A DNA stretch of 64,000 nucleotides, taken from contig CAJBBX010000027.1 of the NCBI GenBank assembly GCA_903951425.1, forward strand, positions 1 through 64,000. Reading direction: 5' to 3'. The position numbers and the translations under genes were made by a program. The notes under the pieces were generated by a model. That model had not been told where the DNA came from. It saw only the letters and a list, made by a program, of their open reading frames with translations, and did no database searches. The stretch comes from an uncultured Chthonomonas sp. Its GTDB lineage: Bacteria; Armatimonadota; Chthonomonadetes; Chthonomonadales; CAJBBX01. This document shows, in pieces, positions 1 to 64,000 of this stretch (position 1 is its first letter; each line of letters begins with the position of its first letter).

Positions 1-64
1 AAACGAGGATGACCATTATGAACAGAACGGGCACGAGGGCCTGCCCGCGGCGGTGTCCCTTCAT
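1..64 (-). CDS. gspK: GspK-like pseudopilin, N-terminal fragment cut by window edge
   Basis: The ATG at 62-64 overlaps the stop of the upstream gspJ-like gene as ATGA. The 21 visible codons read as a short basic leader (MKGHRRGQA) followed by a hydrophobic run (LVPVLFIMVILV). This is the usual start of GspK-type minor pseudopilins, which cap the type II secretion pseudopilus. Gene order (after gspG-H-I-J) agrees. The rest lies outside the window, so the assignment rests on position and the N-terminal pattern only. Confidence 0.6.
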   Translation of the reverse strand, partial: MKGHRRGQALVPVLFIMVILV

Positions 65-870
65 GGCCGCCAACCGGGCGCTAGCGCGTGCGCCGGCAAG
101 TGCGGGCGCGCCGTGCGCGGCCGCCGCGTCCCCTGCCCTCCTCCTGCCGCGGGGGGTGATGCAGCAGCGGGCGCCTGGCCTCGCTCCTGTGGGCTCGGCG
201 TGATGATATTCACCATGGCAGACGCCGTGTTTAGGGCGCCGCGGTCACCGGCAAGCTCCACGGTGACCTCGGCAAGGGTCGGCAACTCGGTGTCGCCTTG
301 CGCGAGGGTCGCGTCCTGGGCGCCGGCGGCCCCAGTCGTGGCCTCGTACGACCAGTCCGACCGCTCCGAACCGTCGGATGCGACCAGCCGCAGCGTGAGG
401 CCTGTGACACGGCGGCTCAGAAGGTTCAACGGGCCAGGCGAGGCTCCGAACTCATCGATCGGCTCCGCGCTGACCGTGCGGTAGAGCGTCTGCTCGGAGT
501 GGTTCAGCGTGTAGGTTACGGTACCCACGTCGGACTGGGGCGGCGGCTCCTGTAGCAGGTCACTCTCGGGAGCGACCTGCCTGAGCCTCACGTTGGTGGT
601 GGTCAGGCGCAGAACCTCGCCCTCATCGCCGCCGGAGGCGATGAAGCACGAGGCCGCGTTCCCGGACGACGCGTAGGCGTTGCGTAGGTCCTTCACGAGA
701 ACCGAGAGCACCGACCTGGCCTCCTCGGCGGCGTCCGTCCGCGCGCGCGCGCTGGCATCGTTCCGAAGGGCCATAGACATTGCGAACCCAGTGGCGATGG
801 AGATGATTGCCATCAGTACGAGAGCAACCATGACCTCAACCAGCGTGTACCCCCGGCGTGCCTGGGGCAT
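61..870 (-). CDS. gspJ: GspJ-like minor pseudopilin
   Basis: A 269-residue protein with a class III prepilin signal at its start: basic leader, Gly8, then YTLVEVMVALVLMAI. Prepilin peptidase would cleave after the Gly and the hydrophobic helix would anchor the subunit until assembly into the type II secretion pseudopilus. The start at 870 overlaps the gspI stop (ATGA) and the stop overlaps the gspK start, so it is translationally coupled on both sides. The last ~45 residues are Pro/Ala/Arg-rich and low complexity, unlike a folded pseudopilin. They are nevertheless in frame up to the coupled stop. GspJ rather than another minor subunit is inferred from order. Confidence 0.65.
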   Translation of the reverse strand: MPQARRGYTLVEVMVALVLMAIISIATGFAMSMALRNDASARARTDAAEEARSVLSVLVKDLRNAYASSGNAASCFIASGGDEGEVLRLTTTNVRLRQVAPESDLLQEPPPQSDVGTVTYTLNHSEQTLYRTVSAEPIDEFGASPGPLNLLSRRVTGLTLRLVASDGSERSDWSYEATTGAAGAQDATLAQGDTELPTLAEVTVELAGDRGALNTASAMVNIITPSPQERGQAPAAASPPAAGGGQGTRRPRTARPHLPAHALAPGWRP

Positions 871-1286
871 CAGGAGGAGCCCCCCGAGGGCGCCGGGGCC
901 GCCTCAGGCTGCGCGGCTGAAACAAAGGTGTCGAACTCAAGCGACCGCATGGCCGACCCACCGGGCCAGCTGACCCGCAGTGTGACGCGGTAGAGGTCCT
1001 GCCATTCGGTCGCCTCGATGGACTGCGTGTAGGTGTAGCCGGGGTACTCCTCGCCGAACTCCCCCTGCTGCTCACCCACTGTGATCTCGTCCGGCGTCGC
1101 CTCCAACTGCGCTAGTTGCCGCTCGGCGAGCATGGCCGCGTTGGTCCGTTGCGCAGCCATCGCCTGGCTCCGCACAGCCGACGTTATGCAGAGGATGGCC
1201 GCCACGACGCCCACGAAGAGCAGAACCGTTGCGACCGTCATCTCCACCAGTGTGAAGCCGGCTATCCGGCGCCGGTCAGGGCGCAT
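870..1286 (-). CDS. gspI: GspI-like minor pseudopilin
   Basis: A 138-residue prepilin-like protein beginning MRPDRRRIAG, then FTLVEMTVATVLLFVGVV; cleavage is expected after the Gly. The start at 1286 is chosen because it gives a short basic leader directly before the motif. Upstream in-frame codons lie inside the preceding gene, and the 11-base overlap with that gene fits coupling. The soluble part is short, as in GspI, and contains paired Tyr residues (YPGYTYTQ). It sits between the GspH-like and GspJ-like genes in canonical gsp order. The minor-subunit identity is positional inference; membership in the pseudopilin family is clear. Confidence 0.65.
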   Translation of the reverse strand: MRPDRRRIAGFTLVEMTVATVLLFVGVVAAILCITSAVRSQAMAAQRTNAAMLAERQLAQLEATPDEITVGEQQGEFGEEYPGYTYTQSIEATEWQDLYRVTLRVSWPGGSAMRSLEFDTFVSAAQPEAAPAPSGGSS

Positions 1287-1830
1287 CAGGCAGAGCCCCA
1301 TCCAGCGAGACGAAGACGCGACCGGTGGCGGCGGCCACTTCGAGGTCGGCCGTGTAGCCGTGGCGCGAGACGATCTTGATGCCGGCGCCATCGCACGAGC
1401 CGTCGTCTTCGAATGTCACGAGTGTGTCGACATCACCGGCCGTCGGCGCCGCTCCGGAGCCCTCGGAGGTCGTGCGCACTTCGGCGATCCGAACGTCATC
1501 GGGTAGCTGCACCCTCCGGCCCGACGGTTGGCGCGCCTCGCCGGACTTGTCACTCAGTTCCACTGGCAGGTCCGCGTCGCCGGGCGGAGGCGCAGGCTCG
1601 CAGCTTAGCTCGTCGCGCTGGGCGTCGATATGGACTTCCACCGGCGCCCCGGTCGAAGAGGCCTGAAAGCGTGACCATGCCAACAGGTCCGCCACATCGG
1701 TGACGGCCTGACGGAACGCGACGCGCTGTACTAGGCGCGAGTAGGCGGGCACGGCGGCGCTGGAGACGACGGCGATGATGATGACGATAACGATCATCTC
1801 GATCAGCGTCACGCCTCGCCTGCGGCACAA
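1276..1830 (-). CDS. gspH: GspH-like minor pseudopilin
   Basis: About 184 residues with a prepilin motif (CRRRG, then VTLIEMIVIVIIIAVV) at the extreme N-terminus and a beta-rich C-terminal domain typical of GspH/FimT. No in-frame ATG or GTG lies between the gspG stop (1871) and the motif. TTG at 1828-1830 is the best available start and gives a very short leader; this is uncertain. The end overlaps the next gene by 11 bases. As the family is known to do, it would be processed by prepilin peptidase and join the tip complex of the secretion pseudopilus. Confidence 0.62.
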   Translation of the reverse strand: MCRRRGVTLIEMIVIVIIIAVVSSAAVPAYSRLVQRVAFRQAVTDVADLLAWSRFQASSTGAPVEVHIDAQRDELSCEPAPPPGDADLPVELSDKSGEARQPSGRRVQLPDDVRIAEVRTTSEGSGAAPTAGDVDTLVTFEDDGSCDGAGIKIVSRHGYTADLEVAAATGRVFVSLDGALPDAP

Positions 1831-1870
1831 ACGACTGCCGATGGCCGCACCGCCATGCTCTGCCGAGACG

Positions 1871-2314
1871 CTACTGCTGCTGATGGACGTTCCAGTTGCC
1901 CATGTCGTCGTTCGTGCCCGGCTGCTTATCGGGCCCGGCCGAGTAGATGTCATAGTCATTGCCGTGGTCGCCCGGATTGGCGTAGATGTACGGGTTGCCC
2001 CACGGGTCCTGCGGCACGCCATTCTTCAGGTAGGGCCCGCCCCACTTCGGGTTGTTGCCCACGTTGCTCTGGAAGGCATTCAGCCCTTCGTCAGCCGTGG
2101 GGTACTCGCCGGTGTCCAGCTTATAGGTCTCCATCGTGTTGTCCAGCGTGCTGATGTCCGACGTGGCCTTGGCGATGCGGGCATCCTCGGTCCGGTTGAT
2201 TACTTTGGGGATCACGACGGCGGCGAGGATCGCCAGGATGATGATCACGACCAGCAGCTCAATGAGCGTGAACGCCTGCTCTCGGCTCCGCGCAACGGAC
2301 GATCGTCTGTTCAT
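1871..2314 (-). CDS. gspG: major pseudopilin GspG
   Basis: A 147-residue protein with the hallmark pseudopilin start: leader MNRRSSVARSREQA, then FTLIELLVVIIILAILAAVVIP. The C-terminal region has the GspG signatures GEYPTADEGL, WGGPYLK and DPWGNPYIY. It polymerises into the periplasmic pseudopilus of the type II secretion system. Residue -1 to the predicted cleavage site is Ala14 instead of the near-universal Gly. The gene lies between gspF and the minor pseudopilin genes, with 66 bases of untranslated sequence upstream. Confidence 0.95.
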   Translation of the reverse strand: MNRRSSVARSREQAFTLIELLVVIIILAILAAVVIPKVINRTEDARIAKATSDISTLDNTMETYKLDTGEYPTADEGLNAFQSNVGNNPKWGGPYLKNGVPQDPWGNPYIYANPGDHGNDYDIYSAGPDKQPGTNDDMGNWNVHQQQ

Positions 2315-2380
2315 ACCTAAGCTCCTTGGGCGCTTGGATAAGCCGTCAGCGCCGGCGGCGTATGGGCCTTCCGGCCCGAT

Positions 2381-3619
2381 CTACTTGACTATGGTGTTGG
2401 CCTGGAAGATCGGCAGCAGGATCGACAGCACCACGAACCCGACGAAGCCCCCCATCAAGAGGACTACCAGAGGCTCTACGAGGCTGGTGAGCCGCCGCAT
2501 TGCATTGTCGACTTCCATATCCAGCGTGTCTGAAGTCCGGATCAGCATCTTCGGTAGGCGGCCTGTCTCCTCGCCTACCGCCGTCATGTGCACGACCAAC
2601 GGCAGGAATCCGCCTGTCGTCTCCAGCGCCGCTGCCAGCGTCTCTCCTTGCCGGACTGCGTCGCGTACCGAACCGATCCGGTCCGACGCCACGGCGTTGC
2701 CCACAGCGGTGGCGGCGATCGCCAGCGCCTCCAGGATCGGCACCCCACCAGCCAGGAGCGTGCCCAGCGTACGCACGAACCGGGCCATGACGAGCTTGGT
2801 GGCGAGGACCCCGAACAGCGGCGCCGAGAGCCGGAAACCGTCGTAGATGTGCCGCCCACCGTCGCTTCGGACCCAGGCGCGGAAGAGCAGGACGCCGCCG
2901 GCTATGGCCCCGCCGATGGCCCACCAGTAGCGCATCAGGCCCGCCGATAGCCCCAGTAGCATCTGCGTGGGCAGCGGAAGGTCGGCGCCCAGGTCGCGGA
3001 ACACGTCCTGCAGCCTCGGGATGACAAAGGTCAGCAGGAAGGTCACCGCCAGGACGGCCACGCTGATGAGTACCGACGGGTACGTGAGCGCGGCCACGAC
3101 CTGTGCGCGCCGTACATGCTCCTTCTCAAGGAAGTCCGCAAGCCGCGCCATGACCTGCGGGAGTTGGCCCGCCACCTCGCCGGCCCGGATCATGTTGGCG
3201 TAGAGCGGCGGGAACTCCCTCGGGAAGCGCTGTAGGGCCTCGGACAGGGGCTTGCCTGCCCGAACGTCCTCGCGCATGGCGGTGACCATCGCACGCAATG
3301 CGTCGTCGTCGCTCTGCTCGATGAGCACGGAAAGCCCGCGGTCGATGGGTAGCCCGGCGTCTATGAGGTCGGCCATCTCCCGCGTGAAGAGGAGGATGTG
3401 CATCCGCCCGACCTTGGCAGACTTGCCGGCCGCAGGCGAGGCCTTGGGGCGAGCCTGCTCAGTCCGGGTCAGGCGGCCCGCCGATCCCTCGGTGACCTCG
3501 ACCGGGTAGAGCCCCTGGCCACGCATCCTCGACACCGCGTCGGCAGTGTCGCGAGCGGCCAGGGAGCCGGTCACCTGGTTGCCGGAGCGGTCCATGGCGA
3601 GGTACCTGAAGTCGGGCAT
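2381..3619 (-). CDS. gspF: type II secretion inner-membrane platform protein GspF
   Basis: A 412-residue polytopic membrane protein starting MPDFRYLAMDRSGN, the standard GspF opening. It has two T2SSF repeats, each with the conserved F/PPLYANMIRAGEVAG-type or FLPLVVHMTAVGEETG-type segment followed by membrane helices. GspF forms the inner-membrane platform and couples the GspE ATPase to pseudopilus assembly. The start at 3619 is preferred because it lies five bases past the gspE stop; an upstream ATG at 3637 would overlap gspE. It follows gspE directly in a minus-strand operon. Confidence 0.93.
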   Translation of the reverse strand: MPDFRYLAMDRSGNQVTGSLAARDTADAVSRMRGQGLYPVEVTEGSAGRLTRTEQARPKASPAAGKSAKVGRMHILLFTREMADLIDAGLPIDRGLSVLIEQSDDDALRAMVTAMREDVRAGKPLSEALQRFPREFPPLYANMIRAGEVAGQLPQVMARLADFLEKEHVRRAQVVAALTYPSVLISVAVLAVTFLLTFVIPRLQDVFRDLGADLPLPTQMLLGLSAGLMRYWWAIGGAIAGGVLLFRAWVRSDGGRHIYDGFRLSAPLFGVLATKLVMARFVRTLGTLLAGGVPILEALAIAATAVGNAVASDRIGSVRDAVRQGETLAAALETTGGFLPLVVHMTAVGEETGRLPKMLIRTSDTLDMEVDNAMRRLTSLVEPLVVLLMGGFVGFVVLSILLPIFQANTIVK

Positions 3620-3623
3620 GGTC

Positions 3624-5324
3624 CTAGAAGTCCTCACGCTGGCAGACGCGGAGCACCTCGCGCACCGTCGTGTCGCCGGCGAGGACGCGCCGCCGCCCGT
3701 CCTGCATCAGGGTGACCATGCCCTGGCTTCGCACGGCGTGCTGCTTGATCTCCATAGAGGGCGCACGACCCACGATCATGTTCCGCACGGTATCGTCCAC
3801 GGTGAGCATCTCGAAAACGCCGCCGCGCCCGCGGAACCCGACGCCCCGGCACTCGGCGCACCCCTCGCCTCGCATGACGCAGCCCTTGTCCATGTCGGCC
3901 GCGCTGATCCCCACTTCGCGGAGGTCCACATCGCGCTCCTCGGATGCGCGGCGGCACTTGGCACAGTTGATGCGCACCAGCCGCTGAGCCATGCTGCCAA
4001 TGAGGCTGGAGGCGACCAGGTAGGGCTCGGCGCCCATGTCCAGCATCCGGCTGATGGCGCCGGCCGCATCGTTGGTGTGGAGCGTGCTGAAGACCAGGTG
4101 CCCGGTAAGAGCTGCGTGGATGGCGATCTCGGCGGTCTCATGGTCGCGGATTTCGCCCACCATGATGATATCGGGATCCTGCCGGACGATGTGCCGAAGC
4201 CCGTTGGCGAAGGTCAAGTCAATCTGCGGGTGGACCTGGATCTGGTTGATGCCGTTGAGCTGGTACTCCACCGGGTCCTCGATGGTGATGATCTTCTTCT
4301 CGGTGGAGTAGATCTCATTCAGCGCGGCATAGAGCGTGGTGGTCTTGCCCGAGCCCGTGGGACCGGTGACGAGGATGATGCCGTGCGGCTCGAGGATCAG
4401 GCGGCGGAAGCGCTCAAACATGGCGCCGTGCAGGCCCAGTTCCGGCAAACCCAGCATGGCCGTCTGCTTGTCCAGAATGCGGAGCACGGCGCTCTCGCCG
4501 TAGAGCGTGGGGACCGTGGATATGCGCAGGTCGATCTGGCGCCCCGCGGCTCGGATACGCATGCGGCCATCCTGCGGCAGGCGGCGCTCGGCGATGTTCA
4601 TATCCGACAGAATCTTGATTCGGCTGATGACGGCCGGGTGGAACCGCTTGGGTGGCGCGTTCACCTCGTGCAGCACGCCGTCGATGCGGTACCGGACCCG
4701 TAGCTCGCGTTCGAAGGGCTCGATGTGGATGTCCGACGCGCGATCCTGGATGGCCTGGTTAATGAGCAGGTTCACCATCTGGATAACCAGCTCTTCGCGC
4801 GCCATCTTCTGCAGGTCGGCGACGTCGAGGCTCTCTTCCTCGGCGACAGACTGCTCCTGGGCCTCCACATCCTGCAGCATCCGGCTCATGTAGAACTGCT
4901 CGACCGCGCGGCTGATGTCGGCGGCGCTGGCGAGCAGCGGCCTGATGCTCAGCCCGGTGAGGAGGCCCAGGTCGTCGATGGACTGGATGTCAAGCGGATC
5001 GGCCATGGCCACGGCGAGGGTGTGGTCGGTCTGGTGCAACGGCAGGAGGTGGTGCCGGAGCGCGAACTCGCTGGGGACGATGCTCAGGGCGTCGGCGTCC
5101 GGCGGCTCGGACTTCAGGTCGACCAGCGGGCAACCCAGCTGCTCGGCCAGGGCGCGCAGCATCTCGCCCTCCGTGATCAGGCGCAAGCCCACGAGAACCT
5201 CGCCGATGCGCCGCTGCGGGGTATGCCTCCGCTGCTCGGCCACGGCTTGGTCCAACTGGGCTTGAGTGATCAGTCCACGCTCAACGAGCAAGGGCCCAAA
5301 TGGGGTACGCCGAGCAGCGAGCAC
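3624..5324 (-). CDS. gspE: type II secretion / pilus assembly ATPase GspE
   Basis: A 566-residue cytoplasmic AAA-like ATPase that powers pseudopilus extension. Residues 1-150 resemble the MshEN-type N-terminal domain. The catalytic core has Walker A GPTGSGKTTT (321-330), an Asp box (ITIEDPVEY, ~347-354), Walker B (DPDIIMVGEIRD, 383-394) and a His box (STLHTNDA). A zinc module has Cys454, Cys457, Cys489 and Cys492. The GTG start at 5324 follows a good GGAGGG ribosome site. It is the first gene of the gspE-K operon; the secretin (GspD) is not in the window. Confidence 0.95.
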   Translation of the reverse strand: MLAARRTPFGPLLVERGLITQAQLDQAVAEQRRHTPQRRIGEVLVGLRLITEGEMLRALAEQLGCPLVDLKSEPPDADALSIVPSEFALRHHLLPLHQTDHTLAVAMADPLDIQSIDDLGLLTGLSIRPLLASAADISRAVEQFYMSRMLQDVEAQEQSVAEEESLDVADLQKMAREELVIQMVNLLINQAIQDRASDIHIEPFERELRVRYRIDGVLHEVNAPPKRFHPAVISRIKILSDMNIAERRLPQDGRMRIRAAGRQIDLRISTVPTLYGESAVLRILDKQTAMLGLPELGLHGAMFERFRRLILEPHGIILVTGPTGSGKTTTLYAALNEIYSTEKKIITIEDPVEYQLNGINQIQVHPQIDLTFANGLRHIVRQDPDIIMVGEIRDHETAEIAIHAALTGHLVFSTLHTNDAAGAISRMLDMGAEPYLVASSLIGSMAQRLVRINCAKCRRASEERDVDLREVGISAADMDKGCVMRGEGCAECRGVGFRGRGGVFEMLTVDDTVRNMIVGRAPSMEIKQHAVRSQGMVTLMQDGRRRVLAGDTTVREVLRVCQREDF

Positions 5325-5457
5325 TTACACCCTCCGAGGCGGGTCCGGCCACGCGAGAGATCCGCCTCGCGCGCCCGCAGAACACAGCTATAGACGCGAG
5401 ATCGGCCCCGGCGTTACATTCCGGAGCCGATCCCCTATCGCCGGCACGAGCGCCGGG

Positions 5458-6327
5458 TCAGACGTCGCAGATCGCCACCGCCTCGCGGAGCGACTGCAGG
5501 GGTGTACGGGTCGGCACGAACTCATGAGCTACGAACCCGTCGAACTTCAGGTCGGCGATGGTCCGGCAGACGCGCGAGTAGCTGATCTCCTGCCCGGCGT
5601 CGATCTCGTTACGCCCTGGGACGCCGCCGGTATGGATGTGGCCGATATACTGGATGTTTTCTTTGATTGTATCGCAGATATCACATTCCATAATTTGCAT
5701 GTGGAAGATATCGTACAGCAGTTTGAACCGCGGTGAGCCCACCTGCTTGGCCAGTTCGACGCCCCAGAGCGTATGATCGCACTGGTAGTCCTTATGGCTC
5801 CGCTTGCTGTTGAGCAGTTCCATGCAGACGGTGACGCCGGCCGACTCGGCCAGCGCCGTGATGCGCTTCAGGCCCTTGGCGCAGTTGGCCAGGCCTTCGG
5901 CGTCGGGCAGGCCCTTCCGGTTGCCCGAGAAGGTCACCACGTTCCTCCAGCCGGACTTAGCTACCAGCGGGATGATCCGCTCGGACTCGCGCACCAGACG
6001 GTCGTGGTTCTCCACGCGGTTCCATCCATCGGGAATGCTGCCGATGCCCGAGCACATGGTGCAGGCCAGGCCGTGCTTCTTCACCTGGTCCCACTCGTTC
6101 TCGCCCAGCAGGTCGATGCCCACGAGGCCCATGCCCTTGGCCGCGACGCAGAGGTCGTCCAACGACATGCCCCCGTAGCACCAGCGTGAGACCGCTTGCT
6201 TGATGCGTCCCTTCAGCGCGGACTTCTGATCCTGCGCCTCAACCGCTGCGGGAAGGCCCGCAGCCAGACCCGTCGCCGCCGCCGCTGTCACCATCTCCCG
6301 TCGCGTCATCCCTTCCGGTTTGCCCAT
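5458..6327 (-). CDS. Tat-targeted hydroxypyruvate-isomerase-like TIM-barrel protein
   Basis: A 289-residue protein with a twin-arginine-like leader (MTRREMVTAAAATG, hydrophobic run to AVEAQ), then a TIM barrel of the xylose-isomerase-like / hydroxypyruvate isomerase group. Candidate metal and acid residues lie in CMELLNS, LLYDIFHMQI, GHIHTGG and AHEFVPT. The family isomerises small hydroxy-keto acids or sugars; the substrate here is unknown. ATG 6327 is preferred over GTG 6348 because GGGGAAGAG precedes it. It follows thrS closely and is probably co-transcribed. Export through Tat is inferred from the leader. Confidence 0.75.
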   Translation of the reverse strand: MGKPEGMTRREMVTAAAATGLAAGLPAAVEAQDQKSALKGRIKQAVSRWCYGGMSLDDLCVAAKGMGLVGIDLLGENEWDQVKKHGLACTMCSGIGSIPDGWNRVENHDRLVRESERIIPLVAKSGWRNVVTFSGNRKGLPDAEGLANCAKGLKRITALAESAGVTVCMELLNSKRSHKDYQCDHTLWGVELAKQVGSPRFKLLYDIFHMQIMECDICDTIKENIQYIGHIHTGGVPGRNEIDAGQEISYSRVCRTIADLKFDGFVAHEFVPTRTPLQSLREAVAICDV

Positions 6328-6344
6328 GTTCGCTCTTCCCCGCG

Positions 6345-8105
6345 TCACAGCTTCTTGTCCCGCTCGGCGGTCAGCATGGCCAGTAGCGCCTCAGGAGCCA
6401 TGGCGCCCAGGTCGCCCTCGCCACGCTTGCGGACCGATACGACGCCGGCCTCCACGTCGCGCCGGCCGATGACGAGCATATAGGGAACCTTCTGCATCTC
6501 CGCGGCACGGATCTTGTTGCCGATGCGCTCGCTTCGAGTGTCGACCTCGACCCTGAAGCCGGCCTCCGTCAACAGTGACGCCGTGGCCTCGGCCGGCGCG
6601 AACTGGCCGTCGGTGATCGGCAGCACCATCACCTGGACCGGCGCAAGCCAGAGCGGAAGGTCGCCGGCGTAGTCCTCGATGAGGACGGCAAGGAAGCGCT
6701 CGGTGGCGCCCGTCACCGCCCTGTGAAGCACCACAGGCGTCTTGCGCTCCCCGTTTGCGTCGACGTACTCGCATCCCAGCCGCCCGGGCTGGATGAAGTC
6801 GACCTGGATCGTTGAGAGTTGCCACTCGCGGCCCAGCACATCCTTGGTCATGAAGTCGGCCTTGGGGCCGTAGAACGCCGCCTCGCCGGCGGCCTCGTAG
6901 AACTCCACGTTGTTGGCAACGAGAGCCGACCTGAGCGCAGCCGTGGCCTTGCCCCACTTGTCGTCGTCGGCCACGAACTTGCCGCCGGGCTCCTCGCCGC
7001 GGAGCGACAGCCGCACGCGGTAGTGGTGGAAGCCATAGCGCCCAAGCACCTCGCGGATCAGTTTCAGCGCCAGGCCGAACTCCTGCTCGATCTGCTCCTC
7101 GGTGCAGAAGATGTGGCAGTCGTCCTGTGTCAGCGAGCGGACGCGTGTCAGGCCCGACAGCTCACCCGACTTCTCGTAGCGGTGCAGCGTGGCGAACTCG
7201 GCGTAGCGCACGGGCAGGTCGCGGTACGACTTGAGGCCGCTCAGGTTGAAGAGCGTCATGTGCGACGGGCAGTTCATGGGCTTCAGCCGGTAGCTGACGC
7301 CCGCTTCCTGGTCCACCATGGGCGGGAACATGGCGTCGCGGTAGTTGGCGTAGTGTCCGCTCTTGATGTAGAGATCCTCGCGCACGATATGGCCCGTCCA
7401 GACATGCTGGTAGCCGTAGCGGGTCTGCGTCTCGCGGACGTATTTCTCCATTTCGTGGCGGATGATCTCGCCCTTGGGCAGAAAGAGCGGTATGCCGGGA
7501 CCGATGTCCTCGCCGGCGAAGACGAACCAGCCGAGGTCGCGACCGATCTTCCGGTGGTCGCGCTTCTTGGCCTCCTCGAGGCGGTCGAGGTAGGTCTGCA
7601 ACTCCTCCGCCGTGAGCCACGCAGTGCCGTAGAGGCGCGTGAGCATCTTGTTCTTTTCGCTACCGCGCCAGTAGGCCCCGGCCACGTTCAGCAGCTTGAA
7701 GTGCGCGACCGCCGAGGTGGAGGGCACGTGCGGGCCGCGGCACAGGTCCTCCCAGTCGCCCTGGGAGTAGAATGTGATGGCCTCGCCGTCGGGCAACTCG
7801 CTGACGAGTTCTACCTTGTACGCCTGCTCGCCCTTGCTGCAAAGGTCCAGAGCCTCTTCCCGCGTCAGCTCGCGGCGAACAATGGGGAGGTCACGCCCCG
7901 CGATCTGGCGCATACGCTCCTCGATCCGCGGGAGGTCCTCCTCCTTGATCGGGGCCGGGAGGTCGAAGTCGTAATAGAAGCCGTCCTCGATAGGCGGCCC
8001 AATGGCGTACTTCGTGCCGGGAAAGAGCTCGCCCACGGCCTGGGCCATCAGGTGTGCGGCAGAATGGCGCAATGCGTACAGCGAGTCTTCGCGATTAGGT
8101 TCCAT
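6345..8105 (-). CDS. thrS: threonyl-tRNA synthetase lacking the TGS domain
   Basis: A 586-residue class II synthetase that charges tRNA-Thr. The protein starts directly with the editing domain (ALRHSAAH; CRGPH), followed by the catalytic core with zinc ligands in PMNCPSH, DDCHIF and VVLHRAV and motif 2 around LTRVRSLTQDD. The C-terminal anticodon-binding domain (WLAPVQVMVL, KVPYMLVIG) is intact. The N-terminal TGS domain found in most bacterial ThrRS is absent. An in-frame TAG two codons before the ATG shows this is not a start-site error. No T-box was recognised upstream. Confidence 0.95.
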   Translation of the reverse strand: MEPNREDSLYALRHSAAHLMAQAVGELFPGTKYAIGPPIEDGFYYDFDLPAPIKEEDLPRIEERMRQIAGRDLPIVRRELTREEALDLCSKGEQAYKVELVSELPDGEAITFYSQGDWEDLCRGPHVPSTSAVAHFKLLNVAGAYWRGSEKNKMLTRLYGTAWLTAEELQTYLDRLEEAKKRDHRKIGRDLGWFVFAGEDIGPGIPLFLPKGEIIRHEMEKYVRETQTRYGYQHVWTGHIVREDLYIKSGHYANYRDAMFPPMVDQEAGVSYRLKPMNCPSHMTLFNLSGLKSYRDLPVRYAEFATLHRYEKSGELSGLTRVRSLTQDDCHIFCTEEQIEQEFGLALKLIREVLGRYGFHHYRVRLSLRGEEPGGKFVADDDKWGKATAALRSALVANNVEFYEAAGEAAFYGPKADFMTKDVLGREWQLSTIQVDFIQPGRLGCEYVDANGERKTPVVLHRAVTGATERFLAVLIEDYAGDLPLWLAPVQVMVLPITDGQFAPAEATASLLTEAGFRVEVDTRSERIGNKIRAAEMQKVPYMLVIGRRDVEAGVVSVRKRGEGDLGAMAPEALLAMLTAERDKKL

Positions 8106-8475
8106 AATGATCTACTCCGTGATGCAAGTCCCCGGCCATCCCGACGCGGCAATGCTCGACCATGGTGAAGGACCCGGGGCTGATGATAGGCGGACGGGAA
8201 CTGCGAACCTGCGCCCGTCGTGCGGCTTCGGCGGCGCGGTTGCTGTGGGGACCGGCTAGCAGAGGATGCCGGGACGCAGCAGGGCGCCGCCGCCGGTAGT
8301 GCTAACCGACGCGGGCGAAGCCTCACAGTCTGTGCCGATTGTCCTGCTCATTGGCGTACCTCTGCTTACGTGCGCGTATTCTACCACTACGGGGCGCGTC
8401 GTGTGCGGGCTCGGCGCCGGCACACGAGCCGGCCGGCTGCACGGTAGCGCCGACCAGGTACTGGAGACACACGAC
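8106..8475. other. divergent intergenic region between thrS and a secreted-protein gene
   Basis: This 370-base stretch separates two divergently transcribed genes. Short open frames exist on both strands but none has a ribosome site with a recognisable product. A TATTCT element at 8377-8382 could be a -10 box for the plus-strand gene at 8476, without a convincing -35. No T-box, tRNA-like fold or repeat was recognised. The region is probably 5' leader and promoter sequence. Confidence 0.4.
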
Positions 8476-9144
8476 ATGAGACGAATAGTTCCTGCGATGG
8501 CCGCCGGTTGCTCCCTGCTGGCCTGCGGCGTCGCCATGGCGCAGAACAGCGCCGCCAAGCCCGACCCAGAGGACGCGGCCACCCGAAACCTGCCGGCGGG
8601 CAACGCCAAGCTCTCGGCCATGCTACTTGACCAGAAGCTGTTCGCGCCTGACCAATGGTGGAAGTACAAGGGGCCTAGCACCCACAGGCCCGGCCACTAC
8701 GTGGCGGAGCAGCAGGGCATCGTATCGATTGGCGGATCGTTGGTGAAGAACCACGGCGCCCAGGTAACCTACCGTGTCACGGCCCATCCCACCGTCACGG
8801 TCGCGTCCAAGGCGTTCGCCGCTACCAGGCCGAAGCCCCACAAGTCGAGCCGCACACAGACCTCCGTGAAGGCCGTGACGCTCGGGTCCGAGGCCGTGGA
8901 GGTCAGGCAGGCCAACGTGGACGCTTCGGGCGCCATCCAGTTCAGCGGGATTCGCACGGTAGCACGGTACGGTCGTTACGTGGTGGACATATCGGGCGCG
9001 TCGGACATGAAGGCCTTCGGCCCGCGACCGACGTCCGGGTCACGCGCATGGTTGCACGAGGCCGTGTATGCTGCCGTCCGCCGCGAGGCGATCTCGCGCT
9101 GGGACAGGGCCGCCGAGTTGCTTACCGGGGACACGGCCCCTTAG
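8476..9144 (+). CDS. secreted protein of unknown function
   Basis: A 222-residue protein with a Sec signal peptide (MRRIVPAMAAGCSLLACGVAMA, cleavage near AMA-Q). No domain was recognised in the mature part. It opens with a linker rich in Ala, Asn and Lys, then a WWKYKG segment and a mixed beta-rich region with ISGASD and a conserved-looking helix near the end. The start at 8476 is chosen because GGAG lies upstream and the signal peptide follows. Its end overlaps the convergent glycan-polymerase gene by four bases. Function cannot be assigned. Confidence 0.7.
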   Translation: MRRIVPAMAAGCSLLACGVAMAQNSAAKPDPEDAATRNLPAGNAKLSAMLLDQKLFAPDQWWKYKGPSTHRPGHYVAEQQGIVSIGGSLVKNHGAQVTYRVTAHPTVTVASKAFAATRPKPHKSSRTQTSVKAVTLGSEAVEVRQANVDASGAIQFSGIRTVARYGRYVVDISGASDMKAFGPRPTSGSRAWLHEAVYAAVRREAISRWDRAAELLTGDTAP

Positions 9145-11324
9145 CCTGGCGCAGGCGTCAGGGCGCGGGCGTCGCGTAACCTGCCCTGTTCAGCGGAGGC
9201 GTCACTGGCGGCGGCGGCATTGCCCGTCGCCCTAGCCGACGCCTCAAGCGTCGTGAGCGCCCACTCGTACCGCTCAGCGACGCGGTCCACTTCTGCGGCG
9301 TCGGCGCCATAGACGGCCTGCGACTGCCGGGCTTCCCAGAAGGCTCTAAGCACGTTAATGCCGGACTGAAGCTGCGGTACGGCCTCCCTCGGCCGCCCGG
9401 CCTTGACCGCCGCCGCCGCGAGGCCCAGGTAGCCCTCAGCGAACTCCCACTCGATGCGCTCCGGGATGGCCCGGGTCATACCGATAGGGCCTTCGTAGAG
9501 GCGCACGATGTCTGCGTAGACCCGTTGCGCCGCATCACCCCGGCCCGACGCGTCCCACGCCACCGCGAGCGCGACCAGGTTCGGCACGAAATGCGGGTCC
9601 ACACGGCGCGCTCGGTCGAACCAAGTGGCCGCGTCCGCCATCCGGCCCTGCCTCTGGAGGTGCTTGCCCGCTCGGTAGAACGACTTGCCTGTGGGCGATA
9701 GGCGTGTCGCCTCCATGAGCAGTCGCCAAGCATCGGGCCCATGGCCCGCCGATGAGGCCAGCATCGCGGCGTTGAGGCGCGTCTCGGCGTTCCACGGTTC
9801 GGACGCGGCGGCCTCGACGAGCTTGTCGTACGCTACGGAGGGTCCGCTCTCGGCAATGGCCCCGAGGCCCTGGTATGCCAGTGTGCGTCCCGCGAAGGTG
9901 GGCACGGCATAGGCTGTGAGCCCCAGCGCCATGGCGCCGACCGCGAGCCGGCTCACAGGGCGGATCGGAGCCTGATGTGCCATAACTGGCCCCGGCCGGA
10001 GCATCCGAGCCGCCGCGAGCAGGAGCGCGAGCTCGACGGCCATGGCCGATGTAAGGGCCGGCACGTAGAGGTCAGAGTCGAACGCGCTGTGGAGGGCCAG
10101 CCCGACGGATCCGGCCAGCGCACCGGCGGCAAGGACGCGCAGGTCGACGGCGGGGCCGTGGGCGGCCACGGTGGGAGCCGTGGCGCCTTTGGACGCAGCA
10201 AGCGTCCGCCAGCCTGTGAACCAGGCGCAACAGAGGGCCGCGAGAATGCAGAGGGCGGCCGGCGCACCCGAGTCGCAGCCGAGCTGCAGGTAGCTGTTGT
10301 GTGCGTGCTGTGTGAAGCCGACCACGGCATACGGCGGGTAGGCCGTGGCGAACGAGCCTGCGCCGAAGCCCTGTAGGGGCCGCGCCGCTACCATGCGGGT
10401 AGCGCCCTGCCAGGTCAGCGCACGGAACCGGGCAGAGTAGGACTGATCGCCTGAGGCCTTCAGCCTGGCCACGGCCGGTCCTGCTGCCAGTAGCGCGACC
10501 ACGAGCATGACGCCCAGCAGGGCCAAGGCGCGCCGGCGGCAGTGACCTACCAGCGCACCCGATACCCAGCACGCCGCGCCCAGCAGGCCGATGGCAACAA
10601 GCAACGAGGCGATGCCCATTCGCGACTGCGTCAGCAGCAGGCAACCGAACTGCAGCAGCAGGCCGAGCGCGGTCGCGGCTACCAGCCGGCCTCCCCGAGC
10701 CGTCAGCCCAACGGCCAGCGTCAGCGGGATCGACGCGACCAGCAGTCCGGCCAGGAAGTTCGGCATTGTAAATGTGGCGAAGACGCGCCAGGTACGGTCG
10801 CCGGAGAGGAAATGGACCACGAACTCGCCCACACCGCGCAGGGCGACCAGCGAACTGGCCGTCACGAAGACCAACGCCAGTCCGAGCAGCAACCTCCTTG
10901 AGCGCTCAGACCGGTAGACCGCGAGGCCCATCGCCAGTGAGCCCACAACCCCGGCGACCATGGGCAGTGCGTCCTGCTTGGCCGGGGACCAGAACGCCGA
11001 GAGCGCCGCCAGCACGGCGCCCACCGTAAACAGCGCGGCGCTTACCCTCTGCGACGTCGGCACGATCCGCGCCTCGCCTGCGTTGCGCCACAGCGCTGCG
11101 AGTGCTGCGAGGCCGGCGGCCACCCAGGCCATCGGAGTGGCCACCAACTCGATCCACTCCGACACGGCGGGGTCCGGTACACGCCGGTCACCAAGATATC
11201 CGCCCCAGACCGTGAGCAGTAGTATCGCAAGGCCGGCGAGCCACGCCCATGCAGGCGTCCGCACGGCCGCAGCCTTCTCGTGGACGATGGGCGTGCGTCT
11301 GCGGGACGAGGTGCGAGCCCTCAC
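9141..11324 (-). CDS. O-antigen ligase / polymerase-like membrane protein with TPR tail
   Basis: A 727-residue protein: about a dozen predicted membrane helices, then a soluble C-terminal region built of TPR-like units (NAAMLASSAGHGPDAW, FYRAGKHLQRQGRMADAA). The large periplasmic loop has the Wzy_C/WaaL pattern ARPLQGFGAGSF and QHAHNSYLQLG. Such proteins join or polymerise lipid-linked glycans at the periplasmic face. The GTG start overlaps the upstream glycosyltransferase stop (GTGA), making it the last gene of the surface-glycan operon. Ligase and polymerase cannot be separated by sequence alone. Confidence 0.85.
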   Translation of the reverse strand: MRARTSSRRRTPIVHEKAAAVRTPAWAWLAGLAILLLTVWGGYLGDRRVPDPAVSEWIELVATPMAWVAAGLAALAALWRNAGEARIVPTSQRVSAALFTVGAVLAALSAFWSPAKQDALPMVAGVVGSLAMGLAVYRSERSRRLLLGLALVFVTASSLVALRGVGEFVVHFLSGDRTWRVFATFTMPNFLAGLLVASIPLTLAVGLTARGGRLVAATALGLLLQFGCLLLTQSRMGIASLLVAIGLLGAACWVSGALVGHCRRRALALLGVMLVVALLAAGPAVARLKASGDQSYSARFRALTWQGATRMVAARPLQGFGAGSFATAYPPYAVVGFTQHAHNSYLQLGCDSGAPAALCILAALCCAWFTGWRTLAASKGATAPTVAAHGPAVDLRVLAAGALAGSVGLALHSAFDSDLYVPALTSAMAVELALLLAAARMLRPGPVMAHQAPIRPVSRLAVGAMALGLTAYAVPTFAGRTLAYQGLGAIAESGPSVAYDKLVEAAASEPWNAETRLNAAMLASSAGHGPDAWRLLMEATRLSPTGKSFYRAGKHLQRQGRMADAATWFDRARRVDPHFVPNLVALAVAWDASGRGDAAQRVYADIVRLYEGPIGMTRAIPERIEWEFAEGYLGLAAAAVKAGRPREAVPQLQSGINVLRAFWEARQSQAVYGADAAEVDRVAERYEWALTTLEASARATGNAAAASDASAEQGRLRDARALTPAPG

Positions 11325-12205
11325 CTGCGTGTCCCCTTGAGGAGGTTCTTGGCCTTGTAGCGGATCAGCCGCCCGGACGCCCGGGCCACAAGCCCCGGCA
11401 AGATAAGGGGCCGGATCCAGATCGGCGTCTGGGCGGCGTAGTGCTTGCGGTAGAAGCGGTACATGCTCCTGTGGAACTCGTAGGTCATACGTGTGGGGAC
11501 CCGGTCGCTGGAGCGGCCGATCAGGTGGTAGATCACGGCGTCGGGCACGTACTCCACCAGATGGCCCAGGCTGTGGACGCGGTAGCAGAGGTCCACATCC
11601 TCGCAGTACATGAAGAAGCCCTCGTCGAAGCCCTGCGTGCGCTCCAAGGCGTCGCGGCGGATCATCAACGCCGCCCCCGAGACCCAGTCCACGGAGCGCG
11701 GCTCATTGTGGTCCCAGTCGCTCATGAGGTAGTCGGACGTGAAGCGGTTCTTGGGGAAGAGGCGGCCCAGCGGCGTGTTCCGGAAGAAGCCCGCGCCGAG
11801 GTCAGGGAACGCCCTGCAGCTGAACTGGAGCGAGCCGTCGCCGTTGAGCAGCTTAGGCCCCACGATCCCAGCCTTCGGGTGGGCGTCGGCGTAGGCGACC
11901 AGGGCATCGAACGCGCCTTCCGTGACGACAGTGTCCGGGTTCAGGAAGAGCACGTAGCGGCCGTCTGCGTGCGGCAGGGCCCGGTTGTTGCCGGTGGCAA
12001 AACCCAGGTTCGATGGATGCACGCAGAGCGTCGCGCCGGAATATTCGGCGACGACCATGGCCCTGCTCTCGTCTTCGGAAGCGTTGTCGGCCACCACCAC
12101 CTGCACAGCCGAGCGCCACGCCTGCCCGAAGATGGACCCGAGGCACTTCCGAAGGTCGGCGCAGGTGTTCCAGTTGAGGATCACCACGGAGAGGTCATGC
12201 GGCAT
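11321..12205 (-). CDS. family 2 glycosyltransferase (rhamnosyltransferase-like)
   Basis: A 294-residue GT-A-fold enzyme with standard GT2 landmarks: SVVILNWNT near the N-terminus, VVVADNASEDES, NLGFATGNN, the DXD-type site in FLNPDT, and the acceptor/base region FFMYCEDVDLCYR. It transfers a sugar from a nucleotide donor to a growing glycan in the cytoplasm. ATG 12205 is chosen because the motif begins a few residues later; longer frames lie within the neighbouring gene. It overlaps its upstream neighbour by 11 bases and is coupled to the ligase gene downstream. Donor and acceptor are unknown. Confidence 0.88.
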   Translation of the reverse strand: MPHDLSVVILNWNTCADLRKCLGSIFGQAWRSAVQVVVADNASEDESRAMVVAEYSGATLCVHPSNLGFATGNNRALPHADGRYVLFLNPDTVVTEGAFDALVAYADAHPKAGIVGPKLLNGDGSLQFSCRAFPDLGAGFFRNTPLGRLFPKNRFTSDYLMSDWDHNEPRSVDWVSGAALMIRRDALERTQGFDEGFFMYCEDVDLCYRVHSLGHLVEYVPDAVIYHLIGRSSDRVPTRMTYEFHRSMYRFYRKHYAAQTPIWIRPLILPGLVARASGRLIRYKAKNLLKGTRR

Positions 12206-13070
12206 GGTTGCGTTGGGCTCCCCTCCGCGCGGCGACGCGCCACGCCTGCACCCAGGACGCGGCCGCTGCCAGCGTCCTGATCGGCGCATACCTTAGCTCG
12301 CCATAGTGCTTTCCGTAATACGCAAGCAACCCGCGACGCGACTCCCACGCCATGGCCGGCGCGACCTGGCCCGTGCTGGCGCCGCCGTAGTGCTTGATCT
12401 GCACGGCAGGCGTGTAGACGATCCGCCAGCCGCTCTTCTTGGCCCGATAGCACCAATCGACCTCGTTGAAGAAGATCGGGAACCGCTCGTCCAAGAGGCC
12501 CACCCGGCGCACGGCCTCGCCTCGCAGCAGAAGGAAGGTGCCCATGGGCTGGTCCACGTCCGCTTGCGAGCCATAGTCGAAGTGGGTCATCCGATAGGCC
12601 CCGAAGACCCGGCTGGCCGGGAATAGGCGCGACAGGCCCAGCGCCTCCCACAAAATGGACCCAGGCGTCGGAAAGCCACGCACGGAACGTTGCGTCCGGC
12701 CGTCCGCGCCGATGAGGCGGCAGCCCAGTGCGCCGATCCTCGGGTCCGCCTCGAGCACCTGCAACGCCCCCTCCAGCGTGTCGGGCGGAACCACCACGTC
12801 GGGGTTCAGGAGCAGCGTGTGGCGGCCTGAGGCCATACGCATCCCCTGATTATTGCCCCCTGCATACCCGGTGTTGCCGGTGTTGTCGACCAACTCCACC
12901 ATGGGGAACTCGGTCCGGACCATCGCTGCGCTACCGTCGGCCGAGGCGTTGTCCACGACGATGACCTGCAGGCACAGGCTGGAGCCCGGCTGCAGCAGCG
13001 AGTTGAGCGCATCGCGCAGCATGTCGCGCGTGTTCCAGTTAACGATGACGATGCTGAGGTCGGGTTGCAT
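12195..13070 (-). CDS. family 2 glycosyltransferase
   Basis: A 291-residue GT2 paralogue of the next gene downstream: SIVIVNWNT, VIVVDNASADGS, TGYAGGNNQG, the LLLNPDVVV metal site, and the C-terminal acidic motif FPIFFNEVDWCYR. A short C-terminal extension (LLAYYGKHYG and following) is typical of rhamnosyltransferase-like members. The gene begins six bases after the HAD phosphatase gene, and its end overlaps the second GT gene. The pair probably adds successive sugars to the same lipid-linked repeat unit. Confidence 0.88.
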   Translation of the reverse strand: MQPDLSIVIVNWNTRDMLRDALNSLLQPGSSLCLQVIVVDNASADGSAAMVRTEFPMVELVDNTGNTGYAGGNNQGMRMASGRHTLLLNPDVVVPPDTLEGALQVLEADPRIGALGCRLIGADGRTQRSVRGFPTPGSILWEALGLSRLFPASRVFGAYRMTHFDYGSQADVDQPMGTFLLLRGEAVRRVGLLDERFPIFFNEVDWCYRAKKSGWRIVYTPAVQIKHYGGASTGQVAPAMAWESRRGLLAYYGKHYGELRYAPIRTLAAAASWVQAWRVAARRGAQRNHAA

Positions 13071-13076
13071 GCAGAT

Positions 13077-13751
13077 CTACGCCGCCCACGCCGCGACAGC
13101 CGACAGATCCTCCGCTAGCCAGTCCGGCGGGCACTCGGCGTAAGCCGCCGGCGTGCGCCCATGCAGCAGCCCGATCGTTGTAGCGCCCGCGGCTCGACCG
13201 GCGCGCGCATCCATCCAGTGGTCACCGATGGACACACAGGGGGCGCCATGGGCGTCGGTGACGGCGAGTCCCGCCCAGAGGTGCCGCGGATCGGGCTTCC
13301 AGTAGGGCGTGTCGTCGCGGGTCACGAGTGGCAATGCCTCCAGACCCACCGCGGCTACCAGCCTAGCGGCCACGGCGCGGCAGTTGCGCGTGACGATGGC
13401 GCATGCTACGCTTTGCCGCATCAGTGCGCTCAGGACCTCAACGGCGCCGGGCATGGCCTCGGCGTGAAGGCAGTAGTCCTGCTCCATCCTCTCCAGCAAG
13501 GCCAGGGCGCCGGACCGCCATTCATATGCCGCATGGGCGCCGGCCGTCAGGCCCAGATGGTCCGTGGCTACGGCTACGTAGCCAAGGATGTCGAATGGTC
13601 CCTCCGGCGCGGCAAGCCCGCGTGTGGTCGCCCAACCCCGAAGCCCGTCGCGCATGGCGGCGAAATCGATGGACGAGTGGACGAGCGTGCCGTCCAGATC
13701 GAACAGGACGGCGCGCGCGCCTTCGAAGGGTGATTCCGCGAGGTGGCTCAC
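13077..13751 (-). CDS. HAD-family phosphatase (phosphoglycolate phosphatase-like)
   Basis: A 224-residue haloacid-dehalogenase hydrolase. Motif I is LFDLDGTLV near residue 15, motif II the CAIVTRN region, motif III a Lys in YWKPDPRH, and motif IV GDHWMDARAG. A helical cap lies between motifs I and II (subclass C1). The GTG start overlaps the stop of the ceramidase-like gene as GTGA. In a glycan operon it might dephosphorylate a sugar phosphate, but a housekeeping phosphoglycolate phosphatase role is equally possible. The substrate cannot be read from sequence. Confidence 0.85.
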   Translation of the reverse strand: MSHLAESPFEGARAVLFDLDGTLVHSSIDFAAMRDGLRGWATTRGLAAPEGPFDILGYVAVATDHLGLTAGAHAAYEWRSGALALLERMEQDYCLHAEAMPGAVEVLSALMRQSVACAIVTRNCRAVAARLVAAVGLEALPLVTRDDTPYWKPDPRHLWAGLAVTDAHGAPCVSIGDHWMDARAGRAAGATTIGLLHGRTPAAYAECPPDWLAEDLSAVAAWAA

Positions 13752-15085
13752 GCGGAGTATGGGGTCCAATCCGGCTCGGAGACGCCCAGCAGGTCGTACA
13801 GGGCCTCCCGAACGATACGCTCCGATTCGGCTGAGTACATCAGGCTGTGGTAGTAGCGGTGGGCGTGGTTGGTCTCGTAGCCCCCCAGTTCGTAGGCCGC
13901 CGCAGTGGGCAGGTAGTTGTGTGCACCGTTGGTGCAGCCTAGCGTAAAGACCGGGCCCAGCGCCTGGGCATCGAGGTCCAGCGCGTACTGCACGAAGACC
14001 TCGGCGGGCATGCCCACGAAGCTTGCGCCCTGAACCGTGATGCGCTGGACTTCCATTTGGGCAGGTTCCGGCGGGCTGCCGGCCTCGGCAATCTGCAGTT
14101 CCAGTCTGGCGTAGGCCAGCAAGCCCTCGGAGTTTAGGATCGCCCCAACGCCGCCGGCGGCGCGGTCGGCCGCCAGTTGCTGCTCGCAGCGCGCCGCCGC
14201 CTCGCGGCACGCCTCAATCGGCGGCGGGGCAACCAGGGGCAGTTGCACCTTGCGCACCGCGTGGGAGATAGGCTCGTCCTCCATGAGCGGACCCGCATCC
14301 TGCCACGCTTGCAGGGCGGCGCCTCCGAGCAACCGCCCGTTCTGCGCTGCCGCAGAGAAGGTGGCGCGGTGCATGGGGTTGATGTTGCCCGAGCAGCCCT
14401 GAAGGAAGATCGGAGTCGCCTTGCCGTCGGTTTGCCGCCGCACGGCATCGGCTGCGTAGCCGCAGTAGTCTGCCGTGATCCGCAGGTTGTCGCCGCCCAA
14501 TGTCGTGCCGTGGCACGCGTGGGTAAACATAATCGCGAACAGGCCGCCCGAGGGCTCCGATACGCCGAGGACGTCAACGTATGGCGCGATGGGACCGGCG
14601 TAGTTGTGGCCGATCGTGGTCCCGCCGCCGGCGACCGCGGCCCGGCGGTTCACTCCGACCTGGACCGGCGCCCTACCGTAGGAGAGCTGCGCGGGCTTCA
14701 GGGTCTCCGCGGCCTGCCGTACGGCGCCGACGATCTTGCGCGTCAGGATGTCGACATAGGCCTCGTCGATGGGACCCATGGCGTTGAACTCCTTGACGTT
14801 CGGCCCACCGTGGGTGTGCGAGGCGTTGAGCAGGAGGGCTTCGGGTGGAATGCCGACGGCCTCAAAAACCGACTGCCGAACGCGCTGCACCATGCCGTCG
14901 CTGAAGCCGATGAGGTCGGCCGACACGATGCCGACCGGCGTGCCGCCGTCGTGGAAGACGATGGCACGGGCATGGAGCTCATCGTGGATGGCCACGCACG
15001 GCGTGGGGCGGAAGGCGTATCCGCCCATCCAAACCCCAACGGGCGGCGTGATGTTGGTCTCGCAGACGCCGGCATAGAGCGGCAT
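13748..15085 (-). CDS. neutral/alkaline ceramidase-like hydrolase
   Basis: A 445-residue protein resembling the N-terminal catalytic domain of neutral/alkaline non-lysosomal ceramidases. It has the family opening ITPPVGVWMGGY, the zinc-binding stretch NASHTHGGPN, the HACHGTTLGGDN segment and the GCSGNINP motif. True ceramidases carry a further C-terminal domain, so this is the short bacterial version with unproven substrate (an amide bond in a lipid or small molecule). No signal peptide is evident. A GGGGAGG ribosome site precedes the ATG. It is the first gene of the minus-strand glycan operon, downstream of a TATAAT element. Confidence 0.82.
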   Translation of the reverse strand: MPLYAGVCETNITPPVGVWMGGYAFRPTPCVAIHDELHARAIVFHDGGTPVGIVSADLIGFSDGMVQRVRQSVFEAVGIPPEALLLNASHTHGGPNVKEFNAMGPIDEAYVDILTRKIVGAVRQAAETLKPAQLSYGRAPVQVGVNRRAAVAGGGTTIGHNYAGPIAPYVDVLGVSEPSGGLFAIMFTHACHGTTLGGDNLRITADYCGYAADAVRRQTDGKATPIFLQGCSGNINPMHRATFSAAAQNGRLLGGAALQAWQDAGPLMEDEPISHAVRKVQLPLVAPPPIEACREAAARCEQQLAADRAAGGVGAILNSEGLLAYARLELQIAEAGSPPEPAQMEVQRITVQGASFVGMPAEVFVQYALDLDAQALGPVFTLGCTNGAHNYLPTAAAYELGGYETNHAHRYYHSLMYSAESERIVREALYDLLGVSEPDWTPYSA

Positions 15086-15141
15086 ACGGCACCTCCCCTC
15101 CGCACTCGGCTGAACGGCAACTCCGATGGCTACGACGGCAT

Positions 15142-15147
15142 ATTATA
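15142..15147 (-). promoter_or_regulatory. candidate -10 box for the ceramidase/glycosyltransferase operon
   Basis: A perfect TATAAT reading on the minus strand, about 57 bases before the ATG at 15085. No good -35 is seen, so strength is uncertain. It lies in the 169-base divergent region shared with the menaquinone operon. Confidence 0.45.
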
Positions 15148-15205
15148 CGGCATGGAGCCTCGGCCCCGGCCCGACCGCCGACGGGCTCCAGAAGCTACCC
15201 GCAGG

Positions 15206-15211
15206 TATACT
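15206..15211 (+). promoter_or_regulatory. candidate -10 box for the menaquinone operon
   Basis: TATACT on the plus strand, about 43 bases before the UbiD-like start at 15255. The same hexamer is the -10 of the well-formed promoters at 20933 and 34320 in this window. No clear -35 element is visible. Confidence 0.4.
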
Positions 15212-15254
15212 CGGCAGGCGCGTCGACCCGATCCCGGCGCACACAGGGAAGAGC

Positions 15255-16721
15255 ATGGCTTACCAGGATTTTCAGGCATTCCTGCGCGATCTAGAGGCAC
15301 ACGGCGAGCTGGTTCGTATATCGGCGCCCGTGAGCCCCTACCTGGAGATCGCCGAGGTCGCCGACCGCGTCATGAAGTCTCCTGGCGGCGGCAAGGCGCT
15401 CCTGTTCGAGCAGCCCGCGGGCTACGGCATGCCGGTTGCCATCAACACCATGGGCTCTCGGAAGCGCATCTCCATGGCCCTGGGCGTGGGCGACATCGAG
15501 GACCTGGCCGCCGAGATCGCCGACCTGGCCAAACCCGAGATACCCACAGGTTGGCGGGAGCGGCTACGACTGCTGCCGAAACTCCAGCGGCTGGCTGCGG
15601 TGCCGCCCCGTACGGTCGGCTCGGCGCCTTGCCAAGAGGTCGTCCTGCAAGGCCCGGACGTGAACCTGTCGCGCCTGCCAATCCTCACATGCTGGCCGCT
15701 GGACGGCGGACCGTTTGTCACGCTGCCCCTCGTCTTCACGCACGACCCCGCAACGGGCAAGCGCAACGTCGGCATGTACCGCATGCAGGTCTACGACCAC
15801 AACACCACGGGCATGCACTGGCAGCTCCATAAGTCCGGCGCGGAGCACCATCGGCAGTCACGACAGGCGGGCAGGCGCATCGAGATCGCCGTTGCCCTGG
15901 GAGGCGATCCCGCCTGCACCTTCGCCGCCATCGCTCCCCTACCGCCGGGCATCGACGAGATGCTCTTCGCGGGGTTCGTCCGCCGGAAGCCCGTGGAGAT
16001 GGTGCGCTGCAAGTCGGTGGACCTCTCTGTCCCCGCCGAGGCCGAGATGGTGCTGGAGGGCTACGTCGACCCCGACGAGACCCGCCCCGAGGGCCCCTTC
16101 GGCGACCACACCGGCTTCTACACGCCCGTCGAGGACTACCCCGTATTCCACGTTACGACGCTAACGCAGCGCCGCAACCCGGTCTACCCGGCTACCATCG
16201 TGGGCCGTCCGCCCATGGAGGACGGGTGGATGGGCAAGGCAGTAGAGCGGGTCTTCCTGCCCCTGATCAAGCTCGTGGCGCCGGACATCGTCGACATGCA
16301 CCTGCCCGTCCACGGCTGCTTCCACAACGTGGCCCTGGTCTCCATCCGAAAGCGCTATCCCGGCCACGCCTTCAAGGTGATGAACACGCTCTGGGGCCTG
16401 GGCCAACTGATGTTTACCAAGGTCATTCTCGTGTTCGACGACGACGTCGACGTGCAGGACCTGGATGAAGCGCTCTGGCGGTTCGCCAACAACATCGATC
16501 CCGAGCGCGATATGCAGGTGACGCGCGGGCCCATCGACGTACTCGACCATGCATCACGGCAGGTGGGCTATGGCTCGAAGATCGGCTTCGACTGCACCAA
16601 GAAGCTGGCCGCTGAGGGCTACGAGCGCGCCTGGCCCGAGGCTATCACCATGTCCGCCGAGGTTCGCGGTCGCGTCGATGAGCTCTGGCCGGCGCTCGGA
16701 CTGGATGCGGGCGACCGGTGA
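15255..16721 (+). CDS. UbiD-family decarboxylase (menaquinone pathway, MqnL-like)
   Basis: A 488-residue prenylated-FMN-dependent decarboxylase. The UbiD signature is present in PEGPFGDHTGFYTP (Glu and the cofactor-binding loop), with SRLPILTCWPLDGGPF earlier and YPGHAFKVMN later. The start at 15255 has an AGGGAAG ribosome site; the longer frame lacks one. In the futalosine menaquinone route a UbiD homologue removes the carboxylate from the prenylated naphthoate. It needs the cofactor made by UbiX, encoded two genes on. It overlaps the PAP2 gene (TGATG). UbiA and MqnA in the same operon support menaquinone rather than ubiquinone. Confidence 0.88.
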   Translation: MAYQDFQAFLRDLEAHGELVRISAPVSPYLEIAEVADRVMKSPGGGKALLFEQPAGYGMPVAINTMGSRKRISMALGVGDIEDLAAEIADLAKPEIPTGWRERLRLLPKLQRLAAVPPRTVGSAPCQEVVLQGPDVNLSRLPILTCWPLDGGPFVTLPLVFTHDPATGKRNVGMYRMQVYDHNTTGMHWQLHKSGAEHHRQSRQAGRRIEIAVALGGDPACTFAAIAPLPPGIDEMLFAGFVRRKPVEMVRCKSVDLSVPAEAEMVLEGYVDPDETRPEGPFGDHTGFYTPVEDYPVFHVTTLTQRRNPVYPATIVGRPPMEDGWMGKAVERVFLPLIKLVAPDIVDMHLPVHGCFHNVALVSIRKRYPGHAFKVMNTLWGLGQLMFTKVILVFDDDVDVQDLDEALWRFANNIDPERDMQVTRGPIDVLDHASRQVGYGSKIGFDCTKKLAAEGYERAWPEAITMSAEVRGRVDELWPALGLDAGDR

Positions 16722-17428
16722 TGGCGTGGCATGGGCTCTGGGAGGCCGTCATAAACTGGGACCGGCGCACCATGCTGGAGATCGCCGCGACCTGCCGCAC
16801 CCCATTCCTGGACCGCCTGATGCCTCATATCACGGACCTCGGGCTGGGACACGTGCAGGCCCTGGCGATGCTGGCGGTCGCCGCCGTCCTCGCGTGCCGT
16901 TCGGGCTCCGATGGGCGTGGATGGCGGCGGCCTACCAGGGCGGCCCTGGGGGCCCAGTTCCGGTGGCTCGGCCCCATGCTCCTGGCGACACTCCTGGCAG
17001 GCATCATCGCGCCGGCGGCCAAGGTGGCGCTCTCCGTCGTATCGCCTCGCATGAGACCCGTTTGGTTCTACACGCTTCAGCACCGGCAAGGCAGGCATCT
17101 GGAGACACGGCTCGGAGGCGTGCCAGGACGAAGGCCCCTGCGCGCCAACGGCTTCCCATCGGGCCATACGGCTACATCGTTCGCGGTTGGCGCGGTGGCG
17201 GTGCTGGTCAGCGGCCGTCGGCGCCTCGCGCGCACCACAGGGGCCGCCCTCGTCGCGGCAAGCCTCATCGGCTTCTCGCGGGTCTACATGGCCGACCACT
17301 GGCCTCTCGACGTGCTGGGCGGCGCTGTAGTGGGGCTCCTCTGCGGCCTCGCAGCCATGGCGGTGGCGCGCCGGGGCGACCCGTTCGCGGACTTGCGACA
17401 GCCCCCCGCTGAGGCGGTGGCGGCATGA
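16721..17428 (+). CDS. PAP2-family membrane phosphatase embedded in menaquinone operon
   Basis: A 235-residue integral membrane phosphatase with all three PAP2 motifs: an RP-containing motif (SPRMRPVW), the PSGH motif (GFPSGHTAT) and the SR-x5-H-x3-D motif (SRVYMADHWPLD). The family removes phosphate from lipid phosphates such as undecaprenyl pyrophosphate or phosphatidate. Its ATG overlaps the UbiD-like stop and its stop overlaps the ubiX start, so translation is coupled within the operon. A GTG directly before the ATG (16718) is an alternative start. A role on a polyprenyl diphosphate pool is inference from context. Confidence 0.85.
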   Translation: MAWHGLWEAVINWDRRTMLEIAATCRTPFLDRLMPHITDLGLGHVQALAMLAVAAVLACRSGSDGRGWRRPTRAALGAQFRWLGPMLLATLLAGIIAPAAKVALSVVSPRMRPVWFYTLQHRQGRHLETRLGGVPGRRPLRANGFPSGHTATSFAVGAVAVLVSGRRRLARTTGAALVAASLIGFSRVYMADHWPLDVLGGAVVGLLCGLAAMAVARRGDPFADLRQPPAEAVAA

Positions 17429-18027
17429 GGACCGGCAGGCTGGTTGTGGCGGTCACCGGTGCGAGCGGGGCCATCTATGCGGCCCGGTTCCTCCGCATAG
17501 CGCTCCCCGCATTTGACGAGATCTTTCTTGCCTACTCACAGCAGGCCCTGCAGGTGGCCGAGCTGGAGTTGGACCTGCCCGGTTTTGCGGCCGATCCTGA
17601 TCCTGCGCGCCTGGCGGGCCTCCCCTGCCCCAACGTTCGAGTGATGGATCCGCGTAGCTACTTCCATCCTCCTGCAAGCGGATCGTTCACGCACGACGGC
17701 ATGGTCATCATCCCCTGCTCCATGGGCACGGCGGGCCGGATCGCGGCGGGCATCTCGGACGGCCTCGTGACCCGCGCCGCCGACGTCTGCCTGAAGGAGC
17801 GCCGCCCGCTGGTACTGGTGGTGCGCGAGACGCCCTTGAGCCTGGTACACCTGCGCAACCTGACCGCGCTGACCGAGGCGGGAGCGGTGGTGCTACCGGC
17901 ATCACCCTCCTTCTACAACAAGCCGAAATGCATCGACGATCTGGCAGACACCGTGGCGGCTCGGGCGCTGCATCAGATCGGCATTACCCCGACGGTCGTC
18001 CCGCCCTGGCAGTACGAAGCGCCATGA
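17425..18027 (+). CDS. ubiX: UbiX-family flavin prenyltransferase
   Basis: A 200-residue flavoprotein of the UbiX/Pad1 family, which joins dimethylallyl phosphate to FMN to make the prenylated FMN needed by UbiD enzymes. Visible signatures are VAVTGASGAIYAARF at the N-terminus, IIPCSMGTAGRIAAGISD (active-site Ser/Cys region), VVRETPLSLVHLRN and PASPSFYNKPK. Length matches the family. It begins within the PAP2 stop (ATGA) and ends within the start of the UbiA-like gene. It presumably supplies cofactor to the UbiD homologue in the same operon. Confidence 0.95.
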   Translation: MRTGRLVVAVTGASGAIYAARFLRIALPAFDEIFLAYSQQALQVAELELDLPGFAADPDPARLAGLPCPNVRVMDPRSYFHPPASGSFTHDGMVIIPCSMGTAGRIAAGISDGLVTRAADVCLKERRPLVLVVRETPLSLVHLRNLTALTEAGAVVLPASPSFYNKPKCIDDLADTVAARALHQIGITPTVVPPWQYEAP

Positions 18028-18902
18028 CCGGGGTCCTCCGCAGGATCGGCGACTACGGTGAGTTGGTGAAGTTCGAGCACACCGTCTTCGCGCTACCCTT
18101 CGCCGCCATGGGCGCGACCCTGGCAACGCGGTACCAGGGGATGGCCTGGCCCTCGCTCCGTTCAACGCTCTGGGTGCTGGTAGCCATGGTCTGCGCCCGC
18201 ACGGCCGCCATGGCTTTCAACAGGCTCGTCGATGCCGACATCGACGCCCGGAATCCGCGCACGTCCACGCGGGCCATTCCGGCGGGGATCATCACGCGCA
18301 AGTCAGCCGCCGCGCTGACGCTGTGTACCTGCGCCGGACTGGTCGTGTCCGCGGGCATGCTGGGACCGCTCTGCTTTGCCCTGTCGCCCTTCGCGCTGGC
18401 TGCGGTGCTCTCCTACTCGCTAGCCAAGCGGTTCACATCGTGGTCGCACCTCTGGCTCGGCGTAGCCATTGGCATCGCGCCCACCGGCGCCTGGCTGGCC
18501 CTGGGCGGTCCCTGGCATGCGGCGCCGCTGATGCTATCGGCGGCTGTCGCGCTTTGGGTGGGCGGCTTCGACGTCCTCTACTCGCTGCAGGACGAGGGCT
18601 TCGATCGGCGTGAGGGCCTCCACTCGGCGCCGGTCCGGCTCGGCGGTGCAAGGGCTATGGCGCTGTCCAGCGTGATGCACGTGGGCGCGGTGGGCCTCCT
18701 GCTCGGGATCTACGCGGTGCTGCATCTTGGCCCGCTCTACCTTATCGGGGTGGCCGTATCTGCGGCGCTCCTCGCCTATGAGCACGGCATCGTGCGGCCC
18801 AACGACCTATCGCGCCTTGATACGGCCTTTTTTGCCGTGAACGGGTGGCTCAGCGTTACCCTCTGCCTACTCACCGTGCTCGACGGGGTGTTCGTCCGGT
18901 GA
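18024..18902 (+). CDS. UbiA-family prenyltransferase (MqnP-like)
   Basis: A 292-residue polytopic membrane enzyme of the UbiA superfamily with about eight to nine helices. The two Asp-rich sites that bind Mg-prenyl diphosphate are NRLVDADIDARNPRT and YSLQDEGFDRREG. UbiA enzymes attach a polyprenyl chain to an aromatic acceptor; in the futalosine route this is a dihydroxynaphthoate derivative. ATGA coupling with ubiX and GTGA coupling with mqnA place it in menaquinone synthesis. Assignment to the MqnP role comes from this context. Confidence 0.88.
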   Translation: MTGVLRRIGDYGELVKFEHTVFALPFAAMGATLATRYQGMAWPSLRSTLWVLVAMVCARTAAMAFNRLVDADIDARNPRTSTRAIPAGIITRKSAAALTLCTCAGLVVSAGMLGPLCFALSPFALAAVLSYSLAKRFTSWSHLWLGVAIGIAPTGAWLALGGPWHAAPLMLSAAVALWVGGFDVLYSLQDEGFDRREGLHSAPVRLGGARAMALSSVMHVGAVGLLLGIYAVLHLGPLYLIGVAVSAALLAYEHGIVRPNDLSRLDTAFFAVNGWLSVTLCLLTVLDGVFVR

Positions 18903-19723
18903 GGCCCTTGCGGTTGGGCTCGGTGCCCTACGTCAACGCCGCGCCGCTGACCAGCTGGCTCCATGAGCCGGACTGCCCATTTGGCTTCACTATCCGGTAC
19001 GAGCCGCCCAATCGCCTTGCTACACTCCTGAACGAGGGCGCACTCGACCTGGCCCTGGTCTCCAGCATCGAGTTGGTTCGCCGACCTGACCTGCGCTACC
19101 TGCCCGGACCTGTCATCGCCTCCGAGGGCCCTGTGCTCACGGTGCGGGTGCTCTGCAGGAACGAGCCTGGCCAGGTCAGAAGGCTTGCTGCCGACACCTC
19201 CTCCCTCACGTCAGTGGCCCTGGCCCGCATATGGTGGCGAGAGACCTACGGCTACGAGCCGGAGATCCTGCCCATGCCGCCGGATGTCCGGAGCATGTTA
19301 GGACGTGCCGACGCCGCGCTCATCATCGGCGCCCTGGAGGCCGAGGCGCCGCTCGGCCTGAGGGTGCTGGACCTGGGCGCAGCGTGGCACACGATGACGA
19401 GGCTTCCTTTCGTCTTCGCCGCCTGGATCGGACGTGACGGCCTGGATTGGCGCACCGCGGCAGCGCTCCTGAACGAAGCCCTCGACCGGGGCATGGCACA
19501 GGCCGATGCGCTTTCCGGCGGCTGGGCGCGATGGCTTGGCCAGCCGACCGCGCTCGTGCATGGGTACTTAACCGAGACCATGCGGTACCGGCTGACGCCC
19601 ACGGCGGAGGCCGGCCTGCGGCTGTTCAGCGCCAAGTGCCGCGAGCATGGCATTCTGAATGGGGCCTACACACCGCGTAGCTTCGGTCCGTGCGGCGATG
19701 GGGAGAAGATGCCCGATGAGTGA
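18899..19723 (+). CDS. mqnA: chorismate dehydratase MqnA
   Basis: A 274-residue periplasmic-binding-fold enzyme that converts chorismate to 3-enolpyruvylbenzoate, the first step of futalosine-dependent menaquinone synthesis. The MqnA opening LRLGSVPYVNAAPLTSWL is clear, with DLALVSSIELVRRPDL and later LDLGAAWHTMTRLPFVFAAW. The GTG start overlaps the UbiA-like stop. It shows that the preceding UbiD/UbiX/UbiA genes serve menaquinone. MqnB, C, D and E are not in the window. Its last eight bases overlap the M20 amidohydrolase gene. Confidence 0.95.
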   Translation: MRPLRLGSVPYVNAAPLTSWLHEPDCPFGFTIRYEPPNRLATLLNEGALDLALVSSIELVRRPDLRYLPGPVIASEGPVLTVRVLCRNEPGQVRRLAADTSSLTSVALARIWWRETYGYEPEILPMPPDVRSMLGRADAALIIGALEAEAPLGLRVLDLGAAWHTMTRLPFVFAAWIGRDGLDWRTAAALLNEALDRGMAQADALSGGWARWLGQPTALVHGYLTETMRYRLTPTAEAGLRLFSAKCREHGILNGAYTPRSFGPCGDGEKMPDE

Positions 19724-20888
19724 ACCATGGCTGGCCCGAGCTGCGGCCGTCGAAAGCTGGGCCCGTGACCTGCGGCGCCGCATTCATGCCAATCCTGAAC
19801 TGAGCGGCCAGGAATGGGAGACCGCCGCACTGGTCGCCCAAACGCTGGCCGGTCTCGGCCTATCGACCAGAACCGGCGTAGGCGGGCATGGCGTCGTATG
19901 CGACATCGTGGGCGGGTCTCCAGGTCCCATGGTGGCCTTGCGCGCCGACATGGACGCCCTGCCTATCCAGGAGGCCACCGGGCTATCTTACGCGTCGCAG
20001 CGCCCCGGTGTGATGCACGCATGCGGTCACGACGGCCATACGGCGATGTTGCTCGGCACCGCCTCCGTGCTGGCCGCGGCGCGCGACCGGCTTCGCGGAA
20101 CCGTGCGGCTCATCTTCCAGCCCGCCGAGGAGACCGTCGCGGGGGCAGCCGCCATGTGCGCCGACGGAGCCATGAACGGCGTATCAGCCATATTCGCGCT
20201 TCATGGCTGGCCTGGAGTGGACGTGGGTACAATTGCCACCAAGCCGGGGCCCGTGATGGCATCTACCGATACCTTCGAGATCGTCATCCAGGGCCGCGGG
20301 TCGCACGGGGCCTACCCGCACCTGTCCCGCGACCCCATCGCCATCGGGGCGCTGGTGGTGATCGCCGCGCAGCAGATCGTCGCGCGCCAGATCGACCCTT
20401 TGGAGCCCGCCGTCATCACCTTCGGCACATTCCACGCGGGAACGGCCACTAACATCATCCCGTCGTCGGCCACGCTGACCGGTACCATGCGGGCCCTGTC
20501 CGCCTCGGTGCGCGAGGCCTTGCCGCGTGCGCTGGAAGAGACGACGCGCGGCGTCTGTGCCTCGCAAGGGGCAACCTGCACCTGCACCATCCACACGGGC
20601 GTCGATCCCGTGGTGAACGACCCCACCTGGACCGTCGTGGCCGTCGAAGCGACGCGCGCCGGACTGGGCGCCGAGTACACGGCGGAGCTTCACGCACCCT
20701 CCATGGGCGCCGAGGATTTCGGCGTCTACCTGCGTCATGCACCCGGAGCATTCCTGCGCCTCGGCATCGGTGACAATGCCGTGGGCCACGACTGCAGGTA
20801 CGACTTCAATGATGCTGCACTGGTTCACGGCATGGCCTGCATGGCAGTTGTAGCCGAGAAGGCCCTCGACGCGGCGGACTTGCGATGA
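19716..20888 (+). CDS. M20-family amidohydrolase / aminoacylase
   Basis: A 390-residue metallopeptidase-like hydrolase of the AbgB/HipO group. It shows the family motifs VALRADMDALP, MHACGHDGHTAML, FQPAEE and a C-terminal metal His in the MGAEDFGVYL region, enough for a two-metal centre. A dimerisation domain lies in the middle. Members cleave N-acyl amino acids such as hippurate or N-acetyl derivatives. The start at 19716 has a GGGGAGAAG ribosome site inside mqnA. It is the last gene of the menaquinone operon, but no direct pathway link is known. Confidence 0.85.
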   Translation: MSEPWLARAAAVESWARDLRRRIHANPELSGQEWETAALVAQTLAGLGLSTRTGVGGHGVVCDIVGGSPGPMVALRADMDALPIQEATGLSYASQRPGVMHACGHDGHTAMLLGTASVLAAARDRLRGTVRLIFQPAEETVAGAAAMCADGAMNGVSAIFALHGWPGVDVGTIATKPGPVMASTDTFEIVIQGRGSHGAYPHLSRDPIAIGALVVIAAQQIVARQIDPLEPAVITFGTFHAGTATNIIPSSATLTGTMRALSASVREALPRALEETTRGVCASQGATCTCTIHTGVDPVVNDPTWTVVAVEATRAGLGAEYTAELHAPSMGAEDFGVYLRHAPGAFLRLGIGDNAVGHDCRYDFNDAALVHGMACMAVVAEKALDAADLR

Positions 20889-20909
20889 ACACCGGTTGAG
20901 CAGGCCACA

Positions 20910-20938
20910 TTGACAGGTATGTAGCACAGTGATATACT
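20910..20938 (+). promoter_or_regulatory. sigma-70-type promoter of the cold-shock gene
   Basis: A consensus -35 TTGACA at 20910-20915 and a -10 TATACT at 20933-20938, separated by 17 bases. Predicted transcription start near 20945 gives a 5' leader of about 50 bases before the csp ATG, containing a G-rich ribosome site. Confidence 0.8.
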
Positions 20939-20994
20939 GCATACACGGGCGGCCCTCGTCAGGCAGGGCCGGCGCTAAGGGGGGTTCCTCAGTA

Positions 20995-21195
20995 ATGCCG
21001 ACCGGGAAAGTGAAGTGGTTCAACGACGCCAAGGGGTATGGCTTCATCGAGACTGCTGACGGTAAGGACATCTTCGTACACTACTCGGCCATCCAGATGG
21101 ACGGCTACAAGAGCCTTGCCGAAGGGCAGGCTGTAGCCTTCGACATCGTGGACGGCGCTAAAGGGCCGCAGGCCGCGAACGTTACGCACGGATAG
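20995..21195 (+). CDS. cold-shock domain protein (CspA family)
   Basis: A 66-residue single cold-shock domain starting [20 protein letters not shown]1 (KGYGFI, residues 13-18) and RNP2 (IFVHY, 26-30) form the nucleic-acid-binding face. These small proteins bind single-stranded RNA and act as RNA chaperones. It stands alone behind its own promoter and is followed by a terminator-like hairpin, so it is probably monocistronic and strongly expressed. Whether it is cold-induced cannot be told from sequence. Confidence 0.96.
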
Positions 21196-21278
21196 ACCGC
21201 ACCACGAGGTAACCGACCGTCTCTTCCTCGGGCTTGCCCGACGCCAAGGACGGCGTAGCTGACTGATGCGTAGACGGG

Positions 21279-21319
21279 AAGCCCCTGACAGCGGTATGAA
21301 TCCGGTGCCGGGGGCTTTT
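21279..21319 (+). terminator. probable intrinsic terminator after csp
   Basis: A seven-base stem AAGCCCC (21279-21285) pairs with GGGGCTT (21311-21317), with a short inner CGG/CCG pairing, and continues into TTTT on the plus strand. It lies 84 bases after the csp stop and before a convergent gene. Confidence 0.6.
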
Positions 21320-21349
21320 GGTCGTCTCAGCCCTACGGCAGCGTGCCCA

Positions 21350-22468
21350 TCAGCGAACCGCGGTCGCGGCCGACCAACCCAGCACGAAGCCGAGGAAGGT
21401 GAAGTTCGCACCGAAGGCCAGCAGGGGCGTCAGGCTACCAACGCACAAAAGCGCCACGACCACCGTCAGCACAAGCGAGGCGCCGAACGCAAGCAGAACC
21501 GAGAGCGAGACGCGATCCTGGCGGGCGGCGATCACTAAGTAGACGATGAAGCTGGCGTAGAACCACATCATTGCGAAGCCCGCCAGGATGATGCCGAGCG
21601 GCACGGTGCTGGTGCCGCTACGTCCCGAAGCCGTGAACAGCAGTTCCTCCCGTGCCGACGACAGGTACCCCGATAGGGACATCGACGCCCCCACCACGAA
21701 GCCTGCAGCCGCAAGGACGACGCCCGTCGTAGCCGGCCATGCGACGAAGAACATCTCCGGCGCCACCGGTTCCGTCGGCGCCACCAGCGCGTAGATGAGG
21801 CCAAGCAGGAACGGAAGGCTCACGAACACCGCCACCGGCCTGGCCCGTCGGAGCCGATGGTGGTGCGAAGCCGCTGATGCGTCCACGCTCATCAGGCTGT
21901 CGAACTTGGCTCGAAGCGTGGAGTTCCGGGGATCTATCTGGATGCCGTAGGTGTACATGGATAGCGCCTCGTTGCGCCTACCGCAGGCCCGGTGGATGTC
22001 GCCCATCAGCTCATACGCGGGAGCATAGCTCGCGGCGAGGCCCAAGGCCTTGCGGCACTCGCGCTCGGCCTCATGGAACTGCATCTTGCCGAAGTGGGCC
22101 CGCGCGCGGTCAAGCAGGGCCTGCGCGGCAAAGCCCGGCCCGGCGGCGGACGAACCTGCCCGACCGGACGCACGCGCAGTGCCCGACGAAGGGCTCGATG
22201 GCGGCGCGGCGGCAGGCTTGGGCTCTGGCCGCCGTGCGGCCCGCCGAGAGCGGAGCTCGTAGTCGTAGGCGGTTCGGCGACCGCTATCCGAGAGCACCCG
22301 GTGCGCCTCGTTGATGTCCTTGAAGCGTGACGAAGCGCCCGGCGACTTGTCGATGTCGGGATGGTGGCGGCGCGCCAACTCCCGAAACCTGCTTCGAACC
22401 TCTTCGGGCGAGGCTGTCTCTGGGAGACCCAGGGTCTCATAGTGGGTTCTTGAGCCGGCCGGCGTCAT
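21350..22468 (-). CDS. J-domain / TPR membrane protein
   Basis: A 372-residue protein with three parts. The N-terminal J domain (about 8-70) carries the HPD tripeptide at 36-38, which stimulates Hsp70 ATPase. Then comes a Pro/Ala/Ser linker, a TPR-like segment (about 115-190, with YAPAYELMGDIHRACG), and a C-terminal region with about four membrane helices. This is an unusual tail-anchored co-chaperone arrangement. It starts seven bases after the stop of a GspF homologue and is likely translated with it. A role in recruiting DnaK to a membrane assembly is inference. Confidence 0.78.
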   Translation of the reverse strand: MTPAGSRTHYETLGLPETASPEEVRSRFRELARRHHPDIDKSPGASSRFKDINEAHRVLSDSGRRTAYDYELRSRRAARRPEPKPAAAPPSSPSSGTARASGRAGSSAAGPGFAAQALLDRARAHFGKMQFHEAERECRKALGLAASYAPAYELMGDIHRACGRRNEALSMYTYGIQIDPRNSTLRAKFDSLMSVDASAASHHHRLRRARPVAVFVSLPFLLGLIYALVAPTEPVAPEMFFVAWPATTGVVLAAAGFVVGASMSLSGYLSSAREELLFTASGRSGTSTVPLGIILAGFAMMWFYASFIVYLVIAARQDRVSLSVLLAFGASLVLTVVVALLCVGSLTPLLAFGANFTFLGFVLGWSAATAVR

Positions 22469-22475
22469 GCTTTCC

Positions 22476-23762
22476 TCAGAGACAGATGATAACTCCCGCG
22501 CCGGCAGCGGCCTGTCCCGCCGCGCTACCGTAGCCCATGTAGAACCGCGCCACGGCCAGGCCCACCATGGCGGCAACGACAAGGTATACCCCGGTGGCGA
22601 AGAGATGCGCGTGCATATGGGCCTTGGACTGAGCATCGGCCTCCAGGTACTCGGCCATCTTCTCCAGCATGGTGTCCAGATTGCCCGTCTGCTCGCCCGT
22701 CGAGACCATCTCCAGCACCGTATGCGGGAAGAAGCCCGTCTCCTGCATACCGGCGCAAAGACCATACCCTGCGGAGACCTTGGCAGCGATGCCGTCGGCG
22801 GCCCGTGCCAGAGCCGCGCTACCGGAGGCCCGGCCCGCTACCGCCACAGCGCTACCCAACGGAAGTCCGGATCCATACAGGGCGCCCAGGGCGCGCCCAT
22901 ACCGCGTCAGGGCGAACTCGCGGACAACGGTGCCCAATCCCGGTGTGGCCATCTTCAGGCGCTCAACGGTGATCCCGTAGGCGGGCCAGCGGGCTCCGGC
23001 CATGCGTGAAGCAGCGCCGAGTAGCCACCAGGCGGCCAGGACCGCGCCCAGGGTGAAGACGGTGTCGCCAAGGTAGTCCAGCGTCGTGTAGCGCTCCATG
23101 CCCATCATGCCGATCACCCACCGTGAGAAGGCGGGCGTCATTTCAGTGAAGCCGCTGCGTCCGAGCAGGAGGAAGGCCGTCACGACCACGAGCTTGGGGT
23201 AAAGCGTGAGACGGGCCATCAGCCGTTTCATCTCGAGATCCCGCTCCAGATGGTCGGCGATGCGCGACAGCATCGTCTCCAGCATGCCTCCCGTCTCACC
23301 GGCGCGGATCATCTCCAGCGCCAACGGCGGGAAGGCCGACGGGTAACCCTCCATCACATCGGATAGCCGCTCGCCGTCACCGAGGCGGCGGCTGCACTCG
23401 GCCAGGATGACCTTCAGCCTGGCGCTACTCACCGAACGCTCCAGCGAACCCACCGACTGGACTACCGGCACTCCGGAGCGAATGAGCGTGGCGAACTGCC
23501 GGAAGAAGGCCGCCAGTTCCGCCAGCGAGATGCCCGGCGCAGCGGACGCCACGGCCCTCTCAGATCGACGCCTCGCCGGGGCAACCTCCGTTCTTCCAGG
23601 CTGCGGAGCGGGCCCGGTCTGCGACGCCGCTTCCCGGATCCACTCCAGTTCAACTCCCAGGGCCTTGGCACGGCCGGCCGCCACCGCCGAGTTGGGCGCC
23701 TCGACGGAGCCCTCAGCGACCGAACCGTCCGAAGCGCGGCCACGGTAATGGAACACCCTCAT
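22476..23762 (-). CDS. second GspF/PilC-family platform protein
   Basis: A 428-residue paralogue of the GspF at 2381-3619. The N-terminal part (MRVFHYRGRASDGS) matches the family, and two T2SSF repeats follow, with PPLALEMIRAGETGGMLE and FPHTVLEMVSTGEQTGNLD. Three membrane helices are expected. GspF/PilC proteins are the inner-membrane hubs of type II secretion and type IV pili. No ATPase or pilin accompanies it here; only the J-domain membrane protein does. It may serve a separate pilus machine whose other genes lie elsewhere. Confidence 0.85.
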   Translation of the reverse strand: MRVFHYRGRASDGSVAEGSVEAPNSAVAAGRAKALGVELEWIREAASQTGPAPQPGRTEVAPARRRSERAVASAAPGISLAELAAFFRQFATLIRSGVPVVQSVGSLERSVSSARLKVILAECSRRLGDGERLSDVMEGYPSAFPPLALEMIRAGETGGMLETMLSRIADHLERDLEMKRLMARLTLYPKLVVVTAFLLLGRSGFTEMTPAFSRWVIGMMGMERYTTLDYLGDTVFTLGAVLAAWWLLGAASRMAGARWPAYGITVERLKMATPGLGTVVREFALTRYGRALGALYGSGLPLGSAVAVAGRASGSAALARAADGIAAKVSAGYGLCAGMQETGFFPHTVLEMVSTGEQTGNLDTMLEKMAEYLEADAQSKAHMHAHLFATGVYLVVAAMVGLAVARFYMGYGSAAGQAAAGAGVIICL

Positions 23763-23852
23763 GGCGTCGCCTGGCGTATCAGGGCAGCGTATCCGGGGCC
23801 CGTCTTCGCAATGCCGCTTGCATCTTGGGGCCTGACGGTGTTACCATATGGC

Positions 23853-25868
23853 ATGTCCGCTCACCTCGAACAAGACTCACGCGGCCCCGCCGCGGGAATT
23901 GGCGCAACTCAGCCGCATCTTCCACGCTCCAAGGGCATCACTCTCAGGGCGATCCTGATCGGCATGCTGCTGATGCCGATCAACGCCTACTGGATCATTG
24001 TAGACGAGGTGCGGTGGTATACGCTGGACGGCACCTGCCTTCCGCTGTTCATCACGCCCATCTTCATGCTCTTCCTGCTCTGCGCGGCGGGTTTCGCCGT
24101 GCGGCGCTTCCGGCCAAGCTGGGTGCTGGATCAGGGCGAGCTACTGGCCATCTACGTGATGCTCGTCATAGGTTGCGTGCTGGCAGGTCATGACCTGAGC
24201 CAGAACCTCTTCGGCATCATCGCACATGCGGACCGCTACAACACGCCGGAGAGACGCTACTCAACCTTCTTCGAGTACCTGAAGCCTCTGGACTTTCTGC
24301 TCGTGCAGGACACGGACCCGGGTGGCAAGGACGCGATCAAGGCCTTCTACCAGGGCGGCGTCAACTGGCGCGATCCGCGCTATCTCTACCCCTTCCTGGG
24401 GCCACTGGCATGGTGGACGCTCTTTCTGGGTGCACTCATCGGCATGTGCCTCTGCATCAGCATCCTGATCCGCAAGGCCTGGACGGAGAACGAGAAGCTC
24501 GCCTTCCCCATCGTCCAGCTTCCGCTGGCCATGACCAACCCGGCGTCGGAGGGTCGCGAGTTCTGGAAGAGCCGCATGATGTGGGGCGGGTTCGCCGTCG
24601 CGGCGGTAATCGACTTCGTGAACGGGATGCACTACCTCTACCCGTCATGGCCCTATTTGGAGCAGGTGAAGCAGTACGAACTGATCCAGTTCTTCAACCA
24701 GCGCCCCTGGAACGCCATGGGCACGCTGCCTATCTCCATGTATCCCTTTGCCATCGGCCTCGCCTACTTCATGCCGCTCGACCTGGCATTCTCCTGCTGG
24801 TTCTTCTATGTTGCCCGTAAGGCGTTCCAGGTGGTGGGCGCCGTGGCAGGCTGGGACACCGCCGCCAACATGGGCTTCCCCTACTTCGAGAACCAGGCCA
24901 GCGGCGCGTGGATCGCCCTGGGCGCCGTGATCCTCTGGGCGCTCAGAGGCCAGTTCGTGCGAGCGTGGCGCGCCGCCTTCACCCGCGGCGAAGTCAAGGG
25001 CACCACGCCCGAGGACCAACGGGGATACAGGATCGCATTCATCGGCCTCGCGGTCGGGATCGGGTTCCTCGGTTGGTTCACATCGGTGACAGCGACGGCG
25101 ACCTGGGTCAGCTTCCTGTTCTTCGGGCTCTTCTTCCTGCTGGCGGTGGCCATGACCCGCGTCCGCGCGGAGCTGGGCACTCCGCATGAGATCTACTTTG
25201 TCAACCCCAGGACGGTCATCACCAGCCTGTTCGGCGTCACCGAGGTCGGGCCGCAGAACCTGACCACCATGTCGGTGCTCTACTGGTACAACCGCTGCTA
25301 CCGAAACCACCCGATGCCCAACCACATCGAGGCCTTCCGTATGGCCGAGGGCGGTCGGATGCAGCAGCGTCGCTTGGTCTGGTTGATCGTCGGCGCCACG
25401 CTTTTCGCTACGGTCTGCGCCTTCTGGGCCAACCTCCATGTGACGTTCGATGCCGGCGCCACCGGCCGGTCTCTGGGCTACAAGTTCTGGCTTGGGTTCG
25501 AATCGTTCGACCGCCTGGCAGGATGGATGCAGACGCCCGAGAAGCGCAACATGACCCAGATGGCCTACACAGCCGGCGGAGCGCTAATGGTGCTCGGGTT
25601 GAGGGTCATGCGGGGAGCCTTCCTCTGGTGGCCGTTCCATCCAGCGGGATACGCGCTGGCGGTCTCATTCGCCATGGACTATTTCTGGTTCGCGTTCTTC
25701 ATAAGTTGGTTCATAAAGGCGCTTATTGTTAGATTTGGTGGCATGAAGGCGCATAACTCCTTCATTCCCTTCTTCATGGGTCTCATCCTGGGCGACTATG
25801 TGTTCGGTGCGTTCTGGGCCATCTTCGGCCCAGCGAACGGCCTACAGGTCTACAGGATATTCATCTGA
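23853..25868 (+). CDS. large polytopic membrane protein, unknown function
   Basis: A 671-residue protein with roughly 14-16 hydrophobic segments separated by short loops, from ITLRAILIGMLLMPINAYW to the final FIPFFMGLILGDYVFGAFW. It resembles large membrane proteins often annotated only as DUF6785/DUF6784 in Armatimonadota and Planctomycetota, with a distant oligopeptide-transporter look; this is from memory and unverified. The start at 23853 is chosen because the preceding part overlaps the divergent gspF paralogue and does not look coding. No operon partner is obvious; thiol peroxidase follows after 35 bases. Confidence 0.65.
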   Translation: MSAHLEQDSRGPAAGIGATQPHLPRSKGITLRAILIGMLLMPINAYWIIVDEVRWYTLDGTCLPLFITPIFMLFLLCAAGFAVRRFRPSWVLDQGELLAIYVMLVIGCVLAGHDLSQNLFGIIAHADRYNTPERRYSTFFEYLKPLDFLLVQDTDPGGKDAIKAFYQGGVNWRDPRYLYPFLGPLAWWTLFLGALIGMCLCISILIRKAWTENEKLAFPIVQLPLAMTNPASEGREFWKSRMMWGGFAVAAVIDFVNGMHYLYPSWPYLEQVKQYELIQFFNQRPWNAMGTLPISMYPFAIGLAYFMPLDLAFSCWFFYVARKAFQVVGAVAGWDTAANMGFPYFENQASGAWIALGAVILWALRGQFVRAWRAAFTRGEVKGTTPEDQRGYRIAFIGLAVGIGFLGWFTSVTATATWVSFLFFGLFFLLAVAMTRVRAELGTPHEIYFVNPRTVITSLFGVTEVGPQNLTTMSVLYWYNRCYRNHPMPNHIEAFRMAEGGRMQQRRLVWLIVGATLFATVCAFWANLHVTFDAGATGRSLGYKFWLGFESFDRLAGWMQTPEKRNMTQMAYTAGGALMVLGLRVMRGAFLWWPFHPAGYALAVSFAMDYFWFAFFISWFIKALIVRFGGMKAHNSFIPFFMGLILGDYVFGAFWAIFGPANGLQVYRIFI

Positions 25869-25903
25869 CGGAGCCTCGCTACGGGCTCAACAGAGGAGCC
25901 GCT

Positions 25904-26425
25904 ATGTCCGACCGTTCCGTAACCATGCGCGGCGCCGTGCTGGACCTGACGGGCCCCGAGTTGGCCGTAGGCGATCCGGCGCCCGAGTTCACGCTGATCC
26001 AGCGCGGCCCCGACGGCCTGCGCGAGTTGACACTGGGCGACTTCGAGGGCAAGACACTGGTCCTCTCCGTTGTGCCGTCCCTGGACTCGCCTGTGTGTGA
26101 GCGGCAGACCGTCCGCTTCAACGACGAGGCTATCAGCCTTCCGTTGGAGGTCGAGGTACTCACCGTCAGCATGGACCTTCCATTCGCCCAGGCGCGCTTT
26201 TGCAACGAGAAGGGCACGCACCAGATCCAGACGGCCAGTGACCACATGACGGGCGACTTCGGGCGCGCGTACGGTGTACTGATCGAGTCGCTCCGGCTAC
26301 TGTGCCGAGCGGTCGTCGTGATCGACAACGGCGGCGTCATCAGCTACGTGGAGTACGTGCCCGAAGTGACCGACTTGCCCAACTACGACGCCGCACTGGC
26401 AGCTGCCCGGCAGCCCATGGACTAG
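25904..26425 (+). CDS. tpx: thiol peroxidase Tpx
   Basis: A 173-residue peroxiredoxin of the Tpx class, which reduces hydroperoxides with thioredoxin. The peroxidatic Cys65 is in PSLDSPVCERQT and the resolving Cys100 in LPFAQARFCNEKG, the same arrangement as E. coli Tpx. RAVVVIDNGG and the C-terminal PNYDAALAA segment also match. An AGAGGAG ribosome site precedes the ATG. The protein lacks a signal peptide and should act in the cytoplasm. Confidence 0.95.
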   Translation: MSDRSVTMRGAVLDLTGPELAVGDPAPEFTLIQRGPDGLRELTLGDFEGKTLVLSVVPSLDSPVCERQTVRFNDEAISLPLEVEVLTVSMDLPFAQARFCNEKGTHQIQTASDHMTGDFGRAYGVLIESLRLLCRAVVVIDNGGVISYVEYVPEVTDLPNYDAALAAARQPMD

Positions 26426-26430
26426 GGCGT

Positions 26431-28206
26431 TTGCGCAAACGGAAGTCGGTCAGGGATCAGGAGCCGGCTGCCGCACGCGATGCAGGCCCCGGCGGAGGAG
26501 CCGGCGGTCTCGCCATCGATGGCCTTGCCGTGGCGGCCCTCTGTGTGGTCTGCTTCTTCTGGCGGCTCGGAACGCCCAGCCTCTTTGACTTCAACGAGGG
26601 CCTCTACGTTCAGGCGGCCCGCGAGATGCTCCTGCGCGGCGACCTGGTGACTGCCAGCGTCAACGGGATATGGTTCTACGACAAGCCCCCGCTCGCACTC
26701 TGGCAGGTTGTGGCGAGCTTTCGGATGTTCGGCGTCACGGAATGGGCGGCGCGGCTCCCGGTAGCCATGGCCGCCGGCGGCCTGACGTGTCTCACGTGGG
26801 CTGTCGCCCGTCGCTGGTTCGGCCGGTCCGCGGCGCTGGTCGCAGCCGCAGTTCTGGCACTCAGCCCGATCTTCATCGGCACGGCCCGACAGATGACCAT
26901 GGACATACACCAGGCCCTCTGGGTCTCGGTGTCTGTCCTGATGTTCTGGCAGTGTGTACGGAGCACCGGGCGCCCATCGCTTGCATGGTCCCTGGGAGCC
27001 TGGGGCGCCATGGGCCTCGCCGTACTCGCCAAGAGCGTTCCCGGTCTCATTCCCCTGCCCTGCGTGGCCGTCTGGCTGGTCTGGGAGCACCGTGGGCGCG
27101 TCCGAGACACCTTGCAGGCGGCTGTACGCACGCGGCCGTGGTTCGGCCTTCCGGTCTTCCTTGCGGTAGTCCTTCCGTGGCACCTGCTGGCCCTCCAGGC
27201 GCATGGGGAGCAGTTCTGGTACCAGTACTGGACGCACCACCATGTGGGCATCCTTACCGGCCAGGAGTTCAACCACGCACAGCCGTACTGGTACTACGCT
27301 CCGGCTCTGCTGGCGAGCATGCTGCCCTGGTCGTTCCTCTTGCCGGGGGCGGTTAAGCACAGCATTGTACACTCAGGCGGCGGCCCCGGCGCGGCGTCGA
27401 TGCGGCGCCTCGTCGCCGTCTGGTGCGTGCTCACAGTCCTGCTGTTCAGCCTGATGCGCTCCAAGCTGGTGAGCTACCTCCTGCCCATGTATCCCGCCGC
27501 GGCAATCCTGATCGGCGGGTACGCGGCGGCGGCGCTCGGTGCTACACGGCGGCGGGGATACACAATCGGCATGGCATCAGCGGCGGCTGTGCTGCTGGCT
27601 GCCTCGGTGGCCGGCATCGTCTACCTGACGCGGTCAGCATCGGCGGCGACCGACCCCGAAGCCCAGGCCCTTCTCTCGCCCGGCATGGTCGTCTATGGCC
27701 GCGCCGCAGCCGCGGTGCTGGGCGCTACCGGGCTGGGGATGATTATCAGCCTGGCGCTGCGGGCTCCGCGGCTGGCCGTCGGCATGTGCGCGGCAGGGAT
27801 GACAGGCTTCATCATCACGACCTTCGGGCAGGGCCTCAGCGCGTACCAGGCCTCGGTAAACGCTCCTCTGCACGCCGCAACGGCCCGTGCGGCCAGGGCT
27901 GCTGCCGAGGGCAGGCCGGTCGCGATCTACGTCGGCCGTCCGCGGCGCCCGAGCATTCACTTCTACCTGCCCGCCGGAATCTACCGACGTCGGCTTCCAC
28001 CTCAGGACGCTCCCTACCTGCTTGAGGCAAGTGAGGCTGCGCCGGTGGCTCGCTTCGCAGCGATAGCGCCCACCGGCGTGATCCTGGCCGACTCGCGCCG
28101 GCTTCCAGAACTGGAAAAGCTGCTGGGCTACAGCCTCCCTGTGGAGTACGATAGCGGGCGGTGGCAGCTCGTCTCCACGCGCCCCAACCCCGCCGCCAAG
28201 CCATGA
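26431..28206 (+). CDS. ArnT/PMT-like glycosyltransferase (GT39/GT83 type), first paralogue
   Basis: A protein of about 591 residues with some 12 membrane helices and a C-terminal periplasmic domain. The first periplasmic loop has FNEGLYVQAAREMLLRGDLV, the position of the catalytic acid in ArnT-like enzymes, and the MTMDIHQAL region follows. These enzymes use polyprenyl-phosphate sugars to modify lipid A or proteins outside the membrane. No ATG or GTG precedes the first helix; TTG 26431, right after tpx, is the best start but is uncertain. It is ATGA-coupled to the next gene. Confidence 0.75.
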   Translation: MRKRKSVRDQEPAAARDAGPGGGAGGLAIDGLAVAALCVVCFFWRLGTPSLFDFNEGLYVQAAREMLLRGDLVTASVNGIWFYDKPPLALWQVVASFRMFGVTEWAARLPVAMAAGGLTCLTWAVARRWFGRSAALVAAAVLALSPIFIGTARQMTMDIHQALWVSVSVLMFWQCVRSTGRPSLAWSLGAWGAMGLAVLAKSVPGLIPLPCVAVWLVWEHRGRVRDTLQAAVRTRPWFGLPVFLAVVLPWHLLALQAHGEQFWYQYWTHHHVGILTGQEFNHAQPYWYYAPALLASMLPWSFLLPGAVKHSIVHSGGGPGAASMRRLVAVWCVLTVLLFSLMRSKLVSYLLPMYPAAAILIGGYAAAALGATRRRGYTIGMASAAAVLLAASVAGIVYLTRSASAATDPEAQALLSPGMVVYGRAAAAVLGATGLGMIISLALRAPRLAVGMCAAGMTGFIITTFGQGLSAYQASVNAPLHAATARAARAAAEGRPVAIYVGRPRRPSIHFYLPAGIYRRRLPPQDAPYLLEASEAAPVARFAAIAPTGVILADSRRLPELEKLLGYSLPVEYDSGRWQLVSTRPNPAAKP

Positions 28207-29894
28207 ACTCTCGGCGCGCGAACGGCGCGGTGATCGTGCTCGTGATGGCGGCCTGCGCCGTCGCATTCGGGCTCAGGTTGGGTGGGCACGGGATCATGGA
28301 CCTCGACGAGGGCCTCTACGCGGCCTGCGCCCGCGAGATGCTGCATACGGGCGACCTGGTCACACCCAGGGTCAATGGGACGCCCTTCTACGAGAAGCCC
28401 CCGCTGGTCTACTGGGCGGCTGCCGCATCAATGCGCCTCCTTGGCGAGAGTGAGGCGGCAGCGCGGCTCCCATCAGCGCTGGCCGCATCGATCACATGCC
28501 TCCTCGCCGCACTGATGGCGGGTCGGCTCGCGGGACGGCGGGCCGCAGCGATCGCGGGCGCCTCTATGGCGTTGAGCCCGATCCCGCTGGCTGCCGGGCG
28601 CATGCTGACTACAGACGCCTCGCTATGCCTTCTGGTGGCGCTGGCGACGCTGGCGCTCTTCACCGGTTTGACCGCTCAGGGGAGCCGCCGAACCTTCGCC
28701 CTAGCCGGCGCCGGCTTGGCGTGCGGACTGGGAGTACTGGCGAAGGGTGCGCCAGGCGTCGTGCTACCCGGCCTGGTGGTCGGCGTCTACTCGATCGTCG
28801 CGGTACGGTGCGGGCTGCGCCGGCTCTCATGGCCCGGGTTGCCGGCTGCGCTGGGCTTCGTGGTCATCGTGACCGCCGTGGCGCTTCCGTGGCACCTCGC
28901 CGCCTGGCGAGCCAACGGCGACGCCTTCGTGCAGGAGTACCTCGTTCGGCAGCACCTGGGCCGCTTCCGCGGTGGAGACACGAGCCACCTGGCGCCCTTC
29001 TGGTTCTTCGTGCCGGGGTTCCTGCTCGGGTTTCTGCCGTGGAGCCCCTATACCGCTGCGGCCGTCGTCAGCCGTATGCCGGAGGCCCTCCGCCCGCGAG
29101 CATCCGGGTATGCGTTGCTTCGCATCTGGGCGGTCTGCGTCTTCCTGATGTTCAGCGCCAGCGGTTCCAAGCTCGTGAGCTACATCCTGCCCATGTACCC
29201 GCCGGCCGCCGCGCTCGGTGCGGCGTGGTGCGTCCACGCTCTGAAGGGGCGCCGAATCCACTGGGGCATGGCCGCGGGCGGGCTGCTCACTGCGCTGCTC
29301 TGCTGGGCCGTCTGGGCCGTGCTGCAGCAGCCCGACGCGGCGGTGGCCGTCGCCCAACGCTACAACAGCAAGCCAATCGCGCCGATCACGGTTCCCGTGG
29401 ACCTGCTGGCGGCTGCTGCGCATCTTGCGCTAATCTTGGGCTTGGGAGGCCTTCTGACCGCCCTCCTGGCCGCACTGGCACGGCCTGCGGCGGCGCTGGC
29501 CGCATTGGGCGCATCGATGGCGGCATTCGTGGGAGTGGCGGTGTTGGAGGCGATGCCTCGGGCCGATGCGCTACTCACCGCGCCGCTGCACGAGCTCACC
29601 GCGCTGGCCACACGAGCCGATAGGCGTCCCGTCATCCTAATCTCCCGCTCGCGTCGTCCCAGTGCGCTCTTCTATGCCTCGGCTGAGGCTGTAATAGAAC
29701 ACCGGGTGCTTGAGGTGAAGGACGCCGCGGGCGCTGTCACTGCCATGGCCGGACGCGACGCGTCGGTTGTCACCAGGTCCGACGTGATGGCCCGGGTGTC
29801 GACGCATGCCGACATGGAGATCGTGGACCGGCGCGGCGACTGGGTCTGGGCCAGGGCGACGCCACGGCGCTACCTGGCCAAAGGCGGCCGCTAG
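28203..29894 (+). CDS. ArnT/PMT-like glycosyltransferase, second paralogue
   Basis: A 563-residue paralogue of the preceding gene with the same topology. The catalytic loop reads LDEGLYAACAREML, retaining the Asp-Glu pair, followed by PFYEKPPLVYW and LTTDASLCLLVAL. PWHLAAWRANGDAFVQEYL lies in the second conserved loop. It starts inside the stop of its paralogue. Tandem paralogues suggest either a heteromeric enzyme or two sugar specificities. It converges with a PIG-L deacetylase gene, with a four-base overlap at the stops. Confidence 0.85.
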   Translation: MNSRRANGAVIVLVMAACAVAFGLRLGGHGIMDLDEGLYAACAREMLHTGDLVTPRVNGTPFYEKPPLVYWAAAASMRLLGESEAAARLPSALAASITCLLAALMAGRLAGRRAAAIAGASMALSPIPLAAGRMLTTDASLCLLVALATLALFTGLTAQGSRRTFALAGAGLACGLGVLAKGAPGVVLPGLVVGVYSIVAVRCGLRRLSWPGLPAALGFVVIVTAVALPWHLAAWRANGDAFVQEYLVRQHLGRFRGGDTSHLAPFWFFVPGFLLGFLPWSPYTAAAVVSRMPEALRPRASGYALLRIWAVCVFLMFSASGSKLVSYILPMYPPAAALGAAWCVHALKGRRIHWGMAAGGLLTALLCWAVWAVLQQPDAAVAVAQRYNSKPIAPITVPVDLLAAAAHLALILGLGGLLTALLAALARPAAALAALGASMAAFVGVAVLEAMPRADALLTAPLHELTALATRADRRPVILISRSRRPSALFYASAEAVIEHRVLEVKDAAGAVTAMAGRDASVVTRSDVMARVSTHADMEIVDRRGDWVWARATPRRYLAKGGR

Positions 29895-31324
29895 AGGCGC
29901 AGGAAGCGGACGCCGGTGCTATCGACAGGCATCGCGGCCGCCGACGCGCTGACGGTGATCGCCAGTCGCCGCGAATAGCCCACGTCGCGGAGCGGCACGG
30001 CCAGTGTGGCGCAACGCCCCTCGGTCTGCACCATGATGTTCGGCGGGTCCACTTGACCGCGTGGGCCGCACGTCAGGTTGAGGCTGCCGCCGGCTGAGCC
30101 GTCGGCGTCGTCGCCAAAGTAGCGGATAAAGACGCTGATCGAGCATCGAGGCGAGATCGGTGCGCGCGTTCGCACGCGCAGGAACAGCCGATCCTCGTCG
30201 CGGCATACCTGGGCATCGGCGATATCGGCCTCGCCCTGAAAACTCCGCAGGATGCTGTCGTTGGCGGGGTCGCGGATCGCCATGGGTATGGCGCTCCAAG
30301 CCACATCGCTCGGCGCTTCGGTACTCACGACGCCGGCTAGCGGCTGCACCGGAAACTCTGTGAGGCCTCCAAGCACCTCCGTGGACCGAACAAAGGCCGT
30401 CATGAACGCGGGCATCATGGCGGTCTGGCTCGCGTAGCGCTCCAGGGCCCTCCGCTTGCGCTCCACATCGAGCGGAGTGAGTTGTCGCGACATCCAGTCC
30501 GTATCCAGACCACAGAGCGCCACGGGCGGACGCTGGTTCGCTTCGGGGTCGCTGGATCGCGGCGTCGGCCACTCGGCACGATGCACCAGATAGTAGCCCA
30601 GGGCACATCGCCCAGCCCAGGCGCTCCCCCTGGCTGATGCCACCTGCAGCGCCCGCGTGACGAACGCGCTGGTCGCCACATGATCCTGATGGTCATCGGA
30701 CGGGTGCGTGACCAGGATGTCTGTGGGCCGGAAGTCGTCCATGGCGGCCAGGACATCCGTCATCACGTTGGCTCCGCAGTAGCCCCGGCAACTGGCGTGG
30801 CCTCGATCGTAAGGAGAAGCGCTCGCTCGCGTGTAGCGCGACCGGAACCGCTGGTCGGGAGCCCAGTTGCGCAGCCACAGCGGCATGAGGCCGCGATCAG
30901 GGTATCCCAAGAAGGAGGCGGCATCGGCCCTTAAGCCCAGTTCGCGCAACGCTCCTAGAGACTCCTGCTGCCTCAGCTTACCGAACGCGATAAAGTCGGC
31001 AGCCTTAACGCTGACGCGACGCTTGGCGCGCTCCACGGCCACGCGGAAGGCATCGCCCGAGGTCATGTAGACGACCCGAACCGAGCCGCCGGCGCGAACG
31101 ACCTGGGCCATGGATCCTCCGCAACCCAGGACCTCATCGTCGGGGTGGGGAGAGAAGACTAGAAGCCGGGTGGACTTGCCGAAAGGCGTGGCCGCCGTGA
31201 GGGCTACCCGGGCTCCCATCGCATCGGCTGCGCGAGCCCTGTAGACGAATGCGGCTGAGGTGACGCCCAGGTATAGCAGCGGCAATGCCGCGACCGCCAA
31301 CAACCCTTGCCTGATCCGTCGCAT
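29891..31324 (-). CDS. PIG-L (LmbE)-family N-acetylglucosamine deacetylase, membrane-anchored
   Basis: A 477-residue protein with an N-terminal signal anchor (GLLAVAALPLLYLGVTSAAFV) and a PIG-L domain. The zinc motif HPDDE is at residues 60-64 and the second ligand site is in HPSDDHQDH. PIG-L enzymes remove acetyl groups from GlcNAc-type sugars on lipids or small thiols. The C-terminal ~150 residues form an extra beta-rich, carbohydrate-module-like region (SISVFIRYFGDD, LAITVSASA). Location outside the membrane, next to two ArnT-like genes, hints at surface-glycan editing. The substrate is unknown. Confidence 0.82.
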   Translation of the reverse strand: MRRIRQGLLAVAALPLLYLGVTSAAFVYRARAADAMGARVALTAATPFGKSTRLLVFSPHPDDEVLGCGGSMAQVVRAGGSVRVVYMTSGDAFRVAVERAKRRVSVKAADFIAFGKLRQQESLGALRELGLRADAASFLGYPDRGLMPLWLRNWAPDQRFRSRYTRASASPYDRGHASCRGYCGANVMTDVLAAMDDFRPTDILVTHPSDDHQDHVATSAFVTRALQVASARGSAWAGRCALGYYLVHRAEWPTPRSSDPEANQRPPVALCGLDTDWMSRQLTPLDVERKRRALERYASQTAMMPAFMTAFVRSTEVLGGLTEFPVQPLAGVVSTEAPSDVAWSAIPMAIRDPANDSILRSFQGEADIADAQVCRDEDRLFLRVRTRAPISPRCSISVFIRYFGDDADGSAGGSLNLTCGPRGQVDPPNIMVQTEGRCATLAVPLRDVGYSRRLAITVSASAAAMPVDSTGVRFLRL

Positions 31325-31356
31325 GGACTTTATGCGTCACCGTTCCCAAAGGGGGA

Positions 31357-31449
31357 TGGCGGAGCGAGTGGGATTCGAACCCACGAACAGGTGTAACCCC
31401 GTTACACGATTTCCAGTCGTGCTCCTTAGGCCAGCTCGGACATCGCTCC
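31357..31449 (-). tRNA. tRNA-Ser (GGA)
   Basis: Reading the minus strand, the acceptor GGAGCGA (31449-31443) pairs with TCGCTCC, followed by discriminator G and an encoded CCA (31359-31357). The anticodon loop is CTGGAAA with anticodon GGA. The T arm has GGTTCGAATCC, and a long variable arm (GTAACGGGGTTAC region) marks a class II tRNA, as expected for Ser. It has its own upstream promoter. Confidence 0.95.
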
Positions 31450-31473
31450 GCGATCACAACAAGGCCAGCACAG

Positions 31474-31503
31474 ATTATAGCCGACAACGAGCGGCGCTGT
31501 CGA
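31474..31503 (-). promoter_or_regulatory. promoter of tRNA-Ser (GGA)
   Basis: On the minus strand, -35 TCGACA (31503-31498) and -10 TATAAT (31479-31474) with an 18-base spacer. The -10 ends 25 bases before the mature tRNA 5' end. Confidence 0.7.
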
Positions 31504-31518
31504 GACGCACGGCCGAGG

Positions 31519-31980
31519 CTACAGCGCGTGGTGGGCTCGTATGCGCTGCAGTAGCGCACGGCAGCCGGCATCGACGAGGTGGTAGCAGTGCTCGAAGTCG
31601 CCGGTGTAGTACGGGTCCGGTACGTCCTCGCCCGCCATGCCCGGCACATAGTCCAGCAGCATCGAGACCCGCGCCGGATCGCACCCCAGGCGCAGCAGGT
31701 CGGCCCTGTTCGCCGCGTCCATAGCCACCAGATGGTCCTGACTGACAAAATCATCCGCCGTCACTGCCCGGGCGATGTGCGCGAAGGTGATGCCACGCCG
31801 TTTGAGCGCCTGGCGGGTGCCCGGGTGGGGCTCCTCGCCGGCGTGCCATGATCCCGTGCCCGCCGAGTCCAGCGCGACCTCGTCGCCGAGGCCGGCCTCG
31901 GCGACATGGTGTGTAAAGATTGCCTCAGCCATGGGCGAACGACAGATGTTACCGAGACAGACGAACAGCACTCGCACCAC
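31519..31980 (-). CDS. low-molecular-weight protein tyrosine phosphatase
   Basis: A 153-residue LMW-PTP. The P-loop C-x5-R is CLGNICRSP (Cys8 to Arg14) right at the N-terminus, and the general acid is in DPYYTGDFEHCYHL near the C-terminus. In diderms such enzymes often regulate tyrosine kinases of exopolysaccharide export. Two adjacent GTG codons (31980, 31977) can serve as start; the first is better spaced from GGGAGG. The gene is monocistronic between a tRNA and a divergent operon, and no BY-kinase is nearby. Confidence 0.92.
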   Translation of the reverse strand: MVRVLFVCLGNICRSPMAEAIFTHHVAEAGLGDEVALDSAGTGSWHAGEEPHPGTRQALKRRGITFAHIARAVTADDFVSQDHLVAMDAANRADLLRLGCDPARVSMLLDYVPGMAGEDVPDPYYTGDFEHCYHLVDAGCRALLQRIRAHHAL

Positions 31981-32051
31981 TTCGCACACCCTCCCAGCGC
32001 CCCGACGTCGGCGAAGTAGAGTACCTCGCGAGCGCAACGACGGGCCGTCGC

Positions 32052-32081
32052 TTGACATCCGAACGTACAGGGCGTTACAAT
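32052..32081 (+). promoter_or_regulatory. promoter of the ParA operon
   Basis: -35 TTGACA at 32052-32057 and -10 TACAAT at 32076-32081 with an 18-base spacer, about 50 bases before the first gene of the three-gene operon. Confidence 0.75.
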
Positions 32082-32134
32082 CACCCACCAGCCATGCCGC
32101 CGACCCGCGGAGCTAGGTGCGCCCGGATCACCCT

Positions 32135-32908
32135 ATGACCCTCCAATCGTTTGATTTTGACACTGAGTTTGCGTTACTCGACGTCGGCGCCACGGGTGAG
32201 TTCATCACCAGAGGTGGCCTGCGTCCCGGCGTTTTGGCCTACCGGGCCGACGGCGCCGTGCAAGCCCTCACGCTTGACGTGGAGCCGGGCGCAAGCCCCG
32301 CCCCTGCGGTCGACGGCGCCAGGCGATTCCTTCGCGACGGCGACCACGCAGCATACGCCTTCGTGGGCGAACTGACCCGGGTTAAGGAGGCCTACCATGT
32401 GGCAGCCGAGGTGGATCAGCGCTCGCGCGGATCCAACTATCTGGGCGTAGCGCTCTGCTGCCGTGGACGCTGGCGTACGCTCCTCTACCCCATCCGCCTT
32501 GCCAATGACCGGATATCGCTCGCATCGCCGCTGGAAGGCTCGACGCCGCCCGAGTGGTGCCCCATCGGCGATATCTGGGCCAACCCGTTTGTCGCCGACG
32601 ACCTCGTCCGGTTCGCCCCGCCGAACCGAGCCGTGCCGCCGGGCACGCCGCTCTGGCAGACCATCGTAGACCTGACCAAGCTGCGTATTGTGGCCGACCC
32701 GGCCAATGCGCAGGATTATCAGGTCTTCCTTGACGACCTTCGGACCGGCGTGTTCCTCGTCGCGGGCCGCTCGCCGGACGACCTCAACCGGGTGATCCTC
32801 AAGCCGCGGACGGTGTTCAACCCCATCGGGTCACTGGAAGCGCCCGCCGCCAAGCTTCTGCTGGTGAGCGCGTCGGCGCAGTCCGGGCCTGAGGGGCGCA
32901 TTGCATGA
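32135..32908 (+). CDS. unrecognised protein encoded upstream of ParA
   Basis: A 257-residue soluble protein that I do not recognise. No signal peptide, membrane helix or repeated motif is seen. The sequence alternates beta-type stretches with Pro-rich turns. Noticeable segments are EFALLDVGATGEFITRGG, AYHVAAEVDQRSRGSNYLG and PIGDIWANPF. ATG 32135 is used; a GTG at 32117 is possible and neither has a strong ribosome site. Its stop overlaps the parA start (ATGA). Strict coupling suggests it acts with the ATPase, perhaps as cargo adaptor or activator, but that is inference. Confidence 0.6.
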   Translation: MTLQSFDFDTEFALLDVGATGEFITRGGLRPGVLAYRADGAVQALTLDVEPGASPAPAVDGARRFLRDGDHAAYAFVGELTRVKEAYHVAAEVDQRSRGSNYLGVALCCRGRWRTLLYPIRLANDRISLASPLEGSTPPEWCPIGDIWANPFVADDLVRFAPPNRAVPPGTPLWQTIVDLTKLRIVADPANAQDYQVFLDDLRTGVFLVAGRSPDDLNRVILKPRTVFNPIGSLEAPAAKLLLVSASAQSGPEGRIA

Positions 32909-33678
32909 AGATCGTAGCCATCGTCAATCAGAAGGGCGGCGTCGCCAAGACGACCACCACGGCCAACCTGGGCGCCTGCCTTGCCGAGCGCGGTCAGCGA
33001 ACGCTGCTGATCGACCTCGATCCGCAGGCCAACTTGACCCTGGGCCTCGGCGTGGAGTGGTACAACCTCAACACGGCGCTACAGCATGTGCTCTACGACC
33101 ACGAGCAGACCCCGCTTGCATCCATCCTGCATCAGGTGGCCGACCTGCCGCTGATGCTGGCCCCTGGGCACCTCGACCTGGCCCATTGCGAATCCGTCCT
33201 GCTGCCGGCAGCCGATAAGGCATACCGCCTCCGCAATGCGCTGGAGGAGTTGGAGAAGGTCGACGAGTATGACTGGGTCCTCATTGACTGTCCGCCGTCG
33301 CTGGGGACGCTCACCCAGAACGCGATCGTCGCCTGCAGCCATCTGCTGATCCCCACCGAACCGAAGTACTACGCCTTTGCCGGTATGGACACGCTGAACA
33401 AGATGATCCTCGACCTGACGAAGAGCCTGCGGTTCCGGGTCGAGCTGTTGGGCGTGCTCCTGACCATGGTGGAGCGCGGCACCAAGCTGCACCAGACCAT
33501 CGCGACGGAGATCCGTGAGCGGTTCGGGGACAAGGTCTTCCAGACAGTGATCTACAAGAACGTGCGCGTCTCTGAGTCCGAAATCGAGGGCGTGCCCATC
33601 GCGCTCTTCGACCGCCGGGCCTCGGGAGCGCAGAACTACGAGTCGCTGGCCGAGGAGGTCCTCAGCCGTGCGAGTTGA
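32905..33678 (+). CDS. parA: ParA/MinD-family ATPase without adjacent ParB
   Basis: A 257-residue deviant-Walker ATPase. The Walker A is KGGVAKTTTT (residues 10-19) with the signature Lys10 and catalytic Lys15; Walker A' is LLIDLDPQAN and Walker B is WVLIDCPPSLG. IPTEPKYYAFAGMDTL is typical of ParA/Soj. Such proteins form dynamic gradients on DNA or membranes and move chromosomes, plasmids or large complexes. No ParB or parS-like repeat is next to it. It is sandwiched between two unrecognised coupled genes, so a cargo-positioning role is as likely as chromosome partitioning. Confidence 0.92.
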   Translation: MKIVAIVNQKGGVAKTTTTANLGACLAERGQRTLLIDLDPQANLTLGLGVEWYNLNTALQHVLYDHEQTPLASILHQVADLPLMLAPGHLDLAHCESVLLPAADKAYRLRNALEELEKVDEYDWVLIDCPPSLGTLTQNAIVACSHLLIPTEPKYYAFAGMDTLNKMILDLTKSLRFRVELLGVLLTMVERGTKLHQTIATEIRERFGDKVFQTVIYKNVRVSESEIEGVPIALFDRRASGAQNYESLAEEVLSRAS

Positions 33679-34219
33679 TAAGAGCGCCAACCTCCGCGAC
33701 CGCCTGAGGAAGGGCGCCGATGCCTTCTCGTTCGATGCCCTGCTCCAGGGCGTGTCGACCTTGGAGGGCGACGCCACGCCGATCGACGCCGATGCCGGCG
33801 GCATGGCCCAACAGGCTCCGCCGCCGAAGTCGCCTCCTCCGTGGGCCGTGCTCCCTGCCTCCCCGCCCGCGCCGACCAGCGGCGAGCAGTGGAAGGCCGC
33901 CATCGAGGGGCTCGCGCAGGGGCTGATGGAGAGCGCCGCGCAGTTCGGTGCGGCAGCGGAAGAGGACGACATTGCCGGGCAGGGGCAGGCTCTGGCCGAT
34001 GCCAACCGCGTGCTGGAGCTGCTTGGGTCGGTTGACCCGATCGGCGCCGTGGCACGTTCGGTGGGGGCGCCCAGTGCGCCACCGGGTGGGCGTCGGTGGC
34101 CTGAGCCAGCGTGGAGCGTCAGCGCCCTGGCTGCTTCGCCGCTCTCGGCGCTCACTGGTCCCGGCGCCACCGTCGCGCATCTCGACGCCATCTTGGAGGC
34201 TGCGCGCGCAGCCAGATAG
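33668..34219 (+). CDS. unrecognised protein coupled to ParA
   Basis: A 183-residue protein with GTG start 11 bases inside parA, behind a GGAGG site. It begins with a basic segment (MRVDKSANLRDRLRKG), followed by a Pro/Ala-rich linker (APPPKSPPP and similar) and a Glu/Ala/Leu-rich helical part (WKAAIEGLAQGLMESAAQFG). The basic N-terminus plus flexible linker is like the activating tails of ParA partners (ParB, TlpT), which have an Arg/Lys residue that triggers ATP hydrolysis. No helix-turn-helix or CTPase motif of ParB is visible. Function is unknown; the partner role is inference. Confidence 0.6.
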   Translation: MRVDKSANLRDRLRKGADAFSFDALLQGVSTLEGDATPIDADAGGMAQQAPPPKSPPPWAVLPASPPAPTSGEQWKAAIEGLAQGLMESAAQFGAAAEEDDIAGQGQALADANRVLELLGSVDPIGAVARSVGAPSAPPGGRRWPEPAWSVSALAASPLSALTGPGATVAHLDAILEAARAAR

Positions 34220-34221
34220 CG

Positions 34222-34308
34222 TGGCGGAGAGGGCGGGATTCGAACCCGCGAGGCTCATCGCCTACCCGTTTTCAAGACGGGGTCCTTAAACCGCTCGGAC
34301 ACCTCTCC
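34222..34308 (-). tRNA. tRNA-Ser (UGA)
   Basis: On the minus strand the acceptor GGAGAGG (34308-34302) pairs with CCTCTCC, then discriminator G and encoded CCA (34224-34222). The anticodon loop CTTGAAA gives anticodon TGA. The T arm has GGTTCGAATCC, and the extra arm (TAGGCGATGAGCCT region) is long, as in class II tRNA-Ser. Confidence 0.95.
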
Positions 34309-34319
34309 GCAAGCCGCTG

Positions 34320-34349
34320 AGTATAGCCGGGCTCCGCCGGTTCCGTCAA
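34320..34349 (-). promoter_or_regulatory. promoter of tRNA-Ser (UGA)
   Basis: On the minus strand, -35 TTGACG (34349-34344) and -10 TATACT (34325-34320) with an 18-base spacer, 11 bases before the mature tRNA. A plus-strand TATACT at 34375-34380 faces the other way, toward the phosphatase gene. Confidence 0.75.
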
Positions 34350-34396
34350 TGCAGGCATGGGCGGTATACTTCGTTCCACTGTTTGGTCCTCCCACC

Positions 34397-35224
34397 ATGT
34401 CAACCGCACCCTTCCCATACCGCCTCGCCGCCTTCGACCTTGACGGCACGCTACTGGCTCCCGATCACACGATCACGGAGCGCACGCGCCGCGCACTCCT
34501 GCTCTTGGCGGGACTAGGCGTCCAGTGTGTCTTGGCATCGGGTCGAACGCACGAGTCAACCGCCCGGTATGCCTCGGCCCTGGGCCTCGAGGCTCCCATC
34601 ATCTCCTACAACGGCGCCATGGTCCGCCTCCCGCACTCTTCGGCCCCGCTCAGGCACACGCCGCTGCCGCCCGGTGTGGCCGAGCCCGTGATCCGCTTCT
34701 GCGAGGATCAGGGCCTCCACCTGAACCTCTATCTCGACGATGTGATGTACGTGCGCACACTTGGCCACTGGGCGCGGTACTACCAGCGGCAGACGGGTTC
34801 GGTACCCGTGCCGTCGGGCGAACTCACGCGCTTCGCGGGATGCAGCCCCACCAAGTTGCTCATCATTGATGAGCCTGACAGTATCCTGGAGCTTGAGGGC
34901 CGCTTCCGGCGGGAACTGGGTGAGGCGGCCTACGTTACCCGGACCAATCCCGAGTACCTTGAGTTCATGCATCCGTCGGTAAGCAAGGCCGGCGCGTTGC
35001 TGGACCTCGCGCAGCGCGCCGGACATGGATCCGCGGAGTGCCTCGCCTTCGGTGACGGCGACAACGATGCCCCTATGCTTGCCGCCGCAGGCCTCGGCGT
35101 AGCCATGCCGCGCGCTTCGGCGGCCGCGGTCGCTGCGGCGAACAGGCACCAACAGGAGGGCGGCGACGAGGCCCTGGCGCTGGCAATCGAGCGCATCATC
35201 GCGGAAGGAGCAGACCCCTCGTGA
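34397..35224 (+). CDS. Cof-type HAD phosphatase
   Basis: A 275-residue HAD hydrolase of subclass IIB. Motif I is AAFDLDGTLL, motif II is in CVLASGR, Lys motif III is in the SKAGALL region, and motif IV is AFGDGDNDAPML. The cap domain lies between motifs II and III. These enzymes dephosphorylate sugar phosphates, flavin intermediates or similar. The ATG is about 17 bases after a TATACT element, so the leader is very short. A GTGA overlap links it to the next small gene. Confidence 0.9.
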   Translation: MSTAPFPYRLAAFDLDGTLLAPDHTITERTRRALLLLAGLGVQCVLASGRTHESTARYASALGLEAPIISYNGAMVRLPHSSAPLRHTPLPPGVAEPVIRFCEDQGLHLNLYLDDVMYVRTLGHWARYYQRQTGSVPVPSGELTRFAGCSPTKLLIIDEPDSILELEGRFRRELGEAAYVTRTNPEYLEFMHPSVSKAGALLDLAQRAGHGSAECLAFGDGDNDAPMLAAAGLGVAMPRASAAAVAAANRHQQEGGDEALALAIERIIAEGADPS

Positions 35225-35586
35225 GCAACGAGCAACCGCGCAACGGCAAGCCGTCGGAGGGCCGTTTTCGCCTCTCGCGGCTCGTTCGGACTGAGAGTTC
35301 GGAGATCTACCTGATCTGGGATGGCGAGCGAAGGGCCGGACAGGTAGACGTGCATTTCGCCCGCGACACCATCCATGCGACGGTCATTTTCGAGACCGAC
35401 GTGAACGTCACCGACGAAGAAGAGATCATGAGCCAGATTGACGACGACATCGCGTCGTCTTATCTGCCCAGGTTCGAGCGCGAGGACTTCGTCGCGCATG
35501 TCTTCCGAGGCGAGGAGGTGAGCCGCTACACCGACTGCTCCGGCGCGGTTGAGGACGAAGACGAGGACGAAGATGCGGAGGGCTAG
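35221..35586 (+). CDS. small acidic protein of unknown function
   Basis: A 121-residue protein starting with GTG inside the stop of the phosphatase gene. It has a basic N-terminal third, a central beta-rich part (SEIYLIWDGERRAGQVDVHF, IHATVIFETD) and an extremely acidic C-terminus (EDEDEDEDAEG). No family was recognised. Coupling to the phosphatase is the only functional hint. The acidic tail is encoded by GAC/GAG repeats but is not a tandem DNA repeat of note. Confidence 0.6.
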   Translation: MSNEQPRNGKPSEGRFRLSRLVRTESSEIYLIWDGERRAGQVDVHFARDTIHATVIFETDVNVTDEEEIMSQIDDDIASSYLPRFEREDFVAHVFRGEEVSRYTDCSGAVEDEDEDEDAEG

Positions 35587-35616
35587 CCGCCCAAGCGGGC
35601 AGGCATCGCCTCGACC

Positions 35617-36273
35617 ATGAAGCAGGGAGCGCCGGAGCCCGTCGCGGCCCTGAACCGCGTCCGCATCCTGGAGACCGGCGAGCCCCTGGTCGACATCCGT
35701 CTGGCATGTCCGCATCTGCTGGTGTCGGTGAAGGCGTGCCCGTGGCTCCGTGCGACCGTGGCTGCCATGGCGGAGGCCTCCGCTGCTTCGCTGGAGCCCC
35801 TGGGGCTTCGGCTTCGGGCAGGCACGGCCCTGCGGACCGTCACGGTCCAGAAGCGCCACTACGACGGCTTCTACCAGCGCATGGTGCAGGAGCATCCAGA
35901 GTGGCCCAGATCGGCGCTACGCAGGGCCACGAACCACTTCTTTGCACCGTACGACCAGCCCGCGCCGCCCGGCCACTGCACAGGCGGCGCGATTGACGTG
36001 GAACTGGTCGGGCGCGATGGCTCAGTTCTGGACGTGAACACACCCTACGAGCGCTGGGATGGCGCCTACACGTGGGTTCAGGGCCTCTCGCCCCAGGCCC
36101 ACGCCAACCGACAGACACTCGTGCGAGCGATGCTGGACGTGGGCTTCTCGAACTGCCGCGACGAGTACTGGCACTACTCCTTCGGGGATTCGGCCTGGGC
36201 AGTCCGCATCGGCGCCTCGGAGTGCCCCTACGGCCTGGCCCTGCCTCCCGCAGGGGAGTGTGCCGAGCCGTAA
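35617..36273 (+). CDS. VanX/DdpX-type D-alanyl-D-alanine dipeptidase (M15D)
   Basis: A 218-residue zinc peptidase of the M15 family. Zinc ligands are His120 and Asp127 in GHCTGGAIDVEL and His186 in DEYWHYSF, with Glu183 as catalytic base. A substrate-binding Arg lies in the VTVQKR region. Family members cleave D-Ala-D-Ala, either in glycopeptide resistance or to recycle cell-wall dipeptide. No vanHA or regulator is nearby, so recycling is more likely. No signal peptide is visible. It lies 30 bases after the small acidic protein. Confidence 0.85.
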   Translation: MKQGAPEPVAALNRVRILETGEPLVDIRLACPHLLVSVKACPWLRATVAAMAEASAASLEPLGLRLRAGTALRTVTVQKRHYDGFYQRMVQEHPEWPRSALRRATNHFFAPYDQPAPPGHCTGGAIDVELVGRDGSVLDVNTPYERWDGAYTWVQGLSPQAHANRQTLVRAMLDVGFSNCRDEYWHYSFGDSAWAVRIGASECPYGLALPPAGECAEP

Positions 36274-36289
36274 GGCCCACCTCGGCGGG

Positions 36290-36691
36290 CTAGATCAGGG
36301 GTTGATCCCCGCGCTGCTGCCGACGGACACGCGCAAGCACGGCCTCGTGGGCCTCCCCCATCTGCCGCACGAGGCGCCGTACTCGGGCGCCTCGCACGCG
36401 ATCCAACTTGCGCAGCATGGGTCGGCAGACGTAGGCCGTGCAGCCGTATGGCCGGAGGTCGGCAGGCATCGTACAACCACCGGTAGCCAGATGGCGGCAG
36501 GGGGCGCCCACGTGCGCCGGGATGCCGTCCTCGTCGAGCCCGTCCGGTAGCGGCTGGGCCGCCTGGGACCGCCAGCCCACAGCCTCGGCCAGGAGCAGGT
36601 CCACCGGACCCACGCGCGAAGGCTCCCGGCAGCAGGGCTCCTCGCACTCTGGGCATAGCTCCACCGTCAGGATGTCGAACTCGCGTCGCAA
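36290..36691 (-). CDS. Cys-rich YkgJ-like metal-binding protein
   Basis: A 133-residue protein with clustered Cys: CPECEEPCC near residue 13, PCRHLATGGC in the middle, and PYGCTAYVC. The spacing resembles the YkgJ (UPF0153) zinc/iron-chelating domain, whose function is unknown. The TTG at 36691 is used; the frame stays open upstream to the preceding gene's stop (36741) with no ATG or GTG, so the real N-terminus may be longer. A moderately basic C-terminal helix follows (RKLDRVRGARVRRLVRQMG). Confidence 0.55.
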   Translation of the reverse strand: MRREFDILTVELCPECEEPCCREPSRVGPVDLLLAEAVGWRSQAAQPLPDGLDEDGIPAHVGAPCRHLATGGCTMPADLRPYGCTAYVCRPMLRKLDRVRGARVRRLVRQMGEAHEAVLARVRRQQRGDQPLI

Positions 36692-36740
36692 CGCCCGTTG
36701 CAGGCGCCTGTAGTCGTTCAGTGCGTTCAGCGGCGCGCCC

Positions 36741-38525
36741 CTACGGCGACGCAGGCTGCTGCTGCAGCCACGCGTCCCAGTCCGTCATCCGGGCCAGGGC
36801 CAGACTCGAGTAGGTGGTCAGGTACGCGGCGGGGCCCGGCAAGTAGATCGCCAGGCCGTGGGCGTCGGCATGTTGTGAGCCGTGCCCCTCAGCCAGGATG
36901 GCCTGCGAGAGCGCCGTCTGCAGCGTCGCCGCCGAGGCCACCAGTTCCGGCGTAGTGGCTGTGGTACGCACGCGTTCGGCGTAGTCGTACAGATCCCGGT
37001 TATCGGCGTACGCGAAGTTCTCCGCGCCAATGCGGGCCGAGTAGACGGCTGCACGGTCGACGTCTCGGCGGTAGAGCAACTGGTCGGCAAAGGCGTCAAG
37101 CGCAGAAGCTACGGTCTCCATCCGGCTCAGGTCCACCATAGACTGCGTGTTGTTGCCGTGAGCGCCATAGGTAGCCATGGTGCGCGTCACGATGGCCTGG
37201 CCCAGTTGCTTGGCGGTCATGCTGGGAGAGGCTGCCAGATCGGTCAGGAAGCTGTCATAGACATAGCCTTCGCCGGGTGGACTTTCCTCTGACCCGACCA
37301 TGATGCCCGTAGAACCACGTAGCTCGTACGCCACCTCGGCCATCTGCATCAGCGAGGCGTCAAAGATGACCATCTCCACCTTGGGCGAGACGTTTAAGGA
37401 CTGCGGAAGCTGCCACGTCTGGATCTCGTTGCGCGTGGAGTCGTCGATCGAGACGGATCTGGGCTCGACGGCCTTGCCGGGCGCCTTGGTCGACCTCCAG
37501 CCGGCGCCATGGTTCCAGATCACCACCGCGTACCGGTCTGCCGGATAGCGTTGTTGGCCCCAGGCGATGAAGCGGTTCAGCTCTTGCCATGCGCCCATAT
37601 CGATGCCCGATCCGAGGTCCTCGACTATGGGACTACCCACAACGGCGGTATCGGCATCGCGAGTAACATAGTATCGGCGCGTCGATACCCATGCCGGTGT
37701 ACCGCAACTGGCGCACGAGGCCTGCTTCCACTGGACTACGATGTTCAGATCTGCTGACGAGCCGACCTTCTCCATCTGGTTCACATTGAGCGGGCCGTAG
37801 GGCTGCAAGTTGTTGGCTGCGTTGATGTAGACGAGGAACGTCCACTTGGCGCGAGTTGTCCGGACCAGCGGGATCTCGACCGCTACGGCGACACCGCCCA
37901 GCTTCGTCACGCTGCATGCCGGCGCACCGCCGATCGATTTGAGCGTTCCCGCCATGGAAGCGTCGATAGCCGACCATGTGCCTCCGCTACCGGCAGAGAC
38001 AAGGCCGCCGGACGTAACGCCGCCGGCCTGTACCCAGACCGTTCCCGAACCGTCCGGCGCCAGAGAGGCCACCATACGGTTGGATCCGCTGGCGGTCTGG
38101 TAGGAGCCTGTCCAGCTTCCATCCCCGCTCGGCGGGGCTGCCTGCCTTGCCAGGTTCAGCAAGGACGGGGCTTGACCGAGCTTCGTGGCGGTGAGGGCCA
38201 CTGCGCCCGCAGTCGTATCGGCGCGGCCGGAGAACTGCACCAGACCGTCGGCAGTCTGCGTGGCGAACTGGCCGGAACCATCCAGGCTGGACTGGGCCGC
38301 AACCGGGTCTGCGCCGAGCGCGGGACCGGCGACCACCAGTGTGAGGCGCCGCTGGGCGTCGATGGTCAGTGATGCCCGGACGCCGCCGCTGAGGCCCGAG
38401 TAGGAGCCGGCAGTGGCGTCGCCGGCTCCCCCTCCGCCTCCGCATCCGGCCACAACAAACGCTGCAACCAGACCGATCCACGCCGCTCGTGGCGACCGCC
38501 CCGAGCACCAGTTCCGCAACCTCAC
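36741..38525 (-). CDS. clostripain (C11)-family lipoprotein with Ser at the catalytic Cys site
   Basis: A 594-residue exported protein. A GTG start with GGGAGG upstream gives a lipoprotein signal with lipobox VAGC (Cys28) followed by a Gly-rich spacer. After a beta-rich region of ~200 residues comes a C11-like peptidase domain: LVYINAANNLQPYG, the catalytic His339 in WNHGAGW, and the FDASLMQMAEVAYEL motif. The family has FDACLM here, so catalytic Cys is replaced by Ser391 (codon TCG). The rest of the domain is intact. It is either a pseudoprotease or an unusual serine form. Confidence 0.85.
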   Translation of the reverse strand: MRLRNWCSGRSPRAAWIGLVAAFVVAGCGGGGGAGDATAGSYSGLSGGVRASLTIDAQRRLTLVVAGPALGADPVAAQSSLDGSGQFATQTADGLVQFSGRADTTAGAVALTATKLGQAPSLLNLARQAAPPSGDGSWTGSYQTASGSNRMVASLAPDGSGTVWVQAGGVTSGGLVSAGSGGTWSAIDASMAGTLKSIGGAPACSVTKLGGVAVAVEIPLVRTTRAKWTFLVYINAANNLQPYGPLNVNQMEKVGSSADLNIVVQWKQASCASCGTPAWVSTRRYYVTRDADTAVVGSPIVEDLGSGIDMGAWQELNRFIAWGQQRYPADRYAVVIWNHGAGWRSTKAPGKAVEPRSVSIDDSTRNEIQTWQLPQSLNVSPKVEMVIFDASLMQMAEVAYELRGSTGIMVGSEESPPGEGYVYDSFLTDLAASPSMTAKQLGQAIVTRTMATYGAHGNNTQSMVDLSRMETVASALDAFADQLLYRRDVDRAAVYSARIGAENFAYADNRDLYDYAERVRTTATTPELVASAATLQTALSQAILAEGHGSQHADAHGLAIYLPGPAAYLTTYSSLALARMTDWDAWLQQQPASP

Positions 38526-38601
38526 GTTGTCGACCTCCCAAGCCAGGCTACACGGCTTACGTTCGTCCGTCCGCCTGCAGTTCCTGTGCCACACACACCG
38601 G

Positions 38602-38632
38602 AAGCGCCCGGCGAGTGGATCGCCGAGCGCTT
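38602..38632. repeat. perfect inverted repeat between two minus-strand genes
   Basis: Stem AAGCGC-C-CGGCGA pairs with TCGCCG-A-GCGCTT around a five-base loop, twelve pairs with one internal mismatch. No T-run follows on either strand, so it is only terminator-like. It lies 30 bases beyond the HEAT-repeat gene and upstream of the clostripain-like gene. Confidence 0.6.
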
Positions 38633-38661
38633 CGAGACACCTCATACGCCCCACACAGGGA

Positions 38662-40221
38662 TCAGTTCATATTCATGCGCGTCAGCGCGTTGGAGGCGAT
38701 CTGCTTGGCTTCCGCATCAGTTGACTGTGCGATGGCTTCCAGGCCCTGCCGGGACTCGGCGCCGCCGATCCCACCCAAAGCGGTAGCCGCCCACCGAGCC
38801 GCCACAGGCCCGGACGAGGCCGCCTTGACGATCGCTGGAACCGCCACTGGCCCCTGCTTCGTCAAGCTCCGCGATGCATAGTAGCTCGTCTGGCCGCCGT
38901 TGCCCAGAGCTACGCCGAGGGCGGGCTGGGACGATGCGCCGATAGATGCAAGGGCATCCGCAGCCGATATTGCGCGGGTCGAGTCAGCAGCAGCAAGCCG
39001 CGCCACCAGCGCTGCGACGGCGCCGCTGTTCCCTTCGAAGCCCAGTGCCAGCGCCGCTTCGGATGCCACGGATGTGTTCGCGTCGTCGAGCGTGGCGATG
39101 AGCGCCGGGTTGGCCTCCGGCGCGCTAATGCCTGCCAGTGCGCGAGCCGCACGTCCGCGTACCACCGGGTCGCTGTGCTTCAGCGCGGCCAGCAGCACCG
39201 GCAACGACTTCCTGCCGCCGCGCGCCAGGGCGCTCACCGCGGCCAACTGGACCTTGAGGTCCGGGTCCGACAGAGCGGTGTCGAGCGCGGCCAAGGCCGG
39301 GCCTGTGGCGATGCGGCCAAGCCCAACCGCCGCCTGGGCGCGGGCCTCATTGTCCTCTGACGGCGTGTTGAGCGCGGCGATCAGCACGTCCTCGCCGGAC
39401 ACATCGGCGATCAGCGCAATGGCGCCGATGACGACGCGCCTGACCTGCGGCGAACACGAGGCGAGCTTCGCCTTCAGTTGGGGAACGGGAGTGGCGCTGC
39501 CGATTTTGCCTAGGGCGGTGATGGCGCCGCTGGCTATGCCGTCGTCCTTCTCGTCCACCATGGGCGAGACGGCCTTGACGCACTCCTCGGCCTCGGCATC
39601 ATAGACAGCCAGCACATCGCCGCCGGTGCCTCGGGCATTGGGATCCGCCTTCATGAGGGCAACGACCATGGGGATGATCTTGCCGGCCACCTGGGGCTTG
39701 CGGCCATCGAGCACTTCGTCCAGAAGGACGTCTTTGGCGTCCGGCAGGGCCCGCGAGAGGCGGGTCCGTGCGGCGGCTCGGTCGCTGGAACCCAGCACCT
39801 GAAGCGCGGTGACGCAGAGGGCGCGAACGTTGCCGTCGCCGTCCTTGATGCCGTTGGCCACTTCCTGCAGGTTCTCATCGCTCTTGCCTGCGAGGCGCAG
39901 CACACCAACCAGCAACCGGTCGCGGACCGGGCGGTCAGGGTCCTTCAGGAATGCCACAGCCTGGCGCGTGGCGTCCTTGTCTCCCCAGTCCTCCAACGCC
40001 TGCACAATGGCGACGCGCCTGGGCACGGTCTCGCCGGTGATGGAGTCCATGAACTGCTCGCCCTTGACGAGCTCCTTGGCGCCCGCAACGCGGGCGCCAG
40101 AGTCCTGGCCCGCCATCGAGTCGACCAGAAACGCCATGTGACGGCTGTGCCGAACGGCCAGGCCGATGACGACGGCGACAATGGCGATGAAGATCGCGTA
40201 GTTCAGGTACTTGCGGTTCAT
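38662..40221 (-). CDS. membrane-anchored HEAT-repeat protein
   Basis: A 519-residue protein: an N-terminal membrane helix (YAIFIAIVAVVIGLAV) and then helical HEAT/PBS-lyase-like repeats throughout. Typical units are DPVVRGRAARALAGI, DLKVQLAAVSALARGG and EARAQAAVGLGRIA. HEAT arrays are protein-interaction scaffolds; no catalytic residues are expected. ATG 40221 is chosen for its GGGGGACC site; an ATG at 40242 would add seven residues. It follows the PP2C gene with 75 bases between. Partner unknown. Confidence 0.82.
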   Translation of the reverse strand: MNRKYLNYAIFIAIVAVVIGLAVRHSRHMAFLVDSMAGQDSGARVAGAKELVKGEQFMDSITGETVPRRVAIVQALEDWGDKDATRQAVAFLKDPDRPVRDRLLVGVLRLAGKSDENLQEVANGIKDGDGNVRALCVTALQVLGSSDRAAARTRLSRALPDAKDVLLDEVLDGRKPQVAGKIIPMVVALMKADPNARGTGGDVLAVYDAEAEECVKAVSPMVDEKDDGIASGAITALGKIGSATPVPQLKAKLASCSPQVRRVVIGAIALIADVSGEDVLIAALNTPSEDNEARAQAAVGLGRIATGPALAALDTALSDPDLKVQLAAVSALARGGRKSLPVLLAALKHSDPVVRGRAARALAGISAPEANPALIATLDDANTSVASEAALALGFEGNSGAVAALVARLAAADSTRAISAADALASIGASSQPALGVALGNGGQTSYYASRSLTKQGPVAVPAIVKAASSGPVAARWAATALGGIGGAESRQGLEAIAQSTDAEAKQIASNALTRMNMN

Positions 40222-40296
40222 CTCGGTCCCCCTGTCGTACAATTTCGCCGGCGGGATCGCCGTCTCCTGCTTCGATCGGTACGGTTAGGCCGCAAT

Positions 40297-41169
40297 TCAG
40301 CGTCGCCCCTTGATCCGTCGAATGAGCCTGGCAGCCAGGCCCCTCGGCGGCTCAGGACGGCGCGGCGGCATGATCTCAGCCTCGTCGGCCCCCACCTCAT
40401 CGTCGCCTCCGCGCTCGCCTACGGTCAGGATAGCCACCGTTACATTGTCATACCCGCCGCGCCGCAGTGCGAGGTTCACCAGGCGCCGGCAGGCAGTGTC
40501 CGGAGTGCGCGAGGCCTCCAGCACCTTGCCGATCCGACTGTCGCTCAGCATGGCCGTGAGGCCGTCGGAACAGAGCACCAGGGCATCGCCATCGATGAGT
40601 TCCGTACGCACCTGGTCGATCTCGACCACCGGTGCGCGGCCCAGGGCCCGCGTGAGGACGGAGTGGTACGGGGCCGGATCAGTCCGGCGGCGCACCTTGT
40701 CCTCAGGTATCTCCATCTCCTCCATCAGCGCGTGGTCAGCCGTCAGCATGAGAGCCTCCCGGCCTCGCACCAGGTATGCGCGGCTATCGCCCACATGGGC
40801 AACAGCAACGCGGTTGCCGCTGACCACTGCAGCTGTGCAGGTCGTTGCCATCCGGCCCGGGCCGGTTCCCGAGCGCAACTCGGTCCAGATGGCCTTGTTG
40901 GCACCCTGCACAAGCTCTGACAGCGCGGTGGCCAGAGCCTCAAACCCGCCGCCGGCAGAACTCGCCAAGCACGACGGTGCGGCCGACCGGAAGTGGTCGG
41001 CCGCGATCTGGCTGGCCCTGCCGCCGCCGCCGCCGCCCAGTCCATCGGTCACCACCAGCAACCACGCGTCGCAGCCCAGTTCCCCGGGCGCAACGACCGC
41101 CGCCTGGTCCTCATTGTCTTCCTTGACGTGGCCGATATGCCCATACCAGGCCGCTTCCATACGCGCCAT
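40297..41169 (-). CDS. PP2C-family Ser/Thr protein phosphatase
   Basis: A 290-residue PPM phosphatase resembling bacterial Stp1. Metal-binding motifs are EDNED (Asp18), VTDGLGG (Asp42), HVGDSRAYL, LCSDGLT and GGYDNVTVAIL. A Gly-rich loop follows TDGLG. The basic C-terminal tail (RGLAARLIRRIKGRR) is unusual and could contact membrane or nucleic acid. It removes phosphate from Ser/Thr in the cytoplasm. No Hanks-type kinase lies adjacent. It begins 21 bases after serA. Confidence 0.9.
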   Translation of the reverse strand: MARMEAAWYGHIGHVKEDNEDQAAVVAPGELGCDAWLLVVTDGLGGGGGGRASQIAADHFRSAAPSCLASSAGGGFEALATALSELVQGANKAIWTELRSGTGPGRMATTCTAAVVSGNRVAVAHVGDSRAYLVRGREALMLTADHALMEEMEIPEDKVRRRTDPAPYHSVLTRALGRAPVVEIDQVRTELIDGDALVLCSDGLTAMLSDSRIGKVLEASRTPDTACRRLVNLALRRGGYDNVTVAILTVGERGGDDEVGADEAEIMPPRRPEPPRGLAARLIRRIKGRR

Positions 41170-41190
41170 CTTCAGCCGCCTGCCTGGTCG

Positions 41191-42789
41191 TTAGAGCCGA
41201 ACGACACGCGCTGTCTCCATGCCGGGCAACGAGCGGATCTTGGCCAGCATCTCGTCCGTCACCGGATTGTCCACCATGACGACCATGAGCGCTCGTCCAC
41301 CGACCTTCTCGCGCCCCACGTTCATCCCGCCGATGTTCACGCGGTTCGCACCCAGCAGCATCCCGACGGCGCCGATCATGCCGGGTTGGTCGGTGTGCCT
41401 GGTGAAGAGCATATCGCCGTCGGGAATGAGGTTCACCTCGTAGCCATCGACGTGGACGATCCGCAGCGCATTCCGCCCAACCACCACGCCGCAGATGGAC
41501 TGCTCACCATCAGGCATCGTCACGCGAACGCTGACCATGGCCGAGTACTCGCCGTGACTGGCGGTGGCGCTCTCAGTGACGCGGATGCCCCGTGCCGCCG
41601 CGAGGACCGGAGCGTTGACGAGGTTCACGGGGTCCGACAGCATCGGGCCGAGGAGCCCCGCAACGATAGAGCGCGTCACGGCTCCCAGGGCAATTCCGTC
41701 GAATGTGCCGCGGTAGCTCACCTCGACCGCGCTGATGGGCCGCCCACGCCCGTCCAGGTCCCGCGCCAACTGGGTGTGCAAGCTGCCGATCTTCTCCCCC
41801 AGGGCCATGTAGGGCTGAGCCCGTTGCAGGGCCTCGACCGATAGCGCCGGCATGTTCACCGCGGAGCGCGCGGGCTGGCCATCGAGCACCTCGACGATCT
41901 GCTCCGCGACATCCACCGCCACCTTGACCTGGGCCTCGGCCGTTGATGCGCCGAGGTGTGGGGTGACGACCGTCTCCGCAAGGCCGACAAGCGGGTGGCC
42001 CGGCTCGACCGGCTCCTTGCTGAAGACATCGAACGCCGCGCCTGCCACATGCCCGGTGCGGATCGCTTCGGCCAGCGCTTCCTCGTTGACCACACCACCC
42101 CGGGCCACATTGATGATGCGAACGCCCTTGCGCATCCGCGCCAACTCGGCCTGGCCGATGAGCCCCCGGGTCTTGTCGTTCAGGGGCACATGGACGGTGA
42201 TGAAGTCAGCGCTCTCGTAGATTTCCTCCAGCGACGTCAGGCGGGCGCCGCAGTGCTCCGCCGCCGCATCGGTGGCGTAGGGATCGTACGCCAGGACTGT
42301 CATCTCCAAGCCGCGGGCCCTGAGGGAGACCTCGGCGCCGATCTTGCCCAGCCCGACAATACCGAGTGTCTTGCCGAAGCACTCGGTGCCCACGAACCGC
42401 TTCCGGTCCCACGCGCCTGACCTGAGGCTGGCGTCGGCCTGCGGTATCCGCCGTGCGAGAGCCAGCATCATGGCGATAGTCAGTTCGGCGGCCGCCATCG
42501 TGTTACCGTGCGGAGAGTTGACGACGACGATTCCCTGTGCCGTAGCGGCCTTCACGTCGATGTTATCGACGCCTACGCCTGCTCGGCCGATCACCTTGAG
42601 CCTCGCTCCCGCAGCGATCACGCCGGCCGTGACCTTGGTCTCGCTTCGAACAACGAGTGCGTCGAACCCCGGGATGATCGCTAGCAGTTGCTCCGGTGAC
42701 AGACCTGTGTCGGTCACGACCTCGGCATGCTCACGCAGTTTTTCGATGCCCTCGCGAGCAATCGGATCGCTTATCAGAACCCTCGGCAT
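41191..42789 (-). CDS. serA: D-3-phosphoglycerate dehydrogenase SerA (long form)
   Basis: A 532-residue enzyme that oxidises 3-phosphoglycerate to phosphohydroxypyruvate, the first step of serine synthesis. It has the Rossmann signature GIVGLGKIGAEV, catalytic Arg in INVARGG, Glu in the FSKEPVEP region and His in TPHLGAS. The C-terminal part has an allosteric substrate-binding domain and an ACT domain (HTDQPGMIGAVG, GGRALMVVMVDN) for serine feedback. ATG 42789 has AAAGGAG upstream. It is the longer, bacterial/actinobacterial-type form. Confidence 0.96.
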   Translation of the reverse strand: MPRVLISDPIAREGIEKLREHAEVVTDTGLSPEQLLAIIPGFDALVVRSETKVTAGVIAAGARLKVIGRAGVGVDNIDVKAATAQGIVVVNSPHGNTMAAAELTIAMMLALARRIPQADASLRSGAWDRKRFVGTECFGKTLGIVGLGKIGAEVSLRARGLEMTVLAYDPYATDAAAEHCGARLTSLEEIYESADFITVHVPLNDKTRGLIGQAELARMRKGVRIINVARGGVVNEEALAEAIRTGHVAGAAFDVFSKEPVEPGHPLVGLAETVVTPHLGASTAEAQVKVAVDVAEQIVEVLDGQPARSAVNMPALSVEALQRAQPYMALGEKIGSLHTQLARDLDGRGRPISAVEVSYRGTFDGIALGAVTRSIVAGLLGPMLSDPVNLVNAPVLAAARGIRVTESATASHGEYSAMVSVRVTMPDGEQSICGVVVGRNALRIVHVDGYEVNLIPDGDMLFTRHTDQPGMIGAVGMLLGANRVNIGGMNVGREKVGGRALMVVMVDNPVTDEMLAKIRSLPGMETARVVRL

Positions 42790-42998
42790 GTGGTGGCGCA
42801 CTCCTTTCGTCTGACTCAGTCTACTCGAAGCCCGCAGGAGCGGAACACGGACGGGCCGTCTGATAGTCCATAATGAAGAGGCCCGGCACCGTGTCGGATC
42901 CATTGTTGCGCCTATCGATGACCTTGTTACTGCCCCGCGGCGATACTCCACAGCCGTGGGCTTTGCCGGTACCGTGGGCCGGAAGGAGCGGCGGCTTC

Positions 42999-43751
42999 AT
43001 GCGCCATGCAAACAGATCAGCGTTCACCCTGGTGGAACTGCTGACAGTCATCGCCATCATCGCAGTGCTGTCCGCGTTGCTCTTCCCGGTCATGAGCAAG
43101 GCCAAGGAAGCGGCGCGGCAGACAGCCTGCTTGTCGAACATGCAGCAGATCCACACCAAGCTCAGTCTCTACCATCAGGACTACGACGCCTACCCGCCGA
43201 TGCTGCTCGGGGTGGCCGAGCGGAGTGACGGCTCGCCGTGGCAGGTCGGCGATGCAGCGCCGCCGGTCTCCGCCGGGAACGTGAAGTTCGGCTTCCTCTA
43301 CCCGGCATACATCAAGAGCGTGGCCACGTTTACGTGCCCCGACGCCGTGACGTTCAACGCCACGACCGTGACACAGGCTACATTCCCTGCCAATTCCGGT
43401 TACGCCGGCGCGGCAACCTACGGCTCGCACGGCCTCCGCTATGGCCCCGCTGGGACGCCGGTCTCCTACTACGCGGTTGACAGCTACGACACCACTCCCG
43501 GCCCGAACGGAGCCTACTGGGTTGCGTACACCCGCGATTGGAGCGGGGTGACCGCCGATACGGAGACCGATAATCCACACCAGCTGAAGTTCAACAACCC
43601 GTCGCCCGACAGGACCGTGGTCACGTGGTGCAACGCCCACGTCGCCGTGGCACACACCGAGATGTGCCCGGTCCTGCTCCTGTCAGGCACGGCGAAGCAG
43701 CTTCCTGCCAACAAGGTGCAGTCCAAGGGCTGGCTCCTGGCGTCGGACTAG
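42999..43751 (+). CDS. stand-alone pseudopilin-like protein (DUF1559-type)
   Basis: A 250-residue protein with a prepilin N-terminus: MRHANRSA, then FTLVELLTVIAIIAVLSALLFPV. The residue before the predicted cleavage is Ala rather than Gly. The C-terminal domain (ARQTACLSNMQQIHTKLSLYHQDYDAYPP) resembles the type II prepilins abundant in Planctomycetota and Armatimonadota. It sits alone, with AAGGAG 12 bases before its start, and could be an alternative pilus or pseudopilus subunit. Its end lies two bases from the convergent copA stop. Confidence 0.85.
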   Translation: MRHANRSAFTLVELLTVIAIIAVLSALLFPVMSKAKEAARQTACLSNMQQIHTKLSLYHQDYDAYPPMLLGVAERSDGSPWQVGDAAPPVSAGNVKFGFLYPAYIKSVATFTCPDAVTFNATTVTQATFPANSGYAGAATYGSHGLRYGPAGTPVSYYAVDSYDTTPGPNGAYWVAYTRDWSGVTADTETDNPHQLKFNNPSPDRTVVTWCNAHVAVAHTEMCPVLLLSGTAKQLPANKVQSKGWLLASD

Positions 43752-43753
43752 GC

Positions 43754-45919
43754 CTACCGGAACCGACGTAGCCTGAGGGAGTTGGCCACCACCGAGATCG
43801 AACTGAGGGCCATGGCGGAGGCGGCAACCATGGGGCTTAGCCGCCCCGCCGCGGCCAGCGGGATACCAAGGGCGTTGTACGCCACCGCCCAGAAGAGGTT
43901 CTGGCGGATGATGGCCGTGGTAGCTCGTGCCAGGCGTATGGCGGTCGCCGTCCCCCGCAGGTCGCCGCGAACCAGGACCACATCGGCGGCCTCCGCCGCG
44001 ATCTCCGTGCCGCCGCTGATCGCGATCCCCACATCCGCCTGAGCCAGCGCGGGGGCGTCGTTTACCCCGTCGCCCACCATGGCCACGGACATCCCGTCAG
44101 CCTGCGCCCTCTTGACGGCGTCCGCCTTGCGGCCGGGTAGCACCTGGGCATGCACCTCGTCGATACCGCACTGGAGCGCGATCGTGCGGGCAGCGGCCTC
44201 GTGGTCGCCGGTGAGCATGATGACGCGCACACCCAGCCGCTGCAGATCGGCGACGGCCTCGGCGGCGCCCGGCGCAAGACGATCGGTGACGGCGATGGCC
44301 CCGACGTGACGCCCGTCGACGGCCACATGCGCCACGCTGGCGCCTGCAGCCTCAGCCTTCGATATCTCCTGGGCCAGTCCGGCGTCAGACTGAACCCCGC
44401 AATCCGCGAACCAGCGCTGTGACCCCACCATCACGCGCCGATCGCCGACCACGCCCTGGACGCCTGAGCCGGCTTCCGACGAGAAGTCGGTCACAGGCTG
44501 CAGCGCAACGCCCTGGGACGCGCAGTAAGCCACGATCGCCCGAGCAGCAGGATGCTCCGAGGCGGCTTCCAGCGAGCCTACGAGGGCCGCCAGGGCGTGC
44601 GCTGAGGTATCGCCCGGCAGTACCGAGATGGACTGCGTGACGGCCATCTCCCCTCGTGTTAGTGTGCCGGTCTTGTCCATCAGGACCAGTCCTACACCGC
44701 CTGCCCGCTCGAGGGCGGCGCTATCCTTCACGAGGATGCCGAGTTCCGCGCCGCGACCGCCCGCCACCATCACCGCAGTGGGGGTCGCAAGCCCCATGGC
44801 GCATGGACATGCGATCACCAACACGGCGACCGTTGCCAGCAGGGCCTCGCTTGCCGCATGACCGGCGAGCATCCAGCCTATGCCCGTGAACAGAGCCGCC
44901 GCGGCAACGGCGGGCACGAAGACAGAGGCGGCCCGGTCAGCGGCGCGCTGCACAGGAGCCTTGCTGGTCAGCGACCGCTCCACCATTCGGGCGATCTGGG
45001 ACAGAACCGTATCTCGGCCGACGCGGTCGAGGCAGCAGACCAGCACGCCGCCCCGGCTGACGGAGCCGCCGATGACGCGGTCCCCAACGTCCTTCGCGAC
45101 GGGCGCTGACTCGCCGGTGACCATGCTCTCATCGACCAGCGCCCGCCCGGTGGCTACGACGCCGTCGGCCGGGACCCCGTCGCCTGGCCGCACGATGACG
45201 CGGTCGCCGGGGGCCAGTTGCTCGCAGGGCGTCTCCACCTCGCCTCCCTCGGTGATCACGGACGCCACGCGGGGGCGTAGCTCCAGCAACCTTCGGACAG
45301 AGGCCGAAGCCCGCGACCGCGCTGCCCGCTCAAGCACGCGACCCAGGAGGACCAGTGTGATGATGGTGGCGCTGGTCTCGAAGTAGGAGTGGCCGGCGTG
45401 GACCGCCACCGTCCAGACCGAGTAGCCGAACGCCACAGTTGTCCCCAGCGCCACGAGGACGTTCATGTCCGCCGTACCGTGGCGCAAGGAACGCCATGCC
45501 CCGGCATAGAAGCCCCAGCCGGCGACGAACTGCACAGGCACGGTGGCGGCCATCAGGGCCAGTTCCATCCAGAGCGGTCGGCCATGCATCCAGGCCATGC
45601 TCACCGCAACCACAGGAATGGAAAGGAAGACGGCTAGAGCCAGACGCAGCCGGACGGTGCGCTCTGAACGGCTGGCCTCCATTTCGGCTGCTCCGGAGTC
45701 GGCGTCCTCAGCCCAGGAGCCGTCGAACCCGGCGACCTCAACCGCCTCGAGCAGGGCGTCGCGGTCGGAGACCTCGGGCGTGTACTCCACCGAGGCGCGC
45801 TCCGTGGCCAGGTTCACGCAGGCCGAGGTGACGCCCGGTACGCGCTGCAGTTGCGCCTCAAGCCGTGCGACGCAGGCGGCGCATTGCAGGCCCTGTATAT
45901 CGATGTCAGCCCTTGCCAC
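43754..45919 (-). CDS. copA: copper-translocating P1B-type ATPase
   Basis: A 721-residue heavy-metal P-type ATPase. One N-terminal HMA domain has LQCAACVARL. The transmembrane metal motif is IACPCAMGLATPTAVM, the phosphorylation site DKTGTLT, the TGES loop MVTGESAP, and the HP motif SEHPAARAI. The CPC motif means Cu(I) or Ag(I) export. The GTG start lies inside the end of the NUDIX gene. It is the last gene of the signal peptidase, NUDIX, copA operon, an odd grouping. No CsoR or CueR gene was seen beside it. Confidence 0.95.
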   Translation of the reverse strand: MARADIDIQGLQCAACVARLEAQLQRVPGVTSACVNLATERASVEYTPEVSDRDALLEAVEVAGFDGSWAEDADSGAAEMEASRSERTVRLRLALAVFLSIPVVAVSMAWMHGRPLWMELALMAATVPVQFVAGWGFYAGAWRSLRHGTADMNVLVALGTTVAFGYSVWTVAVHAGHSYFETSATIITLVLLGRVLERAARSRASASVRRLLELRPRVASVITEGGEVETPCEQLAPGDRVIVRPGDGVPADGVVATGRALVDESMVTGESAPVAKDVGDRVIGGSVSRGGVLVCCLDRVGRDTVLSQIARMVERSLTSKAPVQRAADRAASVFVPAVAAAALFTGIGWMLAGHAASEALLATVAVLVIACPCAMGLATPTAVMVAGGRGAELGILVKDSAALERAGGVGLVLMDKTGTLTRGEMAVTQSISVLPGDTSAHALAALVGSLEAASEHPAARAIVAYCASQGVALQPVTDFSSEAGSGVQGVVGDRRVMVGSQRWFADCGVQSDAGLAQEISKAEAAGASVAHVAVDGRHVGAIAVTDRLAPGAAEAVADLQRLGVRVIMLTGDHEAAARTIALQCGIDEVHAQVLPGRKADAVKRAQADGMSVAMVGDGVNDAPALAQADVGIAISGGTEIAAEAADVVLVRGDLRGTATAIRLARATTAIIRQNLFWAVAYNALGIPLAAAGRLSPMVAASAMALSSISVVANSLRLRRFR

Positions 45920-46409
45920 GCTGCGTCCCCCTTACTCGCTGCTCCAGCGCCGCGGCAGCCTCAGCCGCATGGCGGAACATCGCTGCCATCAGGCTATCCC
46001 ATCTCCAGTACAGTCCCTCGACATCGGCAGGATCAACCTCAGCCGCCCCGAGCGACTCGGAGCCCGCCGGGATCGGTCCAACGGAGGAGACCACGCCAAC
46101 AAACGCAGGCACTACCGATGTCCCGCTCGAAGAGACGAGGCGATAGACGCCCAGTCGCTCGATAGCGCACAGTGCCGCGCCGGCCTCCTCGGCGGTCTCG
46201 CGGTAGGCCGCTGCCAGGTCGGTCTCGCCGGGCTCCAGATGACCGCTAGGCGTACACCAGCCCCGCGGCACGTGTCCAAGTACGAACCGACCCAGTCGCC
46301 ATGCAAAGACCACTACAGCCGCCGGTGCGGGCCGGTACGCCGGCGCTTCGCCCAGGGCGAAGGTCACCGTGCGGCCGTCCCAGCAGGCGGTCGGCAGGGG
46401 CAAGGTCAT
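45906..46409 (-). CDS. NUDIX hydrolase
   Basis: A 167-residue protein with a complete Nudix box at residues 56-78 (GHLEPGETDLAAAYRETAEEAGA), the Mg-binding site for cleaving nucleoside diphosphate-linked substrates. A WCTPSGH segment leads into it. The C-terminal ~40 residues (WDSLMAAMFRHAAEAAA) are helical. ATG 46409 overlaps the signal peptidase stop, and its end overlaps copA by 14 bases. The substrate cannot be predicted. Confidence 0.9.
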   Translation of the reverse strand: MTLPLPTACWDGRTVTFALGEAPAYRPAPAAVVVFAWRLGRFVLGHVPRGWCTPSGHLEPGETDLAAAYRETAEEAGAALCAIERLGVYRLVSSSGTSVVPAFVGVVSSVGPIPAGSESLGAAEVDPADVEGLYWRWDSLMAAMFRHAAEAAAALEQRVRGTQRGKG

Positions 46410-46873
46410 TGCGGGCCGCCCTGTGGAACCTTGCAGACCAGCCGGCCAACGACGGCATCAACCGGCACGGGCCCGAATGCCCGGCTGTCGTCCGATTCGC
46501 GCCGATTATCCCCCAGGGCCACAAGCCGCCCCGCAGGCACCGTCAGGCAGGACGGCGCAGAGCCGACAGGCGGACGCTCGAACAGGTCGCGCACCCTTGC
46601 GAACGCTGCCGCATCGACCGGTTCGAGGGTATCGCCGGGTAGCGCCACCACGCGCTTAACCAGCGACTCGTTGCCCTGGGTGAACACGATGACATCGCCG
46701 CGGCGAAGGTCACGCCCCCGTACTGCCGTGTCGACCAGGACCACCTGACCGTTCATCAGCCCCGGAGCCATGGACTGGCCGTCCACCACGGTCACGCGAA
46801 AGCGGGCCGCCAGCAACACAACCGCCAGGGTCAGCGCGGCAACAACGACCAGTCGTCTGGCAACACGTGGCAT
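46406..46873 (-). CDS. lepB: signal peptidase I, short form
   Basis: A 155-residue S26 peptidase that removes Sec signal peptides at the outer face of the membrane. A single N-terminal membrane helix (LVVVAALTLAVVLLAA) precedes the catalytic Ser34 (GQSMAPG) and Lys73 (ESLVKRVVALPGD). The box E-type motif ALGDNRRESDDSRAFGPV is intact. It is shorter than E. coli LepB, matching the compact Gram-positive type. ATG 46873 has GAGGGATGC upstream. It opens the lepB, NUDIX, copA operon and is divergent from the sigma-factor operon. Confidence 0.92.
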   Translation of the reverse strand: MPRVARRLVVVAALTLAVVLLAARFRVTVVDGQSMAPGLMNGQVVLVDTAVRGRDLRRGDVIVFTQGNESLVKRVVALPGDTLEPVDAAAFARVRDLFERPPVGSAPSCLTVPAGRLVALGDNRRESDDSRAFGPVPVDAVVGRLVCKVPQGGPQ

Positions 46874-46997
46874 CGCGGAGCATCCCTCGGCGCTAGTTAT
46901 GGCGTAGAATGGGGAGGCGGCCCCACGCCACCATACCCTACCGCCTCGGGCTTGGGTTCCCTTTGCCGGAAGCGGCGCACAGGCAGGAGTTGGTTGA

Positions 46998-47489
46998 ATG
47001 ACCCACGAGCAGTTCATGCAGTATGCACCCTACGCAGGCCTCATCGGCCTCGTCCTTGCCGTTGCCGCAGTAGTGGGCCTGGCGCTCTGCCATGGCCGGC
47101 TGACCCACTTGCGCGCCTCGCTGGCGGAAGCGCTTGGCGAACCCGGCGCCGGCAACATCGAGGAGACGCTACTAAGGCACACCAGTGCGGTGGCGGAGTT
47201 GCGATCGGACCTGGCTCGCCTCCAGCGCGAGCACTCACTGCTGAGCGACCGCGCCTCCCACGGCATCAGCCATGTCGGCCTCCTGCACTATGACGCCTTC
47301 GATGACGTCGGCGGGCAGCAGAGCTACTCCGCGGTCCTGCTCGATGACCACCGTGATGGCCTGGCCATCACGTCGATCTTCAGCCGAACGAGCGTGCGGG
47401 TCTACGCCAAGCGCATCGAGGGCGGACAGGCCACACAGCCTCTGAGCGACGAGGAGGACGCGGCGTTGCGGCAGGCCGGCGGGAAGTAG
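46998..47489 (+). CDS. DUF4446-family membrane protein
   Basis: A 163-residue protein with one N-terminal membrane helix (YAGLIGLVLAVAAVVGLAL), a coiled-coil-like region (VAELRSDLARLQREHSLL) and the DUF4446 core: LLHYDAFDDVGGQQSYS, LLDDHRDGLAITSIFSRTSVRVYAK. DUF4446 has no established function. It precedes the sigma factor gene by two bases and is likely co-transcribed. A TAGAAT element at 46905-46910 may be the -10 box. Confidence 0.88.
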   Translation: MTHEQFMQYAPYAGLIGLVLAVAAVVGLALCHGRLTHLRASLAEALGEPGAGNIEETLLRHTSAVAELRSDLARLQREHSLLSDRASHGISHVGLLHYDAFDDVGGQQSYSAVLLDDHRDGLAITSIFSRTSVRVYAKRIEGGQATQPLSDEEDAALRQAGGK

Positions 47490-47491
47490 CC

Positions 47492-48118
47492 ATGGCCCAA
47501 CCCGGCGACCAGCCCCCGCGCACCAACGCGGAGCGCGCACAAGAACCCGACGACATGCTGCTGATCCAGCGGACCCGGGAGGGCGACCGGACGGCATTCG
47601 ACCAGCTGATCCGGCGCCACGAGCGCCGCGTCTACAACCTCGCCTACCGGCTGTGCGGCAACCCGGATGACGCCGCCGATGTCGCCGCCGACGCTTTTGT
47701 CAGGGTCTACAACTCGCTGGCCAGCTTCCGCGGCGACGCCTCGTTCCTCACCTGGATCTACCGCATCACCACCAACATCTACCTGGACGCTCGCAAGAGG
47801 AAGCGTGCGCGGCCGCAGGTCTCGCTGGATGAGTTGGTTGAGATGGACGACTCCGCCATCACCCGGCAGTATGAAGACCATGCGCCCCTGCCCGGTGAAG
47901 TCGCCGAACTCAACGAGCGCGGCCGCGCCCTGCAGGACGCCGTAAGCCGTCTGCCGGACTACCAGCGCGTCATGGTCGTGATGTACCACGTCGAGGGCAA
48001 GTCCTACGAGGAGATCGCGGCGGCGGCGGGCCTGCCCATCGGCACCGTGAAGTCGCGGCTGAACCGCGCCCGGTTGGCGCTGCGCGACCTGCTCAAGGAC
48101 CAGATGGAACTCTTCTAG
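47492..48118 (+). CDS. ECF-type RNA polymerase sigma factor
   Basis: A 208-residue sigma factor. Region 2 (about 25-95) has FDQLIRRHERRVYNLAYRL and the -10 recognition stretch VRVYNSLASFRGDASFLTW. Region 4 (about 140-200) has a helix-turn-helix with SYEEIAAAAGLPIGTVKSRL. A poorly conserved linker (SITRQYEDHAPLPGE region) lies between. It directs polymerase to a stress or envelope regulon. A zinc-finger anti-sigma gene 92 bases downstream on the same strand is its probable inhibitor. Confidence 0.95.
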   Translation: MAQPGDQPPRTNAERAQEPDDMLLIQRTREGDRTAFDQLIRRHERRVYNLAYRLCGNPDDAADVAADAFVRVYNSLASFRGDASFLTWIYRITTNIYLDARKRKRARPQVSLDELVEMDDSAITRQYEDHAPLPGEVAELNERGRALQDAVSRLPDYQRVMVVMYHVEGKSYEEIAAAAGLPIGTVKSRLNRARLALRDLLKDQMELF

Positions 48119-48210
48119 GCGGCGCGTCGTCCAAAGCCACAGACGCCGTAGGAGCGTCGAGCTGTCAGCCCGAATGGCTGAGGCGCAACGGCAAGGTTGG
48201 GCTACTCACA

Positions 48211-48897
48211 ATGAAATGCGATAGAGCGCTGGAACTGGTATCGGCTTACTGCGAAGGCGGCCTCGGGGTTGCCCTCTCGGTGCCTTTCGAGGCGCATCTG
48301 GCCGGTTGCGACGGTTGCCGGGCGGCGGCCGACGATGTGGCGCGGCTGCATAGGGGCCTCAGCGCCCTTCCCCTGGTCTCTGCTCCCGACGCCCTCCGCG
48401 TGGAGATCTGGCGCCGCATCGACGTGGCCGAACGGCCTGCTGTTCCTGCTCGTCGATTCGTCTGGCGCCTTGGTCCAGCCCGGATCGCCGTGGCTGCCGC
48501 CGGCGCCGCCCTCATCGTCGCGTTGGCAGGCCGCACGGTGTTGCCGGGCGCCTTCCGATCCGCGGGATGGTCCCACTGGCTCACAGGCGGGCAGACTGCC
48601 CGCCTCCAGCCGCAAGCGTCCGGTGTGCCCTTCGCCGCAGGCGCAATCTCGTTGCAGACGGACAAGGCGGGCGTGACCCTCTCGGTTCCTGTGACCAACA
48701 CGTCGAAGTCGCCCGTGGTCTTCTCGGCATCGGTGGCGCAGGGCGACGGCGACGATGCACCGACCGTCACAGTGCCCCCCGGCATGTCTGCCGTTCTGTC
48801 CGCCTCTGTCGCCGACGGGTCTAATGCTACCCGGCTCAACGTCCGCTGGAAGCAGGGCCCCGTTACCGGCGTGGCTGAGTACAGCCCGCGGCGGTAA
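48211..48897 (+). CDS. zinc-finger anti-sigma factor
   Basis: A 228-residue membrane protein. The cytoplasmic N-terminus has the ZAS motif H-x3-C-x2-C at His29, Cys33 and Cys36 (EAHLAGCDGC), which holds the ECF sigma factor. A membrane helix (IAVAAAGAALIVALAG, about 90-107) is followed by an extracytoplasmic beta-rich domain (~110-228) that could sense stress. It sits 92 bases after the sigma gene, an interval with two small hairpins (GACGC/GCGTC at 48142-48158; TCAGCC/GGCTGA at 48165-48181). Confidence 0.9.
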   Translation: MKCDRALELVSAYCEGGLGVALSVPFEAHLAGCDGCRAAADDVARLHRGLSALPLVSAPDALRVEIWRRIDVAERPAVPARRFVWRLGPARIAVAAAGAALIVALAGRTVLPGAFRSAGWSHWLTGGQTARLQPQASGVPFAAGAISLQTDKAGVTLSVPVTNTSKSPVVFSASVAQGDGDDAPTVTVPPGMSAVLSASVADGSNATRLNVRWKQGPVTGVAEYSPRR

Positions 48898-48904
48898 CCG
48901 GCGC

Positions 48905-49198
48905 TCAGCGCTTGACGGGGGCGTTCGATGCAGCAGTCGGCGCAGATGGCTTCGGCTTGATGGTTACCAGGGTCACCAGACGGTCGCCGGCCTCGTCCTT
49001 CTTCAGGTGCGCCGTCACCCACTGCCCCACCGCCAGCGCCCCGAGCGGGACGTCGCGGCCCTCCTTGCGCACCCGAGGCGCATCGTGCCATAGGGCGGCG
49101 TGGGCCTCCCCCGATAAGCTGACGATGACGATCTTACACCCTGTAACGTCAACCAGCGTGATGCGGCCGGTCACCGTGGGACGCGACCGCTCACGCAA
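48905..49198 (-). CDS. small protein of unknown function, last gene of exported-protein operon
   Basis: A 97-residue protein of beta-strand and basic tail character (TGRITLVDVTGCKIVIVSLSG, WVTAHLKKDEAGDRLV). No family recognised, no signal peptide. It uses TTG at 49198 as start, weakly supported by AGGGG directly before; a GTG at 49174 is an alternative. The frame starts three bases after the preceding gene's stop and faces the anti-sigma gene convergently. It resembles a small OB- or SH3-like fold, but this is a guess. Confidence 0.5.
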   Translation of the reverse strand: MRERSRPTVTGRITLVDVTGCKIVIVSLSGEAHAALWHDAPRVRKEGRDVPLGALAVGQWVTAHLKKDEAGDRLVTLVTIKPKPSAPTAASNAPVKR

Positions 49199-49201
49199 CC
49201 C

Positions 49202-49780
49202 CTAGGCGCCCTGCTTCGTGTCAGCTACTCCAACCGCCATGATGCGCCCGTTCGGCAGGAGCCTCGGAGCCACCGAGACACGGCTGCCTGCCGGGAAGTC
49301 ACCTGACTCCGCCGGCTTGCCGGCCTTGCGCCAGGCTGTCGTGGCCGTCACACGGTAGCGAATTGGGGCAGAATCGGGCCCTTCTTCCGCCACCAGGTCA
49401 GCGTCGGTCACCTCTTTCAGTGTCACCTCGGCGACCTGCGTACGCAACCGCGCGAGCCATGTCCAGGAAGCGCGGTCAGCCAAATCGTGGAGTACGTAGG
49501 GCTGCGTTGCGGACGGGCGATATCGGACCGTTACGGCGTCGCCGGACGCGAAATCTGCGAGCTGCGCTGTCCGCTTGGCTTTCAGCAGCAGCGTGGACGG
49601 TGCCGCAGCAAAACTCAGCGACCCGCCCGAGGCCGTGCGCAATGTGACCGTATGGCGTTCTTGATCGATGGAAGCCAGCGTGCCCTGAGCTACGTTGCGA
49701 GAAGATTGGGCCAGAGTGACGGGCCGGCACCCCCAGAGAAGGAGGGCCAGCCCAATTGCTACCGGACGTTGCGAGTTCAC
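49202..49780 (-). CDS. exported protein of unknown function
   Basis: A 192-residue protein with an N-terminal signal (MNSQRPVAIGLALLLWGC). The Cys18 after LLWG could be a lipobox, though Trp at -2 is atypical; a second cleavage possibility is TLA-Q. The mature part has repeating beta-strand patterns (GTLASIDQERHTVTLRT, DAVTVRYRPSATQPYV, GSRVSVAPRLLPNGR). The organisation is like small OB-type periplasmic proteins. It starts with GTG seven bases after the Met-rich protein gene. Confidence 0.6.
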   Translation of the reverse strand: MNSQRPVAIGLALLLWGCRPVTLAQSSRNVAQGTLASIDQERHTVTLRTASGGSLSFAAAPSTLLLKAKRTAQLADFASGDAVTVRYRPSATQPYVLHDLADRASWTWLARLRTQVAEVTLKEVTDADLVAEEGPDSAPIRYRVTATTAWRKAGKPAESGDFPAGSRVSVAPRLLPNGRIMAVGVADTKQGA

Positions 49781-49787
49781 GCCGCCG

Positions 49788-50612
49788 TCACGGGCGACGG
49801 CCTCCGCCCTGCCCCGCCTGCCCCATGGCCTGCTGGGCGTTCTGCATGAGCTGCCCGACCATCTGCTGGCGCTGATCGGCCGGCAGGCTGCTCCACATCT
49901 GGATACCCGCGCGCATCATGTTGCCCATAAACTGCGAACGCGTGCCGGGGTCCATGTTCATGAACATCTGCATGCTGTGGGACATGGCCTGGGCCAGCTG
50001 GTCCGGGCTCATCTCCATCATCAGGGCCATCTGCTGCTTCTGCAGATCGAAGAAGCGGTCGGCCGTGGTGGCGCCGCCGGCCGACCCGCCGGCGCTGGTG
50101 GCGTAGATGACATACAGCGGGGTCGTCGTGAACCGCTGGCCCTGAAGCTCATCAGCGAAGTTCGCCGGGACCGGGAAATCCTTTGAGTAGAGCGTCGCCC
50201 GTCGGGTACGGTTGTTCTCGACCACAAGGCCGGTCTGTTCCAGCACGTCCAGCGCACGGACCGCTGTGCAGAGCTTGTCGGCGGAGGGTACGGCGTTGGC
50301 CTCTGCCTGCTGGCGGTACGCCTTGCGCCACGCAGACCCCTTCATGCCCGCCACAAGCGCATCCAGAGCGTCCTCGATGCGCGCGGCGTTGGGTTCGGCG
50401 GGCTTGGCGGCTACCGCCAGGAACGGATCGACGACGATTGTCACATTGAGACGCGTGGCGAGGTTGTCGGCCACCGCCTTGAGCTCCGTGTTGTAGTTCC
50501 GCTTCGCCGAGCCCGCGCCCGGGGCCTGCTGCGTTTGGGCCGGCAGCGCCACCGAGAGGGCGCACGCGGCAGCCGCGGCGAACCACCGTGCGACAGCAAA
50601 TGGCCTAGCCAT
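49788..50612 (-). CDS. exported protein with Met-rich C-terminal tail
   Basis: A 274-residue protein with a Sec signal peptide (ARWFAAAAACALSVALPAQT, cleavage near PAQ). The first mature domain (LKAVADNLATRLNVTIVVDP, IEDALDALVAGM) looks like a secretin/TonB short N-terminal (STN) fold. The C-terminal 72 residues contain 16 Met (patterns ALMMEM, MQMFMNM, GNMMR), which is extremely rich. Met-rich periplasmic segments often bind Cu(I). ATG 50612 has AAGGAG six bases upstream. It belongs to the minus-strand operon with two cyclophilins. Function unknown. Confidence 0.65.
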   Translation of the reverse strand: MARPFAVARWFAAAAACALSVALPAQTQQAPGAGSAKRNYNTELKAVADNLATRLNVTIVVDPFLAVAAKPAEPNAARIEDALDALVAGMKGSAWRKAYRQQAEANAVPSADKLCTAVRALDVLEQTGLVVENNRTRRATLYSKDFPVPANFADELQGQRFTTTPLYVIYATSAGGSAGGATTADRFFDLQKQQMALMMEMSPDQLAQAMSHSMQMFMNMDPGTRSQFMGNMMRAGIQMWSSLPADQRQQMVGQLMQNAQQAMGQAGQGGGRRP

Positions 50613-50671
50613 GTCCATCTCCTTGCCGGACGCATGCCGCCCGGACTGCATCGATCACGTTCGGGCCGATG

Positions 50672-51211
50672 CTACTTCAAGACGCGGATGCTGACGATCT
50701 TGTCGCCGCGCTTGATCTGCTTCACCAGGGCCATGCCTTTGGTCACCTTGCCGAAGACACAGTAGTCACCGTCGAGTTGGTGGTTGGGGCCCAGGTTAAT
50801 GAACCACTGGCTGTCACCCGTGGCCGAGCGCGGGGCGGAGAGCGCCATGCCCAGCGAACCGGTCTCATGGGTGCGCGAGTTTACCTCGAACGGGATGTTC
50901 CTGCCGGAGCCTCCCGAGCCGATCATGGGCCCGTCGATCCCCTCAGTCCTCGTCTTGGGGTCGCCCGCCTGCACCACGAAGCCCGGTTCCACTCGGTGGA
51001 TCAGGATCCCGTCGTAGAACTTCTTGCGGCACAGGTCGACGATGTGCGCGGTTGTCTTCGGGGCCTCCTTGGCATAGAGCTCAAGGGTTACCTTGCCACG
51101 GTCAGCGACGGTCATTTCGAGCTTCGGATTGGCCGCAGGACCGGCCCACGCAGCCAGACCAAGGGCTGCAGCCGGCACGGCCACCGTAGCGAAACGGAGG
51201 AATGACTTCAT
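50672..51211 (-). CDS. exported cyclophilin-type peptidyl-prolyl isomerase
   Basis: A 179-residue cyclophilin with a signal peptide (FATVAVPAAALGLAAWAG). Active-site residues are present: Arg in LIHRVEPGF, Phe and Gln in GFVVQAGDP, and Phe in QWFINLG. The LDGDYCVFGKV ending is typical. It catalyses cis-trans isomerisation of prolyl bonds in exported proteins. The ATG has AAGGAA upstream and starts 11 bases after a second cyclophilin gene, so both are made together. Confidence 0.93.
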   Translation of the reverse strand: MKSFLRFATVAVPAAALGLAAWAGPAANPKLEMTVADRGKVTLELYAKEAPKTTAHIVDLCRKKFYDGILIHRVEPGFVVQAGDPKTRTEGIDGPMIGSGGSGRNIPFEVNSRTHETGSLGMALSAPRSATGDSQWFINLGPNHQLDGDYCVFGKVTKGMALVKQIKRGDKIVSIRVLK

Positions 51212-51222
51212 GTGGGCGTTCC

Positions 51223-51927
51223 TTACCTGGCCGCCAGGTTCGCGATGGCGTCACCGCGCTGAACCTTGGCCGCCACATCCAAGCCGGAGGTCACGACACC
51301 GAAGACGCAGTAGTCGCCGTCGAGGTTTCGGTTGTCGTTCAGGTTGATGAAGAACTGGCTATCGCCGGTGTCCGATTGCGGACTGGTAAGCGCCATGGCC
51401 AGTGTTCCCTTGAGGCAGGGAAGCCCGCAAGCCTCGAACTCCAGCGGCTTGCCGGACCCGCCAATGCCGAGCGTCAGGAACTCCGGGTCGGACGCATCCA
51501 TGGCGGCCAGTCGCGGCGACTCGATGTCGCGGGTCTTGGGGTCGCCCGCCTGGATCACGAACCCGGGCTCCACGCGGTGGAACTTAACGCCGCGATAGAA
51601 CCCCGAACGGACCAGTTGCATGAACTGCGCCACGGCCTTCGGGGCCGCCTTGGGATACATCTCAAGGTTGATGTCGCCGCGCCCCTCAATCGTCAGCGTC
51701 AACTGGATGGCCCCCTCCTTGGGCGCCTCCAGCGTCGAAGACTGCTGGGCCACGCGCTTCTGCTTCATGATCACGTCTGACTTCTTGGCCGATACGGCCT
51801 GCTCACGGTCCTTACGGTCTGCCTCCGAGATCATAGGAGACGGGTTCAGGTCCTTCCGGGCGGTGAACAAGAAGGAGGCGCCCAGAGCGAGGACCACGAT
51901 GGCGAAAACCAAGGCTATCGATCGCAT
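51223..51927 (-). CDS. membrane-anchored cyclophilin-type peptidyl-prolyl isomerase
   Basis: A 234-residue cyclophilin with an N-terminal hydrophobic anchor (SIALVFAIVVLALGASFLF), a Lys/Glu-rich spacer (ISEADRKDREQAVSAKKS), then the catalytic domain. FHRVEPGFVIQAGDP holds the catalytic Arg, Phe and Gln; QFFINLNDNRNLDGDYCVFG follows. An insert of ~25 residues (DIESPRLAAMDASDPEFL) separates these two parts, longer than in its partner. It is the first gene of the exported-protein operon. Confidence 0.92.
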   Translation of the reverse strand: MRSIALVFAIVVLALGASFLFTARKDLNPSPMISEADRKDREQAVSAKKSDVIMKQKRVAQQSSTLEAPKEGAIQLTLTIEGRGDINLEMYPKAAPKAVAQFMQLVRSGFYRGVKFHRVEPGFVIQAGDPKTRDIESPRLAAMDASDPEFLTLGIGGSGKPLEFEACGLPCLKGTLAMALTSPQSDTGDSQFFINLNDNRNLDGDYCVFGVVTSGLDVAAKVQRGDAIANLAAR

Positions 51928-52058
51928 GTGTTGATTCCTGCCGGATCGGATGGATGGGGGCGAGACGGCACATGCCGTCGCCCATGGAACGGTAGCGGGA
52001 TTCTACCCAGTGCCCCAGCGCGAGTCAACGCGGACGCACGAGGAGCCGGCGAAGGGCA

Positions 52059-52067
52059 TGCTATACT
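52059..52067 (+). promoter_or_regulatory. extended -10 promoter element for hisF
   Basis: TGC-TATACT forms an extended -10 (TGn plus TATACT) about 70 bases before the hisF ATG. No good -35 is seen, which is common when TGn is present. Confidence 0.5.
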
Positions 52068-52136
52068 CACGGACCCCGAGGGCGGACGCCGTCAGTCACA
52101 TGACGGTCGGGCCGCGCAACGGCGAAGGAGACCGAG

Positions 52137-52907
52137 ATGCTGGCGCGCCGGATCATCCCCTGCCTTGACGTCAAAGAGGGCCGCGTCGTCAAGGGTGTGA
52201 ACTTCCTCAACCTGCGCGATGCCGGGGATCCGGTGGAGTTGGCGGCTCAGTATGACGCCATGGGCGCCGACGAACTCGTCTTCCTGGACATCACGGCCAG
52301 CCACGAGAAGCGCGACCTCATCTACGACGTTGCGGCGCGTGTGGCCGAGCAGGTCTTCATCCCCTTTACGGTGGGAGGCGGCATCCGTGATCCCGACGAC
52401 TTTCGGCGCATCTTGAAGGCCGGGGCGGACAAGGTCAGCGTTAACACCGCCGCCGTCTTGCGGCCGGAGCTGGTCACCGAGGCCTCACGCCAGTTCGGTA
52501 GCCAGTGCGTCGTAGTAGCCATGGATCCGAAGCAGACCGGCGTCACGGAGAGCGGCGAGCCGAAGTGGGAGGTCTTCATCAACGGCGGCCGCACCCCTAC
52601 GGGCATCGATGCGCTGGACTGGGCCGTGCGGTGCGAAGAGATGGGCGCGGGCGAGATACTGCTTACCAGCATGGATCGCGACGGGACGCAGATCGGCTAC
52701 GACCTGCCCTTGACCGCTGCAGTTGCCCGGCGGGTCGGCATCCCGGTGATTGCGTCGGGCGGAGCGGGAACTCCGCAGCACTGCCTCGAGGCGGTGACTA
52801 CCGGCCTGGCAGATGCGGCGCTCATTGCTTCCATCGTGCATGACGGAACCTACAGCATCAGCGACATCAAGGCGCATCTGGCGGCGCATGGCGTTTGCGT
52901 CCGATAG
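52137..52907 (+). CDS. hisF: imidazole glycerol phosphate synthase cyclase subunit HisF
   Basis: A 256-residue TIM barrel that, with HisH, forms imidazole glycerol phosphate and AICAR in histidine synthesis. The catalytic Asp near residue 11 is in [14 protein letters not shown]; the second catalytic Asp is in VVAMDPKQT. Phosphate-binding loops GGGIRD and IASGGAGT are intact. AAGGAG sits eight bases before the ATG. It is followed by hisI; other his genes are not in the window. Confidence 0.96.
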
Positions 52908-52932
52908 CGCAAGGCCGGAGCAGGAGCATAGC

Positions 52933-53331
52933 GTGGCGATTTGGGTTGACCTGAAGTACGACGGCGCGGGCCTGATCCCGGCGGTAGTGCAAGACAGCGA
53001 GAACGGCCAGGTACTCATGGTGGCCTACATGAACGAGGCCGCCGTGCGCATGACGCTGGAGACCCGGCGCGTGACCTTTTGGAGCCGCTCGCGGGGTAAG
53101 TTCTGGATCAAGGGCGAGAGCTCGGGCCATGTCCAGCACCTGATCTCGCTGGCGGTCGACTGCGACAAGGACTGTCTGCTCGTGGCTGTGAAGCAAGAGG
53201 GCCCGGCGTGTCACGAGGGCTACCGCTCGTGCTTCTTTCGCGAGGCGACCGCCGACGGACAGGGCTTGTCGGTGGTTGCGGAACAGCTGAAGACGCCTGA
53301 GGAGATATACGGGGCCAAGACCGGCCCGTAG
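52933..53331 (+). CDS. hisI: phosphoribosyl-AMP cyclohydrolase HisI
   Basis: A 132-residue zinc enzyme that opens the purine ring of phosphoribosyl-AMP, step three of histidine synthesis. Signature stretches are [29 protein letters not shown] and [13 protein letters not shown], giving the zinc Cys residues and Mg-binding Asp residues. It is the single-domain form, not fused to HisE. GTG 52933 with GGAG eight bases upstream is preferred over an ATG at 52888 inside hisF. It converges with the aminotransferase gene. Confidence 0.95.
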
Positions 53332-53336
53332 CCGTC

Positions 53337-53387
53337 CGCCGCTCCTGCCCCATCTGCGGTTCCGCAGCGTAAGGCGAAGGAGCGGCG
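53337..53387. terminator. nested inverted repeat in a convergent gap (possible bidirectional terminator)
   Basis: A ten-base outer stem CGCCGCTCCT (53337-53346) / AGGAGCGGCG (53378-53387) encloses a perfect hairpin CTGCGG-TT-CCGCAG (53354-53367). It fills the 68-base space between the convergent hisI and aminotransferase genes. No T-run is present, so the terminator call is tentative. Confidence 0.5.
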
Positions 53388-53399
53388 CACCGGCGATGG

Positions 53400-54656
53400 C
53401 TACATGTCGTCCAGCATCTCCGCGGCCTCGGTCAGGGCCTCTTCGAAGGCGGTGAGGGCCCGGTCCACCTCTTCTGCCGTGATGATCACCGGCGGCTCGA
53501 AGCGGATCACCTTGGGGTTGTTCAGCGTGTAGGCAGCCACGACGCCTCGGCGGGACATGCCGTTGATGGAGAGCTCGCCGTAGTCCTCGACCGCGAACTC
53601 CACGCCGATCATCAGACCCATGCCTCGCACGTCGACCAGCACGTCCGGGTGGGCCGTCTGGATGCGGCGCAGGCCCGTGATCATCTGCTCGCCTCGGGCG
53701 CGGGCGCGCTCCACCAGACCCTCGGCCTCGATCGCCTCAAGCGCCGCCAGACCGGCTCGGCAGGCCAGCGGGTTCCCGCCGAAGGTGCTTGTATGCACCA
53801 GCGGGTTCTCGCCGAACGCCTTGTCCCAGATATCCTTCGTCGCCATGACCGCGCCGAGGGGCATGACGCCTCCGCCCAGCGCCTTGGCAAGCGTCATGAT
53901 GTCCGGCGCGACGCCCCAGTGGTCGCAGGCGAACATGGCGCCCGTTCGCGAGAGGCCGGTCTGGACCTCTTCGAGGATCAGCAGGACGCCCCGTTCGTCG
54001 CAGAGGCGCCGGAGGCCGGGCAGGTAGTCATCGGACGGGCATCGGATGCCTCCCTCGCCCTGGATGGGCTCCACGATGACGGCCGCCGTGTTCGGGCCGA
54101 TGGCGTCGGCCACCGCCTCCACATCATCGAAGGGGACATGGACGAAGCCCGGCAACATGGGATCGAACGGCTTCCGAAAGAGTTCACGGCCCGTGGCGGC
54201 CAACGAGCCCATGCTCTTGCCGTGGAATGCGCCCACGGTGCAGACAAAGTCCGTCTTCCCTGTGGCGCCGCGGGCGATCTTGATGGCGCCCTCCACGGCC
54301 TCGGTGCCGCTGTTGCAGAAGAAGGAGTACTGCAGGCCCTTGGGCGCGATTGAAGCCAGCTTCTCGGCCAGCAGCGCCATGGGCTCGTTGAAGAACGTTC
54401 GGCAAGAGAGCGGCAGCCTGTGGAGTTGCTCCTGCACCGCCGCGACCACATGCGGATGCGAGTGGCCCAGGGTGAAGACGCCGTAGCCACCGAGGCAGTC
54501 CAGGTACTCCGCCCCGCTGACACATCGGACGGTGCAGCCCGACGCGCTCTCCTCCACGTCGCCAAAACCGGCGAAGCGCATGACGCTGGCCAGACCGGGG
54601 TTAACGTACTCCTGGTACAGGTCGATGACGTGGTTGATCCTGCTCTCGCTATCCAT
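53400..54656 (-). CDS. class III aminotransferase (putrescine/ornithine type) with Asp-to-Glu change
   Basis: A 418-residue PLP enzyme close to putrescine aminotransferase (YgjG-like). It matches in SGTEAVEGAIKIAR, VEPIQGEGG, MTLAKALGGGVMPLGA and the late TLNNPKVIRFEPP. Lys258 would hold PLP. The Asp that hydrogen-bonds the PLP pyridine nitrogen (family LILDEVQTG) is Glu229 here (LILEEVQTG, codon GAA), a rare change at an almost invariant site. It precedes a cupin gene by 11 bases. Substrate is inferred as a diamine or omega-amine. Confidence 0.85.
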   Translation of the reverse strand: MDSESRINHVIDLYQEYVNPGLASVMRFAGFGDVEESASGCTVRCVSGAEYLDCLGGYGVFTLGHSHPHVVAAVQEQLHRLPLSCRTFFNEPMALLAEKLASIAPKGLQYSFFCNSGTEAVEGAIKIARGATGKTDFVCTVGAFHGKSMGSLAATGRELFRKPFDPMLPGFVHVPFDDVEAVADAIGPNTAAVIVEPIQGEGGIRCPSDDYLPGLRRLCDERGVLLILEEVQTGLSRTGAMFACDHWGVAPDIMTLAKALGGGVMPLGAVMATKDIWDKAFGENPLVHTSTFGGNPLACRAGLAALEAIEAEGLVERARARGEQMITGLRRIQTAHPDVLVDVRGMGLMIGVEFAVEDYGELSINGMSRRGVVAAYTLNNPKVIRFEPPVIITAEEVDRALTAFEEALTEAAEMLDDM

Positions 54657-54667
54657 GTCCCATCCTC

Positions 54668-55042
54668 TCAGCCGGCCTCACGGGTCTCCCCGGCATCGGT
54701 ATCGACGACTACGTAGAACTCATCGGTATGCCGCCAGGCCGGCACGCCGAAGACGATGGTCTCCAGATCGCCGTAGGCCCGGTGCGGCGTGCCCGGCTCG
54801 ATCAGTACCGTGACACCAGGCCGCAGGTCCACCACGTCATCGCCCAGTTCCATGGAGCCCGAACCGGCAAGGACGTAGTAGACTTCCGTGCAGTCGCGGT
54901 GGTAGTGCTTCACCGAGTCGCGTATGTGTGTCACGTGCAGGTTGGCCACGGGCGTGTCGTCAGCGGTAAGCACCCGCGTGCTCTCGCCGCACTTGCTCAT
55001 CACGACCGGCGCTTCAGCCCTCTCACGAACCAGGTAGCCCAT
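54668..55042 (-). CDS. cupin-domain protein
   Basis: A 124-residue single-cupin protein. The metal-binding motifs are VKHYHRDCTEVYYVLAG (two His and a Glu) and PGTPHRAYG. It would bind Fe, Mn or Zn and act as a dioxygenase, isomerase or sensor; such small cupins cannot be assigned by sequence. Between an ABC permease and an aminotransferase gene, it may handle the transported sugar or amine. The ATG has a strong AAGGAAGGG site. Confidence 0.82.
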   Translation of the reverse strand: MGYLVRERAEAPVVMSKCGESTRVLTADDTPVANLHVTHIRDSVKHYHRDCTEVYYVLAGSGSMELGDDVVDLRPGVTVLIEPGTPHRAYGDLETIVFGVPAWRHTDEFYVVVDTDAGETREAG

Positions 55043-55063
55043 GCGGCCCTTCCTTCGCCCCGG

Positions 55064-56086
55064 CTAGGAGCCGGGCTCCGTGCGGCGTCGGCGGATGCCG
55101 TCATACAGCGCAGCCAGCCAGATGACGCCTCCGATGATAATGACCTGCCAGTGCGGATGCAGGCCCTTCAGGTCGCAGCCGTTCTGGATCACCGCCATGA
55201 GGAAGGCGCCGATGATCGTGCCCAGGATGCCGCCCGCGCCGCCGGAAAGACTGGTGCCGCCGATGACCGTGGCGGCGATGGCCTGAAGCTCGAGGCCGAC
55301 GCCGGCGGTGGGTTGCCCTCCGCCCGTTCGCGCCACGTGCACGACGGCCGCAACGCCTGCAAGCAGGCCGCAGAGCGTGAAGACCGTGATCGTGGTGCGG
55401 TTCAGCGAGATACCCGAGAGCCGGGCCGCGTCCTTATTGCCTCCCACTGCGTATACGCTGCGCCCCCAAGCCGACTTCGCCAGCAGCAGATGCACGCCGA
55501 CGGCCGCACCGACCATAAGGACCAGCGGGATCGGTATCCCAGCATCCTGCGTCCGGCTGAAGAGCTGCCCCATGGCGAACGCCTCAAAGCCCGGCGCCGT
55601 GCCGCTGACGTTCGCATCGCCGGAGACGATGAGGGCCAGGCCGTTGGCAATACCCATGGTACCAAGGGTGGCTATGAACGCAGGCATGCGGCCGTAGGAG
55701 GTGAGCAGGCCGCTCACGGCGCCGCACGCCGCTCCCGTGAGGCACGAGGCCGCCACGGCAGGAGCCACGCCCCATCCGCGCCCGACCATGAGCCACGCGG
55801 CCATCACGCTACAGAGCGCGAGGATGCGGCCCACGGAGAGGTCGATGTGCCCAGCAATGATGACCGCGGTCTCACCCAGCGCCAGCACGGCCACGACGGC
55901 GGTGGACTGAAAGATCGTGTTCCAGTTCATGCGCGTCATAAAGCCCTGGTCTCGCGCCACAATAGACAGCGCAATCACCATCACCAGCAGAAACGAAAGC
56001 GGGGCGAAAACGCCTCCGACTTTGTCCATGACGGTGGAGCGGCTGATGGCCCGGACATCGTGTTTGGTCAAGGGAGCCCTTCCCAT
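55064..56086 (-). CDS. sugar-type ABC transporter permease (RbsC-like), orphan
   Basis: A 340-residue permease with about nine to ten helices, matching the RbsC/YjfF family: GETAVIIAGHIDLSVGRILAL, the EAA-like loop, GGNKDAARLSGI and GGTSLSGGAGGILGT. Such permeases import sugars or autoinducer-like compounds with an ATPase and a binding protein, neither of which is in the window. ATG 56086 is the longest start, only one base from a palindrome (56088-56100). The TTG at 56071 with a GGGAAGGG site upstream is a reasonable alternative. Confidence 0.85.
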   Translation of the reverse strand: MGRAPLTKHDVRAISRSTVMDKVGGVFAPLSFLLVMVIALSIVARDQGFMTRMNWNTIFQSTAVVAVLALGETAVIIAGHIDLSVGRILALCSVMAAWLMVGRGWGVAPAVAASCLTGAACGAVSGLLTSYGRMPAFIATLGTMGIANGLALIVSGDANVSGTAPGFEAFAMGQLFSRTQDAGIPIPLVLMVGAAVGVHLLLAKSAWGRSVYAVGGNKDAARLSGISLNRTTITVFTLCGLLAGVAAVVHVARTGGGQPTAGVGLELQAIAATVIGGTSLSGGAGGILGTIIGAFLMAVIQNGCDLKGLHPHWQVIIIGGVIWLAALYDGIRRRRTEPGS

Positions 56087-56087
56087 T

Positions 56088-56100
56088 GGTAACGGTTACC
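56088..56100. promoter_or_regulatory. perfect 13-bp palindrome, LacI-family operator-like
   Basis: GGTAACGGTTACC reads GGTAAC, a central G, GTTACC: a perfect palindrome around one central base. LacI/GalR regulators of sugar transport often bind GTAAC-n-GTTAC-like sites. Its position right before the ABC permease start suggests repression of that operon. No LacI gene is in the window. Confidence 0.6.
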
Positions 56101-56174
56101 GGCTTGAGTTTACCGCACGTCACACGCCCTCGGAGGATGCGGGCCACAGGGCTCGCTGAGGCATGGAGCGACGC

Positions 56175-57353
56175 ATGCAGCATGACCTGATCATCATCGG
56201 CGCCGGACCCGCGGGCTGCGCGGCGGCCCTTGAGGCGCGGGCACGGAACCTGAGCGTCGTCCTTCTCGAGCGCAGGGCGCTACCGCGCCACAAGACCTGC
56301 GGCGGCGGGGTTCCCGCGGCTGCGGCGGCCCTGCTGCCCGAGGTGGGCATTGAGCAGGCCTGCGAGGCCCGCTTGCGCTTTATGCGGCACACCTTTCGCT
56401 TCGGTTCTCCCTACTACTGGCCGGTGAGCGCCGACCCCGAGGATGCCTCGCTTGACGTGCTCAGCGTCACCCGCAGCCGGTTCGACCTGCTGCTGGCAGA
56501 GGCGGCGTCAGGCAGGGGCGCCGACCTGCGGACCGGAAACCGCGCTGTAGCGCTGGAGGAGAGCTCCGAGGGCGTGGTGGTCACGGTGAGCCACTCGCGC
56601 GGCGACGAGCGGCTGTCGGCCCGTAACGCAATCTGCGCGGACGGGGCCGTCGGTCCCAGTGCGCGGTGGGCGGGACGCACGCACCGGGCCTCGGCTATTG
56701 CCATGGAGGTCGAGGTTCCAGTCGACTGGCGGTCGGCGCCGGCGCCGCTCACGCGCGACACGATGCACCTTGAGTTCGGCAGTGTGCCCAACGGCTACGC
56801 ATGGGCCTTCCCAAAGGCCGACTGCGTCAACGTCGGAGCGGGCTTCTTCGCGCCGGGAGCCATCGCCCACGGCGCCGCCGCGGTCGCCCAACTGCGGCAG
56901 GTGATCGCAGATACGTGCAGGTACGTAGGGCTCCCGCACGATCCGGCCACGGCAACGTTCCACAGCCACCCGATCCCGCTCTGGCAGGCAGACACGCCGC
57001 TAGTGAGCCGCGGCGGGCGAGTTCTCTATACCGGTGATGCAGCCACGCTGGTGAACCCGCTCTTCGGCGACGGTATCCTGCACGCGCTACGGAGCGGCCG
57101 CATGGCCGCGGCAGGAGTGGCGGACGGCGCCACACAGGGCTACGCGGCCGACGTGCGGCGCGTCTTCGGCGGACCGTTCACCGGGGCGCGGCGCATCTCA
57201 GGCGTCTTCTACCGCTTCCCGGAGCGCTGCTACAATGCAGGCGTCGTACGGCCGGGCGCCACCGTCATGGCTGCCAGGATGCTGGCAGGTGAGAGCCTCT
57301 ACGGTCAAGCGTGGGGGAAGGTCCTTGCTCGCCTCCGCTGGACCCGCGGCTGA
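56175..57353 (+). CDS. geranylgeranyl-reductase-family flavoprotein
   Basis: A 392-residue FAD-dependent oxidoreductase. The dinucleotide-binding motif GAGPAGCAAA is at residues 8-17, followed by VVLLERR and KTCGGGVP, the family's substrate/FAD loop. LYTGDAATLVNPLFGDGI is the second FAD motif. These enzymes hydrogenate isoprenoid double bonds (lipid or quinone side chains) or act on related substrates. ATG 56175 has GGAG six bases upstream; ATG 56163 lacks good spacing. It is divergent from the ABC permease. A role on menaquinone tails is possible but unproven. Confidence 0.85.
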   Translation: MQHDLIIIGAGPAGCAAALEARARNLSVVLLERRALPRHKTCGGGVPAAAAALLPEVGIEQACEARLRFMRHTFRFGSPYYWPVSADPEDASLDVLSVTRSRFDLLLAEAASGRGADLRTGNRAVALEESSEGVVVTVSHSRGDERLSARNAICADGAVGPSARWAGRTHRASAIAMEVEVPVDWRSAPAPLTRDTMHLEFGSVPNGYAWAFPKADCVNVGAGFFAPGAIAHGAAAVAQLRQVIADTCRYVGLPHDPATATFHSHPIPLWQADTPLVSRGGRVLYTGDAATLVNPLFGDGILHALRSGRMAAAGVADGATQGYAADVRRVFGGPFTGARRISGVFYRFPERCYNAGVVRPGATVMAARMLAGESLYGQAWGKVLARLRWTRG

Positions 57354-57421
57354 ACCAGTCAGGGCAAAGCCCCCGGCAAGCTGCGGCCGTAGCCGCCCTC
57401 GGCAGTGGCTTCGCCGTCAGA

Positions 57422-58501
57422 CTACGGGACCCAGTCCGCCACGAAGACGTTCGTCTTGCGACCGGGCCCGCAACGGTTGGAGCACCAGAGTAGCTTCTTC
57501 CCGTCGCGCGAAAACATGGGGAACGAGTCGAACTCGCCGCCACGGGTGACCTGCTCGAGCCCCGTTCCGTCGAGGCCGACCTTGTATAGCTCGAACGTGC
57601 GGCCTGCGGGGTCGCCAACGTTGGATGAGAAGATCAGCCCCTTGCCGTCGGGCGTGAAGTATGGCGCAAAGTTGGCGGCGCCGGTGTGCGTAACCTGCCG
57701 GGCCTGAGAGCCGTCGGACCGGGCGACCCAGAGTTCCATCTTGCTGGGCTTCACCAAGTGCTGGGCCAGCAGGTCCAGATACTCGCGCTTCTCAGTCTCG
57801 TTCTGCGGGTACCAGGCACGCCACGCGATCATCTTGCCGTCCGGCGAGAGGACGGGACCGCCGTCATACCCCACTTCTCGCGTCAGCCGCTTAACGTTGT
57901 TGCCACGGGTATCCATCGAGTAGATGTCGATGTCCCCATCGCGTGAGGACGTAAACACGACCTTCCTGCCGTCGGCAGAAACGGTGGCCTCGGCGTAGTA
58001 CGCGGTGGTCTTTCCCGGCTCTACCTTCTTGGGGATGACAGGCGTCAGGCCCGTGCCGTCGAGGCGCGCCCTGAAGATGGCGTAGTACGGGTAGACGGGC
58101 CAGACGTAGCCCTTGGAGCGGTCCACCGGCGGAGGCGCCTCGTGGCTGTGGCCTTCGGTACTGGCGAAGAGGACCTCACGATCGCCCTTCATGAAGAAGG
58201 CGCACGTGCACCGACCGTGGCCGCTCGACACCATCCGCTCGCCCGTGCCGTCAGCGTTCATGACGTAGATGCGGTCGGCCGCAGCGCCGTCGCGCTTGGC
58301 CTGGAAGATGATCTTGCTGCCGTCATTGCTCCAGTAGGCCTCAGCGTTGTCGCCGGCGAATGTGAGTTGCTTAACGTTCGCCAAGTGTACCTCGGCCGCG
58401 TGGCGGGGCACGGTGAGCAGCGTGGATGGCCCTGCATGGCCCTGCACGAACGCGGCGTTAGCGGCGGCAAGGGCCGCAAACGCAAGGGTCGGTGTCAGCA
58501 T
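57422..58501 (-). CDS. exported TolB-like beta-propeller protein
   Basis: A 359-residue protein with a signal peptide (LAFAALAAANAAFVQGHAG) and repeated PD40/WD40-like blades of the TolB type (WSNDGSKIIFQAKRDG, VSADGRKVVFTSSRDG, FTPDGKGLIFSSN, FSRDGKKLLWCSN). These propellers bind proteins or peptides and are often found beside secreted peptidases. It begins four bases after the M28 peptidase stop, so it is probably translated with it and acts in the same compartment. Confidence 0.88.
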   Translation of the reverse strand: MLTPTLAFAALAAANAAFVQGHAGPSTLLTVPRHAAEVHLANVKQLTFAGDNAEAYWSNDGSKIIFQAKRDGAAADRIYVMNADGTGERMVSSGHGRCTCAFFMKGDREVLFASTEGHSHEAPPPVDRSKGYVWPVYPYYAIFRARLDGTGLTPVIPKKVEPGKTTAYYAEATVSADGRKVVFTSSRDGDIDIYSMDTRGNNVKRLTREVGYDGGPVLSPDGKMIAWRAWYPQNETEKREYLDLLAQHLVKPSKMELWVARSDGSQARQVTHTGAANFAPYFTPDGKGLIFSSNVGDPAGRTFELYKVGLDGTGLEQVTRGGEFDSFPMFSRDGKKLLWCSNRCGPGRKTNVFVADWVP

Positions 58502-58505
58502 GGGC

Positions 58506-60305
58506 TCAGTTCCTTGCGCCGGCCAGGGTGACCTTGAGGGTGACCGACTGACCTGCCCGTCGTAGTACCACGTCGATCACGTCGCCTGCCTTGGACGCCT
58601 CCAGGGCGGCCATGTAGTCTTCCATGCCCTTCACGCTCTTCCCTCCGATGGAGGTAATGACGTCGCCACCCTTCAGGCCGGCCTTCTCAGCCTGGGAGCC
58701 GGGCGTAACGCCGGTGATGGCAAGACCGGCGGTCTCGGGGCCGCCGTAGTCGGGCACGATGCCCATGGTCACGCGGAAGCGCCGGCGTCCCGGCTGCTGG
58801 GTCTGTCCGGCCTCCACGTAGTCAGGTCGCTCGGCCTTGTCGGCTACGGTAGAGATGCATCGGGCGGCCAACTGGGTAACGCGCTCTGCATCGAGCACAT
58901 TTATCTTGTCGGCCGTATCGGTGCCGCGATGGTAGTCCGGGTGCGTGCCGGTGAAGAAGAAGAGCACGGGCACTTTGCCGGTGTAGAAAGACTGGTGGTC
59001 ACTGCCGCCGAAGCCGCTATCGCCCATCTGCATATTGAAGTAGGCCGTGGAGTTGAACTCCGTCAGCATGGGCCTCCAAGCGGTCGAGGTGCCCGCGCCG
59101 CTGACCGAAAGGACGTTGTTCTTCATGCGGCCGACCATGTCCATGTTCACCATGGCGATGGTGCGCTCCAGCGGGAGGATGGGCTTGCGGACGTAGTAGG
59201 CAGAGCCGAGCAGGCCCTGCTCCTCGCCAGTGAAGGCCATGAAGAGGAGTGACCGCTTGGGCTTGGCGGGTAGAGACGTAAAGTGGCACGCCAGTTCGAT
59301 GACGGCGGCCGTGCCGGACGCATTGTCATCGGCGCCGGGATGCAGGACGGGCTTGCCGCCGCCGGACAGCGATCCGCCGCCGCCCATGCCGAGGTGGTCC
59401 ATGTGACCGCCGACCGCCACGATCTGCTCCTTCAGCGAGGGGTCAGAGCCGGGCAGGAGGCCTACCACGTTGGCGGTGGCCACAGTTACGCGAGCCGTAT
59501 CGGCCTCAACGGAGATCTTGACCGGCAGGTCCACGGGGCTGGGCGCCGCTGCCAACTGCTTGCGAAGGTCCGAGAGCTGCTTGCCTGAGGCGGTGAGCCA
59601 GCGCTCAGCGACGCCCTCGTTGACGGTGGCGACGGGAATGCCCACATCGGAACCGCGCTCGGAGACCATGGTCAGAGCCTGCCCCTTGGTCGCTACGATG
59701 ATCAGCGCAACTGCGCCGCGGTCACGCGCAGCCTGGGCCTTGCGACGAATGCCGCCCGCCATGCTCTGCAGCGTCGTCGGGTTGGCCACGGGCAAGCCTG
59801 CCAGAGCCACCACGACCTTGCCCTTGACATCGAAGTCGCCGTAGTCGTCGCGTTCGGGGTCAATGGCCTTCACACCGTAGCCAACAAAGGCGACGGAGCC
59901 TTCTGCGAGGCCCGCGCCGGAGCCAGCGAACGGCACCCAGTCCTTGCCGACCCGAAGGGTGGACTTCCTACCGGAGAGGACGGCCGACAGGGCGCACTTG
60001 GGGCCGGGCTTGACGCCGACCGGAAAGTCAAACGGCTGGAAGTAGCCTGAGCCGTCCATGGCCGCCTTGCTGTCGAACTGCTTCGAAGTCCCCACGGGCT
60101 TCAGGCCCAAGCGACGGAACTCGGATGCAATCCAGAGGGCGGCCTTTTCGTTGCCAGGCTCACCGGTGCGGCGGCCGGCGTACTGAGGCGAAGCCAGGCG
60201 CTGGATCATAGCGGCGATCCTGTCGCCCGACACGTCGGCCAAGACCGGAACCTGCAGGACGGCGGCGCCACACAGGGCGGCGGCCAGGGCGATGCGCCTG
60301 GTCAT
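58506..60305 (-). CDS. exported M28-family aminopeptidase with C-terminal PDZ domain
   Basis: A 599-residue zinc peptidase. A signal peptide (MTRRIALAAALCGAAVL) is followed by a PA-type insert (residues ~130-260). The M28 metal motifs are GGHMDHLG, PGADDNASGTAAV, FTGEEQGLLGS, NMDMVGR and SDHQSFY. The C-terminal PDZ domain (~510-599) has ITGVTPGSQAEKAGLKGGDVI. It would cleave N-terminal residues from peptides outside the cytoplasm. ATG 60305 follows the surE stop closely; TTG 60311 overlaps it. Confidence 0.93.
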   Translation of the reverse strand: MTRRIALAAALCGAAVLQVPVLADVSGDRIAAMIQRLASPQYAGRRTGEPGNEKAALWIASEFRRLGLKPVGTSKQFDSKAAMDGSGYFQPFDFPVGVKPGPKCALSAVLSGRKSTLRVGKDWVPFAGSGAGLAEGSVAFVGYGVKAIDPERDDYGDFDVKGKVVVALAGLPVANPTTLQSMAGGIRRKAQAARDRGAVALIIVATKGQALTMVSERGSDVGIPVATVNEGVAERWLTASGKQLSDLRKQLAAAPSPVDLPVKISVEADTARVTVATANVVGLLPGSDPSLKEQIVAVGGHMDHLGMGGGGSLSGGGKPVLHPGADDNASGTAAVIELACHFTSLPAKPKRSLLFMAFTGEEQGLLGSAYYVRKPILPLERTIAMVNMDMVGRMKNNVLSVSGAGTSTAWRPMLTEFNSTAYFNMQMGDSGFGGSDHQSFYTGKVPVLFFFTGTHPDYHRGTDTADKINVLDAERVTQLAARCISTVADKAERPDYVEAGQTQQPGRRRFRVTMGIVPDYGGPETAGLAITGVTPGSQAEKAGLKGGDVITSIGGKSVKGMEDYMAALEASKAGDVIDVVLRRAGQSVTLKVTLAGARN

Positions 60306-60307
60306 TC

Positions 60308-61084
60308 TCAAGGCTCTACTCCCTTGCGCATCCAGTCGGGCCAGGCGGCCAGGTCCTCGCGGACCGGATGGGCGGTCATGTCAAGCTGAAGGGGCGTCAC
60401 GGAGATCATCCCGGCCTCTACGGCCCCAACGTCTGTTTCGATAGGCTGGACACCGTCCTCTACGTTTCCGGAGAGCCAGTAGTACTCACGGCCGGCCGGA
60501 TCGTGCCGTCGGACGATGCGATCAACGTACTCGCGCCTCCCCTGCCGTGTGACAACGATATCGCCGAGCAGGGCGGGCTCAAGGCTGGGCACGTTCACAT
60601 TCAGCAGGACGTTTGGTGGCAGTCCACGCTCGAGCACGGCTCGCACCACCCGAGCTGCCACGGGCCCGGCGCCATCGAAACGGCGCGGAGCCGGACCTGA
60701 GACAGAGACCGCGATCGCGGTGAGGCCCAGGATGGCTCCCTCCATGGCCGCCATGACGGTGCCGCTATAGGTAAGGTCCCAGCCCAGGTTGGCGCCGTCG
60801 TTGATGCCGGAGACCAGCAGGTCGGCGCGCCCTTCCATCACAACATCCAAGCCGAGGCTTACGCAGTCGCTGGGTGTGCCGCTGGAGCACCACGCCGCAG
60901 TGCCGTCTGCCAGCGTCGTCTGGGCGAGCCTCAGCGGTTTGTGCAGCGTGACGGCATGGCCCGCAGCGCTCCGCGGGCGCTCGGGTGCGACCACGAACAG
61001 CTCGCCAAATCCGTCCAGCGCCCGCTTCAGGGCCAGCATGCCGGGGGCGTGAACGCCGTCGTCGTTGGTCAGGAGGATGCGCAT
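60308..61084 (-). CDS. surE: 5'-nucleotidase / survival protein SurE
   Basis: A 258-residue metal-dependent nucleoside monophosphatase. The metal site is ILLTNDDGVHAPG at the N-terminus; SSGTPSDCV and SGINDGANLGWD are the other SurE signatures. It hydrolyses nucleoside 5'- or 3'-monophosphates, and is often placed near pcm and stress genes. ATG 61084 is preferred since the motif starts right after it. It lies 22 bases after the MFS gene and before the exported peptidase genes. Confidence 0.95.
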   Translation of the reverse strand: MRILLTNDDGVHAPGMLALKRALDGFGELFVVAPERPRSAAGHAVTLHKPLRLAQTTLADGTAAWCSSGTPSDCVSLGLDVVMEGRADLLVSGINDGANLGWDLTYSGTVMAAMEGAILGLTAIAVSVSGPAPRRFDGAGPVAARVVRAVLERGLPPNVLLNVNVPSLEPALLGDIVVTRQGRREYVDRIVRRHDPAGREYYWLSGNVEDGVQPIETDVGAVEAGMISVTPLQLDMTAHPVREDLAAWPDWMRKGVEP

Positions 61085-61106
61085 GAGGCGCATTATACCT
61101 ACGGGG

Positions 61107-62570
61107 TCACTGAGTGGCCGGCCGTTGCTGCGCCTCGCGGTAGGCCCGCATGGAGAAGTGCTGGAATGCGAGGCCCACCAGCATGATGGCCAGACAGAGC
61201 CAGAAGAGCCGGCCCCAGTCGCCGCCCAGAAGGTGCAGGATCGGGAAGGTCAGCAGCGGCGCGATCGTGCCCCGCAGGCCGAAGAGGGTGGAGTGAACGG
61301 CCTGGTACTGCGCGGCGCGGCCTGGTTCGGCGAACATGAGCGTCGTGTTGAGGTACCCGAGGTCGATCCCCGACATAGAGACTCCGCCTGCGATGGCCGC
61401 GGCATAGAGCCATACGAGCGACGGCGCAAGCGCGTAGGCCAGGGCCGTCAGGCTGTTGATGCCTACCGCGACGAGGACCGTGAGCAGCGAGCCGCGCCTG
61501 TCCATGAACCAGCCCCAGAAGAACAGGCTCAACAAGGACATGATGCTCGTCAGGTTCTGCATGGTGGCAATCTGGGTCGGCGTGATGTGGAACCGGTCCA
61601 CCTGCACCGCGTACTGGGCCGGCATCTGCAGCAGATTGCCGAAGCCGGCGAGGAAGACGCTGACGCAGAACCAGCGGTAGCCGGTGTTGTGAGCCAGGAT
61701 GCCGAACGACTCCCCTACGAACCGGCCCACACTGGGTAGCGCCACATCGACCCGGGACGGTGGCAACTTGATGCGGGCGAACGCCGCCGCAGTACCGAGG
61801 CCGAAAACGCCGCCGATCGCGAACATCCAGCGGAAGTCGAGGCCGCCAAACTCCTGCCAATGGCCCATGATGCGCGCCGTGATCAGCATGGAGCCGAACA
61901 TCCCCACACGCACGAGGCTCATCAGGCGGCCGCGCAGGTGGTCGGGGTAGATCTCCTTCATGATGGCCGTATACGCCGGCGCCGATACAGAGAAGATGAT
62001 CGGGATCACACAAAGAAGCAGGACATAGGCCTCTCGGCCATGGTCGCCGCGGACGAGCAGAGGCGTCAGCATGAACAGGCCGCGCGAGATCGCCCAGGTC
62101 AGCGACACGAAGGGGAGTTTGGAGCGCCCCTCCATCTGCCGGGCCCAGAGGATCGCGAACAGGTAGCCCGCGGCCGGAGCCGCCGTAGCGAGGCCCATCT
62201 GGAACCCCGTGGAGCGGAGCTCGCCGCGGGCGATCTGCAGCGCGAAGGTCCAGATGCAGCCCTGGTAGATGCCCGAGAAGATCCCAGCGGCCACATCGCA
62301 TAGCCAATTGTGACGCACCACCGGATCGGTGACGACCGGTAACCCGAAGCGGAGCGCCCGAAGGGCGGCGAGCAGGTTGGGCAGTCTGTACAAGGGGCAG
62401 TGCGGCCTTCCCGGGCCAAAGAGAGCCCTGAGCAGCGTGGAGCAGGAAGCCGGCACTATTGCGGCCCACGCGTTCACCGCTACATTGGCCATAGCGGGAC
62501 GCGACTCCTTCCGACGGAGCCGCCGGGCGTCCTCTTTGGCGCGGCGGCACGCATCCACCACGCCATTCAT
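61107..62570 (-). CDS. MFS transporter
   Basis: A 487-residue major facilitator protein with 12 predicted helices. The helix 2-3 loop reads RQMEGRSKLPFV, the matching loop of the second half DRRGSLLTVL, and DHLRGRLMSLVRVGMFG is in the region of helix 5. The basic N-terminal extension (MNGVVDACRRAKEDARRLRRKES) is longer than usual; ATG 62492 is an alternative. Substrate unknown. It is the first gene of the minus-strand operon with surE and the exported peptidase, and is divergent from dnaN. Confidence 0.85.
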   Translation of the reverse strand: MNGVVDACRRAKEDARRLRRKESRPAMANVAVNAWAAIVPASCSTLLRALFGPGRPHCPLYRLPNLLAALRALRFGLPVVTDPVVRHNWLCDVAAGIFSGIYQGCIWTFALQIARGELRSTGFQMGLATAAPAAGYLFAILWARQMEGRSKLPFVSLTWAISRGLFMLTPLLVRGDHGREAYVLLLCVIPIIFSVSAPAYTAIMKEIYPDHLRGRLMSLVRVGMFGSMLITARIMGHWQEFGGLDFRWMFAIGGVFGLGTAAAFARIKLPPSRVDVALPSVGRFVGESFGILAHNTGYRWFCVSVFLAGFGNLLQMPAQYAVQVDRFHITPTQIATMQNLTSIMSLLSLFFWGWFMDRRGSLLTVLVAVGINSLTALAYALAPSLVWLYAAAIAGGVSMSGIDLGYLNTTLMFAEPGRAAQYQAVHSTLFGLRGTIAPLLTFPILHLLGGDWGRLFWLCLAIMLVGLAFQHFSMRAYREAQQRPATQ

Positions 62571-62622
62571 CGCCTATACTTAAGCGTTGGGCCCGCCCTC
62601 GCGGCGCCCTCTACCGTGACAC

Positions 62623-62639
62623 GGAGGAGACGGACGTTG
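62623..62639 (+). promoter_or_regulatory. ribosome binding site fixing a TTG start for dnaN
   Basis: GGAGGAG at 62623-62629 lies seven bases before TTG 62637-62639. The frame upstream of the TTG does not look coding and has no ATG or GTG with comparable spacing. Confidence 0.75.
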
Positions 62640-63797
62640 ACAGAAACCCCTGAAAGCTGGACCGGCGAAACCACCCTGCAGGCCAGGTGCTCACGGAAAG
62701 ACCTGAGTGACGGAGTTCAGACCGCCGCACGAGCGGTCAGCGGCCACCACCCGTTGCCTATGCTCAAGAACCTGATGGTCTCGTCGGAGGGCACGGATAG
62801 CCTGCGCCTGTTAGGCTCCGACCTCGACTTCAGCATATCCCTCTCGATCCCAGCAAGCATCAGTTCGGCCGGAGCGCTCAGCGTCCCGGCTAAGCTCTTT
62901 GCTGAACTGCTGGGATCGCTGAACGACGAATCGATCCAGCTACGCAACGACCGCAGCCATTCGACGCATGTCATCGCCGGCCATGGCTCCTACCGGCTCG
63001 TGGGCTTGCCGCCGGAGGACTACCCGCCGCTGCCCGAGCTCGGCGATGCGGTGGAGGTCTCCGTCCCGCAGGGCGCGCTTCGGTCGATGATCCGCCAGAC
63101 AGCCTTCGCGGCGTCCGGCGATGAGACCCGGCCGATCCTCACGGGTGTCCTCATGGACGTCACGGCCGATACCGTTACTCTGGTCGCCACCGACACCCAC
63201 CGGCTTGCGGTTCGCCGCCTGCCCGTGGAGCAGGCTACCGGCGCCGCCAAGGCAATCATCCCCGCCCGCGCCATGAACGAGCTTCTGCGTGTGCTTACGG
63301 ACGGCCCCGAACCGGTGCAGATTTACGTCAGCGCATCGCAGGCGCTCTTCCGCCTCCCCAGCGGACTGGGCGTCCAGACGCGCCTGATCGAGGGGCAGTA
63401 CCCCAACTACCAGCGTGTGGTACCCCAGGAGAGCGGCAGGCAGGTGATGCTCTGCACACAGCCGCTCCTCGCGGCCGCCAAGCGTGCGGCCATCATCGCC
63501 CGGACCAATGCCGACCGGATGGTGCTGACGACAGGCGAGGGCGTGGTCACGATCGTGGCCGAGGCCCAGGACGAGGGCAAGACGCAGGAGGATGTGGAGG
63601 CGACCTGCCAGGGCGAGTCGCTGCAGATCGCCTTCAACGCAAAGTTCATTGCCGAGGCGCTTGGCGTCATCGACGCCGAGGGCATCTACCTCGACCTCAC
63701 CGACTCGCTCAAGCCCGCCGTGCTGCGCCCTGTGCAGCCCGACGCCGGGCCTAACGATACGTACCTCTGCGTGCTCATGCCCATGCAGCTCACCTAG
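62637..63797 (+). CDS. dnaN: DNA polymerase III beta sliding clamp DnaN
   Basis: A 386-residue sliding clamp that keeps DNA polymerase on the template. The three structurally similar domains are visible: HHPLPMLKNLMV (domain I), RSMIRQTAFAASGDETRPILTGVLM (domain II), LAAAKRAAIIA and YLCVLMPMQL (domain III). The peptide-binding cleft ends with LMPMQL at the C-terminus, as usual. It starts with TTG behind GGAGGAG. No dnaA, recF or gyrB is beside it in the window, and no DnaA-box cluster was seen. Confidence 0.97.
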   Translation: MTETPESWTGETTLQARCSRKDLSDGVQTAARAVSGHHPLPMLKNLMVSSEGTDSLRLLGSDLDFSISLSIPASISSAGALSVPAKLFAELLGSLNDESIQLRNDRSHSTHVIAGHGSYRLVGLPPEDYPPLPELGDAVEVSVPQGALRSMIRQTAFAASGDETRPILTGVLMDVTADTVTLVATDTHRLAVRRLPVEQATGAAKAIIPARAMNELLRVLTDGPEPVQIYVSASQALFRLPSGLGVQTRLIEGQYPNYQRVVPQESGRQVMLCTQPLLAAAKRAAIIARTNADRMVLTTGEGVVTIVAEAQDEGKTQEDVEATCQGESLQIAFNAKFIAEALGVIDAEGIYLDLTDSLKPAVLRPVQPDAGPNDTYLCVLMPMQLT

Positions 63798-63825
63798 GCT
63801 CCGGCACCCCGTCGAACCCTACCTC

Positions 63826-63860
63826 AAGGGCCGTCTGGCGCCATAGCGCCGACGGCCCTT
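63826..63860 (+). terminator. strong intrinsic terminator after dnaN
   Basis: AAGGGCCGTC (63826-63835) pairs perfectly with GACGGCCCTT (63851-63860), continued by GGCGC/GCGCC with a four-base loop: 15 pairs with one bulged T. The following GTTCTT is moderately T-rich. Confidence 0.8.
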
Positions 63861-63897
63861 GTTCTTGCCGATCGGGCGGAACCCGTTCGGGCAAGCC

Positions 63898-64000
63898 GCC
63901 GTATGGTATCCTAATGCCGACCACTGAGGTCGGAGACCTGCCGAGTCGGCAACACCGACGCAGGGCGGACAGGAACCATCCAGTGCTTGGCCTATCAAAG
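63898..64000 (+). other. hairpin-rich untranslated stretch at window end
   Basis: Contains CCGACC-ACTGA-GGTCGG and a CCGA-GT-CGG-type hairpin close together, after a TATCCT element at 63907-63912. No reading frame with a ribosome site was recognised. It may be a 5' leader or a small RNA; no known RNA family was identified. Confidence 0.25.

Follow-up and report, generated by a model that had tools for sequence, protein, structure and literature searches.

In PpfA–TlpT and ParC–ParP, which position chemotaxis clusters, ParA is used for a protein cargo. Among the cargos of ParA/MinD ATPases are chromosomes, carboxysomes, chemosensory arrays, and division sites, and more than a third of bacteria encode several such ATPases (PMC10241942). 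The elements by which their partners activate the ATPase are usually short basic N-terminal peptides (PMC13170346, PMC12204374). In Myxococcus xanthus, the ParB peptide maps to a hydrophobic pocket of ParA formed by V116, L150, L152, L155, L187, and L192, while the arginine of this peptide maps to Y81, E82, D110, and E117 (PMC12462528).

Here, we analyzed a 64-kb stretch of DNA (hereafter the window) from a Chthonomonadales (Armatimonadota) metagenome-assembled genome (6.08 Mb in 188 contigs), in which a ParA-type ATPase is encoded between two genes, g1 and g3, that match no described family. The reading that we favor, with moderate confidence, is that this trio forms a nucleoid-based ParA positioning module for a non-DNA cargo, with g3 as dedicated activator and g1 as second partner.

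Organization of the Operon

The features of the locus are listed in table 1. Its coordinates confirm the tight three-gene operon described in an earlier note on this DNA: g1 and parA share an ATGA (32905–32908), and parA and g3 overlap by 11 bases (33668–33678). The operon also has the promoter of its own that had been proposed, which agrees with the consensus at 11 of 12 positions, is separated from the start of g1 by 53 bases, and is the single exact match to TTGACA-N15-19-TANAAT on either strand of the window, when 0.01 would be expected; in most of the other operon-bearing genomes, g1 is preceded by a similar TTGACA...TAnAAT box. An alternative GTG start at 32117 would lengthen g1 by 6 residues (263 aa), but a congener has it in another frame, and g1 thus likely begins with the ATG at 32135. 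Each of the three frames is a real gene, being conserved across 12–13 genomes with low omega within the genus. The operon is flanked by two tRNA-Ser genes, with a divergent low-molecular-weight phosphatase gene as upstream neighbor and, by sequence, a HAD-like hydrolase ORF downstream.

Table 1. Features of the g1–parA–g3 locus, in window coordinates.
Feature	Position	Strand	Description
Sigma-70-type promoter, TTGACA-18-TACAAT	32052..32081	+	Comparable box 5' of g1 in relatives
g1	32135..32908	+	257 aa, putative second partner, scaffold, or cargo
parA	32905..33678	+	257 aa, ParA-type ATPase (AAA_31, E 2e-49)
g3	33668..34219	+	183 aa, putative ParA-activating adaptor
g3 residues 1–31, MRVDKSANLRDRLRKGADAFSFDALLQGVST	33668..33760	+	Conserved putative ParA-contact peptide
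g3 residues 71–183	33878..34216	+	Conserved helical C-terminal domain, putative cargo- or g1-binding part

Distribution and Conservation of the Trio

The module is restricted to one lineage, a family of Chthonomonadales plus one genome of its sister family. Indeed, every one of the 12 family genomes has g1; of the two sister-family genomes, one has it, and the other is only 64% complete. As to the co-occurrence that the earlier note had proposed to check, the three genes stand together, in the identical order g1–ParA–g3, in all 13 genomes having g1 (in G003, g3 is interrupted by a contig end). Among the 291 genomes of the phylum that were searched, the profiles of g1 and g3 found nothing convincing in the other 278; weak matches to either (E 0.008–0.009) were short and were set aside.

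Across genera, identity to the copy in the window amounts to 78–82% for ParA in most genomes (62–68% in the two most distant), about 35–48% for g1, and 30–46% for g3, a pattern that suggests a stable motor whose partners evolve faster. Between genomes, the identities of g1, ParA, and g3 are strongly correlated pairwise (r 0.80–0.97), as expected under joint vertical descent, and within the genus all three are under purifying selection, with omega at 0.02–0.06 for g1, 0.01–0.03 for ParA, and 0.11–0.14 for g3.

The genes flanking the trio vary from genus to genus, which indicates that it persists as a unit rather than as part of a larger cluster, and which also means that no function can be read from its gene context. 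A GH57 family gene, convergent with the trio, adjoins it in six genomes (L022:5162-6379; L023, L024, L027, L028, L029), and a tRNA-Ser(TGA) adjoins the GH57 gene or the operon in several. A mobile-element origin, at which the flanking tRNA-Ser genes had hinted, was rejected because the whole neighborhood is syntenic within the genus and because the presence of these tRNAs varies in other genera.

A ParA with a Changed ParB-Docking Pocket

The ParA of the window has intact Walker motifs, as previously noted: like the ParA of ParABS systems, it has a deviant Walker A (NQKGGVAKTTT), a motif 2 (DLDPQAN), and a Walker B (LIDCPPS). Among solved structures, it is nearest to those of chromosomal ParAs (e.g., 8ray and 1wcv). 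By inspection, its C-terminus (...EEVLSRAS) carries no appended MinD-like membrane helix, and it scores below the cut-offs of the models for bacterial MinD (68.5 bits vs 212.9), the BcsQ equivalog TIGR03371 (87.9 vs 157.85), VirC1 PF07015 (21.5 vs 24), and the actinobacterial CpaE type TIGR03815 (20.5 vs 154.45); the broad PF06564, the BcsQ Pfam domain, passes on it as a distant relative.

We mapped the M. xanthus ParA positions onto an alignment of the trio ParAs. These keep D110, L150, and L192 (M. xanthus numbering), while Y81 is replaced by H, Q, or N, and E117 by V, L, M, I, or K (mostly hydrophobic). T stands at L152 in all but one, which has V, and Q stands at L155 in all but one, which has T; L187 has given way to D, G, A, or R, and position V116 is occupied by S, A, T, V, F, or R. 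The catalytic D58, D60, and N64 are invariant, the DNA-contact position R238 is R or K, and the chromosomal ParA of the same genome retains the ParB-binding residues. Judging from this alignment, the trio ParA has lost its ParB-docking pocket and kept its catalytic and DNA-binding residues, as expected of a ParA that cycles on DNA but answers another activator.

In the ParA tree (in which one very long outside branch was flagged as unreliable), the trio ParAs form a clade supported at 99/94 that includes one prophage ParA, and the chromosomal ParAs of the same order form a separate clade (98/96). In G007, a ParA sharing 65% identity with that of the trio (G007:C3, L047:6434-7219) is encoded within a prophage-like region, where it adjoins terminase- and portal-like ORFs and is accompanied by neither g1 nor g3. 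Another locus of G007 (C54, L082:8650-10732) encodes a MerR-type HTH fused to ParA; a ParB overlaps this fusion, a replication-initiator-like ORF comes next, and the whole is a plasmid-like partition locus.

Two Partners outside Known Families

g3 looks like a ParA-activating adaptor by virtue of its layout. The arrangement that the earlier note had described, a basic N-terminal peptide, a Pro/Ala-rich linker, and a helical tail, fits the segment-wise conservation: mean pairwise column identity is 0.57 over residues 1–31 (0.62 over 9–31), falls to 0.16 in the variable linker, and reaches 0.41 in the C-terminal helical domain. Residues 1–31 are identical in three congeners. The basic character that had been ascribed to the N-terminus holds for the first ~20 residues, with 5–6 K/R against 2–3 D/E, but does not extend to the protein as a whole, which is acidic (pI 4.6). 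The C-terminal domain is modeled with block means of pLDDT of 87–97, the N-terminal helix with modest confidence (pLDDT 47–62). The peptide and the chromosomal ParB motif differ in spacing, which fits the changed pocket of the trio ParA, and it is on this pocket, together with the layout and its conservation, that our reading of g3 as a putative activator is based. A g3-like stretch (NGFSFDALMDGITTV) was found in a single-genome protein of G007 with one predicted membrane helix (L077:688-1794, minus strand; E 0.03); the other relatives searched had no homologue of it, and the resemblance is probably due to chance.

g1 is predicted to be an acidic and soluble alpha/beta protein (mean pLDDT 86.5, pTM 0.80). 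It has no match in Pfam, NCBIfam, PHROGs, PADLOC, or PDB chains, and g3 has none in these either, apart from scattered single-member noise in the first four. When the AlphaFold2 models of both proteins were compared to the PDB with Foldseek, nothing was found at E <= 0.001, and weak resemblances to FliS/MIT and Argonaute were accordingly dismissed. The earlier view of g1 as a protein of no recognizable domain thus stands, and the profile and structure searches suggested for both partners yielded neither a family nor a fold. The best conserved stretch of g1 spans residues 141–180, and its N-terminal helix is also conserved, which suggests that these parts may be binding surfaces; no histidine or cysteine is found among its invariant residues.

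A System Probably Separate from Chromosome Partitioning

A complete chromosomal parA–parB pair is encoded on another contig (C59) of the same genome, and ParB was found in all 31 genomes compared. By contrast with such a pair, no ParB domain (ParB_N/HTH) was detected in g1, g3, or any of their homologues, and the 64 kb of the window, the surroundings of the operon included, contain no match to the parS sequence TGTTTCACGTGAAACA with up to 3 mismatches. A ParB domain in either partner, parS sites next to the operon, and the lack of a second parAB had been named in the earlier note as grounds against its reading, and none of these applies.

These observations bear on the rival explanation that the trio is a second DNA partition system, derived from a plasmid or prophage and fixed in the chromosome, with g1 or g3 as a non-canonical centromere-binding protein. 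Many plasmid partition systems have unrelated small partners with basic N-termini, and the sister ParA outside the trio sits in a prophage-like region of G007. However, g1 and g3 are acidic (pI 4.2–5.7) and matched no recognized DNA-binding domain in profile searches, the window holds no parS-like site, and no inverted or direct repeat upstream of the operon is shared between genomes. Moreover, the trio is vertically conserved across the family despite changing neighborhoods, no replication or mobility genes were noticed beside it, and g1 is missing from the 72,556 plasmids and from the viral contigs searched. We therefore regard a partition function as clearly unlikely.

Throughout the lineage, this ParA comes with one fixed pair of partners, of which one is activator-like, and it is therefore probable that some structure is positioned in these cells independently of the chromosomes. 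In the positioning module that we favor, ParA-ATP dimers would bind the nucleoid non-specifically, and the C-terminal helical domain of g3 would seat g3 on the cargo, so that its basic N-terminal peptide could touch the ParA dimer and elicit ATP hydrolysis and release; the cargo would then follow the moving ParA gradient. As second dedicated partner, g1 would most likely be a protein marking or scaffolding the cargo, engaged by g3 or by ParA. We infer all three of these roles, namely the activation of ParA by g3, the marking or building of the cargo by g1, and positioning itself.

Which Cargo?

The core of the earlier proposal, a ParA module that positions a cargo and does not partition the chromosome, is upheld by the lack of ParB and parS and by the second parAB, but its chemosensory example is not, as the genome of the window has no CheW. 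CheW (PF01584) is absent from 6 of the 13 operon-bearing genomes and YscJ/FliF (PF01514) from 7 of them, the genome of the window being included in both counts, and microcompartment shell genes (PF00936) were detected in none of the 31 genomes, when controls were. The genome of the window is thus devoid of CheW, FliF, and shell genes alike. In the neighborhood of the operon, nothing points to a secretion cargo either.

A second non-chromosomal ParA clade adjoins an ExeA-like AAA ATPase and small ORFs (L113, L114, L115). Its ParA occurs in exactly the five FliF-bearing members of the family (G004:C3, G005:C212, G008:C20, G007:C15, and G010:C141), so that flagellated members have another candidate for the flagellar job.

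Remaining cargo candidates include the division site, envelope machines, pili, and unknown bodies. By analogy with PomXYZ, our best guess, a tentative and somewhat doubtful one, would be an envelope or division-site complex. It is possible, albeit less likely than not, that the family as a whole has a new class of ParA positioning system, in which g3 would be the dedicated activator and g1 a cargo scaffold of new fold. Such a system would place a core structure, for instance an envelope machine or the division site, for which sister families rely on other means.

A rival explanation holds that the ParA positions a cell-envelope, polysaccharide, or secretion machine in the manner of BcsQ, VirC1, or TadZ. 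Polysaccharide-related genes are indeed frequent neighbors of the trio: glycosyltransferase-like and PIG-L genes occur in the window, glycosyltransferase-like genes lie near the trio in G008 and G010, and there is the GH57 gene of six genomes. Yet the models for the BcsQ equivalog, VirC1, and the CpaE homologue all stay below their cut-offs, and the neighboring genes differ between genera, which makes such a use quite improbable. As for the notion that the ParA serves a second, orphan ParB encoded without adjacent ParA in this genome (C59:17449), g1 and g3 being incidental, it is barely credible, given that this ParB lacks the N-terminal ParA-binding motif, that it also occurs in a family (f3) devoid of the trio ParA, and that the ParB pocket of the trio ParA is lost.

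Comparison with Known Systems

The cargos of ParA/MinD systems are usually inferred from gene context, and the context of the trio gives none; in a genome that lacks three of the usual protein cargos, the trio offers a concrete lead to a new class of cargo. With Soj/ParA–ParB, it shares the catalytic and DNA-binding residues of its ParA, but it has neither ParB nor parS, its docking residues are replaced, and a true parAB is found elsewhere in the genome. Its ParA may serve as a natural example of a ParB-docking surface exchanged for another partner. It resembles the carboxysome-positioning McdAB in combining ParA with a poorly conserved adaptor that bears a basic N-terminal peptide, and differs from it by the extra conserved partner g1 and by the lack of shell genes in the 31 genomes. 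Chemotaxis systems such as PpfA–TlpT and ParC–ParP are set apart by the six operon-bearing genomes without CheW, and FlhG and flagellar positioning by the PF01514 basal-body gene missing from the genome of the window and six others.

PomXYZ of M. xanthus is nearest in layout: each system has one DNA-binding ParA-type ATPase and two dedicated non-ParB partners (whose binding we infer in the present case), of which one has a basic N-terminal peptide that is activating in PomXYZ, and both are lineage-restricted. No sequence relation to PomXYZ was found. The helical domain of g3 is short (about 110 residues), and g1, a modeled alpha/beta protein of 257 residues without Pfam match, has none of the HEAT repeats and coiled coil of PomY. 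If, in the strongest form of the new-class reading, both partners acted on ParA, the trio would join PomXYZ as a second example of dual activation.
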